44,117 nt of DNA from an uncultured Lachnospiraceae bacterium (lineage in GTDB: Bacteria; Bacillota; Clostridia; Lachnospirales; Lachnospiraceae), in NCBI GenBank assembly GCA_947039785.1, contig CAMQZX010000005.1, positions 1 through 44,117 on the forward strand, read 5' to 3'. How positions within the stretch are numbered: position 1 is the first letter of the stretch; every line of letters starts with the position of its first letter. The notes beneath the pieces are model-generated. The model ran no database searches. It had not been told where the DNA came from and saw only the letters and a program-made list of their open reading frames with translations. Both the position numbers and the translations under genes were made by a program. Below, one piece after another: positions 1 through 44,117 of the stretch.

Positions 1-19
1 TATATTGTGTTACAATATA
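1..19. repeat. Inverted repeat at window edge, possible operator
   Basis: The first 19 bases form a perfect 8-bp inverted repeat with a 3-base spacer (TATATTGT-gtt-ACAATATA). The right arm contains a TACAAT hexamer at 11-16 that could be a -10 box for the gene at 129, in which case its -35 lies outside the window. It could equally be the AT-rich end of an upstream structure. What it does cannot be decided from this window. Confidence 0.35.
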
Positions 20-128
20 TTAGCAAAATATTAAGAAAAAATTACAGAGGCAGGCGGTAAATTTTATGAATTATGCGATTTTGCAGCCTGCGTTCATCAT
101 AGAATAAGAAGTAACTACGAGGTGGATT

Positions 129-1349
129 ATGAAGAAAACTAGAGTCAACAAAAAGGTATTAAATGCTTGCGGAGCTGCATTGGCTCTGTCTTTGATAGCT
201 GCAAATGTAAATTATTATTCCGTTGAAGTGGATGCTTCCACGGTGGATGTAAATGGTCAGGCAACCACGGTGATACCGGGAAGTCTGTCAATGAAATCTC
301 CAGCCGCATTGTCAACACTGGCATTGCCGGCATCAGCCTTTGGAACGCTGTCCTGGGCGAATCCTTCCACTGTGCCGTCTCAGTATTCCGGCTCTTATCC
401 GGTTGTACTGAAAGTGACGGATACGAAAGGAGCGGATTTTTCTAAGGTTCCGGGATGGAATGCGGCAAACAGTACTGTTACTGGTTCTGTTACCGTAGTG
501 GTAGAGAGTCTGGCACCTGCCACACCAGCACCGACTCAGGCACCGGAAACTCCCGCTGCCACACCAGTACCGACTCAGGCACCGGAAACTCCCGTTGCCA
601 CACCAGTACCGACTCAGGCACCGGAAACTCCGGGTGCAACAACTACTCCGGAAGATGAGGAGCCAGCGGACAGTGACATGCCCCAGCCGTCAGAAGTTCC
701 TTCTGATGATACTAAGACACCGGATGAGTCTGAGACACCGGATGTTACCGAAGCACCGCAGCTGCCGGAAGCACCATCAATAGAAGACGGATTTCCAGAT
801 GAGGAAAAATATGGCGAGCTGAAAAATGCATCTTATGAAGCATATGAAGTGGACGAAGAATATATGATTGAGGAGGAAGGAGTCGGTGCGGCAGCGCCAG
901 CCACTCAGTCCAATACATATAAAATTGCCGGAAGTAAGCCTCTTGTTGGCGGTAATATTGCCAACAACGGATATGGCGGAAGCACTGCGAAGCCAACATC
1001 CACACCGGCAGCTTCAAGTAGTGGAAACTCTTCCAATAGAACTGGTAATACAGGCAGTAACAGCAGTACGGGAAGCTCCTACAATTCTGCAGCTTCCAGC
1101 CAAACCAACGCAAGCAGCTCCCAGAATACCGGAAGCAATTATAATTCAGGCTCCACAAGCAAGTCCGGCAACCGTTCTGTTGCCATGGTGACCACAAAGC
1201 GTTACGGCGTATTGACTGGAGATGACACAGAGATCTTCCCTTATGCCGCAACAGGAATCTTTTCCATGCTGGTGGCAGCGTTTACGTTTTTTACCATGCG
1301 TTCAAGAAGAAAAGTGGTAAGCAAAGCCACAGAGGAAGAAGAAAAATAA
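129..1349 (+). CDS. Exported Pro/Thr-repeat protein with sortase-like C-terminal signal
   Basis: A 406-residue protein of unknown function, starting at the ATG behind GAGGTGG. Residues 1-36 look like a signal peptide (basic start, then an Ala/Leu core). Residues 131-169 hold three 13-residue repeats of the form ATPVPTQAPETPV. About 175-255 is very acidic, and about 275-352 is a Ser/Asn/Gly/Thr-rich flexible stretch. The C-terminus has LTGDD at 362-366, a hydrophobic segment at 371-390 and the basic run RSRRK at 391-395. That is the layout of a sortase sorting signal, and xTGD variants are common in Lachnospiraceae, although there is no canonical LPxTG. I infer a cell-wall-anchored surface protein with a linker-like middle. 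A hairpin with a T-tract follows the gene at 1374-1407. Confidence 0.75.
   Translation: MKKTRVNKKVLNACGAALALSLIAANVNYYSVEVDASTVDVNGQATTVIPGSLSMKSPAALSTLALPASAFGTLSWANPSTVPSQYSGSYPVVLKVTDTKGADFSKVPGWNAANSTVTGSVTVVVESLAPATPAPTQAPETPAATPVPTQAPETPVATPVPTQAPETPGATTTPEDEEPADSDMPQPSEVPSDDTKTPDESETPDVTEAPQLPEAPSIEDGFPDEEKYGELKNASYEAYEVDEEYMIEEEGVGAAAPATQSNTYKIAGSKPLVGGNIANNGYGGSTAKPTSTPAASSSGNSSNRTGNTGSNSSTGSSYNSAASSQTNASSSQNTGSNYNSGSTSKSGNRSVAMVTTKRYGVLTGDDTEIFPYAATGIFSMLVAAFTFFTMRSRRKVVSKATEEEEK
519..635 (+). repeat. Three tandem 39-bp repeats in the surface protein gene
   Basis: Three consecutive 39-bp units (519-557, 558-596, 597-635) encode the 13-residue Pro/Thr repeat. Units 1 and 2 are nearly identical. 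Unit 3 diverges in its last bases. In-frame units of this kind can change copy number by slippage or recombination without breaking the reading frame. Confidence 0.9.
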
Positions 1350-1373
1350 GAATATTGAGAATAGTCAAACAAC

Positions 1374-1407
1374 CCCTCCCATATATTGTTATGGGAGGGA
1401 TGTTTTT
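1374..1407 (+). terminator. Terminator hairpin whose 3' arm carries the next Shine-Dalgarno
   Basis: CCCTCCCAT (1374-1382) pairs with ATGGGAGGG (1391-1399), extended by one A-T pair, and T5 follows at 1403-1407. This is a good intrinsic terminator for the upstream gene. The same 3' arm holds GGGAGG (1393-1398), the only Shine-Dalgarno for the ATG at 1408, so the folded hairpin would also hide that ribosome site. Confidence 0.8.
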
Positions 1408-1758
1408 ATGAAAGGAAAATCAATTTTAAAAGGTCTGATGGGCGCGTATTTTCTGACCGCTTTGCTGCTGCTAATACTTGCATTTTTGTTGTTTAAGTTT
1501 GACCTGCAGGAACATATGGTGGGGGCAGGGATTACGGTTGTCTACATACTGTCCTGTTTTTTGGGAGGCTGTATCGTGGGAAAGGGAGCACGGCAGCAGA
1601 AATACCTGTGGGGAGCTTTGACAGGAATTGCGTATTTTCTGCTTTTGGTGGGAGTATCCTGTGTTGTGGAACGGGGGATTTCCATGAGCATGCCCCGTAT
1701 GATCACCACGTTTGCCCTCTGTCTGGGAGGTGGAATGTTAGGAGGAATGCTGGCGTAA
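1408..1758 (+). CDS. TIGR04086 family membrane protein
   Basis: A 116-residue, very hydrophobic protein with four predicted membrane helices (about 10-30, 38-58, 66-87, 97-116) and Gly-rich packing motifs (GGCIVGKG, GGGMLGG). Its size, composition and place just before the SCIFF precursor match the uncharacterised TIGR04086 family, which in Clostridia usually sits between yajC and the SCIFF-scfB-secDF genes. Function is unknown. The context suggests a link to the Sec/YajC membrane machinery. The start is ATG 1408, nine bases after GGGAGG, which lies inside the upstream terminator hairpin. Confidence 0.8.
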   Translation: MKGKSILKGLMGAYFLTALLLLILAFLLFKFDLQEHMVGAGITVVYILSCFLGGCIVGKGARQQKYLWGALTGIAYFLLLVGVSCVVERGISMSMPRMITTFALCLGGGMLGGMLA

Positions 1759-1800
1759 AATCCGGCAATTTCACAGGTAAGCTAAAATCTAAAAAAAACT

Positions 1801-1828
1801 TTGAAATTTCCATATTATGTGTTATACT
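1801..1828 (+). promoter_or_regulatory. Promoter of the SCIFF precursor gene
   Basis: TTGAAA (1801-1806) and TATACT (1823-1828) are separated by 16 bases, each one mismatch from the sigma-A consensus. They lie 39 bases before the SCIFF start, so the precursor can be transcribed independently of the TIGR04086 gene. Confidence 0.7.
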
Positions 1829-1866
1829 GTATGCGATAAACATAAATGATTTTGGAGGAGTAAGCT

Positions 1867-2010
1867 ATGAAACACATCAAGACATTAAATACAAAGAACC
1901 TGCAGAACACAGTAAAAAAAGGTGGATGCGGTGAATGTCAGACATCCTGCCAGTCAGCTTGCAAGACTTCCTGTACAGTAGGAAATCAGAGCTGCGAGAG
2001 CACAAAATAA
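1867..2010 (+). CDS. scfA: SCIFF ranthipeptide precursor (six cysteines in forty-five residues)
   Basis: A 47-residue peptide too short for ordinary gene callers. It has a basic leader (MKHIKTLNTKNLQNTVKKGG) followed by a Cys-rich core with exactly six cysteines at 21, 24, 28, 32, 36 and 43. The start ATG follows GGAGGAG (1854-1860) with a six-base spacer. The family (TIGR03973) is nearly universal in Clostridia. The radical-SAM enzyme ScfB installs a thioether bridge from Cys sulfur to a Thr alpha-carbon in the core, giving a ranthipeptide. Thr residues lie between the cysteines here (26, 34, 37). The final product's role is not settled, and signalling has been proposed in some clostridia. 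It has its own promoter and a terminator immediately downstream. Confidence 0.95.
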   Translation: MKHIKTLNTKNLQNTVKKGGCGECQTSCQSACKTSCTVGNQSCESTK

Positions 2011-2035
2011 TAATAGTAAATTTGCATACCCAAAG

Positions 2036-2061
2036 CAGCGGTGGTAGAACCGCTGTTTTTT
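2036..2061 (+). terminator. Terminator/attenuator between SCIFF precursor and maturase
   Basis: CAGCGGT (2036-2042) pairs perfectly with ACCGCTG (2049-2055) across a six-base loop, and T6 follows. It sits between the peptide gene and its maturase gene. Partial read-through would give many precursor transcripts per maturase transcript, as in many RiPP operons. Confidence 0.85.
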
Positions 2062-2093
2062 GGCGTTGCCGATTAGGAAGGGATTGAATTACC

Positions 2094-3464
2094 ATGAGTT
2101 TGGTACATCGATATAGAAACAACGGATATAATATTGTTCTGGATATCAACAGCGGATGCATCCATGTGGTGGACGAGCTGGTGTATGAAGTGATTGGTTT
2201 GATGGATCAGGGCCTTGAGAAAGAGGAGATTCAAAATCAGTTGGTATCTCAATACGCCGAAGAAGAGATCAGGGATGCACTGGAGGAATGCCAGGAACTG
2301 ATTGATCAGCAGATGCTGTTTACAGAGGATATATATGAAAATGCCATTGAACAGTTCTCAGAAAATCACGAGACGGTGGTGAAGGCACTGTGTCTTCATA
2401 TTGCTCATGACTGTAATCTGGCATGCAGATATTGCTTTGCAGAAGAGGGAGAGTATCACGGTCACAGAGAGTTGATGACTTATGAGACTGGTAAGCAGGC
2501 TCTGGACTTTCTCATTGCCAATTCCGGAAGCAGAAGAAATCTGGAAGTGGACTTCTTCGGAGGGGAACCCTTGATGAACTGGAAGGTGGTCAAGGACCTG
2601 GTTGCCTATGGCCGACAGCAGGAGAAGCTGCACAATAAAAATTTCCGGTTTACGATCACAACCAACGGCGTATTGCTCAACGATGAGATGATGGAGTTTG
2701 CCAACAAAGAGATGGGCAATGTGGTGCTGAGTGTGGATGGCAGAAAGGAAGTTCATGATTTCATGCGTCCTTTCCCCAAGGGAGCAGGAAGCTATGATCT
2801 GATTCTGCCCAAATTCCAGAAATTTGCGGAAAGCCGCAATCAGGACAAATACTATGTGAGAGGTACATTTACCCGTCATAATCTGGATTTTTCCAAGGAT
2901 GTGCTGCATCTGGCAGACCTTGGATTTAAGCAGATATCCGTGGAGCCGGTGGTGGCTCCCGATGAGGCTGACTATGCCATCCGCAGAGAAGATCTTCCTC
3001 AGATTTTTGAGGAATATGATGCTTTGTCCCGTGAGATGATCCAGAGGGAAAAAGAAGGAAAAGGTTTTAATTTCTTTCACTTTATGATAGACTTGACAGG
3101 TGGTCCTTGTGTGTATAAGAGATTATCCGGCTGCGGTTCCGGTACAGAATATCTGGCGGTGACTCCCTGGGGTGATCTGTATCCCTGCCATCAGTTTGTT
3201 GGCGAGGAGAAATTTTTGATGGGAAATGTCTGGGATGGAATCAAGACTCCTGAGATTCAGAAGGATTTCCGTCATTGCAACGTGTACACCAAGGAAGAAT
3301 GTAAGAACTGTTTTGCCAGATTTTACTGCAGCGGCGGCTGTGCTGCCAATTCTTACAACATGCACAACACGATTCATTCTACCTATGAAATCGGATGCGA
3401 ACTCCAGCGTAAGCGTGTGGAGTGTGCCATCATGATAAAAGCTGCTTTGGCAGATGAAAACTAG
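2094..3464 (+). CDS. scfB: Thioether cross-link-forming SCIFF peptide maturase (radical SAM/SPASM)
   Basis: A 456-residue radical-SAM enzyme that modifies the peptide encoded just upstream. The first ~95 residues form the small PqqD-like peptide-recognition region typical of RiPP maturases. The SAM-binding 4Fe-4S motif CxxxCxxC is CNLACRYC, at Cys107, Cys111 and Cys114, followed by an FFGGEPL motif. The C-terminal SPASM region is Cys-rich (GCGSGTEYLAV...YPC, then CKNC and YCSGGC) and would bind two auxiliary Fe-S clusters. Length and architecture fit TIGR03974. The start is ATG 2094 behind AGGAAGGG (2075-2082). It is followed after 15 bases by secDF, the usual clostridial order. Confidence 0.95.
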   Translation: MSLVHRYRNNGYNIVLDINSGCIHVVDELVYEVIGLMDQGLEKEEIQNQLVSQYAEEEIRDALEECQELIDQQMLFTEDIYENAIEQFSENHETVVKALCLHIAHDCNLACRYCFAEEGEYHGHRELMTYETGKQALDFLIANSGSRRNLEVDFFGGEPLMNWKVVKDLVAYGRQQEKLHNKNFRFTITTNGVLLNDEMMEFANKEMGNVVLSVDGRKEVHDFMRPFPKGAGSYDLILPKFQKFAESRNQDKYYVRGTFTRHNLDFSKDVLHLADLGFKQISVEPVVAPDEADYAIRREDLPQIFEEYDALSREMIQREKEGKGFNFFHFMIDLTGGPCVYKRLSGCGSGTEYLAVTPWGDLYPCHQFVGEEKFLMGNVWDGIKTPEIQKDFRHCNVYTKEECKNCFARFYCSGGCAANSYNMHNTIHSTYEIGCELQRKRVECAIMIKAALADEN

Positions 3465-3479
3465 AAAGGAAATGAAGAA

Positions 3480-5624
3480 ATGAAGAAAAACAGAGGAATA
3501 CTTGTCCTGGTTTTAACTGTGATCATCCTTGGCTTTCTTTCCTATACAACGATTATGGGATGGGGACCTACAGGAACCGGAGCAGCCAAGAACATTAATC
3601 TGGGACTGGATCTGTCCGGTGGTGTCAGCATTACATATCAGACGACGGACAAGAATCCAAGCAGCGAAGATATGGACGACACCATCTACAAGCTGCAAAA
3701 ACGTGTGGAACAGTACAGTACCGAGGCGCAGGTATATCAGGAAGGTGACAACCGCATCAATGTGGAGATTCCCGGTGTAACGGATGCCAATGAGATTTTG
3801 GAAGATTTAGGTAAGCCAGGTTCTCTGGTATTCCAGGATTCCGAGGGAAACACTGTTTTGGAAGGTTCTGACGTTGCCAGTGCGGAGGGCCAGGTGGCTC
3901 AGGATCAGACAAGCAAGAATAACGAATACATTGTAAGTCTTACCTTTACCGAGGAGGGCGCTGACAAGTTTGCAGAAGTAACCAGTGCAAACGTAGGTAA
4001 GCAGATTTCCATCGTATATGACGGTGAGATTATCAGTGCTCCTAGGGTTCAGGAAGCTATCACTGGCGGTAAATGCCAGATTGACGGAATGGCATCCATC
4101 GAGGAAGCCAAGGATCTGGCGTCCTTTATCCGCATCGGTGGATTGAAGCTGGAACTTACTGAGCTTCGTTCCAGTGTGGTTGCCGCACAGCTTGGCGTGG
4201 ACGCAATTAAAACCAGTCTTCAGGCCGGAGCCATTGGTCTGATCATAGTAATGTTGTTTATGATTTTCGTATACCGCATTCCTGGCTTGGTTGCTTCCAT
4301 TGCATTGTTAGTTTATACAACTTTGATTTTGATTACGTTAAATGCTTTTGATATTACTTTGACTTTGCCAGGTATCGCAGGTATTATCCTGGGCATCGGT
4401 ATGGCAGTGGATGCCAACGTAATTATTTATGCCCGTATTCAGGAGGAAATTGGTGCCGGAGTAACGGTGAAAAATGCCATCAAGGCAGGTTTCCAGAAGG
4501 CCTTTTCCGCCATCTTTGACGGTAATATCACCACATTGATTGCTTCTTTCGTGTTGATGTGGCTTGGCTCCGGTAGTGTGAAGGGATTTGCTTACACACT
4601 GGCTTTGGGTATTGTAATGTCTATGTTCAGTGCGCTGGTAGTATCCAGATACGTAATGCGTGCGTTCTATGCGATTGGTGTTCATGATGAGAAATTCTAT
4701 GGCAAAGCCAAAGAACGTAAAGTCATCAACTTTATCGGACATAAAAAAGTATTTTTTGCAATTTCCATCATCTGTATTCTGGTTGGACCGATTGCCATGG
4801 GAGTCTTCCACGGTTCTCAGGGCAAAGCCTTAAACTACAGCCTGGATTTCATGGGCGGAACGGCAACAACTGTAATGTTCAATGAAGATATGCCGATGGA
4901 AGAAATTGATGCTAACGTGGTACCTGTTGTAGAAGAAATCACAGGAGATGCCAATGTACAGGCGACCAAGGTGGTAGATACCAATCAGGTGGTAATTAAA
5001 ACTCGTGAGCTGAGTCTGGAAGAGAGACAGGAAATGAACGCAGCCATGGTTGAGAAATTTGATGTGGACGAGGATTTAATTACAGCTGAGAGTATTTCAT
5101 CCACTGTAAGTGCTGAGATGCAGAGAGACGCCATTATGGCGGTGATCGTGGCAACCTTCTTCATGTTGATTTACATCTGGTTCCGCTTTAAGGATATCCG
5201 GTTTGCAGGAAGTGCGGTTCTGGCATTGCTTCATGATGTGCTTGTGGTACTGGCATTTTACGCAGTGGCACGTACCTCTGTGGGTAACACCTTCATCGCA
5301 TGTATGCTGACCATCGTAGGTTACTCCATCAATGCCACCATCGTTATCTTTGACCGTATCCGTGAGAACATGCAAACTAAGAAGAGAAAACAGGATCTGG
5401 CAGAAATTGTGAATATGAGTGTGACTCAGACACTGACCAGAAGTATTTATACTTCATTCACCACCTTTGTTATGGTATTGCTTCTGTTTATTCTGGGTGT
5501 GTCATCGATCCGTGAATTTGCTCTGCCATTGATGGTAGGTATCATCTGTGGTGCTTACTCTTCCGTATGTATTACAGGCTCTCTGTGGTACGTGATGAAA
5601 ACAAGACAGATGAAAAATAAATAG
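3480..5624 (+). CDS. secDF: Protein translocase subunit SecDF (fused)
   Basis: A 714-residue fusion of SecD and SecF, which use the proton motive force to help the Sec channel complete protein export. The N-terminal helix is followed by the SecD signature NLGLDLSGGVSITYQ and the P1 periplasmic-type domain. The SecD membrane bundle contains GMAVDANVIIYARI, with Asp311 as the likely proton-relay residue. SecF begins near residue 413 and has its own DFMGGT motif, then INATIVIFDRIREN in the membrane bundle. A single fused chain is usual in many Firmicutes. It starts at ATG 3480 behind AAAGGAA, 15 bases after scfB, so the two are probably cotranscribed. A strong terminator follows. Confidence 0.95.
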   Translation: MKKNRGILVLVLTVIILGFLSYTTIMGWGPTGTGAAKNINLGLDLSGGVSITYQTTDKNPSSEDMDDTIYKLQKRVEQYSTEAQVYQEGDNRINVEIPGVTDANEILEDLGKPGSLVFQDSEGNTVLEGSDVASAEGQVAQDQTSKNNEYIVSLTFTEEGADKFAEVTSANVGKQISIVYDGEIISAPRVQEAITGGKCQIDGMASIEEAKDLASFIRIGGLKLELTELRSSVVAAQLGVDAIKTSLQAGAIGLIIVMLFMIFVYRIPGLVASIALLVYTTLILITLNAFDITLTLPGIAGIILGIGMAVDANVIIYARIQEEIGAGVTVKNAIKAGFQKAFSAIFDGNITTLIASFVLMWLGSGSVKGFAYTLALGIVMSMFSALVVSRYVMRAFYAIGVHDEKFYGKAKERKVINFIGHKKVFFAISIICILVGPIAMGVFHGSQGKALNYSLDFMGGTATTVMFNEDMPMEEIDANVVPVVEEITGDANVQATKVVDTNQVVIKTRELSLEERQEMNAAMVEKFDVDEDLITAESISSTVSAEMQRDAIMAVIVATFFMLIYIWFRFKDIRFAGSAVLALLHDVLVVLAFYAVARTSVGNTFIACMLTIVGYSINATIVIFDRIRENMQTKKRKQDLAEIVNMSVTQTLTRSIYTSFTTFVMVLLLFILGVSSIREFALPLMVGIICGAYSSVCITGSLWYVMKTRQMKNK

Positions 5625-5637
5625 TTCAGTAACAGTA

Positions 5638-5678
5638 TAAAAGCTGCCAGACCTGGCTTTGTCAGGCGGCAGCTTTTG
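5638..5678 (+). terminator. Terminator after secDF
   Basis: AAGCTGCC (5641-5648) pairs with GGCAGCTT (5668-5675). An inner CCTG/CAGG stem extends it, and TTTT ends the structure. It closes the SCIFF-secDF transcription unit. Confidence 0.85.
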
Positions 5679-5721
5679 TCTTATATATATGACATTCTTA
5701 AAGGGAGGAAAATAAAAGAAT

Positions 5722-7434
5722 ATGGAGCGTTGGGTAGTAACGGCAAAAAAGGCGGATTTTCGGAAAATCGGTCAGAGGTTTCACATTGATCCGGTAACTG
5801 CCAGAATCATCCGCAACCGGGATATCATCGAAGAAGGGGAAATTGATGAATATCTCAACGGAAATCTGAGAAGCCTTCATTCTGCCAGGCTGATGAAAGA
5901 TATGGATAAGGCAGTGGCGTTGATCCGTCAGGCGGTGGAGGAAAAACGAAAAATCCGCATCATTGGAGATTATGATATTGATGGAGTCATGTCCACTTAT
6001 ATTCTGTTGGAGGGAATGACCAGAATCGGAGCCTGCGTAGACACCTATATTCCAGACCGGATTCAGGACGGCTATGGAATGCATGAGCATCTGGTGCATC
6101 GTGCAGCCGACGATGGTATCGAGATGATCATCACCTGTGACAATGGAATTGCCGCAGCAAAAGAGATTGCTCTTGCAAAATCTCTGGGAATGACCATGAT
6201 TGTCACAGACCACCACAACATTCCCTATGAGGAAAAGGACGGGGTGAGGACCAGTATTCTTCCGCCTGCCGATGCGGTGGTCAATCCCAAGCAGGAGGAT
6301 TGTGCCTATCCATTTAAGCATCTTTGCGGAGCGGCAGTGGCTTATAAGCTGATCACAGCTCTCTATGAAGACTGGGAGATTTCACCTGATGAGCATGAGG
6401 GGTTTTTGGAGATGGTTGCCATTGCCACGGTGGGAGATGTGATGGATCTTCTGGGGGAAAACAGGATTTTGGTGAAGGAAGGACTAAAGCGTCTGCAGCA
6501 TCCGAAAAATCTGGGGATTAAAGCTTTGATTGAAGCTACTCAGTTAAGTCAGAAGCTCATCGGCGCTTATCACATCGGCTTTGTGCTGGGGCCGTGTATC
6601 AATGCCAGCGGACGTCTGGATACGGCATCCCGTTCTCTGCAGCTTTTAAAGGCGTCTACAAGGGAAGAGGCTGCAAAGCTGGCGGGGGACCTTCAGGCCA
6701 TGAATGAGAGCCGTAAGGCAATGACTGCCAAAGGCGTGGAGGCTGCAGTGGAGCTGGTGGAAACTAGTTCTCTGAAAGAAGACAGGGTGCTGGTGGTATA
6801 CCTTCCTGACTGTCACGAAAGCCTGGCAGGCATCATTGCCGGGCGTCTCCGGGAAAAGTATCACAAGCCGGTATTTGTCCTGACAAGAGGAGAGAAGGAT
6901 GTGAAAGGCTCAGGCCGTTCCATCGAGACCTACTCCATGTACGATGAATTGATCAAATGTAAGGAGCTTTTGATTCAGTTCGGCGGTCACCCCATGGCGG
7001 CGGGCCTGTCTCTGGCAGAGGAGAATGTGCCCATGTTCCGGAACATGATAAATGATGCCTGTACCTTGACGGAGCGTGATCTGATGCCCAAGATTACCAT
7101 TGATGTGCCCATGCCTTTGTCTTATCTGAGAACTTCTCTGGTGGAGGAGCTTACCCTTTTGGAGCCTTTTGGAAAGGGAAATCCCCGGCCGTTGTTTGCA
7201 CAAAAGGGAATTTGTGTGTTAGAATCCCGGATTCTTGGCAAAAATAGGAATGTGGTTCAGATGAAAGTAAAAGACGGCGCAGGTAATGTGATACCCGCAG
7301 TCTATTTTGGGGATGGAGACAGCTTTGCCAGACGGGCATCACTGCCGGAACCCATGGATATCGTTTATTATCCCCAGATACACAGCTGGCAGGGAAGGGA
7401 ATCTTTGCGGATCACTATACAGAACTATCAGTAG
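5722..7434 (+). CDS. recJ: Single-stranded-DNA-specific exonuclease RecJ
   Basis: A 570-residue DHH-family nuclease that degrades single-stranded DNA 5' to 3' in recombination and repair. Motif I is GDYDIDG (Asp83, Asp85, Asp87). The DHH motif is VTDHH (Asp163-His164-His165). The DHHA1 motif GGHPMAAG (421-428) carries the conserved Gly-Gly-His. The C-terminal OB-like domain is present, and the length is normal for Firmicutes. The start is ATG 5722 behind AGGGAGG (5702-5708) with a rather long 13-base spacer. In Bacillus the order is secDF-recJ-apt-relA. Here apt is missing. Confidence 0.95.
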   Translation: MERWVVTAKKADFRKIGQRFHIDPVTARIIRNRDIIEEGEIDEYLNGNLRSLHSARLMKDMDKAVALIRQAVEEKRKIRIIGDYDIDGVMSTYILLEGMTRIGACVDTYIPDRIQDGYGMHEHLVHRAADDGIEMIITCDNGIAAAKEIALAKSLGMTMIVTDHHNIPYEEKDGVRTSILPPADAVVNPKQEDCAYPFKHLCGAAVAYKLITALYEDWEISPDEHEGFLEMVAIATVGDVMDLLGENRILVKEGLKRLQHPKNLGIKALIEATQLSQKLIGAYHIGFVLGPCINASGRLDTASRSLQLLKASTREEAAKLAGDLQAMNESRKAMTAKGVEAAVELVETSSLKEDRVLVVYLPDCHESLAGIIAGRLREKYHKPVFVLTRGEKDVKGSGRSIETYSMYDELIKCKELLIQFGGHPMAAGLSLAEENVPMFRNMINDACTLTERDLMPKITIDVPMPLSYLRTSLVEELTLLEPFGKGNPRPLFAQKGICVLESRILGKNRNVVQMKVKDGAGNVIPAVYFGDGDSFARRASLPEPMDIVYYPQIHSWQGRESLRITIQNYQ

Positions 7435-7459
7435 CACTACATCATATATCTTGCGGTAT

Positions 7460-7504
7460 GTACGTTTAGGCGTACTTGAATATATAGAAAAAAGATGTTA
7501 TACT
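7460..7504 (+). promoter_or_regulatory. rel promoter with adjacent GTACG/CGTAC inverted repeat
   Basis: TTGAAT (7476-7481) and TATACT (7499-7504) are separated by exactly 17 bases. The perfect 5-bp inverted repeat GTACG (7460-7464)/CGTAC (7471-7475) ends against the -35 box and could be an operator. The transcript would have a leader of about 50 bases before the GTG start. Confidence 0.65.
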
Positions 7505-7560
7505 AATCGGGGAAATTTAGAGAATTATAACGAATGAAAATGAAGAGCAGGTGATGAACA

Positions 7561-9864
7561 GTGGCAGAGAAGGAAAAGGTTACAATTCAGGAAAAACTGG
7601 ATACGGTGAAAAAAGCAGATGCCAGCGTAAAGGCCATGAAGGATTTTACCAGCCCGGAAGTTCTGTATCAGGAGTTAATTGCCAGTGTGAAAAAGTATCA
7701 TCCGTCCGATGATATCACAATGATTGAGAACGCCTATATGGTGGCAAAAGATGCCCATGAAGGCCAAAAGCGTAAATCAGGGGAGCCTTATATTATTCAT
7801 CCTCTGTGTGTGGCAATTATTCTGGCTGACCTGGAACTGGATAAGGAGACCATTGTGGCAGGTATTCTTCATGATGCAGTGGAAGACACTATTATGACCA
7901 CCGAGGAGATCACAGAGCAATTTGGGGAAGAGGTTGCTCTTCTGGTGGATGGTGTGACGAAGTTGGGGCAGTTATCTTATTCTGCGGATAAGGTAGAAGT
8001 TCAGGCAGAAAATCTTCGTAAGATGTTTCTGGCTATGGCAAAGGATATCCGTGTGATTTTGATTAAGCTGGCAGACCGGTTGCACAACATGAGAACGCTG
8101 CAGTACATGCTGCCTCATAAGCAGCAGGAAAAAGCAAGAGAGACAATGGATATCTATGCACCAATTGCCATGCGCCTTGGTATTTCCAAAATCAAAGTGG
8201 AGCTGGATGATTTATCTTTAAAATATTTAAAACCGGATGTGTATTACGATCTGGTGGATAAAATTGCCCTTCGAAAGAGCGTACGGGAGGAATTTGTCAA
8301 TAAGATTGTGGCTGAAGTGCAGGATCATCTGAAGGGGGCCAATCTTGAGGCTCAGGTAGATGGACGTGTTAAGCATTTCTTCAGTATTTATAAGAAAATG
8401 GTAAACCAGGATAAGACCCTGGATCAGATTTATGATTTGTTTGCCGTGCGGATTCTGGTGGACACAGTGAAGGACTGTTATGCGGCTCTTGGTGTGATTC
8501 ATGAGATGTATAAGCCGATTCCGGGACGGTTTAAAGATTATATTGCCATGCCAAAGCCCAATATGTATCAGTCATTGCATACGACTCTGATTGGTCCCAA
8601 TGGACAGCCCTTTGAGATTCAGATTCGTACCTATGAGATGCATAAAATTGCAGAGTTTGGTATCGCAGCCCACTGGAAGTATAAAGAGTCTTCCGACGGC
8701 AAGCGTCCGCCCAGCCAGAGTGAGGAGGAGAAGTTAAGCTGGCTTCGTCAGATCCTGGAATGGCAGCGGGACATGTCGGATAATCGGGAATTTATGAGTC
8801 TGTTAAAGAGTGATCTGGATCTTTTTGCAGACAATGTATACTGTTTTACCCCTGCCGGTGATGTAAAGACGCTGCCTGCAGGTTCTACTCCTATCGATTT
8901 TGCCTACAGTATTCACAGTGCGGTAGGAAATAAGATGGTAGGTGCCAGAGTTAATGGAAAGCTGGTTCCTATTGAATATGTCATTAAGAACGGAGATCGA
9001 ATTGAGGTAATTACCTCTCAGAACTCCCAGGGACCCAGCCGGGACTGGCTGAAGCTGGTAAAGAGTACCCAGGCAAAAAATAAAATTAACAACTGGTTCA
9101 AACAGGAACTGAAGGGAAACAACATTCAGAAGGGTAAGGAGATGTTAAGTGCCTACGCCCGTTCCAAGAATCTGCGCCTGAGCATGTACACCAAGACTCA
9201 GTATATGGAAGCTGTCATGCGCAAATATGGTTTCCGGGACTGGGATGCTGTGATGGCTGCCCTGGGCCATGGAGGTTTGAAGGAAGGCCAGATTTTAAAC
9301 AAGCTGATCGAATGTTACAATAAAGACAATTTGGCTAAGATTACCGATGAGGATATTCTGGAGGCCAGCAAAGAAAATCAGATGAAAATGCGTCCTGTTC
9401 GGGATAAGAGCGGCATCACGGTTAAAGGTGTCCACGATGTCAATGTGCGTTTTTCCAAATGCTGCAGCCCTGTGCCGGGAGATGAGATCATCGGATTTGT
9501 CACAAGAGGACGTGGTGTTTCCGTACACCGGACAGACTGTATTAATGTGCTGAATATGAGTGAGATGGATCGTGCCCGCTTGATTGAGGCGGAATGGCAG
9601 ACCTCCGGCACCAAGGTGGAGGAGAAGTATCTGGCAGAGATCAGTGTGTATGCCAACAACCGTACTGGGCTTGTGGTGGATATCACCAAGCTTTTAAGTG
9701 AGCGGAAAATTGATCTGAGAAGTATCCACAGTCGTACCAGCAAGCAGGAGAAGGCTACCATCTCCCTTGCCTTTGAGATTGGAAGCAAGGAAGAATTGAA
9801 CAGCCTCATTAGAAAAATCAGACAGGTAGAGAGCGTTCTCGATGTGAAGCGTACTACCGGATAA
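7561..9864 (+). CDS. rel: Bifunctional (p)ppGpp synthetase/hydrolase (Rel)
   Basis: A 767-residue long-form RSH enzyme that makes and destroys the stringent-response alarmones pppGpp/ppGpp. The hydrolase HD domain has HDAVEDT (His104-Asp105, Glu108-Asp109). The synthetase domain has RFKDYIAMPKPNMYQSLHT. RxKD at 323-326 is the form found in bifunctional enzymes, not the ExDD of synthetase-only RelA. The TGS domain (about 425-485) starts at DNVYCFTPAGD. A zinc-finger-like CC pair (SKCCSPVPGD) precedes the C-terminal ACT domain. The start is GTG 7561, six bases after AGGTGA. A hydrolase gene follows within seven bases, so rel leads an operon. Confidence 0.97.
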   Translation: MAEKEKVTIQEKLDTVKKADASVKAMKDFTSPEVLYQELIASVKKYHPSDDITMIENAYMVAKDAHEGQKRKSGEPYIIHPLCVAIILADLELDKETIVAGILHDAVEDTIMTTEEITEQFGEEVALLVDGVTKLGQLSYSADKVEVQAENLRKMFLAMAKDIRVILIKLADRLHNMRTLQYMLPHKQQEKARETMDIYAPIAMRLGISKIKVELDDLSLKYLKPDVYYDLVDKIALRKSVREEFVNKIVAEVQDHLKGANLEAQVDGRVKHFFSIYKKMVNQDKTLDQIYDLFAVRILVDTVKDCYAALGVIHEMYKPIPGRFKDYIAMPKPNMYQSLHTTLIGPNGQPFEIQIRTYEMHKIAEFGIAAHWKYKESSDGKRPPSQSEEEKLSWLRQILEWQRDMSDNREFMSLLKSDLDLFADNVYCFTPAGDVKTLPAGSTPIDFAYSIHSAVGNKMVGARVNGKLVPIEYVIKNGDRIEVITSQNSQGPSRDWLKLVKSTQAKNKINNWFKQELKGNNIQKGKEMLSAYARSKNLRLSMYTKTQYMEAVMRKYGFRDWDAVMAALGHGGLKEGQILNKLIECYNKDNLAKITDEDILEASKENQMKMRPVRDKSGITVKGVHDVNVRFSKCCSPVPGDEIIGFVTRGRGVSVHRTDCINVLNMSEMDRARLIEAEWQTSGTKVEEKYLAEISVYANNRTGLVVDITKLLSERKIDLRSIHSRTSKQEKATISLAFEIGSKEELNSLIRKIRQVESVLDVKRTTG

Positions 9865-9871
9865 GGAGTCC

Positions 9872-10504
9872 ATGATGAAAAATATGATTATTCAGCAATG
9901 TGTACTGGGCATGGTCTGTACCAATTGCTATTTTCTGATGAATAAAGAAACGAAGGAATTGTTGATTGTGGATCCGGCTGATGCGCCGGAGAAAATTGAC
10001 CAGATGGTGGTTCGCATGGAAGGTAAGCCGGTGGGGATTTTGCTCACCCACGGCCATTATGATCACATTTTGGCAGTGGAAGCAGTCCGGGAAAAATATG
10101 GACTGAAGGTTTACGCCCATCAGGATGAGGCGGCTCTTCTGAAAAATCCCACCCTGAACCTGTCTGGCTATGGCCAGGGCGGATGCCGTGTTGTACCCGA
10201 TGAATTACTGGTGGATGGACAAAAATTTCAGGAAGCAGGGTTTGAGATTCAAGTGATTCATACACCAGGGCATACTGCAGGAAGCTGCTGTTATTATTTT
10301 CAGGAGGAGGGAATTCTAGTCAGCGGAGATACACTGTTTTGCGGTTCTGTGGGACGTACCGATCTTCCCACAGGAAGTACCAGCCAGATCATAGACAGTC
10401 TGCATAAGCTTTTAGATAATCTGCCTGAAGAGATAGATGTACTTCCGGGACATGAATCCACCACCACAATTGGATATGAAAAGAGGTATAATCCTTTTGT
10501 ATAA
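9872..10504 (+). CDS. MBL-fold metallo-hydrolase (glyoxalase II-like)
   Basis: A 210-residue metallo-beta-lactamase-fold hydrolase. THGHYDH gives the metal-binding HxHxDH motif (His60, His62, Asp64, His65). HTPGHTAGSCCYYF and SGDTLF supply the next ligands, and PGHE gives a late His. This is the YcbL/glyoxalase II-like subgroup, which often hydrolyses thioesters such as S-lactoyl thiols. The true substrate cannot be read from sequence. The start ATG 9872 follows AAGGAG overlapping the rel stop codon, so translation is probably coupled. ATG 9875 is an alternative start. The 3' end overlaps the hemZ start. Confidence 0.88.
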   Translation: MMKNMIIQQCVLGMVCTNCYFLMNKETKELLIVDPADAPEKIDQMVVRMEGKPVGILLTHGHYDHILAVEAVREKYGLKVYAHQDEAALLKNPTLNLSGYGQGGCRVVPDELLVDGQKFQEAGFEIQVIHTPGHTAGSCCYYFQEEGILVSGDTLFCGSVGRTDLPTGSTSQIIDSLHKLLDNLPEEIDVLPGHESTTTIGYEKRYNPFV

Positions 10505-12563
10505 GATAGGTATATGGTTTAATAAGCAAGATTACGAATACGACGTTCATTCCCTGATGATGGCATTTTACCCGGGCTCCGAGATTTCACTTTTGTATGG
10601 AGAGACTCTGGCGGAGGAACAGTTTGAGCCTTTGATCTACAATACTGCCATGAAAGTGGAGTACAAGGAAGGTCAGATTGGTTTGACTGCGTTTCAGGAT
10701 GGTGAGATTTACTATGAAAGTGCAGCGGTGGAGTCCTATGAGGACAGGAAAGAGACTAAGAATCGTCTGAAGCAGGCGGTATATCGGGTGCTTTCCAAAA
10801 TTACGGGTAAGGTACTGCCTTGGGGTACTCTGACGGGAATCCGTCCTACCAAGCTTCCCATGCAGATGCTGGAGCAGGGGATGAAAAATGTGGACATTGC
10901 CCGGTATCTGCGGGATACTTACTACACGTCCAACGAAAAGACTGCCTTAAGCATCGCCATTGCCAACAGGGAAAGAGAAATTTTAAAAGATATTGATTAC
11001 GAGAATGGCTACAGTTTGTATGTGGGCATTCCCTTTTGTCCCAGTATTTGTCTGTATTGTTCCTTTAGCTCGTATCCGCTGGAGAGGTGGAAGAAAAGGG
11101 TAGATGAATACGTGGATACTCTGTGTTATGAGATTCGAAAGACTGGGGATTTCATGGCAGGCAGAAAGCTAAATACGATTTATATTGGCGGTGGAACACC
11201 CACCACACTCAGTCCCAGGCAGCTTCGGCGGGTGCTTACCTGTCTGGGAGAAGTCTTTTCCTATGATGATCTGCAGGAATTTACCGTGGAGGCGGGGCGC
11301 CCTGACAGCATTACCCGTGAGAAACTGCAGGTGCTTCGTGAGTTTCCGGTGACCAGAATTTCCGTTAACCCCCAGACTATGAATCAGGAGACGCTGGAGA
11401 TTATTGGAAGGCGTCATACAGTAGAGGACACCAAAGAAGCCTTTCTTCTGGCAAGAGAGCTGGGCTTTGACAACATCAATATGGATTTGATTGTTGGCCT
11501 TCCGGGAGAAGATAAGGAGATGGTCCGACATACCCTGGAGGAAGTAAAGGCGTTAAATCCCGACAGTCTTACTGTGCATTCACTGGCGGTGAAGCGGGCG
11601 GCCAGACTGCATATGTTCCGGGATCAGTATCAGGAGATGACCTTTGAAAACAGTCAGGAAATCATGGACATGACCATGGAGTACGCCCATGAGATGGAGA
11701 TGGGTCCCTACTATCTGTATCGCCAGAAAAATATGGCGGGAAATTTTGAAAATGTAGGTTATTCCCGGGAAGGCAAAGCAGGGATTTACAATATTTTGAT
11801 TATGGAGGAGAAGCAGCCCATTCTGGCTCTGGGAGCCGGCGGGTCCACCAAGCTGGTTTTTGACCATGGGCGCCGCATTGAGCGGGTGGAAAACGTAAAA
11901 GATGTGACGAACTACCTCCAGAGAATTGATGAGATGATTGAGCGCAAGCGTGTAGGAATCGAGAAATATCTGGGAATGCCGAAAAAGAAAGAAGATTCTC
12001 AGGATGGCGATTCCGGGGAGAGTGCGCCGGGTGAGATCGTGTTAGACCTTACCAACGAGATGAATCACGCCATTCAGGTCAGCAATTTTGCCTATGAAGT
12101 GGGGCGGGAGCTGAAGCTGGATGAGGAGACCTGCCATGAACTTGCCTTGGCAGGAATGCTTCACGATATCGGCAAGATTAAGCTCAATCGCTATATCAAC
12201 GGAGTGGAAGATCCCATGGCCATTGAGAAGCTGAAATATGACAGGATGCATTCTCAGTTGGGGTATGAGGCTTTGAAAGATCAAGGCTATTCCAGGTTTA
12301 TTCTGGATTGTATTTTATATCATCATGAGAATTATGACGGCAGCGGTTATCCGTGCAATCTGCGGGGAGAGGATATTCCTTTTGGCGCCCGAATCATGCA
12401 TGTCTGTGATGTGTATGTAGCATTGCGTTCCGACAGGCCCTATCGTTCTGCCTTTGATGTGAATACGGCCATGGAGCTGATGATTGAAGAGGTGAAAAAC
12501 TTCGATATGGAGGTTTTTCTTGCCTTTCAAAGAGTAGTACATAATAAATTATCAGAGGAATAA
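10497..12563 (+). CDS. hemZ: HemZ-type radical SAM coproporphyrinogen dehydrogenase fused to HD-GYP domain
   Basis: A two-part protein. The first ~490 residues are HemZ, of the oxygen-independent coproporphyrinogen oxidase-like radical-SAM family. It has CPSICLYC (Cys181, 185, 188), the GGGTPTTLS motif and a HemN-like C-terminal part. After an acidic linker (about 495-520), a complete HD-GYP domain follows: HDIGK (His556-Asp557), RMHSQLGYEAL, HHENYDGSGYP (His609 to Pro619) and SDRPYR. HD-GYP enzymes typically hydrolyse cyclic di-GMP. I chose TTG 10497 (688 residues) because AGAGG at 10482-10486 precedes it and the product begins MYKIGIWFNKQDYEYDVHS, which looks like a HemZ start. ATG 10476 (695 residues) and ATG 10437 (708) are alternatives without a good Shine-Dalgarno. 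Confidence 0.85.
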   Translation: MYKIGIWFNKQDYEYDVHSLMMAFYPGSEISLLYGETLAEEQFEPLIYNTAMKVEYKEGQIGLTAFQDGEIYYESAAVESYEDRKETKNRLKQAVYRVLSKITGKVLPWGTLTGIRPTKLPMQMLEQGMKNVDIARYLRDTYYTSNEKTALSIAIANREREILKDIDYENGYSLYVGIPFCPSICLYCSFSSYPLERWKKRVDEYVDTLCYEIRKTGDFMAGRKLNTIYIGGGTPTTLSPRQLRRVLTCLGEVFSYDDLQEFTVEAGRPDSITREKLQVLREFPVTRISVNPQTMNQETLEIIGRRHTVEDTKEAFLLARELGFDNINMDLIVGLPGEDKEMVRHTLEEVKALNPDSLTVHSLAVKRAARLHMFRDQYQEMTFENSQEIMDMTMEYAHEMEMGPYYLYRQKNMAGNFENVGYSREGKAGIYNILIMEEKQPILALGAGGSTKLVFDHGRRIERVENVKDVTNYLQRIDEMIERKRVGIEKYLGMPKKKEDSQDGDSGESAPGEIVLDLTNEMNHAIQVSNFAYEVGRELKLDEETCHELALAGMLHDIGKIKLNRYINGVEDPMAIEKLKYDRMHSQLGYEALKDQGYSRFILDCILYHHENYDGSGYPCNLRGEDIPFGARIMHVCDVYVALRSDRPYRSAFDVNTAMELMIEEVKNFDMEVFLAFQRVVHNKLSEE

Positions 12564-12576
12564 AGAGGAGGATATT

Positions 12577-13833
12577 ATGGCAATGAAGAAAAAGCCGGTA
12601 ACCGGCATGAGAGATATTTTACCTAAGGAGATGGAGATTCGAAATTATGCGATGAATCTGATCCGGGAGACTTATGGAAGTTTCGGATTCGTTTCTCTGG
12701 AGACTCCCTGTGTGGAGCACATTGAGAATCTGTGCAGCAAGCAGGGCGGAGATAATGAGAAGCTGATCTTTAAGATTTTAAAGAGAGGTGAGAAGCTGAA
12801 AATTGACTCTGCAAAAGAAGAGATGGATCTGGTGGACGGAGGCCTTCGTTATGATTTGACGGTACCTCTTTCCAGATATTATTCCAACAATGCCAATGAG
12901 CTGCCTTCTCCATTTAAGGCATTGCAGATGGGAAATGTATGGAGAGCAGACAGACCTCAGAGAGGCCGTTTCCGTCAGTTTATGCAGTGTGATATTGACA
13001 TTCTGGGAGAGCCTTCCTGTCTGGCTGAGATTGATTTGATTCTGGCAACCAGTACCTTGCTTGGCAAACTGGATTTTAAGAACTTTACCATCCGTATCAA
13101 CGACCGTAAGATTTTAAAAGCCATGGCTGCATACAGCGGTTTCCCGGAAGAGAGCTATACTACTGTATTTATTATTCTGGATAAAATGGACAAGATCGGT
13201 CTGAATGGCGTTCGTCAGGAATTGTTGGATGAGGGCTTTGCAGCAGAGGCTATTGACAAATATTTAAGTCTGTTTGATCACATTACAAGAGATATTGAAG
13301 GTGTTCGTTACTGTGGTGAAGTTTTGAAGGATGTGATGGATGAGGGTGTCGCCCGTGACCTTGAGACTATTATGAAGAGTGTGGAAGCAGTGAAGACTGC
13401 AGAGTTTAAGATTGAATTTGACCCTACGCTGGTTCGTGGAATGTCTTATTACACAGGGCCGATCTTTGAAATTTCCATGGATGAGTACGGCGGTTCTGTA
13501 GGAGGCGGCGGACGTTATGATGAGATGATTGGTAAATTCATCGGTCAGAATGTATGTGCGACTGGATTTTCCATCGGATTTGAGCGTATTGTCATGCTGC
13601 TGATGGAGCGTGAGTATCAGGTTCCTTCTGCAAAACAGAAGAAAGCTTTCTTAGTGGAGAAAAATATGCCGTCTGATCAGCTTATGAAGGTCTTTGAGTT
13701 GGCAACAAGAGAGCGTGAAAATGGTATGCAGGTAACCATTACCGCCATGAAGAAGAATAAGAAATTCCAGAAGGATCAGCTGGAAGCAGAAGGTTATACA
13801 GAGATTCAGGAATTCTACAGCGACAGAATGTAA
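12577..13833 (+). CDS. hisS: Histidyl-tRNA synthetase
   Basis: A 418-residue class II synthetase that charges tRNA-His. It starts MAMKKKPVTGMRDILPKE, has motif 2 around GNVWRADRPQRGRFRQFMQCDID, the His-specific LVRGMSYYTG, and motif 3 with GGGGRYDEM and GFSIGFERI. The C-terminal anticodon-binding domain is present, and the length is normal. It starts at ATG 12577 behind AGAGGAGG, 13 bases after hemZ, in the rel operon. ATG 12583 is a possible alternative start. No T-box leader precedes it. Confidence 0.96.
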   Translation: MAMKKKPVTGMRDILPKEMEIRNYAMNLIRETYGSFGFVSLETPCVEHIENLCSKQGGDNEKLIFKILKRGEKLKIDSAKEEMDLVDGGLRYDLTVPLSRYYSNNANELPSPFKALQMGNVWRADRPQRGRFRQFMQCDIDILGEPSCLAEIDLILATSTLLGKLDFKNFTIRINDRKILKAMAAYSGFPEESYTTVFIILDKMDKIGLNGVRQELLDEGFAAEAIDKYLSLFDHITRDIEGVRYCGEVLKDVMDEGVARDLETIMKSVEAVKTAEFKIEFDPTLVRGMSYYTGPIFEISMDEYGGSVGGGGRYDEMIGKFIGQNVCATGFSIGFERIVMLLMEREYQVPSAKQKKAFLVEKNMPSDQLMKVFELATRERENGMQVTITAMKKNKKFQKDQLEAEGYTEIQEFYSDRM

Positions 13834-13842
13834 AAGGATAGC

Positions 13843-13877
13843 AGGGCAGAGATTGACAGATATTTCAATCTCGCCCT
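13843..13877 (+). terminator. Hairpin between hisS and aspS, no U-tract
   Basis: AGGGC-a-GAGATTGA (13843-13856) pairs with TCAATCTC-GCCCT (13865-13877). This gives 13 base pairs with one bulged A and an eight-base loop. No T-run follows, so it is not a classical intrinsic terminator. It may be a processing or mRNA-stability element, or a factor-dependent stop. Confidence 0.55.
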
Positions 13878-13947
13878 ATACTTACATGCATAGACATGTT
13901 GCTGTTCACGTTGCGGACAGTGGCTATAAAATATTTTGGAGGAAAAC

Positions 13948-15744
13948 ATGGCAGAGACAATGAAAGGTCTGCACAGATCTCATAGATGTGCAGAAGTGAC
14001 AAAAGCAGACATCGGCAGTGAAGTCACCCTGATGGGATGGGTTCAGAAAGGCCGTAACAAGGGCGGTATCGTATTTGTGGATTTGCGTGACCGTTCCGGA
14101 ATTATACAGTTGATTTTTGAAAATGGAAGTATTGATGAAGCAGGTTTTGAGAAAGCCGGAAAGCTGAGAAGCGAGTTTGTGATTGCGGTAGTAGGTACCG
14201 TGGAGGCTCGTTCCGGCGCTGTCAATCCAAATCTTGCAACAGGTGAGATTGAGATTCGTGTAAAGACGCTGCGTGTTCTGTCCGAGGCAGAGACACCGCC
14301 CTTCCCAATTGAGGAGGACAGCAAGACAAGAGAGGAAGTCCGTCTGAAATATCGTTATCTGGATTTGAGACGTCCGGACCTTCAGAGAAACCTGATGTTG
14401 AGAAGTCAGGTAGCGACACTGACCAGAGATTATTTTACAAAAGAGGGTTTTCTGGAGATTGAGACTCCTACTATGATTAAGAGTACTCCGGAAGGTGCCA
14501 GAGACTATCTGATTCCAAGCCGTATTCATCCGGGAGAGTTTTATGCCCTTCCCCAGTCTCCTCAGATTTACAAGCAGTTGCTGATGTGTTCTGGTTATGA
14601 CCGCTATTTCCAGCTGGCAAGATGTTACCGTGATGAGGATTTGCGTGCGGACAGACAGCCGGAATTTACTCAGATTGACCTGGAGATGTCTTTTGTGGAT
14701 GTGGATGACGTAATCGATGTAAATGAGAGATTTCTGGCCAGATTGTTTAAGGAAGTGTTAAATGTGGAGGTCCCTCTTCCCATCCAGAGAATTACCTGGC
14801 AGGAAGCCATGGATCGCTACGGCTCTGATAAGCCGGATCTTCGTTTCGGTATGGAGCTTCACAATGTGACTGATGTGGTGAAAAACTGTGAATTTGCAGT
14901 GTTTAAAGGTGCTATCGAGAATGGTGGAAGTGTCCGCGGTATCAATGCAAAAGGACAGGGTAGCATGCCTCGTAAGAAAATCGACAAGCTGGTGGCTTTT
15001 GCCAAAGATTACGGCGCAAAAGGACTGGCTTATGTTGCTATCCAGGAAGATGGCAGCCTGAAATCTTCCTTTGCCAAATTTATGAAGGATGAAGAAATGG
15101 CTGCACTGGTACAGGCTATGGAAGGTGAGGCAGGCGACTTATTGCTGTTTGCTGCCGACAAGAATAAAGTGGTATATGATGTGCTGGGCGCGCTGCGTCT
15201 GGAGCTTGCAAAACAGATGGAACTGTTGAACAAGGATGAATTTCGTTTTGTATGGGTAACTGAGTTCCCGCTTTTAGAGTGGTCTGAGGAGCAGAATCGT
15301 TTTAATGCCATGCACCATCCGTTCACCATGTTGATGGAGGAGGATTTGGAGCTTCTGGATACCGATCCTGGCAAGGTCCGTGCTAAGGCGTATGATATCG
15401 TATTGAATGGTAATGAGATTGGCGGAGGAAGTGTAAGAATCCATCAGAATGACATCCAGGAAAAAATGTTTGAAGTACTTGGATTTACCAAGGAGGCTGC
15501 TTATGAGCAGTTTGGCTTCCTGTTAAATGCCTTTAAATACGGTGTTCCGCCTCACGCAGGATTGGCTTATGGTTTGGACCGCTTGGCAATGCTGATGGCG
15601 AAGGAAGACAGTATCCGTGATGTTATTGCATTCCCGAAAGTAAAGGATGCTTCCGATTTGATGTCTGAAGCTCCAAGCCCTGTTGCCCAGGAGCAGTTAG
15701 ATGAGCTGGAATTAAAGATTCATGCAGCTAAGGAAGAAGATTAA
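13948..15744 (+). CDS. aspS: Aspartyl-tRNA synthetase
   Basis: A 598-residue bacterial-type class II synthetase. The N-terminal OB-fold anticodon domain is followed by motif 2 (CYRDEDLRADRQPEFTQIDLEMSF; only its ends are diagnostic), the bacterial GAD insertion (about 285-410) and motif 3 (GLAYGLDRLAML). I chose ATG 13948 because GGAGG at 13938-13942 precedes it. The in-frame TTG at 13936 overlaps that Shine-Dalgarno and is not a start. The gene follows hisS as in Bacillus. Whether it is discriminating for tRNA-Asp or also serves tRNA-Asn cannot be told here. Confidence 0.96.
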   Translation: MAETMKGLHRSHRCAEVTKADIGSEVTLMGWVQKGRNKGGIVFVDLRDRSGIIQLIFENGSIDEAGFEKAGKLRSEFVIAVVGTVEARSGAVNPNLATGEIEIRVKTLRVLSEAETPPFPIEEDSKTREEVRLKYRYLDLRRPDLQRNLMLRSQVATLTRDYFTKEGFLEIETPTMIKSTPEGARDYLIPSRIHPGEFYALPQSPQIYKQLLMCSGYDRYFQLARCYRDEDLRADRQPEFTQIDLEMSFVDVDDVIDVNERFLARLFKEVLNVEVPLPIQRITWQEAMDRYGSDKPDLRFGMELHNVTDVVKNCEFAVFKGAIENGGSVRGINAKGQGSMPRKKIDKLVAFAKDYGAKGLAYVAIQEDGSLKSSFAKFMKDEEMAALVQAMEGEAGDLLLFAADKNKVVYDVLGALRLELAKQMELLNKDEFRFVWVTEFPLLEWSEEQNRFNAMHHPFTMLMEEDLELLDTDPGKVRAKAYDIVLNGNEIGGGSVRIHQNDIQEKMFEVLGFTKEAAYEQFGFLLNAFKYGVPPHAGLAYGLDRLAMLMAKEDSIRDVIAFPKVKDASDLMSEAPSPVAQEQLDELELKIHAAKEED

Positions 15745-15770
15745 AAACGAAATGATTTTGTAATCAAATA

Positions 15771-15805
15771 AGGGACGAAGAGTTTTCAGATTCTTCGTCC
15801 CTTTT
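15771..15805. terminator. Bidirectional terminator between aspS and lipoprotein gene
   Basis: AGGGACGAAGA (15771-15781) pairs perfectly with TCTTCGTCCCT (15792-15802). TTTT follows on the + strand and a TATTT-rich stretch follows on the - strand. It separates convergent genes. Confidence 0.85.
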
Positions 15806-15824
15806 GATACATTGATTTGTCTGT

Positions 15825-17066
15825 CTAATAGTAATCAGAATCGTAGCTGGAATCATAACTGGAGTCATAGTCAGAATCATAATAGGAGCTGTCGTATCCT
15901 GAATCATAATCACTGTTATAGCTGCTCTCTGATTGGGCTGCTGTGGATGCCTGGGCAGGAGCAATGGTTTCCATGGCTGTGGTAAGTGCGTCTGACAAAG
16001 TACCGAAAATGGCATTTCCAATAACACTGGTATCCTGCAGTACCCAGGAGATTCCGTCATTTACCATGGGGACTGTCACATCCAGTGTGATGGTGTCCTT
16101 GTTGGACTGAATGCAGTCTAACATCAGTTGGTAAGATTTGGAGCTGCGTCCTTCTTCTCCGTCATAAAGAGCCTGAGGAGTAGCCAGATATTCCTGAATC
16201 TGAGTTTCGTAGTTTTTCAGAATAGCATCGTAATCGAAGGTGGTGATTCCAACTTCAGCATTGGAAGTGTAGCCTTCCTGGGAACAGCTTCCGATTTCAT
16301 AGGCAAAACAAGACTGGACCTGCTGGATCAGTGCAGAAGTAAAGGCTTCTGTGGCTGTATTATCGGTATCCAATAACTGTGAAATTCCCAGATAATTAAT
16401 CAGCTGAGTATCGCTCATGCCCTGCATAGTGGAAAAATAAATGGTTAAAGTTTCTGTGGGGGTGAGAAGGTTGGGATTGGTAATGCAACTGATAAAGCCG
16501 CCCACGATTTCATTTTCCAGATCATTATTTTTCTTAATGTGCCAGGAACCCTTTGATTTTTTTAAATGCATGGTACAATTGGTCTCCACAGCTTCATATT
16601 GATTGTCTCGCATCAGTTGGTTCATCAGTTCAAAATGTTCGTCCAGGGTAGTTTCCTGTGCGGGAACCTGATTGGCTGTGTTGGCAGCGGCAAGGATTGC
16701 TTCTTCCAGATGGGCGCTGGCAAAGTCCTTGGCCAGCTTCTGGGCATCCAATGTGTTTAGCCGGAGTGAGGCGGTCGCTTTGTCGTCTTTTACTTCGATA
16801 TCCAGTATTTTATAATTAAAATCCTGGAAATAAAGAGAGATGAATTCTTCTACCAATTCTGAGTTTGAGATGGCTTCTGTGGCATTGGGGAATATGTTTT
16901 CGGCTGAAATGTATTGTTCTGCAGTTGCGGCATCCAGATTTTTCAGCTGATCCAAATCCTTGACGATTTCAGTTTCCACATCTGTTTTTTCTATGTTTCC
17001 GCAGCCTGTCAGCAACAGACAGAACGGAAAAATCAGCAACAGCAGAAGTTTGCTTTTCTTATTCAT
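15825..17066 (-). CDS. Lipoprotein of unknown function with Ser/Asp/Tyr-rich tail
   Basis: A 413-residue secreted lipoprotein. Residues 1-22 form a lipoprotein signal peptide with lipobox LLTGC (lipidated Cys22). The body contains two similar-looking alpha/beta segments of about 170 residues that I cannot assign to a family; it resembles clostridial DUF5105-type lipoproteins only loosely. Residues 379-413 are a low-complexity tail of Ser, Asp and Tyr (units such as DSSYDSSYDSDYY). The adaptor gene on the other strand also carries a DSSYDSS tail. The gene has its own promoter, divergent from the export operon at 17292, so a role alongside that exporter is possible but unproven. Confidence 0.8.
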   Translation of the reverse strand: MNKKSKLLLLLIFPFCLLLTGCGNIEKTDVETEIVKDLDQLKNLDAATAEQYISAENIFPNATEAISNSELVEEFISLYFQDFNYKILDIEVKDDKATASLRLNTLDAQKLAKDFASAHLEEAILAAANTANQVPAQETTLDEHFELMNQLMRDNQYEAVETNCTMHLKKSKGSWHIKKNNDLENEIVGGFISCITNPNLLTPTETLTIYFSTMQGMSDTQLINYLGISQLLDTDNTATEAFTSALIQQVQSCFAYEIGSCSQEGYTSNAEVGITTFDYDAILKNYETQIQEYLATPQALYDGEEGRSSKSYQLMLDCIQSNKDTITLDVTVPMVNDGISWVLQDTSVIGNAIFGTLSDALTTAMETIAPAQASTAAQSESSYNSDYDSGYDSSYYDSDYDSSYDSSYDSDYY

Positions 17067-17097
17067 GTGATAATATCCTTTCTGAGATTCCTTTTAT

Positions 17098-17125
17098 AGT
17101 GTACCAGATTGGTAAGAAATGTCAA
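17098..17125 (-). promoter_or_regulatory. Promoter of the lipoprotein gene
   Basis: Read on the minus strand, TTGACA (17120-17125) is a perfect -35. TACACT (17098-17103), after 16 bases, is the best -10. It lies about 30 bases before the ATG. Confidence 0.6.
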
Positions 17126-17208
17126 CCGGAAAGCGGGTTTGTATTATGGGCTTCCAAGCAGACACACTCGAATAAGCAGTAAGGCTTTCCTTTTTCAGTG
17201 AAATCTGT

Positions 17209-17217
17209 TATGATAAT
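17209..17217 (+). promoter_or_regulatory. Extended -10 promoter of the adaptor-ATPase-adaptor-permease operon
   Basis: TATGAT (17209-17214) is preceded by TG one base upstream (17206-17207), giving an extended -10. No good -35 is visible, only TTTCCT at 17186-17191. It is about 75 bases before the first gene. Confidence 0.45.
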
Positions 17218-17291
17218 AGCAATCTGAGATTTCTTGTTATGCGGATACAAATATATTGTATTTGAGAAAACTCAGAAGATAGGAGGACTTT

Positions 17292-18659
17292 ATGAAGAAA
17301 CGGATTGCAATGATCGGGGGGCTTGTGGTTGCAGTTGGCGTGGCAGGAGGTGCCGGATGGTACGTATGGAACCAGAAGGTAGGTTCTGGCGATGAAGAGA
17401 CAGTATATGTGACTACTGTGGCTACTTTGATGGGTGATGTATCCGGAACGCAGAACCGGTATGCCGGAGTGGTGGAACCTCAAAAGACAGTGAAAGTAAA
17501 GGTTGAAAGTAACCGAAAGGTGAAAAATGTGAAGGTAAAGGAAGGGGATACTGTTCAGGCCGGTGACGTGCTTTTTGAATATGATGCCAGTACATCAGAG
17601 GATAATCTCGCCCAGGCAGAATTGGATCTGGAACGTTATAAAAATGAGGCAAACAGCCTTACCAATCAGATTGAAACACTGAAAAAGGAGAAAAATGAAG
17701 CGTCAGCTGATGACCAGCTTTCCTATACCATTGAGATTCAGACAGCAGAGATGGATCTGAAGAAAAATGAATATAATCAGAAGAGTAAGGAAGCAGAGAT
17801 TGAAAAGCTGAAAAAGGCACTTAATGACCTGGAAGTGACCAGCGATATCACGGGTGTGATCAAGAAAATCAATGACTCTGTAATCAGCAGTTCTTCTGAC
17901 GATTTCAGTGATGAATCTTCTGGTGGGAGCAATGAGAGCACCACTTTTATTACCATTGTGGCAACGGGGACCTATCGGGTGAAAGGAACGGTCAATGAGA
18001 CTAACCGCAGTTCCATTGTGGAAGGTGAGCCGGTGCTGTTTCTCTCCAGAGTTGATGAGGATGTGACCTGGACAGGAATTATGGCCGGTGTGGATACCAA
18101 TGAACCAGAGAAAGAAAGCAGCAGCAACAGCGACTACTACGGTTCCGAAGGTAATGAGCAGACCACCTCCTCCAATTATCCTTTTTATGTGGAGCTGGAT
18201 TCTGCAGATGGACTGATGCTGGGACAGCACGTGTATATTGAGATGGACTACGGCCAGACGGAAATAAAGGACGGAATCTGGCTGGATGAGTTTTATATAA
18301 CAGATGCGGATACGCAGCCTTATGTATGGGCTTCTACAGAAAAGGATCGTCTGGAAAAAAGAGAGGTCACTCTGGGTGAGTATGACGAAGAACTGGGGAA
18401 GTATCAGATTACAGAAGGTCTGGCAAAGACGGATTGCATCGCATTTCCTGATGAATCTTATAAGGAGGGAATGAAGACCACCATCAATGAAAATGCCCAG
18501 ACACCTACCGAAAGCGGAATGGACGGGGAATTTGACAGCAGCTATGACAGTAGTATGGACAGCAGCTTCGACAACAGTGGTGAGGAGCTGCAGGATGCTT
18601 CCTTCGGCACTGATGAGGATGGCGTGGAAATCATCGAAGAGGGGGGGGCCCCTGAATGA
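17292..18659 (+). CDS. HlyD/MacA-like adaptor subunit of an ABC exporter (first of two)
   Basis: A 455-residue membrane-anchored adaptor, starting at ATG 17292 behind TAGGAGGA. Residues about 7-28 form a signal-anchor helix. The lipoyl/biotinyl-like half-motif KVKEGDTVQAGDVLFEYD lies near 75-95. A long helical hairpin (about 100-185) is rich in Lys and Glu heptads. Two Ser/Asp-rich loops follow in the beta domain. The C-terminus (about 411-440) is a low-complexity DSSYDSSMDSSFDNS tail. In a Gram-positive cell such adaptors sit outside the membrane on a MacB-like permease. The last codons cross a G8 run, and the stop overlaps the ATPase start as ATGA, so translation is coupled. Confidence 0.88.
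   Translation: MKKRIAMIGGLVVAVGVAGGAGWYVWNQKVGSGDEETVYVTTVATLMGDVSGTQNRYAGVVEPQKTVKVKVESNRKVKNVKVKEGDTVQAGDVLFEYDASTSEDNLAQAELDLERYKNEANSLTNQIETLKKEKNEASADDQLSYTIEIQTAEMDLKKNEYNQKSKEAEIEKLKKALNDLEVTSDITGVIKKINDSVISSSSDDFSDESSGGSNESTTFITIVATGTYRVKGTVNETNRSSIVEGEPVLFLSRVDEDVTWTGIMAGVDTNEPEKESSSNSDYYGSEGNEQTTSSNYPFYVELDSADGLMLGQHVYIEMDYGQTEIKDGIWLDEFYITDADTQPYVWASTEKDRLEKREVTLGEYDEELGKYQITEGLAKTDCIAFPDESYKEGMKTTINENAQTPTESGMDGEFDSSYDSSMDSSFDNSGEELQDASFGTDEDGVEIIEEGGAPE
18641..18648 (+). repeat. G8 homopolymer at the adaptor/ATPase junction
   Basis: Eight consecutive G residues encode Glu-Gly-Gly-Ala near the end of the first adaptor, eight bases before the ATPase start codon. Slippage here would change the adaptor C-terminus and the ATGA coupling to the next gene. 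Confidence 0.85.
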
Positions 18660-19342
18660 TTTTGGAGTTGAAAAACATCTATAAGAATTACCAGCAGGGT
18701 AAAATGGAGGTTCCCGTTTTAAAGGATGTGAACTTTTCCATGGAAGAAGGAGAGTATGTGGCAATTATGGGACCTTCCGGTTCCGGTAAGACCACTCTTA
18801 TGAACATCATCGGCTGTCTGGATAAATCCACATCGGGAACTTTTTTGCTGGATGGCCAGGATGTAAATAAGTGTACAGAAAATGAAATGTCAGATATTCG
18901 CCTTCGAAAAATAGGCTTTGTCTTTCAGAGCTTTCACCTTTTGCCCAAGCAAAGTGCCATTGAAAATGTGATGATGCCCTTAAACTATGCAGGAGTTCCC
19001 AAGAAAAAGAGAAGGGAGATTGCGTTTGCCGCCCTTGAGAGGGTGGGGCTGGCTGATCGTGTGGATTTTCGTCCCAATCAGCTTTCTGGAGGACAGATGC
19101 AGAGAGTGGCAATCGCAAGAGCCATTGTCAACAGCCCGAAGATTTTGCTGGCTGATGAGCCCACCGGTGCTCTGGACAGTAAATCAAGTGTTCAGGTGAT
19201 GGACCTGTTTCAGAAATTAAACGATGAGGGTGTGACTGTACTGATGATTACCCATGATTCGGAGATCGCCGATTACGCCAAGAGAGCGGTGTTGATTCGA
19301 GATGGAGTGCTCAGTGAGAAAGAGGTGAGCGCCCGTGAGTAA
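18656..19342 (+). CDS. MacB/LolD-family ABC transporter ATP-binding protein
   Basis: A 228-residue stand-alone ATPase that would power the permease encoded at 21236. Walker A is GPSGSGKTT (39-47), the Q-loop is in FVFQSFHLL, the signature is LSGGQ (143-147), and Walker B is ILLADEP (163-169), followed by TGALD and the switch His in MITHDSE. The family serves mechanotransmission-type exporters (MacAB, LolCDE, FtsEX) rather than classic importers. The ATG 18656 overlaps the preceding stop as ATGA. The 3' end overlaps the next adaptor by eight bases. Confidence 0.95.
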   Translation: MILELKNIYKNYQQGKMEVPVLKDVNFSMEEGEYVAIMGPSGSGKTTLMNIIGCLDKSTSGTFLLDGQDVNKCTENEMSDIRLRKIGFVFQSFHLLPKQSAIENVMMPLNYAGVPKKKRREIAFAALERVGLADRVDFRPNQLSGGQMQRVAIARAIVNSPKILLADEPTGALDSKSSVQVMDLFQKLNDEGVTVLMITHDSEIADYAKRAVLIRDGVLSEKEVSARE

Positions 19343-21212
19343 AAAGAAGAAAATCCTGGTCATTTTCATTGTGGCCGCCATTTTGTGCCTTGCAGCAGTC
19401 ATTGCTGTGGTGGTAGTTAAACAGGTGAATGAAAAAGTGATCACCGTAGTTCCTGTGGAAAATCTGGCGATGGACTATTATAACGACAATCAGGAGACCG
19501 TCAGCGGTGAGATTACGACTCAGGTTACCCAGAAGGTACAGCTTGATAACGATGCAGTTGTGTCAGAAGTCTATGTGAAAAAAGGAGATCGTGTGAAGAC
19601 TGGAGATAAGCTGATGTCTTACGATACTACTTTGACTGAGATGGAACTGGAAATTGAAAAGCTGACCAAAGAAAATAATGAGCGTAAGCTTAAGAAGGCG
19701 AAAGACCGATTATATTCTCTGGAGCATGGAGGTCCTGTGGAGGAAGGAGACGGAGATTACGATATGGACAATTCCTACGAAAGTGATGATCCAGAGGATG
19801 GAGATGATCCGGAGTCTGCATCCATCAGGGGAATTCCTGGTAAGACTTCCGGGATTGCCGCCATGCCGGTAGCGGCTTTTCGACCGGTATCGCTGTCCAA
19901 TCCATCAGGGGAATCCTCTGAGATTTTGGAACATACCCCTGTTGTGATTGACCCGGGGGCATCGGAAGAAACTCCAACAGAGACGCCCACAGATACACCA
20001 GAGCCTACACAGACACCGGAACCTACAGAGGAGCCGGATTTAAATACAGTATATGCCATCCTGGATTTTGATTCTGTACCCTACAGAGGTAGCGGGACGG
20101 TGGAGGATCCTTATTGTTATCTCTGTGATGGAGAGGAAGAATATATTGTGGTAAAGGGATCCTTCTTTAATAAAATGGCAGGTTATAATGAAGATGGATC
20201 TGAGAAGATTTCGGAGGATGCTCCATATTGGTATCGCATTGAATTTCATGAAAATAACAGGATTGCCGACATGGAGAATCCGGAGGAGTCTCTTATTGGA
20301 TATTATACCCGAAAGGGGGGCAGTGAGCCGACTAACAGTGAGGAAGAGAAGCACTTTTCGGTGGATGGTGCCATGATGTCTTCTGATGACACAGCGATTC
20401 TGACACCAACACCTACCGAAGCGCCGGATGAGGATTGGGATGAGGATTCGGATGACTTTGATGACGAAGGAGGGGAAGGGCTCTCCAGAGAAGATGCCAT
20501 CAAGGCGCAGAAATCTCTGATCGCTTCTCTGGAGCTTCAGATTAAGACCAATGCCCTTCAGATTTCCAAGCTGGAGAAAAAGGTAAAGAATCAGACAGTG
20601 GTTGCCACCATTGACGGAAAGGTGACTGTGGTGGGTGATCCGGTGACCGGGGAATCTGACGGGGAATCGTTTCTTGAGGTGGACAGTGATGAAGGTCTTT
20701 ATGTACAGGGTTCGATCGGTGAGCTAATGTTAGAAAGTGTTACCGCTGGTCAGGCGGTCAGTGTTATGGCGTATGAGAGCGGGCTGAATTTTCAGGCGGA
20801 GATTCGGGAGATTTCCCAGTTCCCGTCTGAGGATGAGAACAGTTATTATGGAATGGGAAATCCCAACGTTTCCTACTATCCGTTTATGGCGGTGGTTTTG
20901 GGAGATGCCGAGCCTAACAATGGAGAATATGTGGAAATTACCATTGAAACCGATGCGGATCAGAGTGATGCATTATACATTGAGGCGGCTTTTGTCCGCT
21001 CAGAAAACGGCATCAATTATGTCTATGTGGATGACAACGGAGTATTGAAGAAAAAGACGGTCAAAGCAACCAAGAGCTTTGATGGATATACTGTCAGTAT
21101 TTCTTCCGGTCTCAGCAGGGAGGACAAGATTGCCTTCCCTTACGGCAAGGGAGTGGAAGAAGGGGCCAAGACAAAAGAAGGCTCCATGGATGATGTGTAT
21201 GGTTACTATTAG
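19335..21212 (+). CDS. Second HlyD-like adaptor subunit with large insertion in the helical hairpin
   Basis: A 625-residue adaptor, much longer than the usual 350-450. It starts at GTG 19335 behind AGAGGTG, overlapping the ATPase stop. It has a signal-anchor helix at about 6-29, a lipoyl half-motif VKKGDRVKTGDKLMSYD (about 76-92) and a first helix at about 95-130. A large insert follows: acidic and Pro/Thr-rich (TPTETPTDTPEPTQTPEPT), then a compact segment from Leu236 (FDSVPYRGSGTVEDPYCYLC...) to about residue 330, then another acidic stretch. The returning helix begins at Leu383, and the second lipoyl half is VVATIDGKVTVVG. The insert is not part of the standard adaptor fold, and I do not recognise it. 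It ends YGYY. Confidence 0.85.
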   Translation: MSKKKKILVIFIVAAILCLAAVIAVVVVKQVNEKVITVVPVENLAMDYYNDNQETVSGEITTQVTQKVQLDNDAVVSEVYVKKGDRVKTGDKLMSYDTTLTEMELEIEKLTKENNERKLKKAKDRLYSLEHGGPVEEGDGDYDMDNSYESDDPEDGDDPESASIRGIPGKTSGIAAMPVAAFRPVSLSNPSGESSEILEHTPVVIDPGASEETPTETPTDTPEPTQTPEPTEEPDLNTVYAILDFDSVPYRGSGTVEDPYCYLCDGEEEYIVVKGSFFNKMAGYNEDGSEKISEDAPYWYRIEFHENNRIADMENPEESLIGYYTRKGGSEPTNSEEEKHFSVDGAMMSSDDTAILTPTPTEAPDEDWDEDSDDFDDEGGEGLSREDAIKAQKSLIASLELQIKTNALQISKLEKKVKNQTVVATIDGKVTVVGDPVTGESDGESFLEVDSDEGLYVQGSIGELMLESVTAGQAVSVMAYESGLNFQAEIREISQFPSEDENSYYGMGNPNVSYYPFMAVVLGDAEPNNGEYVEITIETDADQSDALYIEAAFVRSENGINYVYVDDNGVLKKKTVKATKSFDGYTVSISSGLSREDKIAFPYGKGVEEGAKTKEGSMDDVYGYY

Positions 21213-21235
21213 AAGATAAGAAAGGATGTGAAGTA

Positions 21236-22489
21236 ATGCTGGAAAATATCAGACTTGCGTTTCAGGGAATCTGGTCCCATAAAATGCGTTCCTTTCTGAC
21301 CATGCTGGGTATCATCATTGGAATTGCTTCGATTATTTCCATTGTATCCACCATCAAAGGAACCAGTGAACAGCTTAAAAAGAACCTGATTGGTTCTGGC
21401 AACAATGCAGTCACTGTCAGCCTAAATGACGGTGACTCGGAATATGATGTGGCCTGGAGTGACAGCAACAAGAAAACACCCATTTTGACGAAAGAAATGA
21501 AAGATGCAGTGCGCCAGCTGGATGATGTGGAAAATGCTTCCTTTTATTACAGCAGAACGTATGCAGAAAGTATTTATTACGATAACGTAAGCCTTCAGGG
21601 TGGTAAGGTATATGGTATTGATGAAAATTATCTGGATACCTGCGGATATGTGGTACAGACAGGCCGGGGGTTTGTGGACAAGGATTATAAGGAATACCGG
21701 AAGGTTGCCCTGGTGGACAGCAATGCCGCCAACAGCCTTTTTGGAGAAGAAAGCCCTCTGGGTAAGATTATCGAGATTAAGAGTGAACCTTTTACCGTGG
21801 TTGGCGTAATCGTCAATTCTTCTACTTATGAGCCTACCATTAATTCTATTATGGACTATTATACTTATAATCAGAACATGTCAGGAAGCGTTCTTCTGCC
21901 AAGTGTCTGCTGGCCCATTGTTTATCAGTATGATGAGCCGGAAAATGCGGTGGTTCGGGCTTCTGATACCGACGCCATGAGTAAGGTTGGTCAGATGACG
22001 GCGGAAACATTAAATGAGTCCATTACAGATACCAACAGCAATTTAAAATACAAAGCGGTGGATCTGCTGGAGAGGGCGCAGCAGCAGCAGGAGCTCAGTG
22101 AGCGTACCAACGGCCAGTTGATCTGGATTGCCAGTATCGCCCTTTTGGTAGGCGGCATTGGTGTTATGAATATTATGCTGGTGTCTGTCACAGAGCGTAC
22201 CAGTGAGATTGGCTTGAAGAAAGCCATCGGAGCCCGCAAAAACAAGATTTTGTTCCAGTTTTTGACAGAGGCTGCGGTGCTGACCAGCCTGGGAGGCGTG
22301 ATTGGTGTAATCGTGGGAATTGTTCTGGCACAGGTTATTTCCAGAGTGGCATCCATTCCGGTGGCAATCAGTGTACCGGCGGTGATTGGCTCTGTGATAT
22401 TCTCCATGATTATTGGAATTGTGTTTGGACTTTTGCCATCCTTTCAGGCAGCCAACTTAAATCCCATTGACGCACTGCGCCATGAGTAA
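21236..22489 (+). CDS. MacB/FtsX-like ABC transporter permease
   Basis: A 417-residue permease with the MacB topology. One membrane helix (about 17-40, MLGIIIGIASIISIVSTI) is followed by a large extracytoplasmic domain (about 41-290), then three membrane helices (about 293-313, 342-365, 378-402). The FtsX motif GGIGVMNIMLVSVTERTSEIGLKKAIGA is present. The protein ends ANLNPIDALRHE, the usual terminus. It starts at ATG 21236 behind AAAGGATG. It is the last gene of the adaptor-ATPase-adaptor-permease operon. The substrate is unknown; relatives export peptides, antibiotics or lipids. Confidence 0.93.
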   Translation: MLENIRLAFQGIWSHKMRSFLTMLGIIIGIASIISIVSTIKGTSEQLKKNLIGSGNNAVTVSLNDGDSEYDVAWSDSNKKTPILTKEMKDAVRQLDDVENASFYYSRTYAESIYYDNVSLQGGKVYGIDENYLDTCGYVVQTGRGFVDKDYKEYRKVALVDSNAANSLFGEESPLGKIIEIKSEPFTVVGVIVNSSTYEPTINSIMDYYTYNQNMSGSVLLPSVCWPIVYQYDEPENAVVRASDTDAMSKVGQMTAETLNESITDTNSNLKYKAVDLLERAQQQQELSERTNGQLIWIASIALLVGGIGVMNIMLVSVTERTSEIGLKKAIGARKNKILFQFLTEAAVLTSLGGVIGVIVGIVLAQVISRVASIPVAISVPAVIGSVIFSMIIGIVFGLLPSFQAANLNPIDALRHE

Positions 22490-22537
22490 GTGAAAAGAAA
22501 ACTGTATAAAAAGAATTCGTATAAAATTATCAAATAT

Positions 22538-22580
22538 AAAAACTGCTTTGCGGATGTATATGGGCCGCAGAGCAGTTTTT
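22538..22580. terminator. Terminator between permease and LUD gene (bidirectional)
   Basis: AACTGCT-t-TGCGG (22541-22553) pairs with CCGCA-g-AGCAGTT (22565-22577), with A-rich sequence before and T5 after. It can act on both strands between the convergent genes. Confidence 0.88.
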
Positions 22581-22608
22581 GTATGTTTCATTTTATATGT
22601 GAACGTGT

Positions 22609-23244
22609 TTAAAATCCCAGTTCTTCTCCGGTGAGAATCACAATGATACGTCCCGGAATTCTGGACATGCGGGTAATCAGGATCTGGTCACAGATGCTTT
22701 CCGGGCTGAGACACTGGGAGCAGACACCTGTTTTGGCACATGGAGTGTTGACTCCTACGCGAATTGCGTTGGGAGGACATGCCATGGTGCGGATTCGTTT
22801 AATTGCAGAGTCCACATCGGCGCACATTTTGTTCATGCTTGCAAGAACGATGACATGGCGGGGGCCGTGAGCAAGACAGGCAACCCGGTTGGCAGCACCG
22901 TCAATGTTCACCAATTCACCGTCTTTTGTAAAGGCATTGGTGCTCATCAGATAATAGTCAGCACAGACAATTTTACCGTACAGGGCACGGGCTTCTTCCG
23001 GAGTCTTGGCAGATTTACGGTCGATCAGTTGATAATCGCCGTTTTGGATGGCATCCATGACACCTGCCTCCACCATACTTTCTGAACCGCCCCAGCTGAT
23101 GCTGGAGCCTTTTTCCATAAGGCTTAAGATTTTGTCTTTGGCTTCCCTGGCTGTGGCGCAGTAAAAAGCGTTCATGCCTCTCTTCTCGAACTTTTTCATG
23201 ACAGTTTCCGCACCAGATGCGTATGCTTCACTTTTATAAGACAT
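22609..23244 (-). CDS. LUD-domain protein (lactate utilization protein-like, LutC/YkgG family)
   Basis: A 211-residue LUD (formerly DUF162) domain protein. It has the ISWGGSESM motif, the VNIDGAANRVACLAHGPRHVIVLA core and MNKMCADVDSAIKRI. A Cys-rich end (CPPNAIRVG, then four Cys in CAKTGVCSQC...SIC) may bind a metal or Fe-S cluster. LutC in Bacillus belongs to the L-lactate oxidation complex LutABC. No lutA or lutB lies nearby, so a role in lactate use is not supported here; stand-alone copies are common in Clostridia and uncharacterised. The start has AAGGAGG and its own promoter. Confidence 0.87.
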   Translation of the reverse strand: MSYKSEAYASGAETVMKKFEKRGMNAFYCATAREAKDKILSLMEKGSSISWGGSESMVEAGVMDAIQNGDYQLIDRKSAKTPEEARALYGKIVCADYYLMSTNAFTKDGELVNIDGAANRVACLAHGPRHVIVLASMNKMCADVDSAIKRIRTMACPPNAIRVGVNTPCAKTGVCSQCLSPESICDQILITRMSRIPGRIIVILTGEELGF

Positions 23245-23288
23245 AGGTAAAACCTCCTTGTGTATGATATGTATGTTTTTTTGTTACT

Positions 23289-23317
23289 ATTATAAGGGTT
23301 TTTCCTGAGAAATTCAA
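23289..23317 (-). promoter_or_regulatory. Promoter of the LUD-domain gene
   Basis: On the minus strand, TTGAAT (23312-23317) and a perfect TATAAT (23289-23294) are separated by 17 bases. The start codon is about 45 bases downstream. Confidence 0.75.
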
Positions 23318-23339
23318 ATAAAATCAAATCTTCAATGGC

Positions 23340-23368
23340 TTGAGATATGAAAAGGAATGTGTTAGAAT
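23340..23368 (+). promoter_or_regulatory. Promoter of the degV-argS operon
   Basis: TTGAGA (23340-23345) and TAGAAT (23363-23368) are separated by 17 bases. It is back to back with the LUD promoter and leaves a leader of about 60 bases before degV. Confidence 0.7.
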
Positions 23369-23433
23369 GTTATGTATGCGTTTAGCATCATCAAAATAAA
23401 GAACTCTATAATTGACGAAAGAGGGATGAAGAA

Positions 23434-24312
23434 ATGAAGAAAATTGCCATTGTTACAGACAGCAATAGTGGTATTACGCAGAGCAAAGCTAAGGACATGG
23501 GGGTGACTGTGATTCCTATGCCATTTTATATTAATGAGGAGCTGTTTTTGGAAGATGTGACACTGAGTCAGGAACAGTTTTATCAGAGATTGAAGGAGGA
23601 TGCGGATATTTCCACTTCACAGCCTTCTCCCGGGGAGGTTTTGGACTTGTGGAACAAGCTTCTGGAGGAATACGATGAGATTGTCCATATTCCAATGTCC
23701 AGCGGATTGAGTGCTTCCTGCGAGACAGCTATAGTTCTGGCGCAGGAGTTTGATGGCAAGGTACAGGTGGTAAATAATCAGAGAATTTCTGTTACCCAGA
23801 AGCGTTCCGTTCAGGATGCTCTTGAGCTGCGGGATGCCGGCAAATCTGCAGCGGAGATTAAGGAAATACTGGAAGCAGAGAAGATGGAGTCCAGCATCTA
23901 TATTACGCTGGAGACTTTGAAATATCTGAAAAAGGGCGGTAGAATCACACCGGCAGCAGCAGCCATCGGAACAGTGCTGAACTTAAAGCCGGTCTTACAG
24001 ATTCAGGGCGAAAAGCTGGATGCATTTTCCAAGAGCCGCGGCAAAAAGCAGGCGAAAAAGACTATGCTTCGTGCTATCAAGGCAGACCTTGAGAATCGTT
24101 TCCCGGAATATGAGAAAGAAGGGCTGATGGAGCTGGCGGCAGCTTATACAGGTAATCTGGAAGAAGCTATGGAATGGAAAAAAGAGATTGAAGAAGCATT
24201 TCCAGGTAAGGAAATTCAAATGGATCCCTTGTCTTTAAGTGTGGCTTGCCACATTGGCCATGGTGCATTGGCTATTACATGTACCAAGAGAGTGGATGTT
24301 GAGAAATTATAA
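23434..24312 (+). CDS. DegV family fatty-acid-binding protein
   Basis: A 292-residue DegV-fold protein. The start has the family hallmark IVTDSNSGI, then STSQPSPGE, a PMSSGLSAS motif that lines the lipid pocket, and TLKYLKKGGRI. DegV proteins (including FakB) bind a single fatty acid; FakB partners with the kinase FakA to make acyl-phosphate. No fakA is in this window, so the partner is unknown. It begins at ATG 23434 behind AGAGGGATGA and is followed after 15 bases by argS. Confidence 0.93.
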   Translation: MKKIAIVTDSNSGITQSKAKDMGVTVIPMPFYINEELFLEDVTLSQEQFYQRLKEDADISTSQPSPGEVLDLWNKLLEEYDEIVHIPMSSGLSASCETAIVLAQEFDGKVQVVNNQRISVTQKRSVQDALELRDAGKSAAEIKEILEAEKMESSIYITLETLKYLKKGGRITPAAAAIGTVLNLKPVLQIQGEKLDAFSKSRGKKQAKKTMLRAIKADLENRFPEYEKEGLMELAAAYTGNLEEAMEWKKEIEEAFPGKEIQMDPLSLSVACHIGHGALAITCTKRVDVEKL

Positions 24313-24327
24313 GGAGTCGATAACAAA

Positions 24328-26100
24328 ATGAAAAACATGATAGATTTACTTGCAAAGGAATTACAGGAGGCTTTTGCAGCGGCTGGTTACGATGGGTCTT
24401 ATGGACGTGTGACTGTTTCCAACCGTCCGGATCTCTGTGAATATCAGTGTAACGGTGCGATGGCAGGTGCCAAGGCATACAAAAAGGCTCCCATTATGAT
24501 CGCCAACGATGTGGTGGAAAAGCTTCAGGACAGCAGCGTATTTTCTCAGGTGCAGGCTGTGAATCCAGGATTTATCAATTTGAAGGTAAAGGAAGAGTTT
24601 CTGGCTGATTATTTAAAGCAGATGGATGCAGATGAGCATCTGGGCGTGGCTCAGGCAGAGCAGCCAAAGACCATTATGATTGATTATGGCGGACCAAATG
24701 TGGCAAAACCTCTTCATGTGGGCCATCTGCGTTCCGCTATCATCGGTGAGTCTATTAAACGCCTGGGACGTTTTATGGGACATAAGGTGATTGGTGATGT
24801 GCATTTGGGAGACTGGGGGCTTCAGATGGGATTGATCATCACAGAACTTCGTCACCGTCAGCCGGATCTGGTATATTTCCAGGAGGACTATGAGGGAGAG
24901 TATCCCACAGAAGCACCATTTACCATCAGTGAGCTGGAAGAAATTTATCCGGCGGCCAGCGCAAAGTCCAAGGAAGACGAAGCGTATAAGGAAGATGCCA
25001 TGGAAGCAACTCATAAGCTGCAGCAGGGAAATCCAGGCTACATGGCTTTGTGGAATCATATCTTAAATGTGTCTGTGACAGACCTGAAAAAGAATTACGA
25101 GAAATTGAATGTGACCTTTGATTTGTGGAAGAAGGAGTCTGACGCGCAGCCTTATATTCCGGATATGGTACAGTACCTGAAGGATGAGGGATACGCCCAT
25201 CTGGATCAGGGGGCCCTGGTGGTGGATGTAAAGGAAGAAACCGATACCAAAGAGATCCCTCCCTGTATGATCTTAAAATCCGATGGTGCATCTCTTTATA
25301 ATACTACAGATCTGGCTACCATTGTGGAACGTATGAAGCTGTTCCATCCCGATGAAATCATTTACGTGGTGGATAAGCGTCAGGAACTGTATTTTACCCA
25401 GGTGTTCCGCTGCGCAAGAAAGGCAAAGCTGGTGGAAGAAGATACAGGATTGTTCTTCCTGGGATTTGGTACCATGAACGGCAAGGACGGAAAGCCCTTT
25501 AAGACTCGTCAGGGCGGTGTGATGCGTCTTGAGAATCTGATTGGGGAGATCAACGAAGAGATGTATCAGAAGATCGTTGAGAACCAGAACAGGAACGTAC
25601 AGTCTGAGGATGCCAAAGCTACTGCTCAGGTGGTGGGACTGGCTGCCATCAAGTATGGAGATCTGTCCAACCAGGCTACTAAGGATTATGTGTTTGATGT
25701 GGATCGTTTCACTTCCTTTGAAGGAGACACCGGTCCGTACATTCTGTATACAATTGTACGTATCAAATCCATTCTCAGCCGTTATATGGAAGAGGGCGGC
25801 AATCCTCAGGAATGCTGTATGAAAGGTGCTTCCAGTGACAGTGAGAAGGCATTGATGCTGGAACTTAGTAAATTTAATGGTGTGATTGAGAGTGCATATC
25901 AGGAGAAGGCTCCTCATAAGATTTGTTCTTACATCTATGACGTGGCCAATGCATTCAATCATTTCTATCATGAGACAAAGATTTTGGGCGAAGAGGATGT
26001 GGAGAAGAAGCAGTCCTGGATTGCTCTTTTAGTATTTGCCAGAAAGGTGCTGGAAGTGTGCATTGATATTCTTGGATTCTCTGCACCGGAAAGAATGTAA
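24328..26100 (+). CDS. argS: Arginyl-tRNA synthetase
   Basis: A 590-residue class I synthetase that charges tRNA-Arg. The N-terminal additional domain precedes the HIGH-type motif HVGH (130-133) in KPLHVGHLRSAIIGE. The KMSKS region is degenerate (KPFKTRQGG), as in many ArgRS. The C-terminal DALR anticodon domain ends GFSAPERM. It begins at ATG 24328 behind AGGAG. Cotranscription with degV before it and the HAD gene after it is likely from the 15- and 16-base gaps. No T-box leader was seen. Confidence 0.96.
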   Translation: MKNMIDLLAKELQEAFAAAGYDGSYGRVTVSNRPDLCEYQCNGAMAGAKAYKKAPIMIANDVVEKLQDSSVFSQVQAVNPGFINLKVKEEFLADYLKQMDADEHLGVAQAEQPKTIMIDYGGPNVAKPLHVGHLRSAIIGESIKRLGRFMGHKVIGDVHLGDWGLQMGLIITELRHRQPDLVYFQEDYEGEYPTEAPFTISELEEIYPAASAKSKEDEAYKEDAMEATHKLQQGNPGYMALWNHILNVSVTDLKKNYEKLNVTFDLWKKESDAQPYIPDMVQYLKDEGYAHLDQGALVVDVKEETDTKEIPPCMILKSDGASLYNTTDLATIVERMKLFHPDEIIYVVDKRQELYFTQVFRCARKAKLVEEDTGLFFLGFGTMNGKDGKPFKTRQGGVMRLENLIGEINEEMYQKIVENQNRNVQSEDAKATAQVVGLAAIKYGDLSNQATKDYVFDVDRFTSFEGDTGPYILYTIVRIKSILSRYMEEGGNPQECCMKGASSDSEKALMLELSKFNGVIESAYQEKAPHKICSYIYDVANAFNHFYHETKILGEEDVEKKQSWIALLVFARKVLEVCIDILGFSAPERM

Positions 26101-26116
26101 ATAAAAAGGAGATTTT

Positions 26117-26764
26117 ATGTATCGTGTCATACTATTTGACTTAGACGGCACTTTGACGGATTCTGGTGAGGGAATCATGAAATCTGTTCAGTATGCCATC
26201 GAGAAGCTGGGGATGGAGACGCCCTCTTTAGAGGAACTGAGATGCTTCGTGGGACCGCCCCTGATGGAGCAGTTTATGACCTTTTGCCATATTCCGGAGG
26301 AGCAGGGCCGTAAGGCAGTGGAATATTATCGTGAGAGATACAGCATTGTAGGACTCTATGAGAACGTACCTTACGAAGGAATCCAGACAACTTTGGCCAA
26401 ATTAAAGGCTCAGGGCTATGTTCTGGGGGTGGCTTCCTCCAAGCCGGAATATTTTGTGGAGAAAATATTAAAGCATTTCTCCATGGATCAGTATTTTGAT
26501 GCGGTGGTGGGGAGCGAATTAAGCGGCCAGCGTACCAGAAAATCAGAGGTGGTAGAGGAAGCCCTTCGACGTCTTGGGTGTGATCAGAAAAGAGAGGAAG
26601 TAATTCTGGTGGGAGATCGAAAATACGATGTTCTGGGAGCCAGAGATATGGGCATAGACTGCATTGCTGTGTCCTATGGATATGGAAGCTGGGAGGAATT
26701 AAATGAAGTTCGTCCGGCGGTCATTGTTTCATCTGTAAAAGAGCTGGAAGATTTTTTCGCATAA
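26117..26764 (+). CDS. HAD-family phosphatase (phosphoglycolate phosphatase-like)
   Basis: A 215-residue HAD hydrolase. Motif I is FDLDGTLTDS (Asp8 nucleophile, Asp10), followed by a helical cap (about 15-80). Motif II is VASSK, motif III contains the Lys in RKSEVVEEAL, and motif IV is VGDRKYDVLGA. The cap type and length place it near Gph/PpaX/YjjG. Candidate substrates are phosphoglycolate, pyrophosphate or nucleotides, and sequence alone does not choose between them. It is in the degV-argS operon, with GGAG before ATG 26117. Confidence 0.9.
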   Translation: MYRVILFDLDGTLTDSGEGIMKSVQYAIEKLGMETPSLEELRCFVGPPLMEQFMTFCHIPEEQGRKAVEYYRERYSIVGLYENVPYEGIQTTLAKLKAQGYVLGVASSKPEYFVEKILKHFSMDQYFDAVVGSELSGQRTRKSEVVEEALRRLGCDQKREEVILVGDRKYDVLGARDMGIDCIAVSYGYGSWEELNEVRPAVIVSSVKELEDFFA

Positions 26765-26796
26765 GCCCTCTGCCTCGGGAAAGCTTTCCGGGGAAG

Positions 26797-27570
26797 GTGT
26801 GGAGGGTGGCATATCCTTGTGGAATTTATCTGCTCTTTATGTGTATGACGTCCCTGGCAGTTTCCGTGCCGATGGCAGTTTTGGGGGCGGATTATGAAAC
26901 CTTGTTGAAATCCTCTCTTTGGTCCACGGCAGCGGCAGGACTTTTGATGATTCCAACTGCCATTTATTTCATACATAAGGACGAGAAGAGGAGAAATCCT
27001 CTGAAAAACATTCACGCTGCTCTAAGGCTTGTGGATGTGATTTGGATGTTGGGGCTTGGGGCTTCCCTGGCATATCTTTTGAATTTTCTGCTGGCAGTTC
27101 TGCACATTTTTGAACTGTTTCCCAGTTACAGTCAGGATGCCGGTCAGATTATTTATTCCAATCCCTTTTTGGCGGCAGTTTTATGCGGCGGCATTGTGGC
27201 TCCCATAGCGGAGGAATATGTATTTCGGGGAATAATCTATCCCCGCCTGAAGGATTATCTGGGTGTCAAATGGGCAATTCTTTTGTCTGCGTTGATGTTT
27301 GGTGCTTTTCACGGGAACATGACACAATTTATTTATGCCACCATTTTGGGAGCGGTATTTGCCTGGTTTGTGGAATACTTTCATACCTTAAAGGCATCCA
27401 TCCTTCTGCATATATCGGCCAATGTCTGGTCCTTTGTGCTATCATATTATGGTACCCGGTGGACAGAGATTGCCGGAGGTTTGCCATTGCTTGTGGTGGT
27501 AGTGTTACAGTTTATGATTGTTGTTTTGAGCGTCGTATATCTGAGGCAGACTGGGAAAAACAGGAGATGA
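26797..27570 (+). CDS. CPBP family intramembrane glutamic endopeptidase
   Basis: A 257-residue membrane protein with about eight hydrophobic segments. The CPBP (Abi/Rce1-like) motifs are complete: EEYVFRG (Glu139, Glu140, Arg144), FGAFHGN (His172) and HISAN (His205, Asn209). The family includes CAAX prenyl proteases and proteins for bacteriocin self-immunity or maturation; the substrate is unknown here. The start is uncertain. GTG 26797 (used here) keeps the WRVAYP opening but has no spaced Shine-Dalgarno. GTG 26806 is eight bases after GGAAGG (26792-26797). It is the last gene of the degV operon. Confidence 0.87.
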   Translation: MWRVAYPCGIYLLFMCMTSLAVSVPMAVLGADYETLLKSSLWSTAAAGLLMIPTAIYFIHKDEKRRNPLKNIHAALRLVDVIWMLGLGASLAYLLNFLLAVLHIFELFPSYSQDAGQIIYSNPFLAAVLCGGIVAPIAEEYVFRGIIYPRLKDYLGVKWAILLSALMFGAFHGNMTQFIYATILGAVFAWFVEYFHTLKASILLHISANVWSFVLSYYGTRWTEIAGGLPLLVVVVLQFMIVVLSVVYLRQTGKNRR

Positions 27571-27579
27571 AATTGTATA

Positions 27580-27637
27580 GAAAAATGCGAAAATTAAGTT
27601 TTAGGCAGAGTTCCAAACTTGATTTTCGCATTTTTTT
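27580..27637 (+). terminator. Terminator after the degV-argS-HAD-CPBP operon
   Basis: A long hairpin. AAAATGCGAAAAT plus AAGTTT (about 27581-27602) pairs with AAACTT plus ATTTTCGCATTTT (27615-27634), with single-base interruptions. A T7 run follows from 27631. Confidence 0.88.
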
Positions 27638-27746
27638 GAGAAAATAATTTTTGCTTATCTCTTTGTATGATAGAAGAAAAAAGAAAAAACAGGAATTAAT
27701 ATCAGTTAATAATACGAAAATAAATAAAATAGACAAATAATCAGAC

Positions 27747-27795
27747 AATTTAAAGGAAATTTAGGGTTTACAAGCAGAAAAAAATATTGTATAGT
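27747..27795 (+). promoter_or_regulatory. gltB promoter with upstream CodY-box-like sequence
   Basis: TTTACA (27767-27772) and TATAGT (27790-27795) are separated by 17 bases. Five bases upstream, AATTTAAAGGAAATT (27747-27761) matches 12 of 15 positions of the CodY consensus AATTTTCWGAAAATT. The promoter is well supported. The CodY site is tentative because the surroundings are AT-rich. Confidence 0.65.
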
Positions 27796-27877
27796 ATTAG
27801 CAGTTAAAAGTGCTGAAGGCAAAAAGAGAAAAGTAAGTCCTGAAGCAGTTCTGAAAACATAGAAAGGAAGAAAGCGA

Positions 27878-30800
27878 ATGGAGAAGACGTTATACGATCC
27901 CCGCTTTGAGCATGATAACTGCGGTATAGGAGCTGTGGTGAATATCAAAGGGGTTAAAACACACGAAACAGTAGCAAACGCCCTGAAAATAGTAGAAAAC
28001 TTAGAACATAGAGCTGGCAAGGATGCCGAGGGAAAGACAGGTGACGGTGTAGGAATTCTGTTGCAGATTTCGCATAGATTTTTCACAAAAGCCTGTAAGT
28101 CCATCGGCATCTTTTTAGGTGAAGAGAGAGATTACGGAATAGGTATGTTCTTCTTCCCTCAGGATGAACTGAAGAGAAATCAGGCCAAGAAGATGTTCGA
28201 GGTTATTGTAAAGAAGGAAGGAATGGAATTCCTCGGATGGAGAAAGGTTCCTACTGTTCCTGAGGTTTTGGGAACAAGAGCTTTGGAATGCATGCCATAC
28301 ATTATGCAGGCTTTTGTAAAACGTCCCCGTAATGTTGAAAGAGGATTGGACTTTGACAGGAAGTTGTACGTGGTACGCCGAATCTTTGAACAGTCCAACG
28401 ACAATTCTTTTGTGGTATCCTTTTCCAGCAGAACCATTGCTTATAAGGGAATGTTTTTGGTAGGACAGCTTAGAACCTTCTTTAAGGATCTGCAGAGTCC
28501 GGATTATGAGTCAGCCATTGCTATGGTTCACTCACGATTCAGTACCAATACTTCACCAAGCTGGCAGAGAGCACATCCTTATCGATTCATCGTACATAAT
28601 GGTGAGATCAACACCATCCGCGGTAATGCAGATAAGATGCTTGCCCGCGAAGAGACCATGGATAATGGAGCTTTGGGAGAAGACCTTTACACAGTGCTTC
28701 CAGTAATCAATGCTTCCGGTTCTGACTCTGCTATGCTTGACAATGCACTGGAGTTTCTGGTAATGAGCGGAATGCCCCTGCCTCTGGCTGTTACCATTCT
28801 GATTCCGGAGCCATGGGCAAACAACCGCACCATGAGTCAGGAGAAAAAGGATTTCTACCAGTATTATGCAACCATGATGGAGCCTTGGGATGGCCCCGCA
28901 TCCATTTTGTTTACCGATGGAGACGTAATGGGAGCTGTGTTAGACCGCAATGGTCTGCGTCCTTCCCGTTATTATATTACAGACGACGGCAACATGATCC
29001 TCTCCTCTGAGGTAGGTGTGCTGGACATTGATCCTTCCAAGATTGTGGAAAAGGAAAGATTACATCCTGGAAAAATGCTTCTGGTGGATACCGTTCAGGG
29101 CAAGGTTCTTTCCGACGATGAAGTAAAAGAAAGCTATGCATTAAAACAGCCCTATGGTGAGTGGCTGGACAGCAACCTGATTGAGCTGAAAAACCTGAAG
29201 ATTCCCAACAAGAGAGTGCCGGAGTACAGCTACGAAGAGCGTGCCAGATTGCAGAAAGCCTTCGGTTATACCTATGAAGAGTACCGCACTTCTATTTTAA
29301 ATATGGCAACCAAGGGAAGTGAAGGAATCGGAGCCATGGGTATCGATTCTCCGTTGCCAGTACTTTCCACCAGGCATCAGCCTCTGTTTGGCTACTTCAA
29401 ACAGTTGTTTGCTCAGGTAACAAACCCGCCAATTGATGCGATTCGTGAGGAAGTGGTGACTTCCACCACCGTATATGTAGGTGAGGATGGCAACCTGTTG
29501 GAAGAGAAGCCGGAGAACTGCCGTGTGCTGAAGGTAAACAATCCTATTCTTACCAACACGGACCTTTTGAAAATTAAAAATATGGATGTGGATAACTTTA
29601 AGGTTGAGACTATCCCCATCCTGTTCTATAAAAACACAAGACTGGAAAAAGCCATCGACCATCTGTTTGTGGAAGTTGACCGTGCTCACAGAGAGGGTGC
29701 GAACATCATCATTCTCTCTGACAGAGGCATTGATGAGAATCATATGGCAATTCCTTCTCTGCTGGCAGTATCCGCAGTGCATCAGCACTTGGTTAAGACG
29801 AAGAAACGTACTTCTCTGGCCATCATTCTGGAATCCGGTGAACCAAGAGAGGTGCATCACTTTGCAACCTTGCTTGGATATGGTGCCTGCGCTATCAACC
29901 CATATCTGGCTCAGGACAGCATCCGCGAGCTGATCGATTCCGGTATGCTGGATAAAGATTACTATGCGGCAGTAGAAGATTACAATCACGCGGTCTTAAG
30001 TGGTATCGTTAAGATTGCTTCAAAGATGGGTATTTCCACCATTCAGTCTTACCAGGGTGCTCAGATTTTCGAAGCCATTGGTATTGACGAGCAGGTAATT
30101 GATAAATACTTTACAAATACGGTGAGCCGTATCGGCGGTATTACATTGGAAGATATTGAGAGAGAAGTGGATGAACTGCATTCTGCGGCCTTCGATCCTT
30201 TGGGACTGGAGACAGACCTGACCTTAGACAGTCTGGGACGTCATAAATCCAGAAGCGGTGCTGAGGAGCATCTGTACAATCCAAAGACTATCCATCTTCT
30301 TCAGGAGTCCACAAAGCGGGGCGACTATCAGATGTTCAAAGAGTATACCGAGTGTATCAACGATGAGGAGCATCTGGGCGTGCTCAGAGACTTGCTGGAG
30401 CTGAAATATCCCAAGAAAGGTGTGCCGCTGGAAGAAGTTGAGAGTGTAGACTCCATTGTAACCAGATTTAAGACAGGAGCCATGTCCTATGGTTCCATTT
30501 CCCAGGAAGCTCATGAGACATTGGCAATTGCCATGAACACACTTCATGGTAAGTCTAACAGTGGTGAGGGTGGTGAGAGTCTGGATCGTCTGGAAATTGG
30601 TCCGGATGGCAAGAATCGCTGCTCTGCCATCAAGCAGGTGGCTTCCGGTCGTTTCGGTGTTACTTCCAAATATCTGGTCAGCGCTCAGGAAATCCAGATC
30701 AAAATGGCTCAGGGTGCAAAACCAGGTGAAGGCGGACATTTGCCGGGTAACAAGGTTTATCCATGGATTGCCAAGACAAGACACTCCACACCGGGTGTAA

Positions 30801-32407
30801 GTTTGATTTCCCCACCCCCTCACCATGATATTTATTCTATTGAAGATTTAGCTCAGCTGATTTACGATTTGAAAAACTCCAACCCGGCTGCCAGAATTTC
30901 CGTAAAACTGGTATCGGAAGCTGGTGTAGGTACAGTTGCTGCCGGTGTTGCAAAAGCAGGTGCTCAGGTAATTTTGATTTCCGGTTATGACGGTGGTACT
31001 GGTGCGGCTCCGAGAAGCTCCATTCACAACGCAGGTCTTCCGTGGGAACTGGGTCTTTCTGAGACGCATCAGACGTTGATTCAGAATGGTCTGCGTAACA
31101 AGGTTCGTATTGAGACGGATGGTAAATTGATGACTGGTAAGCATGTGGCAATCGCTGCCATGCTGGGCGCCGAGGAATTTGGTTTTGCCACAGCTCCTCT
31201 GGTAACTATGGGATGTGTCATGATGCGTGTATGTAATCTGGATACCTGTCCGGTGGGCGTGGCTACTCAGAATCCGGAGCTGCGTAAACGTTTCAAAGGT
31301 AAACCGGAATATGTCATCAACTTTATGAGATTTATTGCAGAGGATCTCCGTGAGATTATGGCAAAGCTTGGTGTCCGTACGGTAGATGAGCTGGTGGGAA
31401 GAACGGATTTCCTTCAGGCAAGAAGCGATGTAGCTGCTGAGAAGGCGAAGAAGATTGATATGTCCAGAATCCTGGCAAATCCATATGCCGGAACCAGGCA
31501 GAAAGTAACCTTTGATCCAAAACAGGTATACGATTTCAAACTGGATCAGAAGAAAGATAAGACAGTGCTGATGAGACAGTTTAAAGACGCACTGGAAAAA
31601 GGACAGAAGAAGAGCGTAGAGCTGGATGTCACCAATACAGACCGTACCTTCGGTACCATGTTTGGATCTGAGATTACCAAGAGATACGGAGACGATGTAC
31701 TGGAAGAGGATACCTATCTGGTAAAATGTAACGGTGCCGGCGGACAGAGCTTTGGAGCGTTTATTCCCAAAGGTCTGACTCTGGAACTGGTGGGTGACAG
31801 CAACGACTACTTTGGCAAAGGCTTATCCGGCGGTAAATTGATTGTGTATCCGCCGAGAGGAACCAAATTTAAACAGGATGAAAACATCATCATCGGTAAC
31901 GTGGCTCTATACGGTGCCACAAGCGGTAAAGCCTACATCAACGGTCTGGCTGGAGAACGTTTCTGTGTACGTAACTCCGGTGCCAAGGCAGTGGTAGAAG
32001 GTGTGGGCGACCACGGATGTGAGTACATGACCGGAGGTCGTGTGGTTGTCATTGGTAAAGTTGGAAAGAACTTTGCAGCCGGAATGAGCGGCGGTATCGC
32101 TTATGTACTGGATGAGAAAAACGATTTATATACAAAAGTGAATAAGCAGATGGTATCCATCGATAAAGTGAGCAATAAATACGATGTTCTGGAGATGAAA
32201 AATATGATTCAGGAGCATGTGGCTTACACAAATTCTGTAAAGGGTAAGATGATACTGGATCATTTTGAAGAATATCTGCCAAAATTTAAGAAAATTATTC
32301 CTCACGACTACAACCGTATGCTGACCACCATCGTGAAGATGGAAGAGAGAGGGCTTAGCAGCCAGCAGGCGCAGATTGAAGCGTTTTATGCGAATACTAA
32401 TAAATAA
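27878..32407 (+). CDS. gltB: Glutamate synthase large (alpha) subunit
   Basis: A 1509-residue subunit that, with GltD, makes two glutamates from glutamine and 2-oxoglutarate. The N-terminal class II glutaminase starts at Cys15 (HDNCGIG), implying removal of a 14-residue propeptide to expose the nucleophile. A central domain and an FMN-binding TIM barrel follow. The 3Fe-4S ligands are Cys1113, Cys1119 and Cys1124 (CVMMRVCNLDTC). The C-terminal beta-helix GXGXG domain is present. Length and domains are complete. The start ATG 27878 follows AAAGGAAG. gltD follows after 13 bases. Confidence 0.97.
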   Translation: MEKTLYDPRFEHDNCGIGAVVNIKGVKTHETVANALKIVENLEHRAGKDAEGKTGDGVGILLQISHRFFTKACKSIGIFLGEERDYGIGMFFFPQDELKRNQAKKMFEVIVKKEGMEFLGWRKVPTVPEVLGTRALECMPYIMQAFVKRPRNVERGLDFDRKLYVVRRIFEQSNDNSFVVSFSSRTIAYKGMFLVGQLRTFFKDLQSPDYESAIAMVHSRFSTNTSPSWQRAHPYRFIVHNGEINTIRGNADKMLAREETMDNGALGEDLYTVLPVINASGSDSAMLDNALEFLVMSGMPLPLAVTILIPEPWANNRTMSQEKKDFYQYYATMMEPWDGPASILFTDGDVMGAVLDRNGLRPSRYYITDDGNMILSSEVGVLDIDPSKIVEKERLHPGKMLLVDTVQGKVLSDDEVKESYALKQPYGEWLDSNLIELKNLKIPNKRVPEYSYEERARLQKAFGYTYEEYRTSILNMATKGSEGIGAMGIDSPLPVLSTRHQPLFGYFKQLFAQVTNPPIDAIREEVVTSTTVYVGEDGNLLEEKPENCRVLKVNNPILTNTDLLKIKNMDVDNFKVETIPILFYKNTRLEKAIDHLFVEVDRAHREGANIIILSDRGIDENHMAIPSLLAVSAVHQHLVKTKKRTSLAIILESGEPREVHHFATLLGYGACAINPYLAQDSIRELIDSGMLDKDYYAAVEDYNHAVLSGIVKIASKMGISTIQSYQGAQIFEAIGIDEQVIDKYFTNTVSRIGGITLEDIEREVDELHSAAFDPLGLETDLTLDSLGRHKSRSGAEEHLYNPKTIHLLQESTKRGDYQMFKEYTECINDEEHLGVLRDLLELKYPKKGVPLEEVESVDSIVTRFKTGAMSYGSISQEAHETLAIAMNTLHGKSNSGEGGESLDRLEIGPDGKNRCSAIKQVASGRFGVTSKYLVSAQEIQIKMAQGAKPGEGGHLPGNKVYPWIAKTRHSTPGVSLISPPPHHDIYSIEDLAQLIYDLKNSNPAARISVKLVSEAGVGTVAAGVAKAGAQVILISGYDGGTGAAPRSSIHNAGLPWELGLSETHQTLIQNGLRNKVRIETDGKLMTGKHVAIAAMLGAEEFGFATAPLVTMGCVMMRVCNLDTCPVGVATQNPELRKRFKGKPEYVINFMRFIAEDLREIMAKLGVRTVDELVGRTDFLQARSDVAAEKAKKIDMSRILANPYAGTRQKVTFDPKQVYDFKLDQKKDKTVLMRQFKDALEKGQKKSVELDVTNTDRTFGTMFGSEITKRYGDDVLEEDTYLVKCNGAGGQSFGAFIPKGLTLELVGDSNDYFGKGLSGGKLIVYPPRGTKFKQDENIIIGNVALYGATSGKAYINGLAGERFCVRNSGAKAVVEGVGDHGCEYMTGGRVVVIGKVGKNFAAGMSGGIAYVLDEKNDLYTKVNKQMVSIDKVSNKYDVLEMKNMIQEHVAYTNSVKGKMILDHFEEYLPKFKKIIPHDYNRMLTTIVKMEERGLSSQQAQIEAFYANTNK

Positions 32408-32420
32408 GGAGGGATGAAAC

Positions 32421-33914
32421 GTGGGAAAACCATCAGGATTTTTAGATTATAAAAGAACTGTCAGCACTGCTGAAGAACCAAAAGAAAGAATTAAACATTT
32501 TAACGAATTCCATATGCATCTCCCCTTGGAAGAACAACAGCTTCAGGGCGCAAGATGTATGGCCTGCGGAGTTCCATTCTGCCAGGCGGGAATGATGATC
32601 AGCGGCATGGCATCCGGCTGTCCGCTGCACAACCTGGTACCGGAATGGAATGATTTGGTATATCATGGAAACTGGGAGATGGCTTATAAGAGATTGACAA
32701 AGACCAACAGCTTCCCGGAATTTACATCCAGAGTCTGCCCGGCTCTGTGCGAGGCGGCCTGTACCTGTAACTTAAACGATGACCCCGTCTCTACCAAGGA
32801 GAACGAGTATGCCATCATTGAAAACGCTTATGAGAAGGGTTATGCCAAGGCAAATCCCCCTGCAGTGCGTACCGGAAAGAAGGTAGCCATTGTGGGAAGC
32901 GGTCCATCCGGACTGGCAGCGGCAGATCAGCTTAACAAGCGTGGCCATGAAGTGACTGTCTTCGAGAGAAATGACCGTGTGGGAGGACTTCTCCGCTACG
33001 GCATTCCCAATATGAAATTGGAGAAGCACGTCATTGACCGTAAAGTAAAAATCATGGAAGAAGAAGGCGTGAAGTTTGTCACCAATGCAGATGTGGGTAA
33101 GACTGTGAAAGCTTCCCAGCTTATGAAGGATTTTGACCGCGTAGTGCTCTGCTGCGGCGCTTCCAATCCCCGTGATTTGAAGAATCCGGGAAGGGATGCC
33201 AAGGGAATCTATTTTGCCGTGGATTTCCTCACCAGAACCACCAGGAGTCTTCTGGATTCCAATTTCGCCGATAAGAAGTTTGTCGATGTAAAAGGCAAAA
33301 ACGTCATCGTCATCGGCGGCGGTGATACTGGTAACGACTGTACCGGTACTTCTATCCGTCTGGGCGCCAAGAGTGTTGTCCAGATTGAGATGATGCCAAA
33401 GGCTCCGGATACAAGAGCCGAGAACAATCCATGGCCGGAGTGGCCGAAAATCTGCAAGACTGATTATGGTCAGGAAGAAGCGATTGCCATGTTTGGCCAT
33501 GATCCGCGAGTCTATCAGACTACGGTTACCGAGTTTGTAAAAAACAAAAACGGTGAGCTGTGTCAGGTGAAGACGGTGAAGCTGGAGCCTCAGAAGGACG
33601 AAGCTTCAGGGCGTATGAAGATGGTTCCTGTGAAAGGCAGTGAGTCTACCATGCCGGCAGATATCGTGCTGATCGCAGCAGGTTTCCTGGGATCTCAGGA
33701 TTATGTAACCAAGGCATTTAAAGTGGATGTGGACGGAAGAACCAACGTGGCAACAGCACCGGGCAGACATGAGACTTCTGTGAAAAATGTATTTACGGCG
33801 GGAGATATGCACCGCGGTCAGTCACTGGTTGTATGGGCCATCCGTGAAGGCCGTGAAGTGGCAGAAGCCGTGGATAAGAGCCTTATGGGTTATACAAACC
33901 TTCGCGTTCAATAA
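32421..33914 (+). CDS. gltD: Glutamate synthase small (beta) subunit
   Basis: A 497-residue NAD(P)H-oxidising partner of GltB. The N-terminal region binds two 4Fe-4S clusters (Cys46, 49, 54, 67 and Cys106, 110, 114, 116). The FAD-binding motif is VAIVGSGPSGLAAA (about 155-168), and the NAD(P)H-binding motif is VIVIGGGDTGNDC. The late FAD motif is VFTAGDMHRGQSLVVWAI. It starts at GTG 32421 behind AGGAGGG, one operon with gltB. A terminator follows. Confidence 0.97.
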   Translation: MGKPSGFLDYKRTVSTAEEPKERIKHFNEFHMHLPLEEQQLQGARCMACGVPFCQAGMMISGMASGCPLHNLVPEWNDLVYHGNWEMAYKRLTKTNSFPEFTSRVCPALCEAACTCNLNDDPVSTKENEYAIIENAYEKGYAKANPPAVRTGKKVAIVGSGPSGLAAADQLNKRGHEVTVFERNDRVGGLLRYGIPNMKLEKHVIDRKVKIMEEEGVKFVTNADVGKTVKASQLMKDFDRVVLCCGASNPRDLKNPGRDAKGIYFAVDFLTRTTRSLLDSNFADKKFVDVKGKNVIVIGGGDTGNDCTGTSIRLGAKSVVQIEMMPKAPDTRAENNPWPEWPKICKTDYGQEEAIAMFGHDPRVYQTTVTEFVKNKNGELCQVKTVKLEPQKDEASGRMKMVPVKGSESTMPADIVLIAAGFLGSQDYVTKAFKVDVDGRTNVATAPGRHETSVKNVFTAGDMHRGQSLVVWAIREGREVAEAVDKSLMGYTNLRVQ

Positions 33915-33949
33915 TTATTTTTAATCATTATAGACAGAACGAATGTTTT

Positions 33950-33988
33950 ACAGGCAGCACTTTCAACAGGAGGTGCTGTCTGTTTTTG
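33950..33988 (+). terminator. Terminator after gltBD
   Basis: ACAGGCAGCAC (33950-33960) pairs with GTGCTGTCTGT (33973-33983), including one G-U pair, and a T5 run follows. Confidence 0.85.
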
Positions 33989-34223
33989 CTTCTAAGCAGC
34001 ATAGAAATTCCGCTGGAATTCCCATGCCACAGAAAGCTCTCCGTTCAGGATTCTTTTTACCTGATATACAGGAAAATCATTCGTGTGTATATTTTATGTC
34101 AGAAAATTATAGGAAATTGCGATTTTAGGCGGGGCTTCATAAAAAATTAAGAAAATCCTTGCAAAAGTGTAAGCTATAATCTCTGTTATTTTCAGATGAA
34201 TTATTGTATGATATAGAAAGTAG

Positions 34224-34252
34224 TTGACATCAAATCAGGAATGTATTATTGT
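34224..34252 (+). promoter_or_regulatory. Promoter of the second MacAB-like operon
   Basis: A perfect TTGACA (34224-34229) and TATTGT (34247-34252) are separated by 17 bases. This leaves a leader of about 40 bases before ATG 34301. Confidence 0.6.
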
Positions 34253-34300
34253 ATTAATAGCGTAGTACAAACATACAATTTAGTTAGAGCGAGGACGATT

Positions 34301-35035
34301 ATGGAGAAGTTGATTGAAATCAGAGACATGTGCAAAATCTATAATCCTGGCGAGAACGAAGTTCGGGCCTTAGACCATGTGAATCTGGATGTTTATGAGG
34401 GAGAACTGGTGGCAATCATCGGACATTCCGGTTCTGGTAAATCCACCCTGATGAATATGCTGGGGTGCCTGGATGTTCCCACCATCGGACAATATTGCCT
34501 TCATGGGATGGATGTGTCCAGTCTGTCTGACAATGATCTGTCAGAAATCCGAAATCTGGAGATTGGTTTTATTTTTCAGGGCTTTAATTTGATCAGCAAT
34601 TTGACTGCCATGGGAAATGTGGAACTGCCATTGATTTACAGAGGCGTGGGAAAAGCAGAGCGTACCAGGCTGGCGTACGAGGCACTGTGCATGGTAGGGC
34701 TGGAGAAGCGTCTGGATCACAAGCCGTCAGAAATGTCAGGAGGACAACAGCAGAGGGTAGCCATTGCGAGAGCCATCGCTGCAAGGCCGCCGGTGATTTT
34801 GGCTGATGAGCCTACTGGTAACCTGGATTCTTCTTCTACCAAGGAGATTATGGGGATTTTAAGACAGCTTCACAGTGAGGGAAGAACGGTAATCATCATT
34901 ACCCATGACGACGATATTGCAGAGCAGGCAAAGCGGATCATAAGAATCATGGATGGAAAGATTGTGGAAGACATTATCAATGAGAATTATCAGGAAAATT
35001 ATCTGGAGCAGAAGGAGAGTGGAAAAGATGCCTAA
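34301..35035 (+). CDS. MacB-family ABC transporter ATP-binding protein (second system)
   Basis: A 244-residue ATPase, paralogous to the one at 18656. Walker A is GHSGSGKST, the Q-loop is FIFQGFNLI, the signature is [13 protein letters not shown] (preceded by Met rather than Leu), and Walker B is [12 protein letters not shown] with switch His in IITHDDD. I chose ATG 34301 because GAGG (34291-34294) lies six bases upstream and the protein then opens [14 protein letters not shown], typical for the family. An upstream in-frame ATG at 34241 lies inside the promoter. Its last eight bases overlap the adaptor start. Confidence 0.94.
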
Positions 35036-36779
35036 AAAATATGGAAAAATCAAAGAACCAAAAACACCGGAGCAGATGAAAAAAAGACGCAGACGCAAAA
35101 AGATTATCATCGGTGTCTGTGCGGTTGTAGTTGTTGGCGGCGGTGTTGTCAGGATGAAATTTATGGGAAATCAGAATACCAAACCAATGGTCAGCGCAGC
35201 AGCTGTGGAGAAAGGGGATATCACATCGGTTATTGATACCAGCGGTACGGTGGTCAGCCTGAACACCAAAACATATTTTTCTCCGGTAAATGCCAACATC
35301 AAGGACTATGATTTAAAAGTAGGCCAGGTGGTGAACCGGGGAGATTTGCTGGTTTCCTTTAATACAGATACCCTGGAGCAGGATAATCAGAAAGCGGAGC
35401 TGTCTGCCAGTTCTACTGTAAATACCAACAAAGATACCCTGCAAAAGACACAGAAAACTCTGGACGAGGCGGCTACGGCGCGCAGAAATGTATCTATCAT
35501 TCAGGGGGATATCAATAATTTTAAAGCATACATAAACGATTTGAATGCAGCAATTTCCAACAGAACCCAGGAGCTGGCAAATCAGGCGGCAAGTTCTGCC
35601 AGTAGTGCAGCCATCAATCAGAGTAATCAGATTGCAGAGCTGAATACGGCTCTTTTATCTGCCACTCAGAAGGAATCTCTGGAGAGTACCAGTAAGCAGC
35701 TTCAGGAAGAAATTGATGCATTAAAGGTTCAGAAGTCACAGATGGAATTTGGCGGAGATCAGGTTACAGCTGAGCTGCTGAGTGATCAGATTGAGGCAAA
35801 GCAGAGTGTGGTGGATGAAAACGAAAAGAAAATCGTCAAGTTAAATAAGAAGCTGGATAAATATTCCGGCATGACAGCGGAGGAGATTCAAAATCAAATC
35901 ACAGCCTTGTCCACAGAAGGGGCGGGATATGGAAGCGGAGCTGATGCTTCCACTGACGCACAGATTGCCCAGTGGCAGTTGGATCTCCAGGATGCCCAGA
36001 GTACATTGGCAGAGCTGCAGTCGGATCTGGCAGAGGCAGAAGCCAAGGTCAGTGCCGGAGAAGCAGCAGAAATGACGGATGCCGGCAAGAAAGCTATGGA
36101 GAGCAATAACAATATGGCAGAGCTGGAATCTGCTTCCGTGGAAGAGCTTTTAAATAAAGGACGCAAGGGAATTCATGCAGAATTCGACGGAATTATTACA
36201 AAAGCAGATTTGACACAGGGAGCAGCAGCATCGCAGGGGCTGGAGCTTGTGACGGTTGCCAGTAACCGGGAAGTGGCAGTGGAAGCTACCGTGTCCAAAT
36301 ACGATTACGGTAAATTACAGGAAGGCCAGAAAGCAGCCATCACTCTTGGTAATAATCAGTATCAGGGAACAGTCAGCGCCATCAGTAAGGTGGCTCAGAA
36401 AAATGAGAAGGATGCTCCTGTAATCACCTGTGAGGTGACCATCGATAATCCAGACGACAACATTTTCCTGGGAGTGGAGGCTAAGGTGGCAATTACTACT
36501 GCAGAGGAAACAGGTGTTGTGAAGGTTCCCATGGCAGCGGTAAACACCGGCAAAGACAGCACCTTCTGCTATGTGGTAGAGGATGGTAAGATTGCCAGAA
36601 AAGATGTAGTTACAGGAGTCACCTCTGCGGAGGATACAGAAATCGTAAGCGGTCTGAAGGTTGGAGATAATGTGATTGAATCTCTTCCGGAAGGATATAC
36701 AGAGGGTATGGAGGTTGACATCATGCCGGCCGGGGGCGAAGGCGATTTGTCTGGTGATACAGCAAATGCAGGAGAGTAA
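35028..36779 (+). CDS. HlyD/MacA-like adaptor subunit (second system)
   Basis: A 583-residue adaptor. ATG 35028 is chosen because GAAGGAG (35011-35017) precedes it and it overlaps the ATPase stop. The longer ORF start at 34953 reads through ATPase coding sequence. A very basic N-terminus (KKRRRRKK) precedes a signal-anchor helix at about 26-44. The lipoyl half-motif (DLKVGQVVNRGDLLVSFN) is followed by an unusually long Gln/Ala/Glu-rich helical hairpin of about 250 residues, then the second lipoyl half and beta domain. The C-terminus is Gly/Asp-rich. It would form an extracytoplasmic tube on the permease at 36812. Confidence 0.88.
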   Translation: MPKKYGKIKEPKTPEQMKKRRRRKKIIIGVCAVVVVGGGVVRMKFMGNQNTKPMVSAAAVEKGDITSVIDTSGTVVSLNTKTYFSPVNANIKDYDLKVGQVVNRGDLLVSFNTDTLEQDNQKAELSASSTVNTNKDTLQKTQKTLDEAATARRNVSIIQGDINNFKAYINDLNAAISNRTQELANQAASSASSAAINQSNQIAELNTALLSATQKESLESTSKQLQEEIDALKVQKSQMEFGGDQVTAELLSDQIEAKQSVVDENEKKIVKLNKKLDKYSGMTAEEIQNQITALSTEGAGYGSGADASTDAQIAQWQLDLQDAQSTLAELQSDLAEAEAKVSAGEAAEMTDAGKKAMESNNNMAELESASVEELLNKGRKGIHAEFDGIITKADLTQGAAASQGLELVTVASNREVAVEATVSKYDYGKLQEGQKAAITLGNNQYQGTVSAISKVAQKNEKDAPVITCEVTIDNPDDNIFLGVEAKVAITTAEETGVVKVPMAAVNTGKDSTFCYVVEDGKIARKDVVTGVTSAEDTEIVSGLKVGDNVIESLPEGYTEGMEVDIMPAGGEGDLSGDTANAGE

Positions 36780-36811
36780 CAAGTATTGTACCTTGTACAT
36801 GGGAGGAAATT

Positions 36812-38035
36812 ATGGCTCAATTATTAGAATATATAAAAATGGCGTTGGCCAACATAAAGGCCAACAAAGGCCGTTCCATTCTTACAATGCTGGGTATCAT
36901 TATTGGTATTTCTTCTGTCATTACCATCATGGCTGTGGGTGACGGCTTTGAGAAGGAAATGAACGATCAGTTAAATTCCATGGCAGGCGGTCAGCTCTAT
37001 GTATATGCTGGGGATGAAGCCTCGAATAACGAAGATTATATGAACAACGATGATATGGATGCAGTAGAGTCAGAGATTGCCGGAGTGACAGGTACTTCTC
37101 CGGATTATGCTGATTATGGTACGGTGCTGACTCCAAAAGGCTCTTTTGATCTTGTTCTGAGGGGCGGCGGAACTGCTCAGCAGGAGGTTTCTGCTTTGGA
37201 AATGGTCGGAGGAAGATTTTACAATCAAAGTGATATTTCCACAGGTAACCGTGTTTGTGTGATTAAGAAAAATGATGCAATAAAGGCATTTGGTACCGAT
37301 GATGTATTGGGAATGAACCTGGAAGTAACGCTGTATAATATAACGATTGATCTGACTATTATTGGTGTGTCCCAGGATAAAAATTCAGACAGTATGCTTT
37401 TTGGATATAATACTGACAGGATATCTCTGGAAATGCCTTATACTACTTTTGAAAGCTTTGGATGGGAGACAACTGACAGTATTTATGGCTTTTACATCAC
37501 CACAGATGGTACTTTGCCTTCTAAAGAAGTGGCAGACAATACGCTGAAACTTCTGAGAGACCGTCATCACGCCCAGACGGAGGACTATTATCTGCTGCAG
37601 GACTTTAACGACCAGTTGGCAACAGTGAATAATACGATGGGAATGATTACCGGATTTATCTCTCTGGTGGCTGGTATTTCTCTTTTGGTGGGTGGTATCG
37701 GTGTCATGAATATTATGCTGGTATCGGTTACTGAGCGTACCAGAGAAATTGGTATTCGAAAATCTCTGGGGGCAAAGACGGGCTCCATTATGCTGCAGTT
37801 TCTGGCTGAATCAGCCATTATTGCATGCATCGGCGGTCTCATCGGTGTTGCGCTGGGATTGTTAATGGCCCATGGAATCTGTTCTCTTCCGATGCTGGGA
37901 TTTGCCCCGGGAGTAAAAGTTTCTACCATATTATTGGCAACGTTATTCTCTTCGGGCATTGGTATTTTCTTTGGTATTTACCCGGCGAGAAAAGCGGCGA
38001 AGTTAAGTCCGATTGAGGCATTGAGAAGAAACTGA
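36812..38035 (+). CDS. MacB/FtsX-like ABC transporter permease (second system)
   Basis: A 407-residue permease with the same layout as the one at 21236. The first helix contains NKGRSILTMLGIIIGISSVITIMAV. A MacB-type extracytoplasmic domain of about 230 residues follows. Three C-terminal helices carry GGIGVMNIMLVSVTERTREIGIRKSLGA, and the protein ends KLSPIEALRRN. It starts at ATG 36812 behind GGGAGG, 32 bases after the adaptor. No clear T-tract terminator follows, only a weak TCCAT/ATGGA hairpin. The substrate is unknown. Confidence 0.94.
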   Translation: MAQLLEYIKMALANIKANKGRSILTMLGIIIGISSVITIMAVGDGFEKEMNDQLNSMAGGQLYVYAGDEASNNEDYMNNDDMDAVESEIAGVTGTSPDYADYGTVLTPKGSFDLVLRGGGTAQQEVSALEMVGGRFYNQSDISTGNRVCVIKKNDAIKAFGTDDVLGMNLEVTLYNITIDLTIIGVSQDKNSDSMLFGYNTDRISLEMPYTTFESFGWETTDSIYGFYITTDGTLPSKEVADNTLKLLRDRHHAQTEDYYLLQDFNDQLATVNNTMGMITGFISLVAGISLLVGGIGVMNIMLVSVTERTREIGIRKSLGAKTGSIMLQFLAESAIIACIGGLIGVALGLLMAHGICSLPMLGFAPGVKVSTILLATLFSSGIGIFFGIYPARKAAKLSPIEALRRN

Positions 38036-38134
38036 TCCATTGCTTCATTGATGGAAATTTATCAAATAGTGGATTTGCAGTATAAATTCATGAAAAAATT
38101 CACAGAATGGTCACGATTATCCGATGGTTGTCGC

Positions 38135-38163
38135 TTGATTCCTAAAAAGGGTTGTGTTAAAAT
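38135..38163 (+). promoter_or_regulatory. Promoter of the NlpC/P60 hydrolase gene
   Basis: TTGATT (38135-38140) and TAAAAT (38158-38163) are separated by 17 bases. This gives a leader of about 115 bases that contains the hairpin at 38197-38234. Confidence 0.6.
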
Positions 38164-38196
38164 GTGTTTAAATTAGATATTTATACTGTAAAGTTA

Positions 38197-38234
38197 CATG
38201 CAGGGAGAGGATGCAATGGAAGATCTCCTGCATG
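38197..38234 (+). promoter_or_regulatory. 5' leader hairpin of the NlpC/P60 hydrolase mRNA
   Basis: CATGCAGG (38197-38204) pairs perfectly with CCTGCATG (38227-38234). An inner AGA/TCT extends the stem past one bulged G. No T-tract follows, so it is not a terminator. It may stabilise the mRNA or be a regulatory site. It does not match the ydaO (c-di-AMP) consensus I know. Confidence 0.55.
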
Positions 38235-38285
38235 ATACAGTTTCAACAGGAACAACAGGAGTAGACTGAAGGGAGCCTTGATTGA

Positions 38286-40064
38286 ATGAAAAATAAAAAA
38301 GTAACAAATTTGCTGTGTATTACTCTGATTTCAACAATGGTAATGAGCAGTACAGTGGGAGTAATGGCAGGTGCCGAAGTGATACCGGAGGCAGAGGCTG
38401 GAGTTTCAGGAGAAGAAATTACAGAGCCGGAAGTACCGGATGATACTCCTCCTGATGTTGTGGTTACACCAGATCCTACAGAGATTCCGTCTCCGGAACC
38501 GACGGAGACTCCATCTCCGGAACCGACCGAAACCCCGGAGCCTACGGTTACTCCAGAACCTACAGTGACCCCGGACCCTACAGAAACGCCAAAGCCAACA
38601 GTGACCCCGGATCCTACAGATATTCCGGGAAATCAGGTGGATAAAGCGGCAGTCAATGACGTGATCAATCTGATTGACGGTCTGAGCAAAGCAGATAAGC
38701 TGACAAAGGAACAGCTGAAGGCTATCAGAGAAGCTTATGACAAGCTGACTCCTCAGGAACAGGCACTGGTCAACAACTATGGAATCCTGAAGGCAGCAGA
38801 GGATAAGCTGGCTGAAGGAGAACCGGACATTGTGGACGTAGGCGATGGCAACGAGGGCGATGGATCCGGTAATACCGATTATGTGGCAGAAAAAGGAAGT
38901 GTGGTTACATACAGCGGCGGAATCAGTGTCACAAACCTTCATGCGGGACGCAGTTTTTATCTGGATCAGCTGAAGGATACGTATGCATTGGAATTTGATG
39001 ATGAATTTGAAGATGTTATGGATTCCGTGGAGAAGGAATATAAAGCAAAGAACAAGATCAGTGATGATACTGAGATTCTGGTTCGCAACTGGCAGGATGT
39101 ACTGGCAGTATATGTACTGAAGCAACAGCAGGCCGGAGAGAAGGTTGTAGTGCTGGATAAGACTTCTAAGAAATCACTGGCAGATATTTTCGAAGAATTA
39201 AATCCGGTGGTACGTGATAAGAAGAATATCCTTCTGGTATCTTACAAGAATCGGCATGTATCCGATTATGTAAATGAACACAAAGATGAGCTGGATAAGA
39301 AAGAGAAAGCTCTGTTGAACAAATACACCAGCAAGGACTGTGCGTTGCTGTGCTCCACAGTTACAGCAGCGAAGGGATTTATTCGCCAAAGTGCAGGAGA
39401 TGACATCTCTGAGGAGCGTGTCAATGTGATTTCCGCCGGATTTAGTCTGGTCGGAAAGGTTGGCTATTTCTGGGGCGGAAAGTCCAGAGTGATTGGCTGG
39501 GATTCCAGCTGGGGTACTGCGGCTACCGTCAGTGCTGCAGGGAGTAAGTCTTCCGGTACCATGAGAGCTTATGGACTGGATTGCAGCGGCTTTGTAACAT
39601 GGGCCTTTGTAAATGGATATGAGGATACTGAGATGGGAGATGCCATTGGAGAGGGAACCTCCGATCAGTGGGGACATTGTGAGACCATTAATGCTGGAGA
39701 TGCACAGCCGGGAGATCTGGTATTCCAGAGAGGACCGGAAGGCGGCAGTAATAACCATGTAGGCATTCTTGTGGGACAGACTGAAGAGGGTGACTGGATT
39801 GCCGTTCACTGTTCCTCAAGTCAGAATGGCGTTACCGTTGGTGAGGCTTATTCTGCCAGCTTCCGTTACATCAGATGCCCATCCATCTATCCGACCAGGG
39901 AAGAAGTGGTTGCCCAGCGTGAAGCCCAAGAGCAGGAGCTTTTAGAGCAGTCTCTTGCCATTGCGTCTGATGAAGAGAAGAAGGATGCCTCCAAAGAGAA
40001 GAAGAGTCTGACCGATGACATTGCAGTGCAGCCTTCTCAGAAGCAAGTTGCAATTGAAGAATAG
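38286..40064 (+). CDS. Secreted NlpC/P60 peptidoglycan hydrolase
   Basis: A 592-residue exported cell-wall hydrolase. A signal peptide (about 1-29, cut near VMAGAE) precedes an acidic Pro/Thr repeat linker (about 50-118, PEPTETPEPTVTPEPT type). An alpha-helical segment (about 120-180) and an uncharacterised middle domain (about 195-390) follow. The C-terminal NlpC/P60 domain has the catalytic Cys433 (LDCSGFVTWAF), His491 (NNHVGIL) and His508 (AVHCSSS). The family cleaves peptide stems of peptidoglycan, often D-Glu-diaminopimelate bonds. The C-terminal 50 residues are charged and Lys/Glu/Gln-rich. There is no sorting signal. It begins at ATG 38286 behind GAAGGGAG, has its own promoter, and ends at a terminator. 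Confidence 0.9.
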   Translation: MKNKKVTNLLCITLISTMVMSSTVGVMAGAEVIPEAEAGVSGEEITEPEVPDDTPPDVVVTPDPTEIPSPEPTETPSPEPTETPEPTVTPEPTVTPDPTETPKPTVTPDPTDIPGNQVDKAAVNDVINLIDGLSKADKLTKEQLKAIREAYDKLTPQEQALVNNYGILKAAEDKLAEGEPDIVDVGDGNEGDGSGNTDYVAEKGSVVTYSGGISVTNLHAGRSFYLDQLKDTYALEFDDEFEDVMDSVEKEYKAKNKISDDTEILVRNWQDVLAVYVLKQQQAGEKVVVLDKTSKKSLADIFEELNPVVRDKKNILLVSYKNRHVSDYVNEHKDELDKKEKALLNKYTSKDCALLCSTVTAAKGFIRQSAGDDISEERVNVISAGFSLVGKVGYFWGGKSRVIGWDSSWGTAATVSAAGSKSSGTMRAYGLDCSGFVTWAFVNGYEDTEMGDAIGEGTSDQWGHCETINAGDAQPGDLVFQRGPEGGSNNHVGILVGQTEEGDWIAVHCSSSQNGVTVGEAYSASFRYIRCPSIYPTREEVVAQREAQEQELLEQSLAIASDEEKKDASKEKKSLTDDIAVQPSQKQVAIEE

Positions 40065-40079
40065 GAATGATATTATGAT

Positions 40080-40112
40080 AAAACGTCCACAGCAGATGCT
40101 GTGGGCGTTTTT
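40080..40112 (+). terminator. Terminator after the NlpC/P60 gene
   Basis: AAACG-t-CCACAGCA (40081-40094) pairs with TGCTGTGG-g-CGTTT (40097-40110) around a very small loop, and the T-run continues to 40112. Confidence 0.85.
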
Positions 40113-40157
40113 AACAGTCAGGGACCATAGAGCAAACAGTAGTTTCAGGCTTAATGC

Positions 40158-40211
40158 TTGACAAATAGAAGGAAAGTCTCTATACTTGAATTAAATAGTT
40201 TGATAATCAAA
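40158..40211 (+). promoter_or_regulatory. fabH promoter with FabT-box-like operator
   Basis: TTGACA (40158-40163) and TATACT (40181-40186), spaced 17 bases, form a near-consensus promoter. TTTGATAATCAAA (40199-40211) lies just downstream, at or next to the expected transcription start near 40193. Its two 6-bp half-sites are perfect inverted repeats around one base. The sequence equals the FabT box core TTTGATTATCAAA known from streptococci and lactococci except for the central base. FabT is the MarR-type repressor of fatty acid synthesis genes. Confidence 0.75.
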
Positions 40212-40303
40212 ATATTTAACGGAAATCTGTCATGGGTTTGTAAAAGAACTGCTAATTTATAGATGGATAGAGATAGAATGATAGCGATAGAACGGAGGAA
40301 ATT

Positions 40304-41272
40304 ATGACGACAATCAGAATCATTGGAACGGGAAGTGCACTTCCCAGGAAGATTGTGACCAACGATGATTTATCAAAAATTGTAGATACCAACGATGAGT
40401 GGATCAGCAGCAGAACCGGAATACGCCGGAGATGTCTGGCAGAGGAAGGGGAAACAACGGTTGAGTTGGGAATTCAAGCGGCCAGAAGGGCCTTGGAAAA
40501 TGCCAAAGTAACGGCCCAGGAGATTCAGATGATCATTGTGGCAACTTGCTCTTCGGAGACGAATTTTCCCAGTGTGGGGTGCCAGATTCAGGCTGGATTA
40601 AATGCTAACAATGCAGTGGCCTATGACATCAGTGCTGCCTGTTCTGGTTTTTTGTTTGCATTGAATACAGCTCAGGCATATGCCCGGACAGGTAATTACC
40701 AGAAGATCCTGATTGTGGGAACAGAGACATTGTCAAAGGTAATTGACTGGGAAGACAGAAGTTCCTGCGTGTTGTTTGGCGATGGAGCAGGGGCCTGCGT
40801 GGTGGAGGCTTCTCCAATTGGAATGATGAATTATGTACAACATTCTGACGGAAGTCAGGGAGATGTATTAAGTTGTTACACCAGTACCATGAGAACGCCT
40901 GTAATTTCTAAGGGCATGTCCATGAAGCCTTTGCATATGGAGGGACAGGCAGTATTTAAATTTGCAGTAAAAACAGTACCTGGCTGTATCAGTCAGGTAC
41001 TGGAAGGTGCACAGGTTTCTAAAGACCGTGTGAAGTATTTTATTTTGCATCAGGCAAACCAGCGTATCATTCATTCAGTTGCTAAGCGGCTGAATGTGCC
41101 AAAAGAGAGCTTTCCCATGAATTTAGACAGGATCGGTAATACTTCCGCAGCCAGTATCCCCATTCTTCTGGATGAGCTTAACAGCCAGGGAATGCTTGAG
41201 CCAGGCGATTACCTTGTATTGTCCGGGTTTGGTGCAGGGCTTACCTGGGCAGCTACTCTGCTGGAGTGGTAG
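40304..41272 (+). CDS. fabH: Beta-ketoacyl-ACP synthase III
   Basis: A 322-residue condensing enzyme that starts fatty acid synthesis by joining acetyl-CoA (or a branched acyl-CoA) to malonyl-ACP. The catalytic triad is Cys113 (AACSGFLFAL), His249 (HQANQRI) and Asn279 (GNTSAAS). The late GFGAGLTWAATLLEW is the standard C-terminus, and the length is typical. It starts at ATG 40304 behind GGAGG. It stands alone, with a minus-strand gene next, whereas in many Firmicutes fabH leads a fab gene cluster. A FabT-like operator in its promoter suggests control together with fab genes elsewhere. Confidence 0.95.
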   Translation: MTTIRIIGTGSALPRKIVTNDDLSKIVDTNDEWISSRTGIRRRCLAEEGETTVELGIQAARRALENAKVTAQEIQMIIVATCSSETNFPSVGCQIQAGLNANNAVAYDISAACSGFLFALNTAQAYARTGNYQKILIVGTETLSKVIDWEDRSSCVLFGDGAGACVVEASPIGMMNYVQHSDGSQGDVLSCYTSTMRTPVISKGMSMKPLHMEGQAVFKFAVKTVPGCISQVLEGAQVSKDRVKYFILHQANQRIIHSVAKRLNVPKESFPMNLDRIGNTSAASIPILLDELNSQGMLEPGDYLVLSGFGAGLTWAATLLEW

Positions 41273-41280
41273 AACCATCA

Positions 41281-43368
41281 TTAAAGAGGTGATCCCACAA
41301 AGACTGCCACAGAGCGGGCACGAATCAGAAAATGATCCTTGATGACAGGCATTTCGTGTTCCTGATAACACATGCCTGTCTCTGTGTTTACTGCCAGACG
41401 CCAGCACATATGTCCTGGTAGACCGGGGAGCAGAAACTCCTGATCTTCCCAGTATACATTCATGGCAAGATATACAATGTCGTCGTAATAACTTCCTTTG
41501 GGTTTTCCGGCAAACATAATCCCCATATATTTGGTGTCTGCTGTGATATTCCGGTCACCAGGGGTGGTGGTGTGAGCACAGATTTTCGGGAAGCCAGAGG
41601 TGGGAGAGGCAACATCACCGCTGAGTGCCTTGTGTTTTCTGCGAAAATGAATCATATAGGAGCAGAAATCAAACAAATCTCTGTTTTTCTCTAAAAGGCT
41701 CCAGTCCAGCCAGGAAGTTTCGTTGTCCTGACAATAGGGGTTGTTGTTTCCATGGCGTGTGTAGCCAAATTCATCTCCTGCGAGGAACATGGGCGTACCC
41801 CGACTGCACATGAGAACGCAGAAAGCATTTCGGATCATGCGGCGGCGCAGCCAGTTGACCTGAGGATCGCTGGTTTCTCCTTCCCAGCCGCAATTCCAGC
41901 TTCGATTGTCATCGGTACCGTCCGTGTTGCTCCAGCCGTTGGCTTCATTGTGCTTTACATTGTAGGAGTACAGGTCATAGAGGCTGAAGCCGTCATGGCA
42001 GGTGATAAAGTTTACGGAGGAGTTGTAGCCCTGGTACTTTTTCTTTACCGTGTACAGATCCGGGGATCCGGAGATTCGGTTGGCGGCGGCAGGAGCATAG
42101 CTGTAATCTCCCTTTAAATAGCTGCGCATGTCATCTCTGTATTTACCATTCCATTCGGCCCAGCGTCCTTCTGCCGGGAATTGTCCCACCTGATAGAGGC
42201 CGCCGGCATCCCAGGCTTCTGCGATCAGCTTTACATGACTGAGCACCGGGTCATATGCTAGGCTTTCCAGAAGGGGAGGACGCGTCATAGGAGAGCCGTC
42301 AGGGCTCCTTCCCAGAATGCTGGCAAGGTCAAATCGGAAGCCGTCCACACGGTATTCCAGTACCCAATAGCGAAGACAGTCCAGGATTAACTGGCGAACA
42401 ATGGGATGATTACAGTTTAAGGTGTTGCCGCAGCCGCTGAAATTGTAGTAGTAGCCTTCCGGGGTGAGCATATAGAAAATATTATTGTCCAGGCCCTTGA
42501 ATCCAAAGAAGGGGCCATTTTCATTTCCTTCTGCTGTGTGGTTGAATACCACATCTAGAATAACACCGATATTATTCTTGTGAAGTTCATCAATCAGACG
42601 CTTTAATTCTGTTCCCTCGTGGTTGTCGCGGTCTGTGGCGGCGTAGCTGGTGTTTGGCGCAAAAAAGCCGATGGGGTTGTAGCCCCAGAAATCCAGCAGC
42701 GTCTGGCCATTGTATTCCCTCATAAACATGGTCTCGTCAAATTCAAAGACAGGCATCAGTTCCACTGCGTTGATTCCCAGTTCTTTCAGATAAGGGATTT
42801 TTTCCCGGATGGCATCAAAGGTTCCGGGGTGGGTCACATTGGAAGTGGGACTTTTGGTGAAGCCCCTCACGTGAAGCTCGTAAATGATCAGATCCTGCAT
42901 GCGCAGAGGAGACTCCTCAAAATGACTCCAGTCAAAATCGTTTTTTACCACTCTGGCGCGGTAAGGGGATTCTAGGTTGGGTCTTTCTCCCCATACCTTC
43001 TGACCTGTGACAGCTTTGGCATAAGGGTCCAGTATGGGCTTGGTTTTGTCAAACAGAAGACCTTTGTCCGGATTGTAGGGCCCATCTAATTGATATGCAT
43101 ATTCCAGACCCTTGATATCCAGATCAAAAATCAGCATGGAATAAACTCTTCCCAGTTGATAGCGCTTGGGGAAGGGGATGGTGGCGAAGGGCTTGTCTTC
43201 TCCTTCATGGTACAAAAGCAGAGTACAGGAGGTGGCGTTTTGGGAGTGAATGGTAAAGTTCACCCCTTTGTTGGATACCACATTGGCTCCATTTTGTTCA
43301 TAAATTCCGGGGCATATTTTAAATCCGTTGATTTCATCCACCGGCTGGTAGTATTGTATGTCTAACAT
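41281..43368 (-). CDS. glgX: Glycogen debranching enzyme (GlgX/isoamylase-type, GH13)
   Basis: A 695-residue GH13 enzyme that hydrolyses alpha-1,6 branches of glycogen-like glucans. An N-terminal CBM48-like beta-domain (about 20-130) precedes the TIM barrel. The catalytic residues are Asp347 (VDGFRFDLAS, nucleophile), Glu384 (LIAEAWDAGG, acid/base) and Asp459 (CHDGFSL). DVVFNHTAEG is GH13 conserved region I. The long insert NEANGWSNTDGTDDNRSWNCG is typical of the GlgX/TreX isoamylase group and not of pullulanase. No signal peptide, so it acts on internal glycogen. Start: AAGGAG before the ATG at 43366-43368. No other glycogen gene is adjacent. Confidence 0.9.
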   Translation of the reverse strand: MLDIQYYQPVDEINGFKICPGIYEQNGANVVSNKGVNFTIHSQNATSCTLLLYHEGEDKPFATIPFPKRYQLGRVYSMLIFDLDIKGLEYAYQLDGPYNPDKGLLFDKTKPILDPYAKAVTGQKVWGERPNLESPYRARVVKNDFDWSHFEESPLRMQDLIIYELHVRGFTKSPTSNVTHPGTFDAIREKIPYLKELGINAVELMPVFEFDETMFMREYNGQTLLDFWGYNPIGFFAPNTSYAATDRDNHEGTELKRLIDELHKNNIGVILDVVFNHTAEGNENGPFFGFKGLDNNIFYMLTPEGYYYNFSGCGNTLNCNHPIVRQLILDCLRYWVLEYRVDGFRFDLASILGRSPDGSPMTRPPLLESLAYDPVLSHVKLIAEAWDAGGLYQVGQFPAEGRWAEWNGKYRDDMRSYLKGDYSYAPAAANRISGSPDLYTVKKKYQGYNSSVNFITCHDGFSLYDLYSYNVKHNEANGWSNTDGTDDNRSWNCGWEGETSDPQVNWLRRRMIRNAFCVLMCSRGTPMFLAGDEFGYTRHGNNNPYCQDNETSWLDWSLLEKNRDLFDFCSYMIHFRRKHKALSGDVASPTSGFPKICAHTTTPGDRNITADTKYMGIMFAGKPKGSYYDDIVYLAMNVYWEDQEFLLPGLPGHMCWRLAVNTETGMCYQEHEMPVIKDHFLIRARSVAVFVGSPL

Positions 43369-43393
43369 GGCGTTCTCCTTATCGTTATGGCAA

Positions 43394-43414
43394 AGAGCCC
43401 TGTGGCACGGCTCT
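43394..43414 (-). promoter_or_regulatory. Leader hairpin of the debranching enzyme gene
   Basis: AGAGCC (43394-43399) and GGCTCT (43409-43414) form a perfect 6-bp inverted repeat around a nine-base loop, about 25-45 bases before the start codon on the minus strand. No T-tract follows. It could be an operator or an mRNA structure. Confidence 0.45.
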
Positions 43415-43438
43415 ATATGAAATGTTGTTATGGAAGAA

Positions 43439-43467
43439 ATTATAGTTTAATTTGTTTCCAGCGTCAA
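43439..43467 (-). promoter_or_regulatory. Promoter of the debranching enzyme gene
   Basis: On the minus strand, TTGACG (43462-43467) and a perfect TATAAT (43439-43444) are separated by 17 bases. The -35 box lies inside the spacer of the divergent queH promoter. Confidence 0.75.
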
Positions 43468-43481
43468 TGTTATGATACAAT
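43452..43481 (+). promoter_or_regulatory. Probable queH promoter, overlapping the divergent one
   Basis: TTGTTT (43452-43457) and TACAAT (43476-43481) are separated by 18 bases. It overlaps the minus-strand promoter, so RNA polymerase could not fill both at once. Confidence 0.5.
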
Positions 43482-43534
43482 ATAAACGACATTGGAATCA
43501 GAAATCATATAAAACACAGAGAGGAAATGGATTT

Positions 43535-44068
43535 ATGAATCGAGTAAATTACCAGAAAGAATTGGATAAAATAATAGATCAATTAAAAACAAAGGGGGAG
43601 GTTCCCCGGCTGTTTTTGCATAGCTGCTGTGCGCCCTGCAGCAGTTATGTGCTGGAATATTTATCTCGGTATTTTGAAATTACCCTGTTTTACTTTAACC
43701 CTAACATTTCACCAGAGGAAGAATACCGCAAGCGTGTGGAAGAACAGCAACGTCTGATCCGTCAGCTTCCGGCTGTACATCCTGTTACATTTGTAGAAGG
43801 GCGGTATGAGCCTAAGGAATTTTATCATGCGGTGAAAGGCCTGGAAAAGGAGCCGGAAGGGGGAGCCAGATGCAGAGCGTGCTTTTGCCTTCGTTTGGAA
43901 GAAGCTGCTCAATTGGCAGCACAGGGGGGATATGATTATTACACCACTACCTTAAGCATCAGTCCTCTGAAAAATGCCCGGGTTCTGGCGGAAGTTTCCA
44001 TGGAGATAGGGGAAAAGTATGGTGTGCGTTGGCTGCCGTCTGATTTCAAGAAAAAGGAAGGGTACAAG
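43535..44068 (+). CDS. queH: Epoxyqueuosine reductase QueH, 3'-truncated
   Basis: The first 178 codons of QueH (formerly DUF208), which reduces epoxyqueuosine to queuosine in tRNA, replacing the unrelated QueG. The N-terminal Cys motif HSCCAPCSSY (Cys31, Cys32, Cys35) and GARCRACFCLRL (Cys113, Cys116, Cys118) are the cluster and metal ligands of the family. YDYYTTTLSISPLKN is the conserved core. The start ATG 43535 follows GAGAGGAAA. The genuine sequence ends with KKKEGYK at 44068. The codons after that (reading LSLIHISEPTR) come from a sequencing adapter. A few tens of native C-terminal residues are missing. Confidence 0.9.
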
Positions 44069-44117
44069 CTGTCTCTTATACACATCTCCGAGCCCACGAG
44101 ACTACGCTGCATGGGGG
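44069..44117. other. Illumina Nextera adapter read-through, not genomic
   Basis: From 44069 the sequence is the 19-base Tn5 mosaic end (CTGTCTCTTATACACATCT, 44069-44087) and the Nextera read-2 part CCGAGCCCACGAGAC (44088-44102). TACGCTGC (44103-44110) follows, which I recall as index N721. Then come AT, as in the start of the P7 primer, and GGGGG, typical of two-colour instruments running off the fragment. The contig ends in untrimmed adapter. Confidence 0.97.

Follow-up and report, generated by a model that had tools for sequence, protein, structure and literature searches.

Organization of the locus

The window, meaning the whole stretch of 44,117 nucleotides that was analysed, is contig 5 of a 4.1 Mb draft genome (G000; 96% complete, 375 contigs) of an uncultured Lachnospiraceae bacterium. 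On its forward strand lies a gene whose product consists of a HemZ-type radical-SAM part and, beyond a low-confidence linker of ~30 residues, an HD-GYP domain in which no metal ligand is missing (Table 1). A Shine-Dalgarno-like AAAGAGG precedes the TTG at 10497, and the frame runs uninterrupted from there to the TAA at 12561-12563; two further in-frame starts lie 5' of it (ATG 10437 and ATG 10476), both of which overlap the preceding gene. No Rfam elements were found in the window.

Table 1. Features of the hemZ-HD-GYP locus, in window coordinates
Feature	Position	Strand	Basis or remark
MBL-fold hydrolase gene, upstream	9872..10504	+	Lactamase_B, E 4e-27; overlaps the fusion start
hemZ-HD-GYP fusion gene	10497..12563	+	688 codons, TTG start, TAA stop
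HemZ part, residues 1-485	10497..11951	+	N-terminal alpha/beta region and radical-SAM core
Gly177, site of E. coli HemN catalytic His58	11025..11027	+	alignment to 1olt
[4Fe-4S] motif CxxxCxxC (C181, C185, C188)	11037..11060	+	sequence; aligned to the 1olt motif
Linker	11973..12044	+	pLDDT <50 at residues 501-515
Possible internal GTG start	12039..12041	+	weak GGTGA upstream
HD-GYP domain, residues 522-673	12060..12515	+	HD_5 (Pfam), E 3.5e-28
HDIGK motif (H556, D557, K560)	12162..12176	+	sequence
HHENYDGSGYP motif (H609, H610, GYP 617-619)	12321..12353	+	sequence
hisS, downstream	12577..13833	+	TIGR00442, 308 bits; 13 bases past the fusion stop

The original prediction that HemZ is joined to an HD-GYP domain in one frame is borne out: all 688 codons are open, TIGR03994 and HD_5 both match, and the Pfam domains Radical_SAM (residues 178-349) and HD_5 lie in the same frame. 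Structure modelling agrees with it as well; an AlphaFold2 model, computed from aligned homologues of both the fused and the separate kind, has a mean pLDDT of 88.5 and consists of two confident blocks connected by the low-confidence linker. The original prediction named no described example, and no paper treating HemZ and HD-GYP together was found in the open-access literature; the fused architecture is real and apparently undescribed.

Some of the neighbouring genes have peculiarities of their own. In PDB scores, the hisS product ranks eukaryotic cytosolic and archaeal HisRS above E. coli HisRS, and the hisS at the same locus of G332 (L158, 2582-3562) is only ~26% identical to it; a replacement of hisS in place is possible. 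Further downstream, two divergent genes encode a putative lipoprotein with no Pfam match (15825-17066, minus strand) and a biotin-lipoyl-like export protein (17292-18659, plus strand), both with Ser/Tyr/Asp-rich stretches (DSSYDSSYDSDYY; DSSYDSSMDSSFD).

The gene pair in related genomes and the origins of the fusion

HemZ is present in 282 of the 299 genomes of the family sample, and hemZ and a gene for an HD-GYP protein are adjacent, often overlapping, in most Lachnospiraceae loci examined. A scan of GTDB contigs together with the family sample yielded 131 classified hemZ loci, duplicates among them, that comprise 87 split pairs, 12 fusions and 32 loci without an adjacent HD gene (2 of these at a contig end). 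These counts are not prevalences, as the samples are enriched for HD-linked loci: the contig scan was queried with peptides from both halves and kept the best 80 matches, and the loci followed up were mostly top scorers with the full-length query. With duplicates removed, 86 HD-linked loci remain, 77 with a separate downstream HD gene and 9 fused. With HD starts assigned by a simple best-start rule, 36 of the 77 separate HD genes begin no later than the hemZ stop, and 59 begin within 30 nt of it. Outside the family, an HD search across the order with a strict cut-off found the pair as adjacent genes in two genomes of other families (f4 and f21; G302 and G332). Conversely, the partnership is not obligatory, since many Lachnospiraceae, Roseburia and Agathobacter among them, keep HemZ with no adjoining HD gene.

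The nine fusions, with linkers that differ, are those of the window, L017, L018, G257, G014, G295, G080, G183 and G132. Eight other genomes thus share the fused architecture, without stops. In both same-genus genomes (G001 and G002), hemZ and the HD-GYP gene are two overlapping genes in different frames, and separate genes in close relatives had been named in advance as counting against the fusion; that arrangement holds in both congeners, but not in the eight stop-free fused genomes. In a maximum-likelihood tree of HemZ (117 rows), the window groups with the two split congeners at 100% support, within a large clade of split pairs, and fusion as a character takes five changes on it, of which at least two are forced by well-supported branches. 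From this placement among split relatives, the tree shows that the split pair is the older state in the window's lineage, that the window fusion is derived and that fusion has recurred elsewhere; there are at least two origins and probably more.

The separate HD start of the congeners has a clear Shine-Dalgarno sequence, TTGGGAGGAGTCACAGATG, within the end of hemZ; by eye, it aligns with an ATG at 11976 in the window linker, where the congeners' Shine-Dalgarno is absent. Compared with both congeners, the window junction is a net 8 bases longer, carries many substitutions and lacks the Shine-Dalgarno GGGAGGAG. A separate HD protein could be made from the GTG at 12039. If a single base were gained or lost in the linker, HemZ would stop after 512-515 codons, a length similar to that in the congeners. 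Third-position G+C stays level from one side of the join to the other.

The HemZ half and the heme pathway of the host

TIGR03994, the NCBIfam model for HemZ, spans residues 88-485 with 637 bits against a curated cut-off of 321, which places the first half firmly in that family, and Foldseek leads from the same half of the model to E. coli HemN, with 1olt the closest solved structure. Published work on HemZ either takes it for a coproporphyrinogen dehydrogenase or places it as a clade within the HemN-like proteins, and a phylogeny of the latter cautions that other functions exist among CgdH-like proteins (PMC10320005). One paper on CgoN/YtpQ turned out to be irrelevant.

The catalytic residues of E. 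coli HemN are Tyr56 and His58 (PMC10964404). As expected for coproporphyrinogen III dehydrogenases (HemN/CgdH), the CxxxCxxC motif is present in the window protein; the pair of catalytic residues is not, for Tyr56 is kept (LYVGIPFC) and the His58 position is Gly, as it is in 123 of 127 HemZ loci. HemN_C gave no match among 32 HemZ-containing rows.

The host's ability to supply the substrate bears on the same question. A profile search of G000 found no HemE-grade URO-D match (the best, at 55 bits, is partial), and there was no URO-D match at all in G002, G257, G014, G080, G295, G104 and G120; stronger URO-D matches occur in G259 and G238, which have the pair, and the absence of HemE is a point limited to G000 and the genomes named. 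HemB, which is expected for corrinoid synthesis, is present in G000; it had no match in G143, another genome with the pair. Because HemE was not found, G000 has no standard route to coproporphyrinogen III, which the host of a HemN/CgdH enzyme would be expected to make; a porphyrin from outside could still be a substrate of HemZ. Together with the Gly at the His58 position, the missing HemE makes the annotated coproporphyrinogen dehydrogenase activity of the window protein doubtful.

The HD-GYP half

The complete HD-GYP signature that had been predicted is found in the second half, including SDRPYR besides the two motifs of Table 1, and the window has the ligands (H..HD..H..HH..D) and the GYP that define the family. 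Of the 86 HemZ-linked HD domains, 85 keep all of the ligands H524, H556-D557, H585, H609-H610 and D638, and 75 have Lys560 and GYP intact as well; the departures are mostly GFP for GYP, with HDIGR in the two congeners. The sole HemZ-linked HD domain with three metal ligands lost is that of L051 (4465-5097), where positions 585, 609 and 610 are F, Q and R.

A scheme for the number of metals in HD-GYP proteins has been published (PMC8177086). The Glu185 of PmGH that marks the trinuclear subclass corresponds to Asn (H-4) in the window and is Glu in 28 of the 86 domains; since this third-metal Glu is not conserved, the scheme predicts a dinuclear site for the window HD half. With Foldseek, this half of the model matches PmGH (4mcw), DvhD (9rbz) and PA4781 (4r8z), and V-cGAP3 and PgpH are also among the structural matches.

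Between G001 and G002, dN/dS is 0.030 for the HD gene and 0.023 for hemZ, in a single pair that pools branches before and after GGDEF loss (G001 has no GGDEF, G002 has 11); such values indicate strong purifying selection on both genes. Stand-alone HD-GYP relatives of 181 aa occur in family f22 (L159-L162). They were considered as lost hemZ partners and rejected: where read, they adjoin rsmA and not hemZ, and in L159 and L160 the His of the HD motif is gone (FLDMGK and FIDMGK), with HHENYDGSGYP kept.

Cyclic dinucleotides in the host genomes

GGDEF proteins are present in 37 of the 45 genomes searched. Profile searches found no GGDEF and no EAL in seven genomes with the pair (G000, G001, G259, G238, G143, G272 and G132), of which G001 is 98% complete and G272 is a single contig, and in five of these (G000, G238, G143, G272 and G132) the HemZ-linked HD domain is the only HD-GYP. 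A host that makes c-di-GMP, as expected for a c-di-GMP phosphodiesterase, is thus not what the window genome appears to be, an absence inferred from a 96%-complete draft in 375 contigs. The absence of GGDEF is unlikely to stem from poor search sensitivity, since the divergent GGDEF-like GdpP was detected by the same method in all eight genomes tested, GGDEF-free ones included. Within one genus, G000 and G001 lack GGDEF and EAL whereas G002 has 11 GGDEF and 5 EAL, a contrast that would mean that c-di-GMP signalling as a whole was lost or gained recently.

PgpH-type PF07697 is absent from the genomes tested. Turnover of c-di-AMP, considered as the missing role of the HD half, was rejected, as it is already provided for by GdpP in 8 of 8 genomes. 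The functional side of the original prediction, which tied tetrapyrrole chemistry to c-di-GMP turnover, is not supported in G000, with 0 GGDEF, 0 EAL, a single HD-GYP, no HemE and His58 replaced by Gly.

A proposed functional module and its alternatives

The explanation we favour is that the window holds a genuine, recent in-frame fusion of neighbours and that the pair forms one module serving, in this host, neither heme synthesis nor c-di-GMP signalling; we regard this as having about an even chance of being right. hemZ and the small HD-GYP gene adjoin and often overlap across much of Lachnospiraceae, and translational coupling between them is probable. Conserved adjacency, low dN/dS on both genes and repeated fusion all suggest that the two proteins make up one functional module. 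Judging from its motif and fold, the HemZ half would bind a [4Fe-4S] cluster and SAM and carry out a radical reaction; the HD half, with its intact dinuclear site, would hydrolyse a phosphodiester or phosphoester that this same process uses or produces, and the fusion would tether both activities. The process is most likely neither heme nor c-di-GMP metabolism here, because HemE and GGDEF were not found by profile search of the 96%-complete genome. A module outside c-di-GMP signalling is favoured by the persistence of the pair as the only HD-GYP in GGDEF/EAL-free genomes, and argued against by an HD fold and ligands that are those of known c-di-GMP and cGAMP phosphodiesterases and by the GGDEF proteins in most genomes searched. 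The wider claim, that Lachnospiraceae and relatives share a conserved, repeatedly fused module in which HD-GYP acts on something other than c-di-GMP and HemZ works outside the heme pathway, is plausible, though we would sooner bet against it than for it.

Alternatively, the protein could be a c-di-GMP phosphodiesterase tuned by a porphyrin-binding HemZ domain, for heme or redox sensing. The complete HD-GYP signature, nearest structures that are c-di-GMP enzymes or receptors, the GGDEF proteins of many pair-bearing genomes and the precedent of a heme-linked, globin-coupled HD-GYP in Vibrio fluvialis (PMC10882959) all fit such an enzyme. It is nonetheless rather unlikely, given that GGDEF and EAL are both missing from the window genome and from six others with the pair, that the HemZ-linked domain is the only HD-GYP left in G000 and in four more genomes free of GGDEF, and that HemE was not found and HemZ lacks both His58 and HemN_C.

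A different dinucleotide, cyclic or linear (3'3'-cGAMP, pGpG or c-di-AMP), could be the substrate of the HD half, with co-regulation as the only link to HemZ. Some HD-GYP proteins act on 3'3'-cGAMP, and pGpG is the preferred substrate of PA4781 (reviewed in PMC8177086), which agrees with V-cGAP3 and PgpH among the structural matches; we nevertheless consider it improbable, as GdpP covers c-di-AMP in all eight genomes tested, a cell with no GGDEF makes no c-di-GMP and hence no pGpG, and fusion that has happened repeatedly speaks for a closer tie than co-regulation. To the same degree improbable is an accidental read-through fusion with no functional meaning, in which the halves work independently: overlapping genes fuse easily, the linkers of the nine fusions differ, that of the window is of low confidence and an internal start may exist at 12039, but adjacency is kept over three families and fusion recurs. 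Least probable of all, and very unlikely, is an assembly or sequencing error, foreseen in the original prediction, that joined two truly overlapping genes by a linker indel; the split state of both congeners with HD in another frame, the congener-like HemZ that a one-base indel would restore and, as the main caveat on the fusion, the single draft assembly in 375 contigs speak for it, whereas a simple one-base difference from the congeners does not explain a junction with 8 extra bases, many substitutions and no GGGAGGAG, third-position G+C is even over the join and clean fusions exist in eight other genomes.

Should the wider claim of a shared module be true, a class of HD-GYP proteins would be at work outside c-di-GMP signalling. 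It is important to bear in mind that default naming carries a risk here, as c-di-GMP phosphodiesterase is the routine annotation for HD-GYP proteins, and heme enzyme that for HemZ. Hosts free of GGDEF and EAL, and in the case of the window also of HemE, offer a clean genetic setting in which to look for other HD-GYP substrates and for the role of HemZ in abundant gut anaerobes that lack heme.

Comparison with known systems

E. coli HemN (1olt) is the nearest structure for the N-terminal part and has the [4Fe-4S] motif in common with it; in contrast to HemN, the window protein has neither His58 nor HemN_C, and only ~240 residues align by sequence. HemZ proteins (TIGR03994), annotated as coproporphyrinogen dehydrogenases, share CxxxCxxC, GGGTPT and the radical-SAM core, whereas the window protein runs on into HD-GYP, has Gly at the His58 position and comes from a genome without HemE. 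For the second half, PmGH (4mcw), PA4781 (4r8z), V-cGAP3 (5z7c) and the receptor DvhD (9rbz) have the same fold, ligand set and GYP; the window protein, however, is without the third-metal Glu of PmGH and its genome without a partner GGDEF. The globin-coupled HD-GYP of Vibrio fluvialis has a heme-binding globin sensor as its partner (PMC10882959), whereas the partner in the window is a radical-SAM enzyme, among whose known features heme binding does not figure; the two systems are alike in that an HD-GYP domain is joined to a heme-related one.
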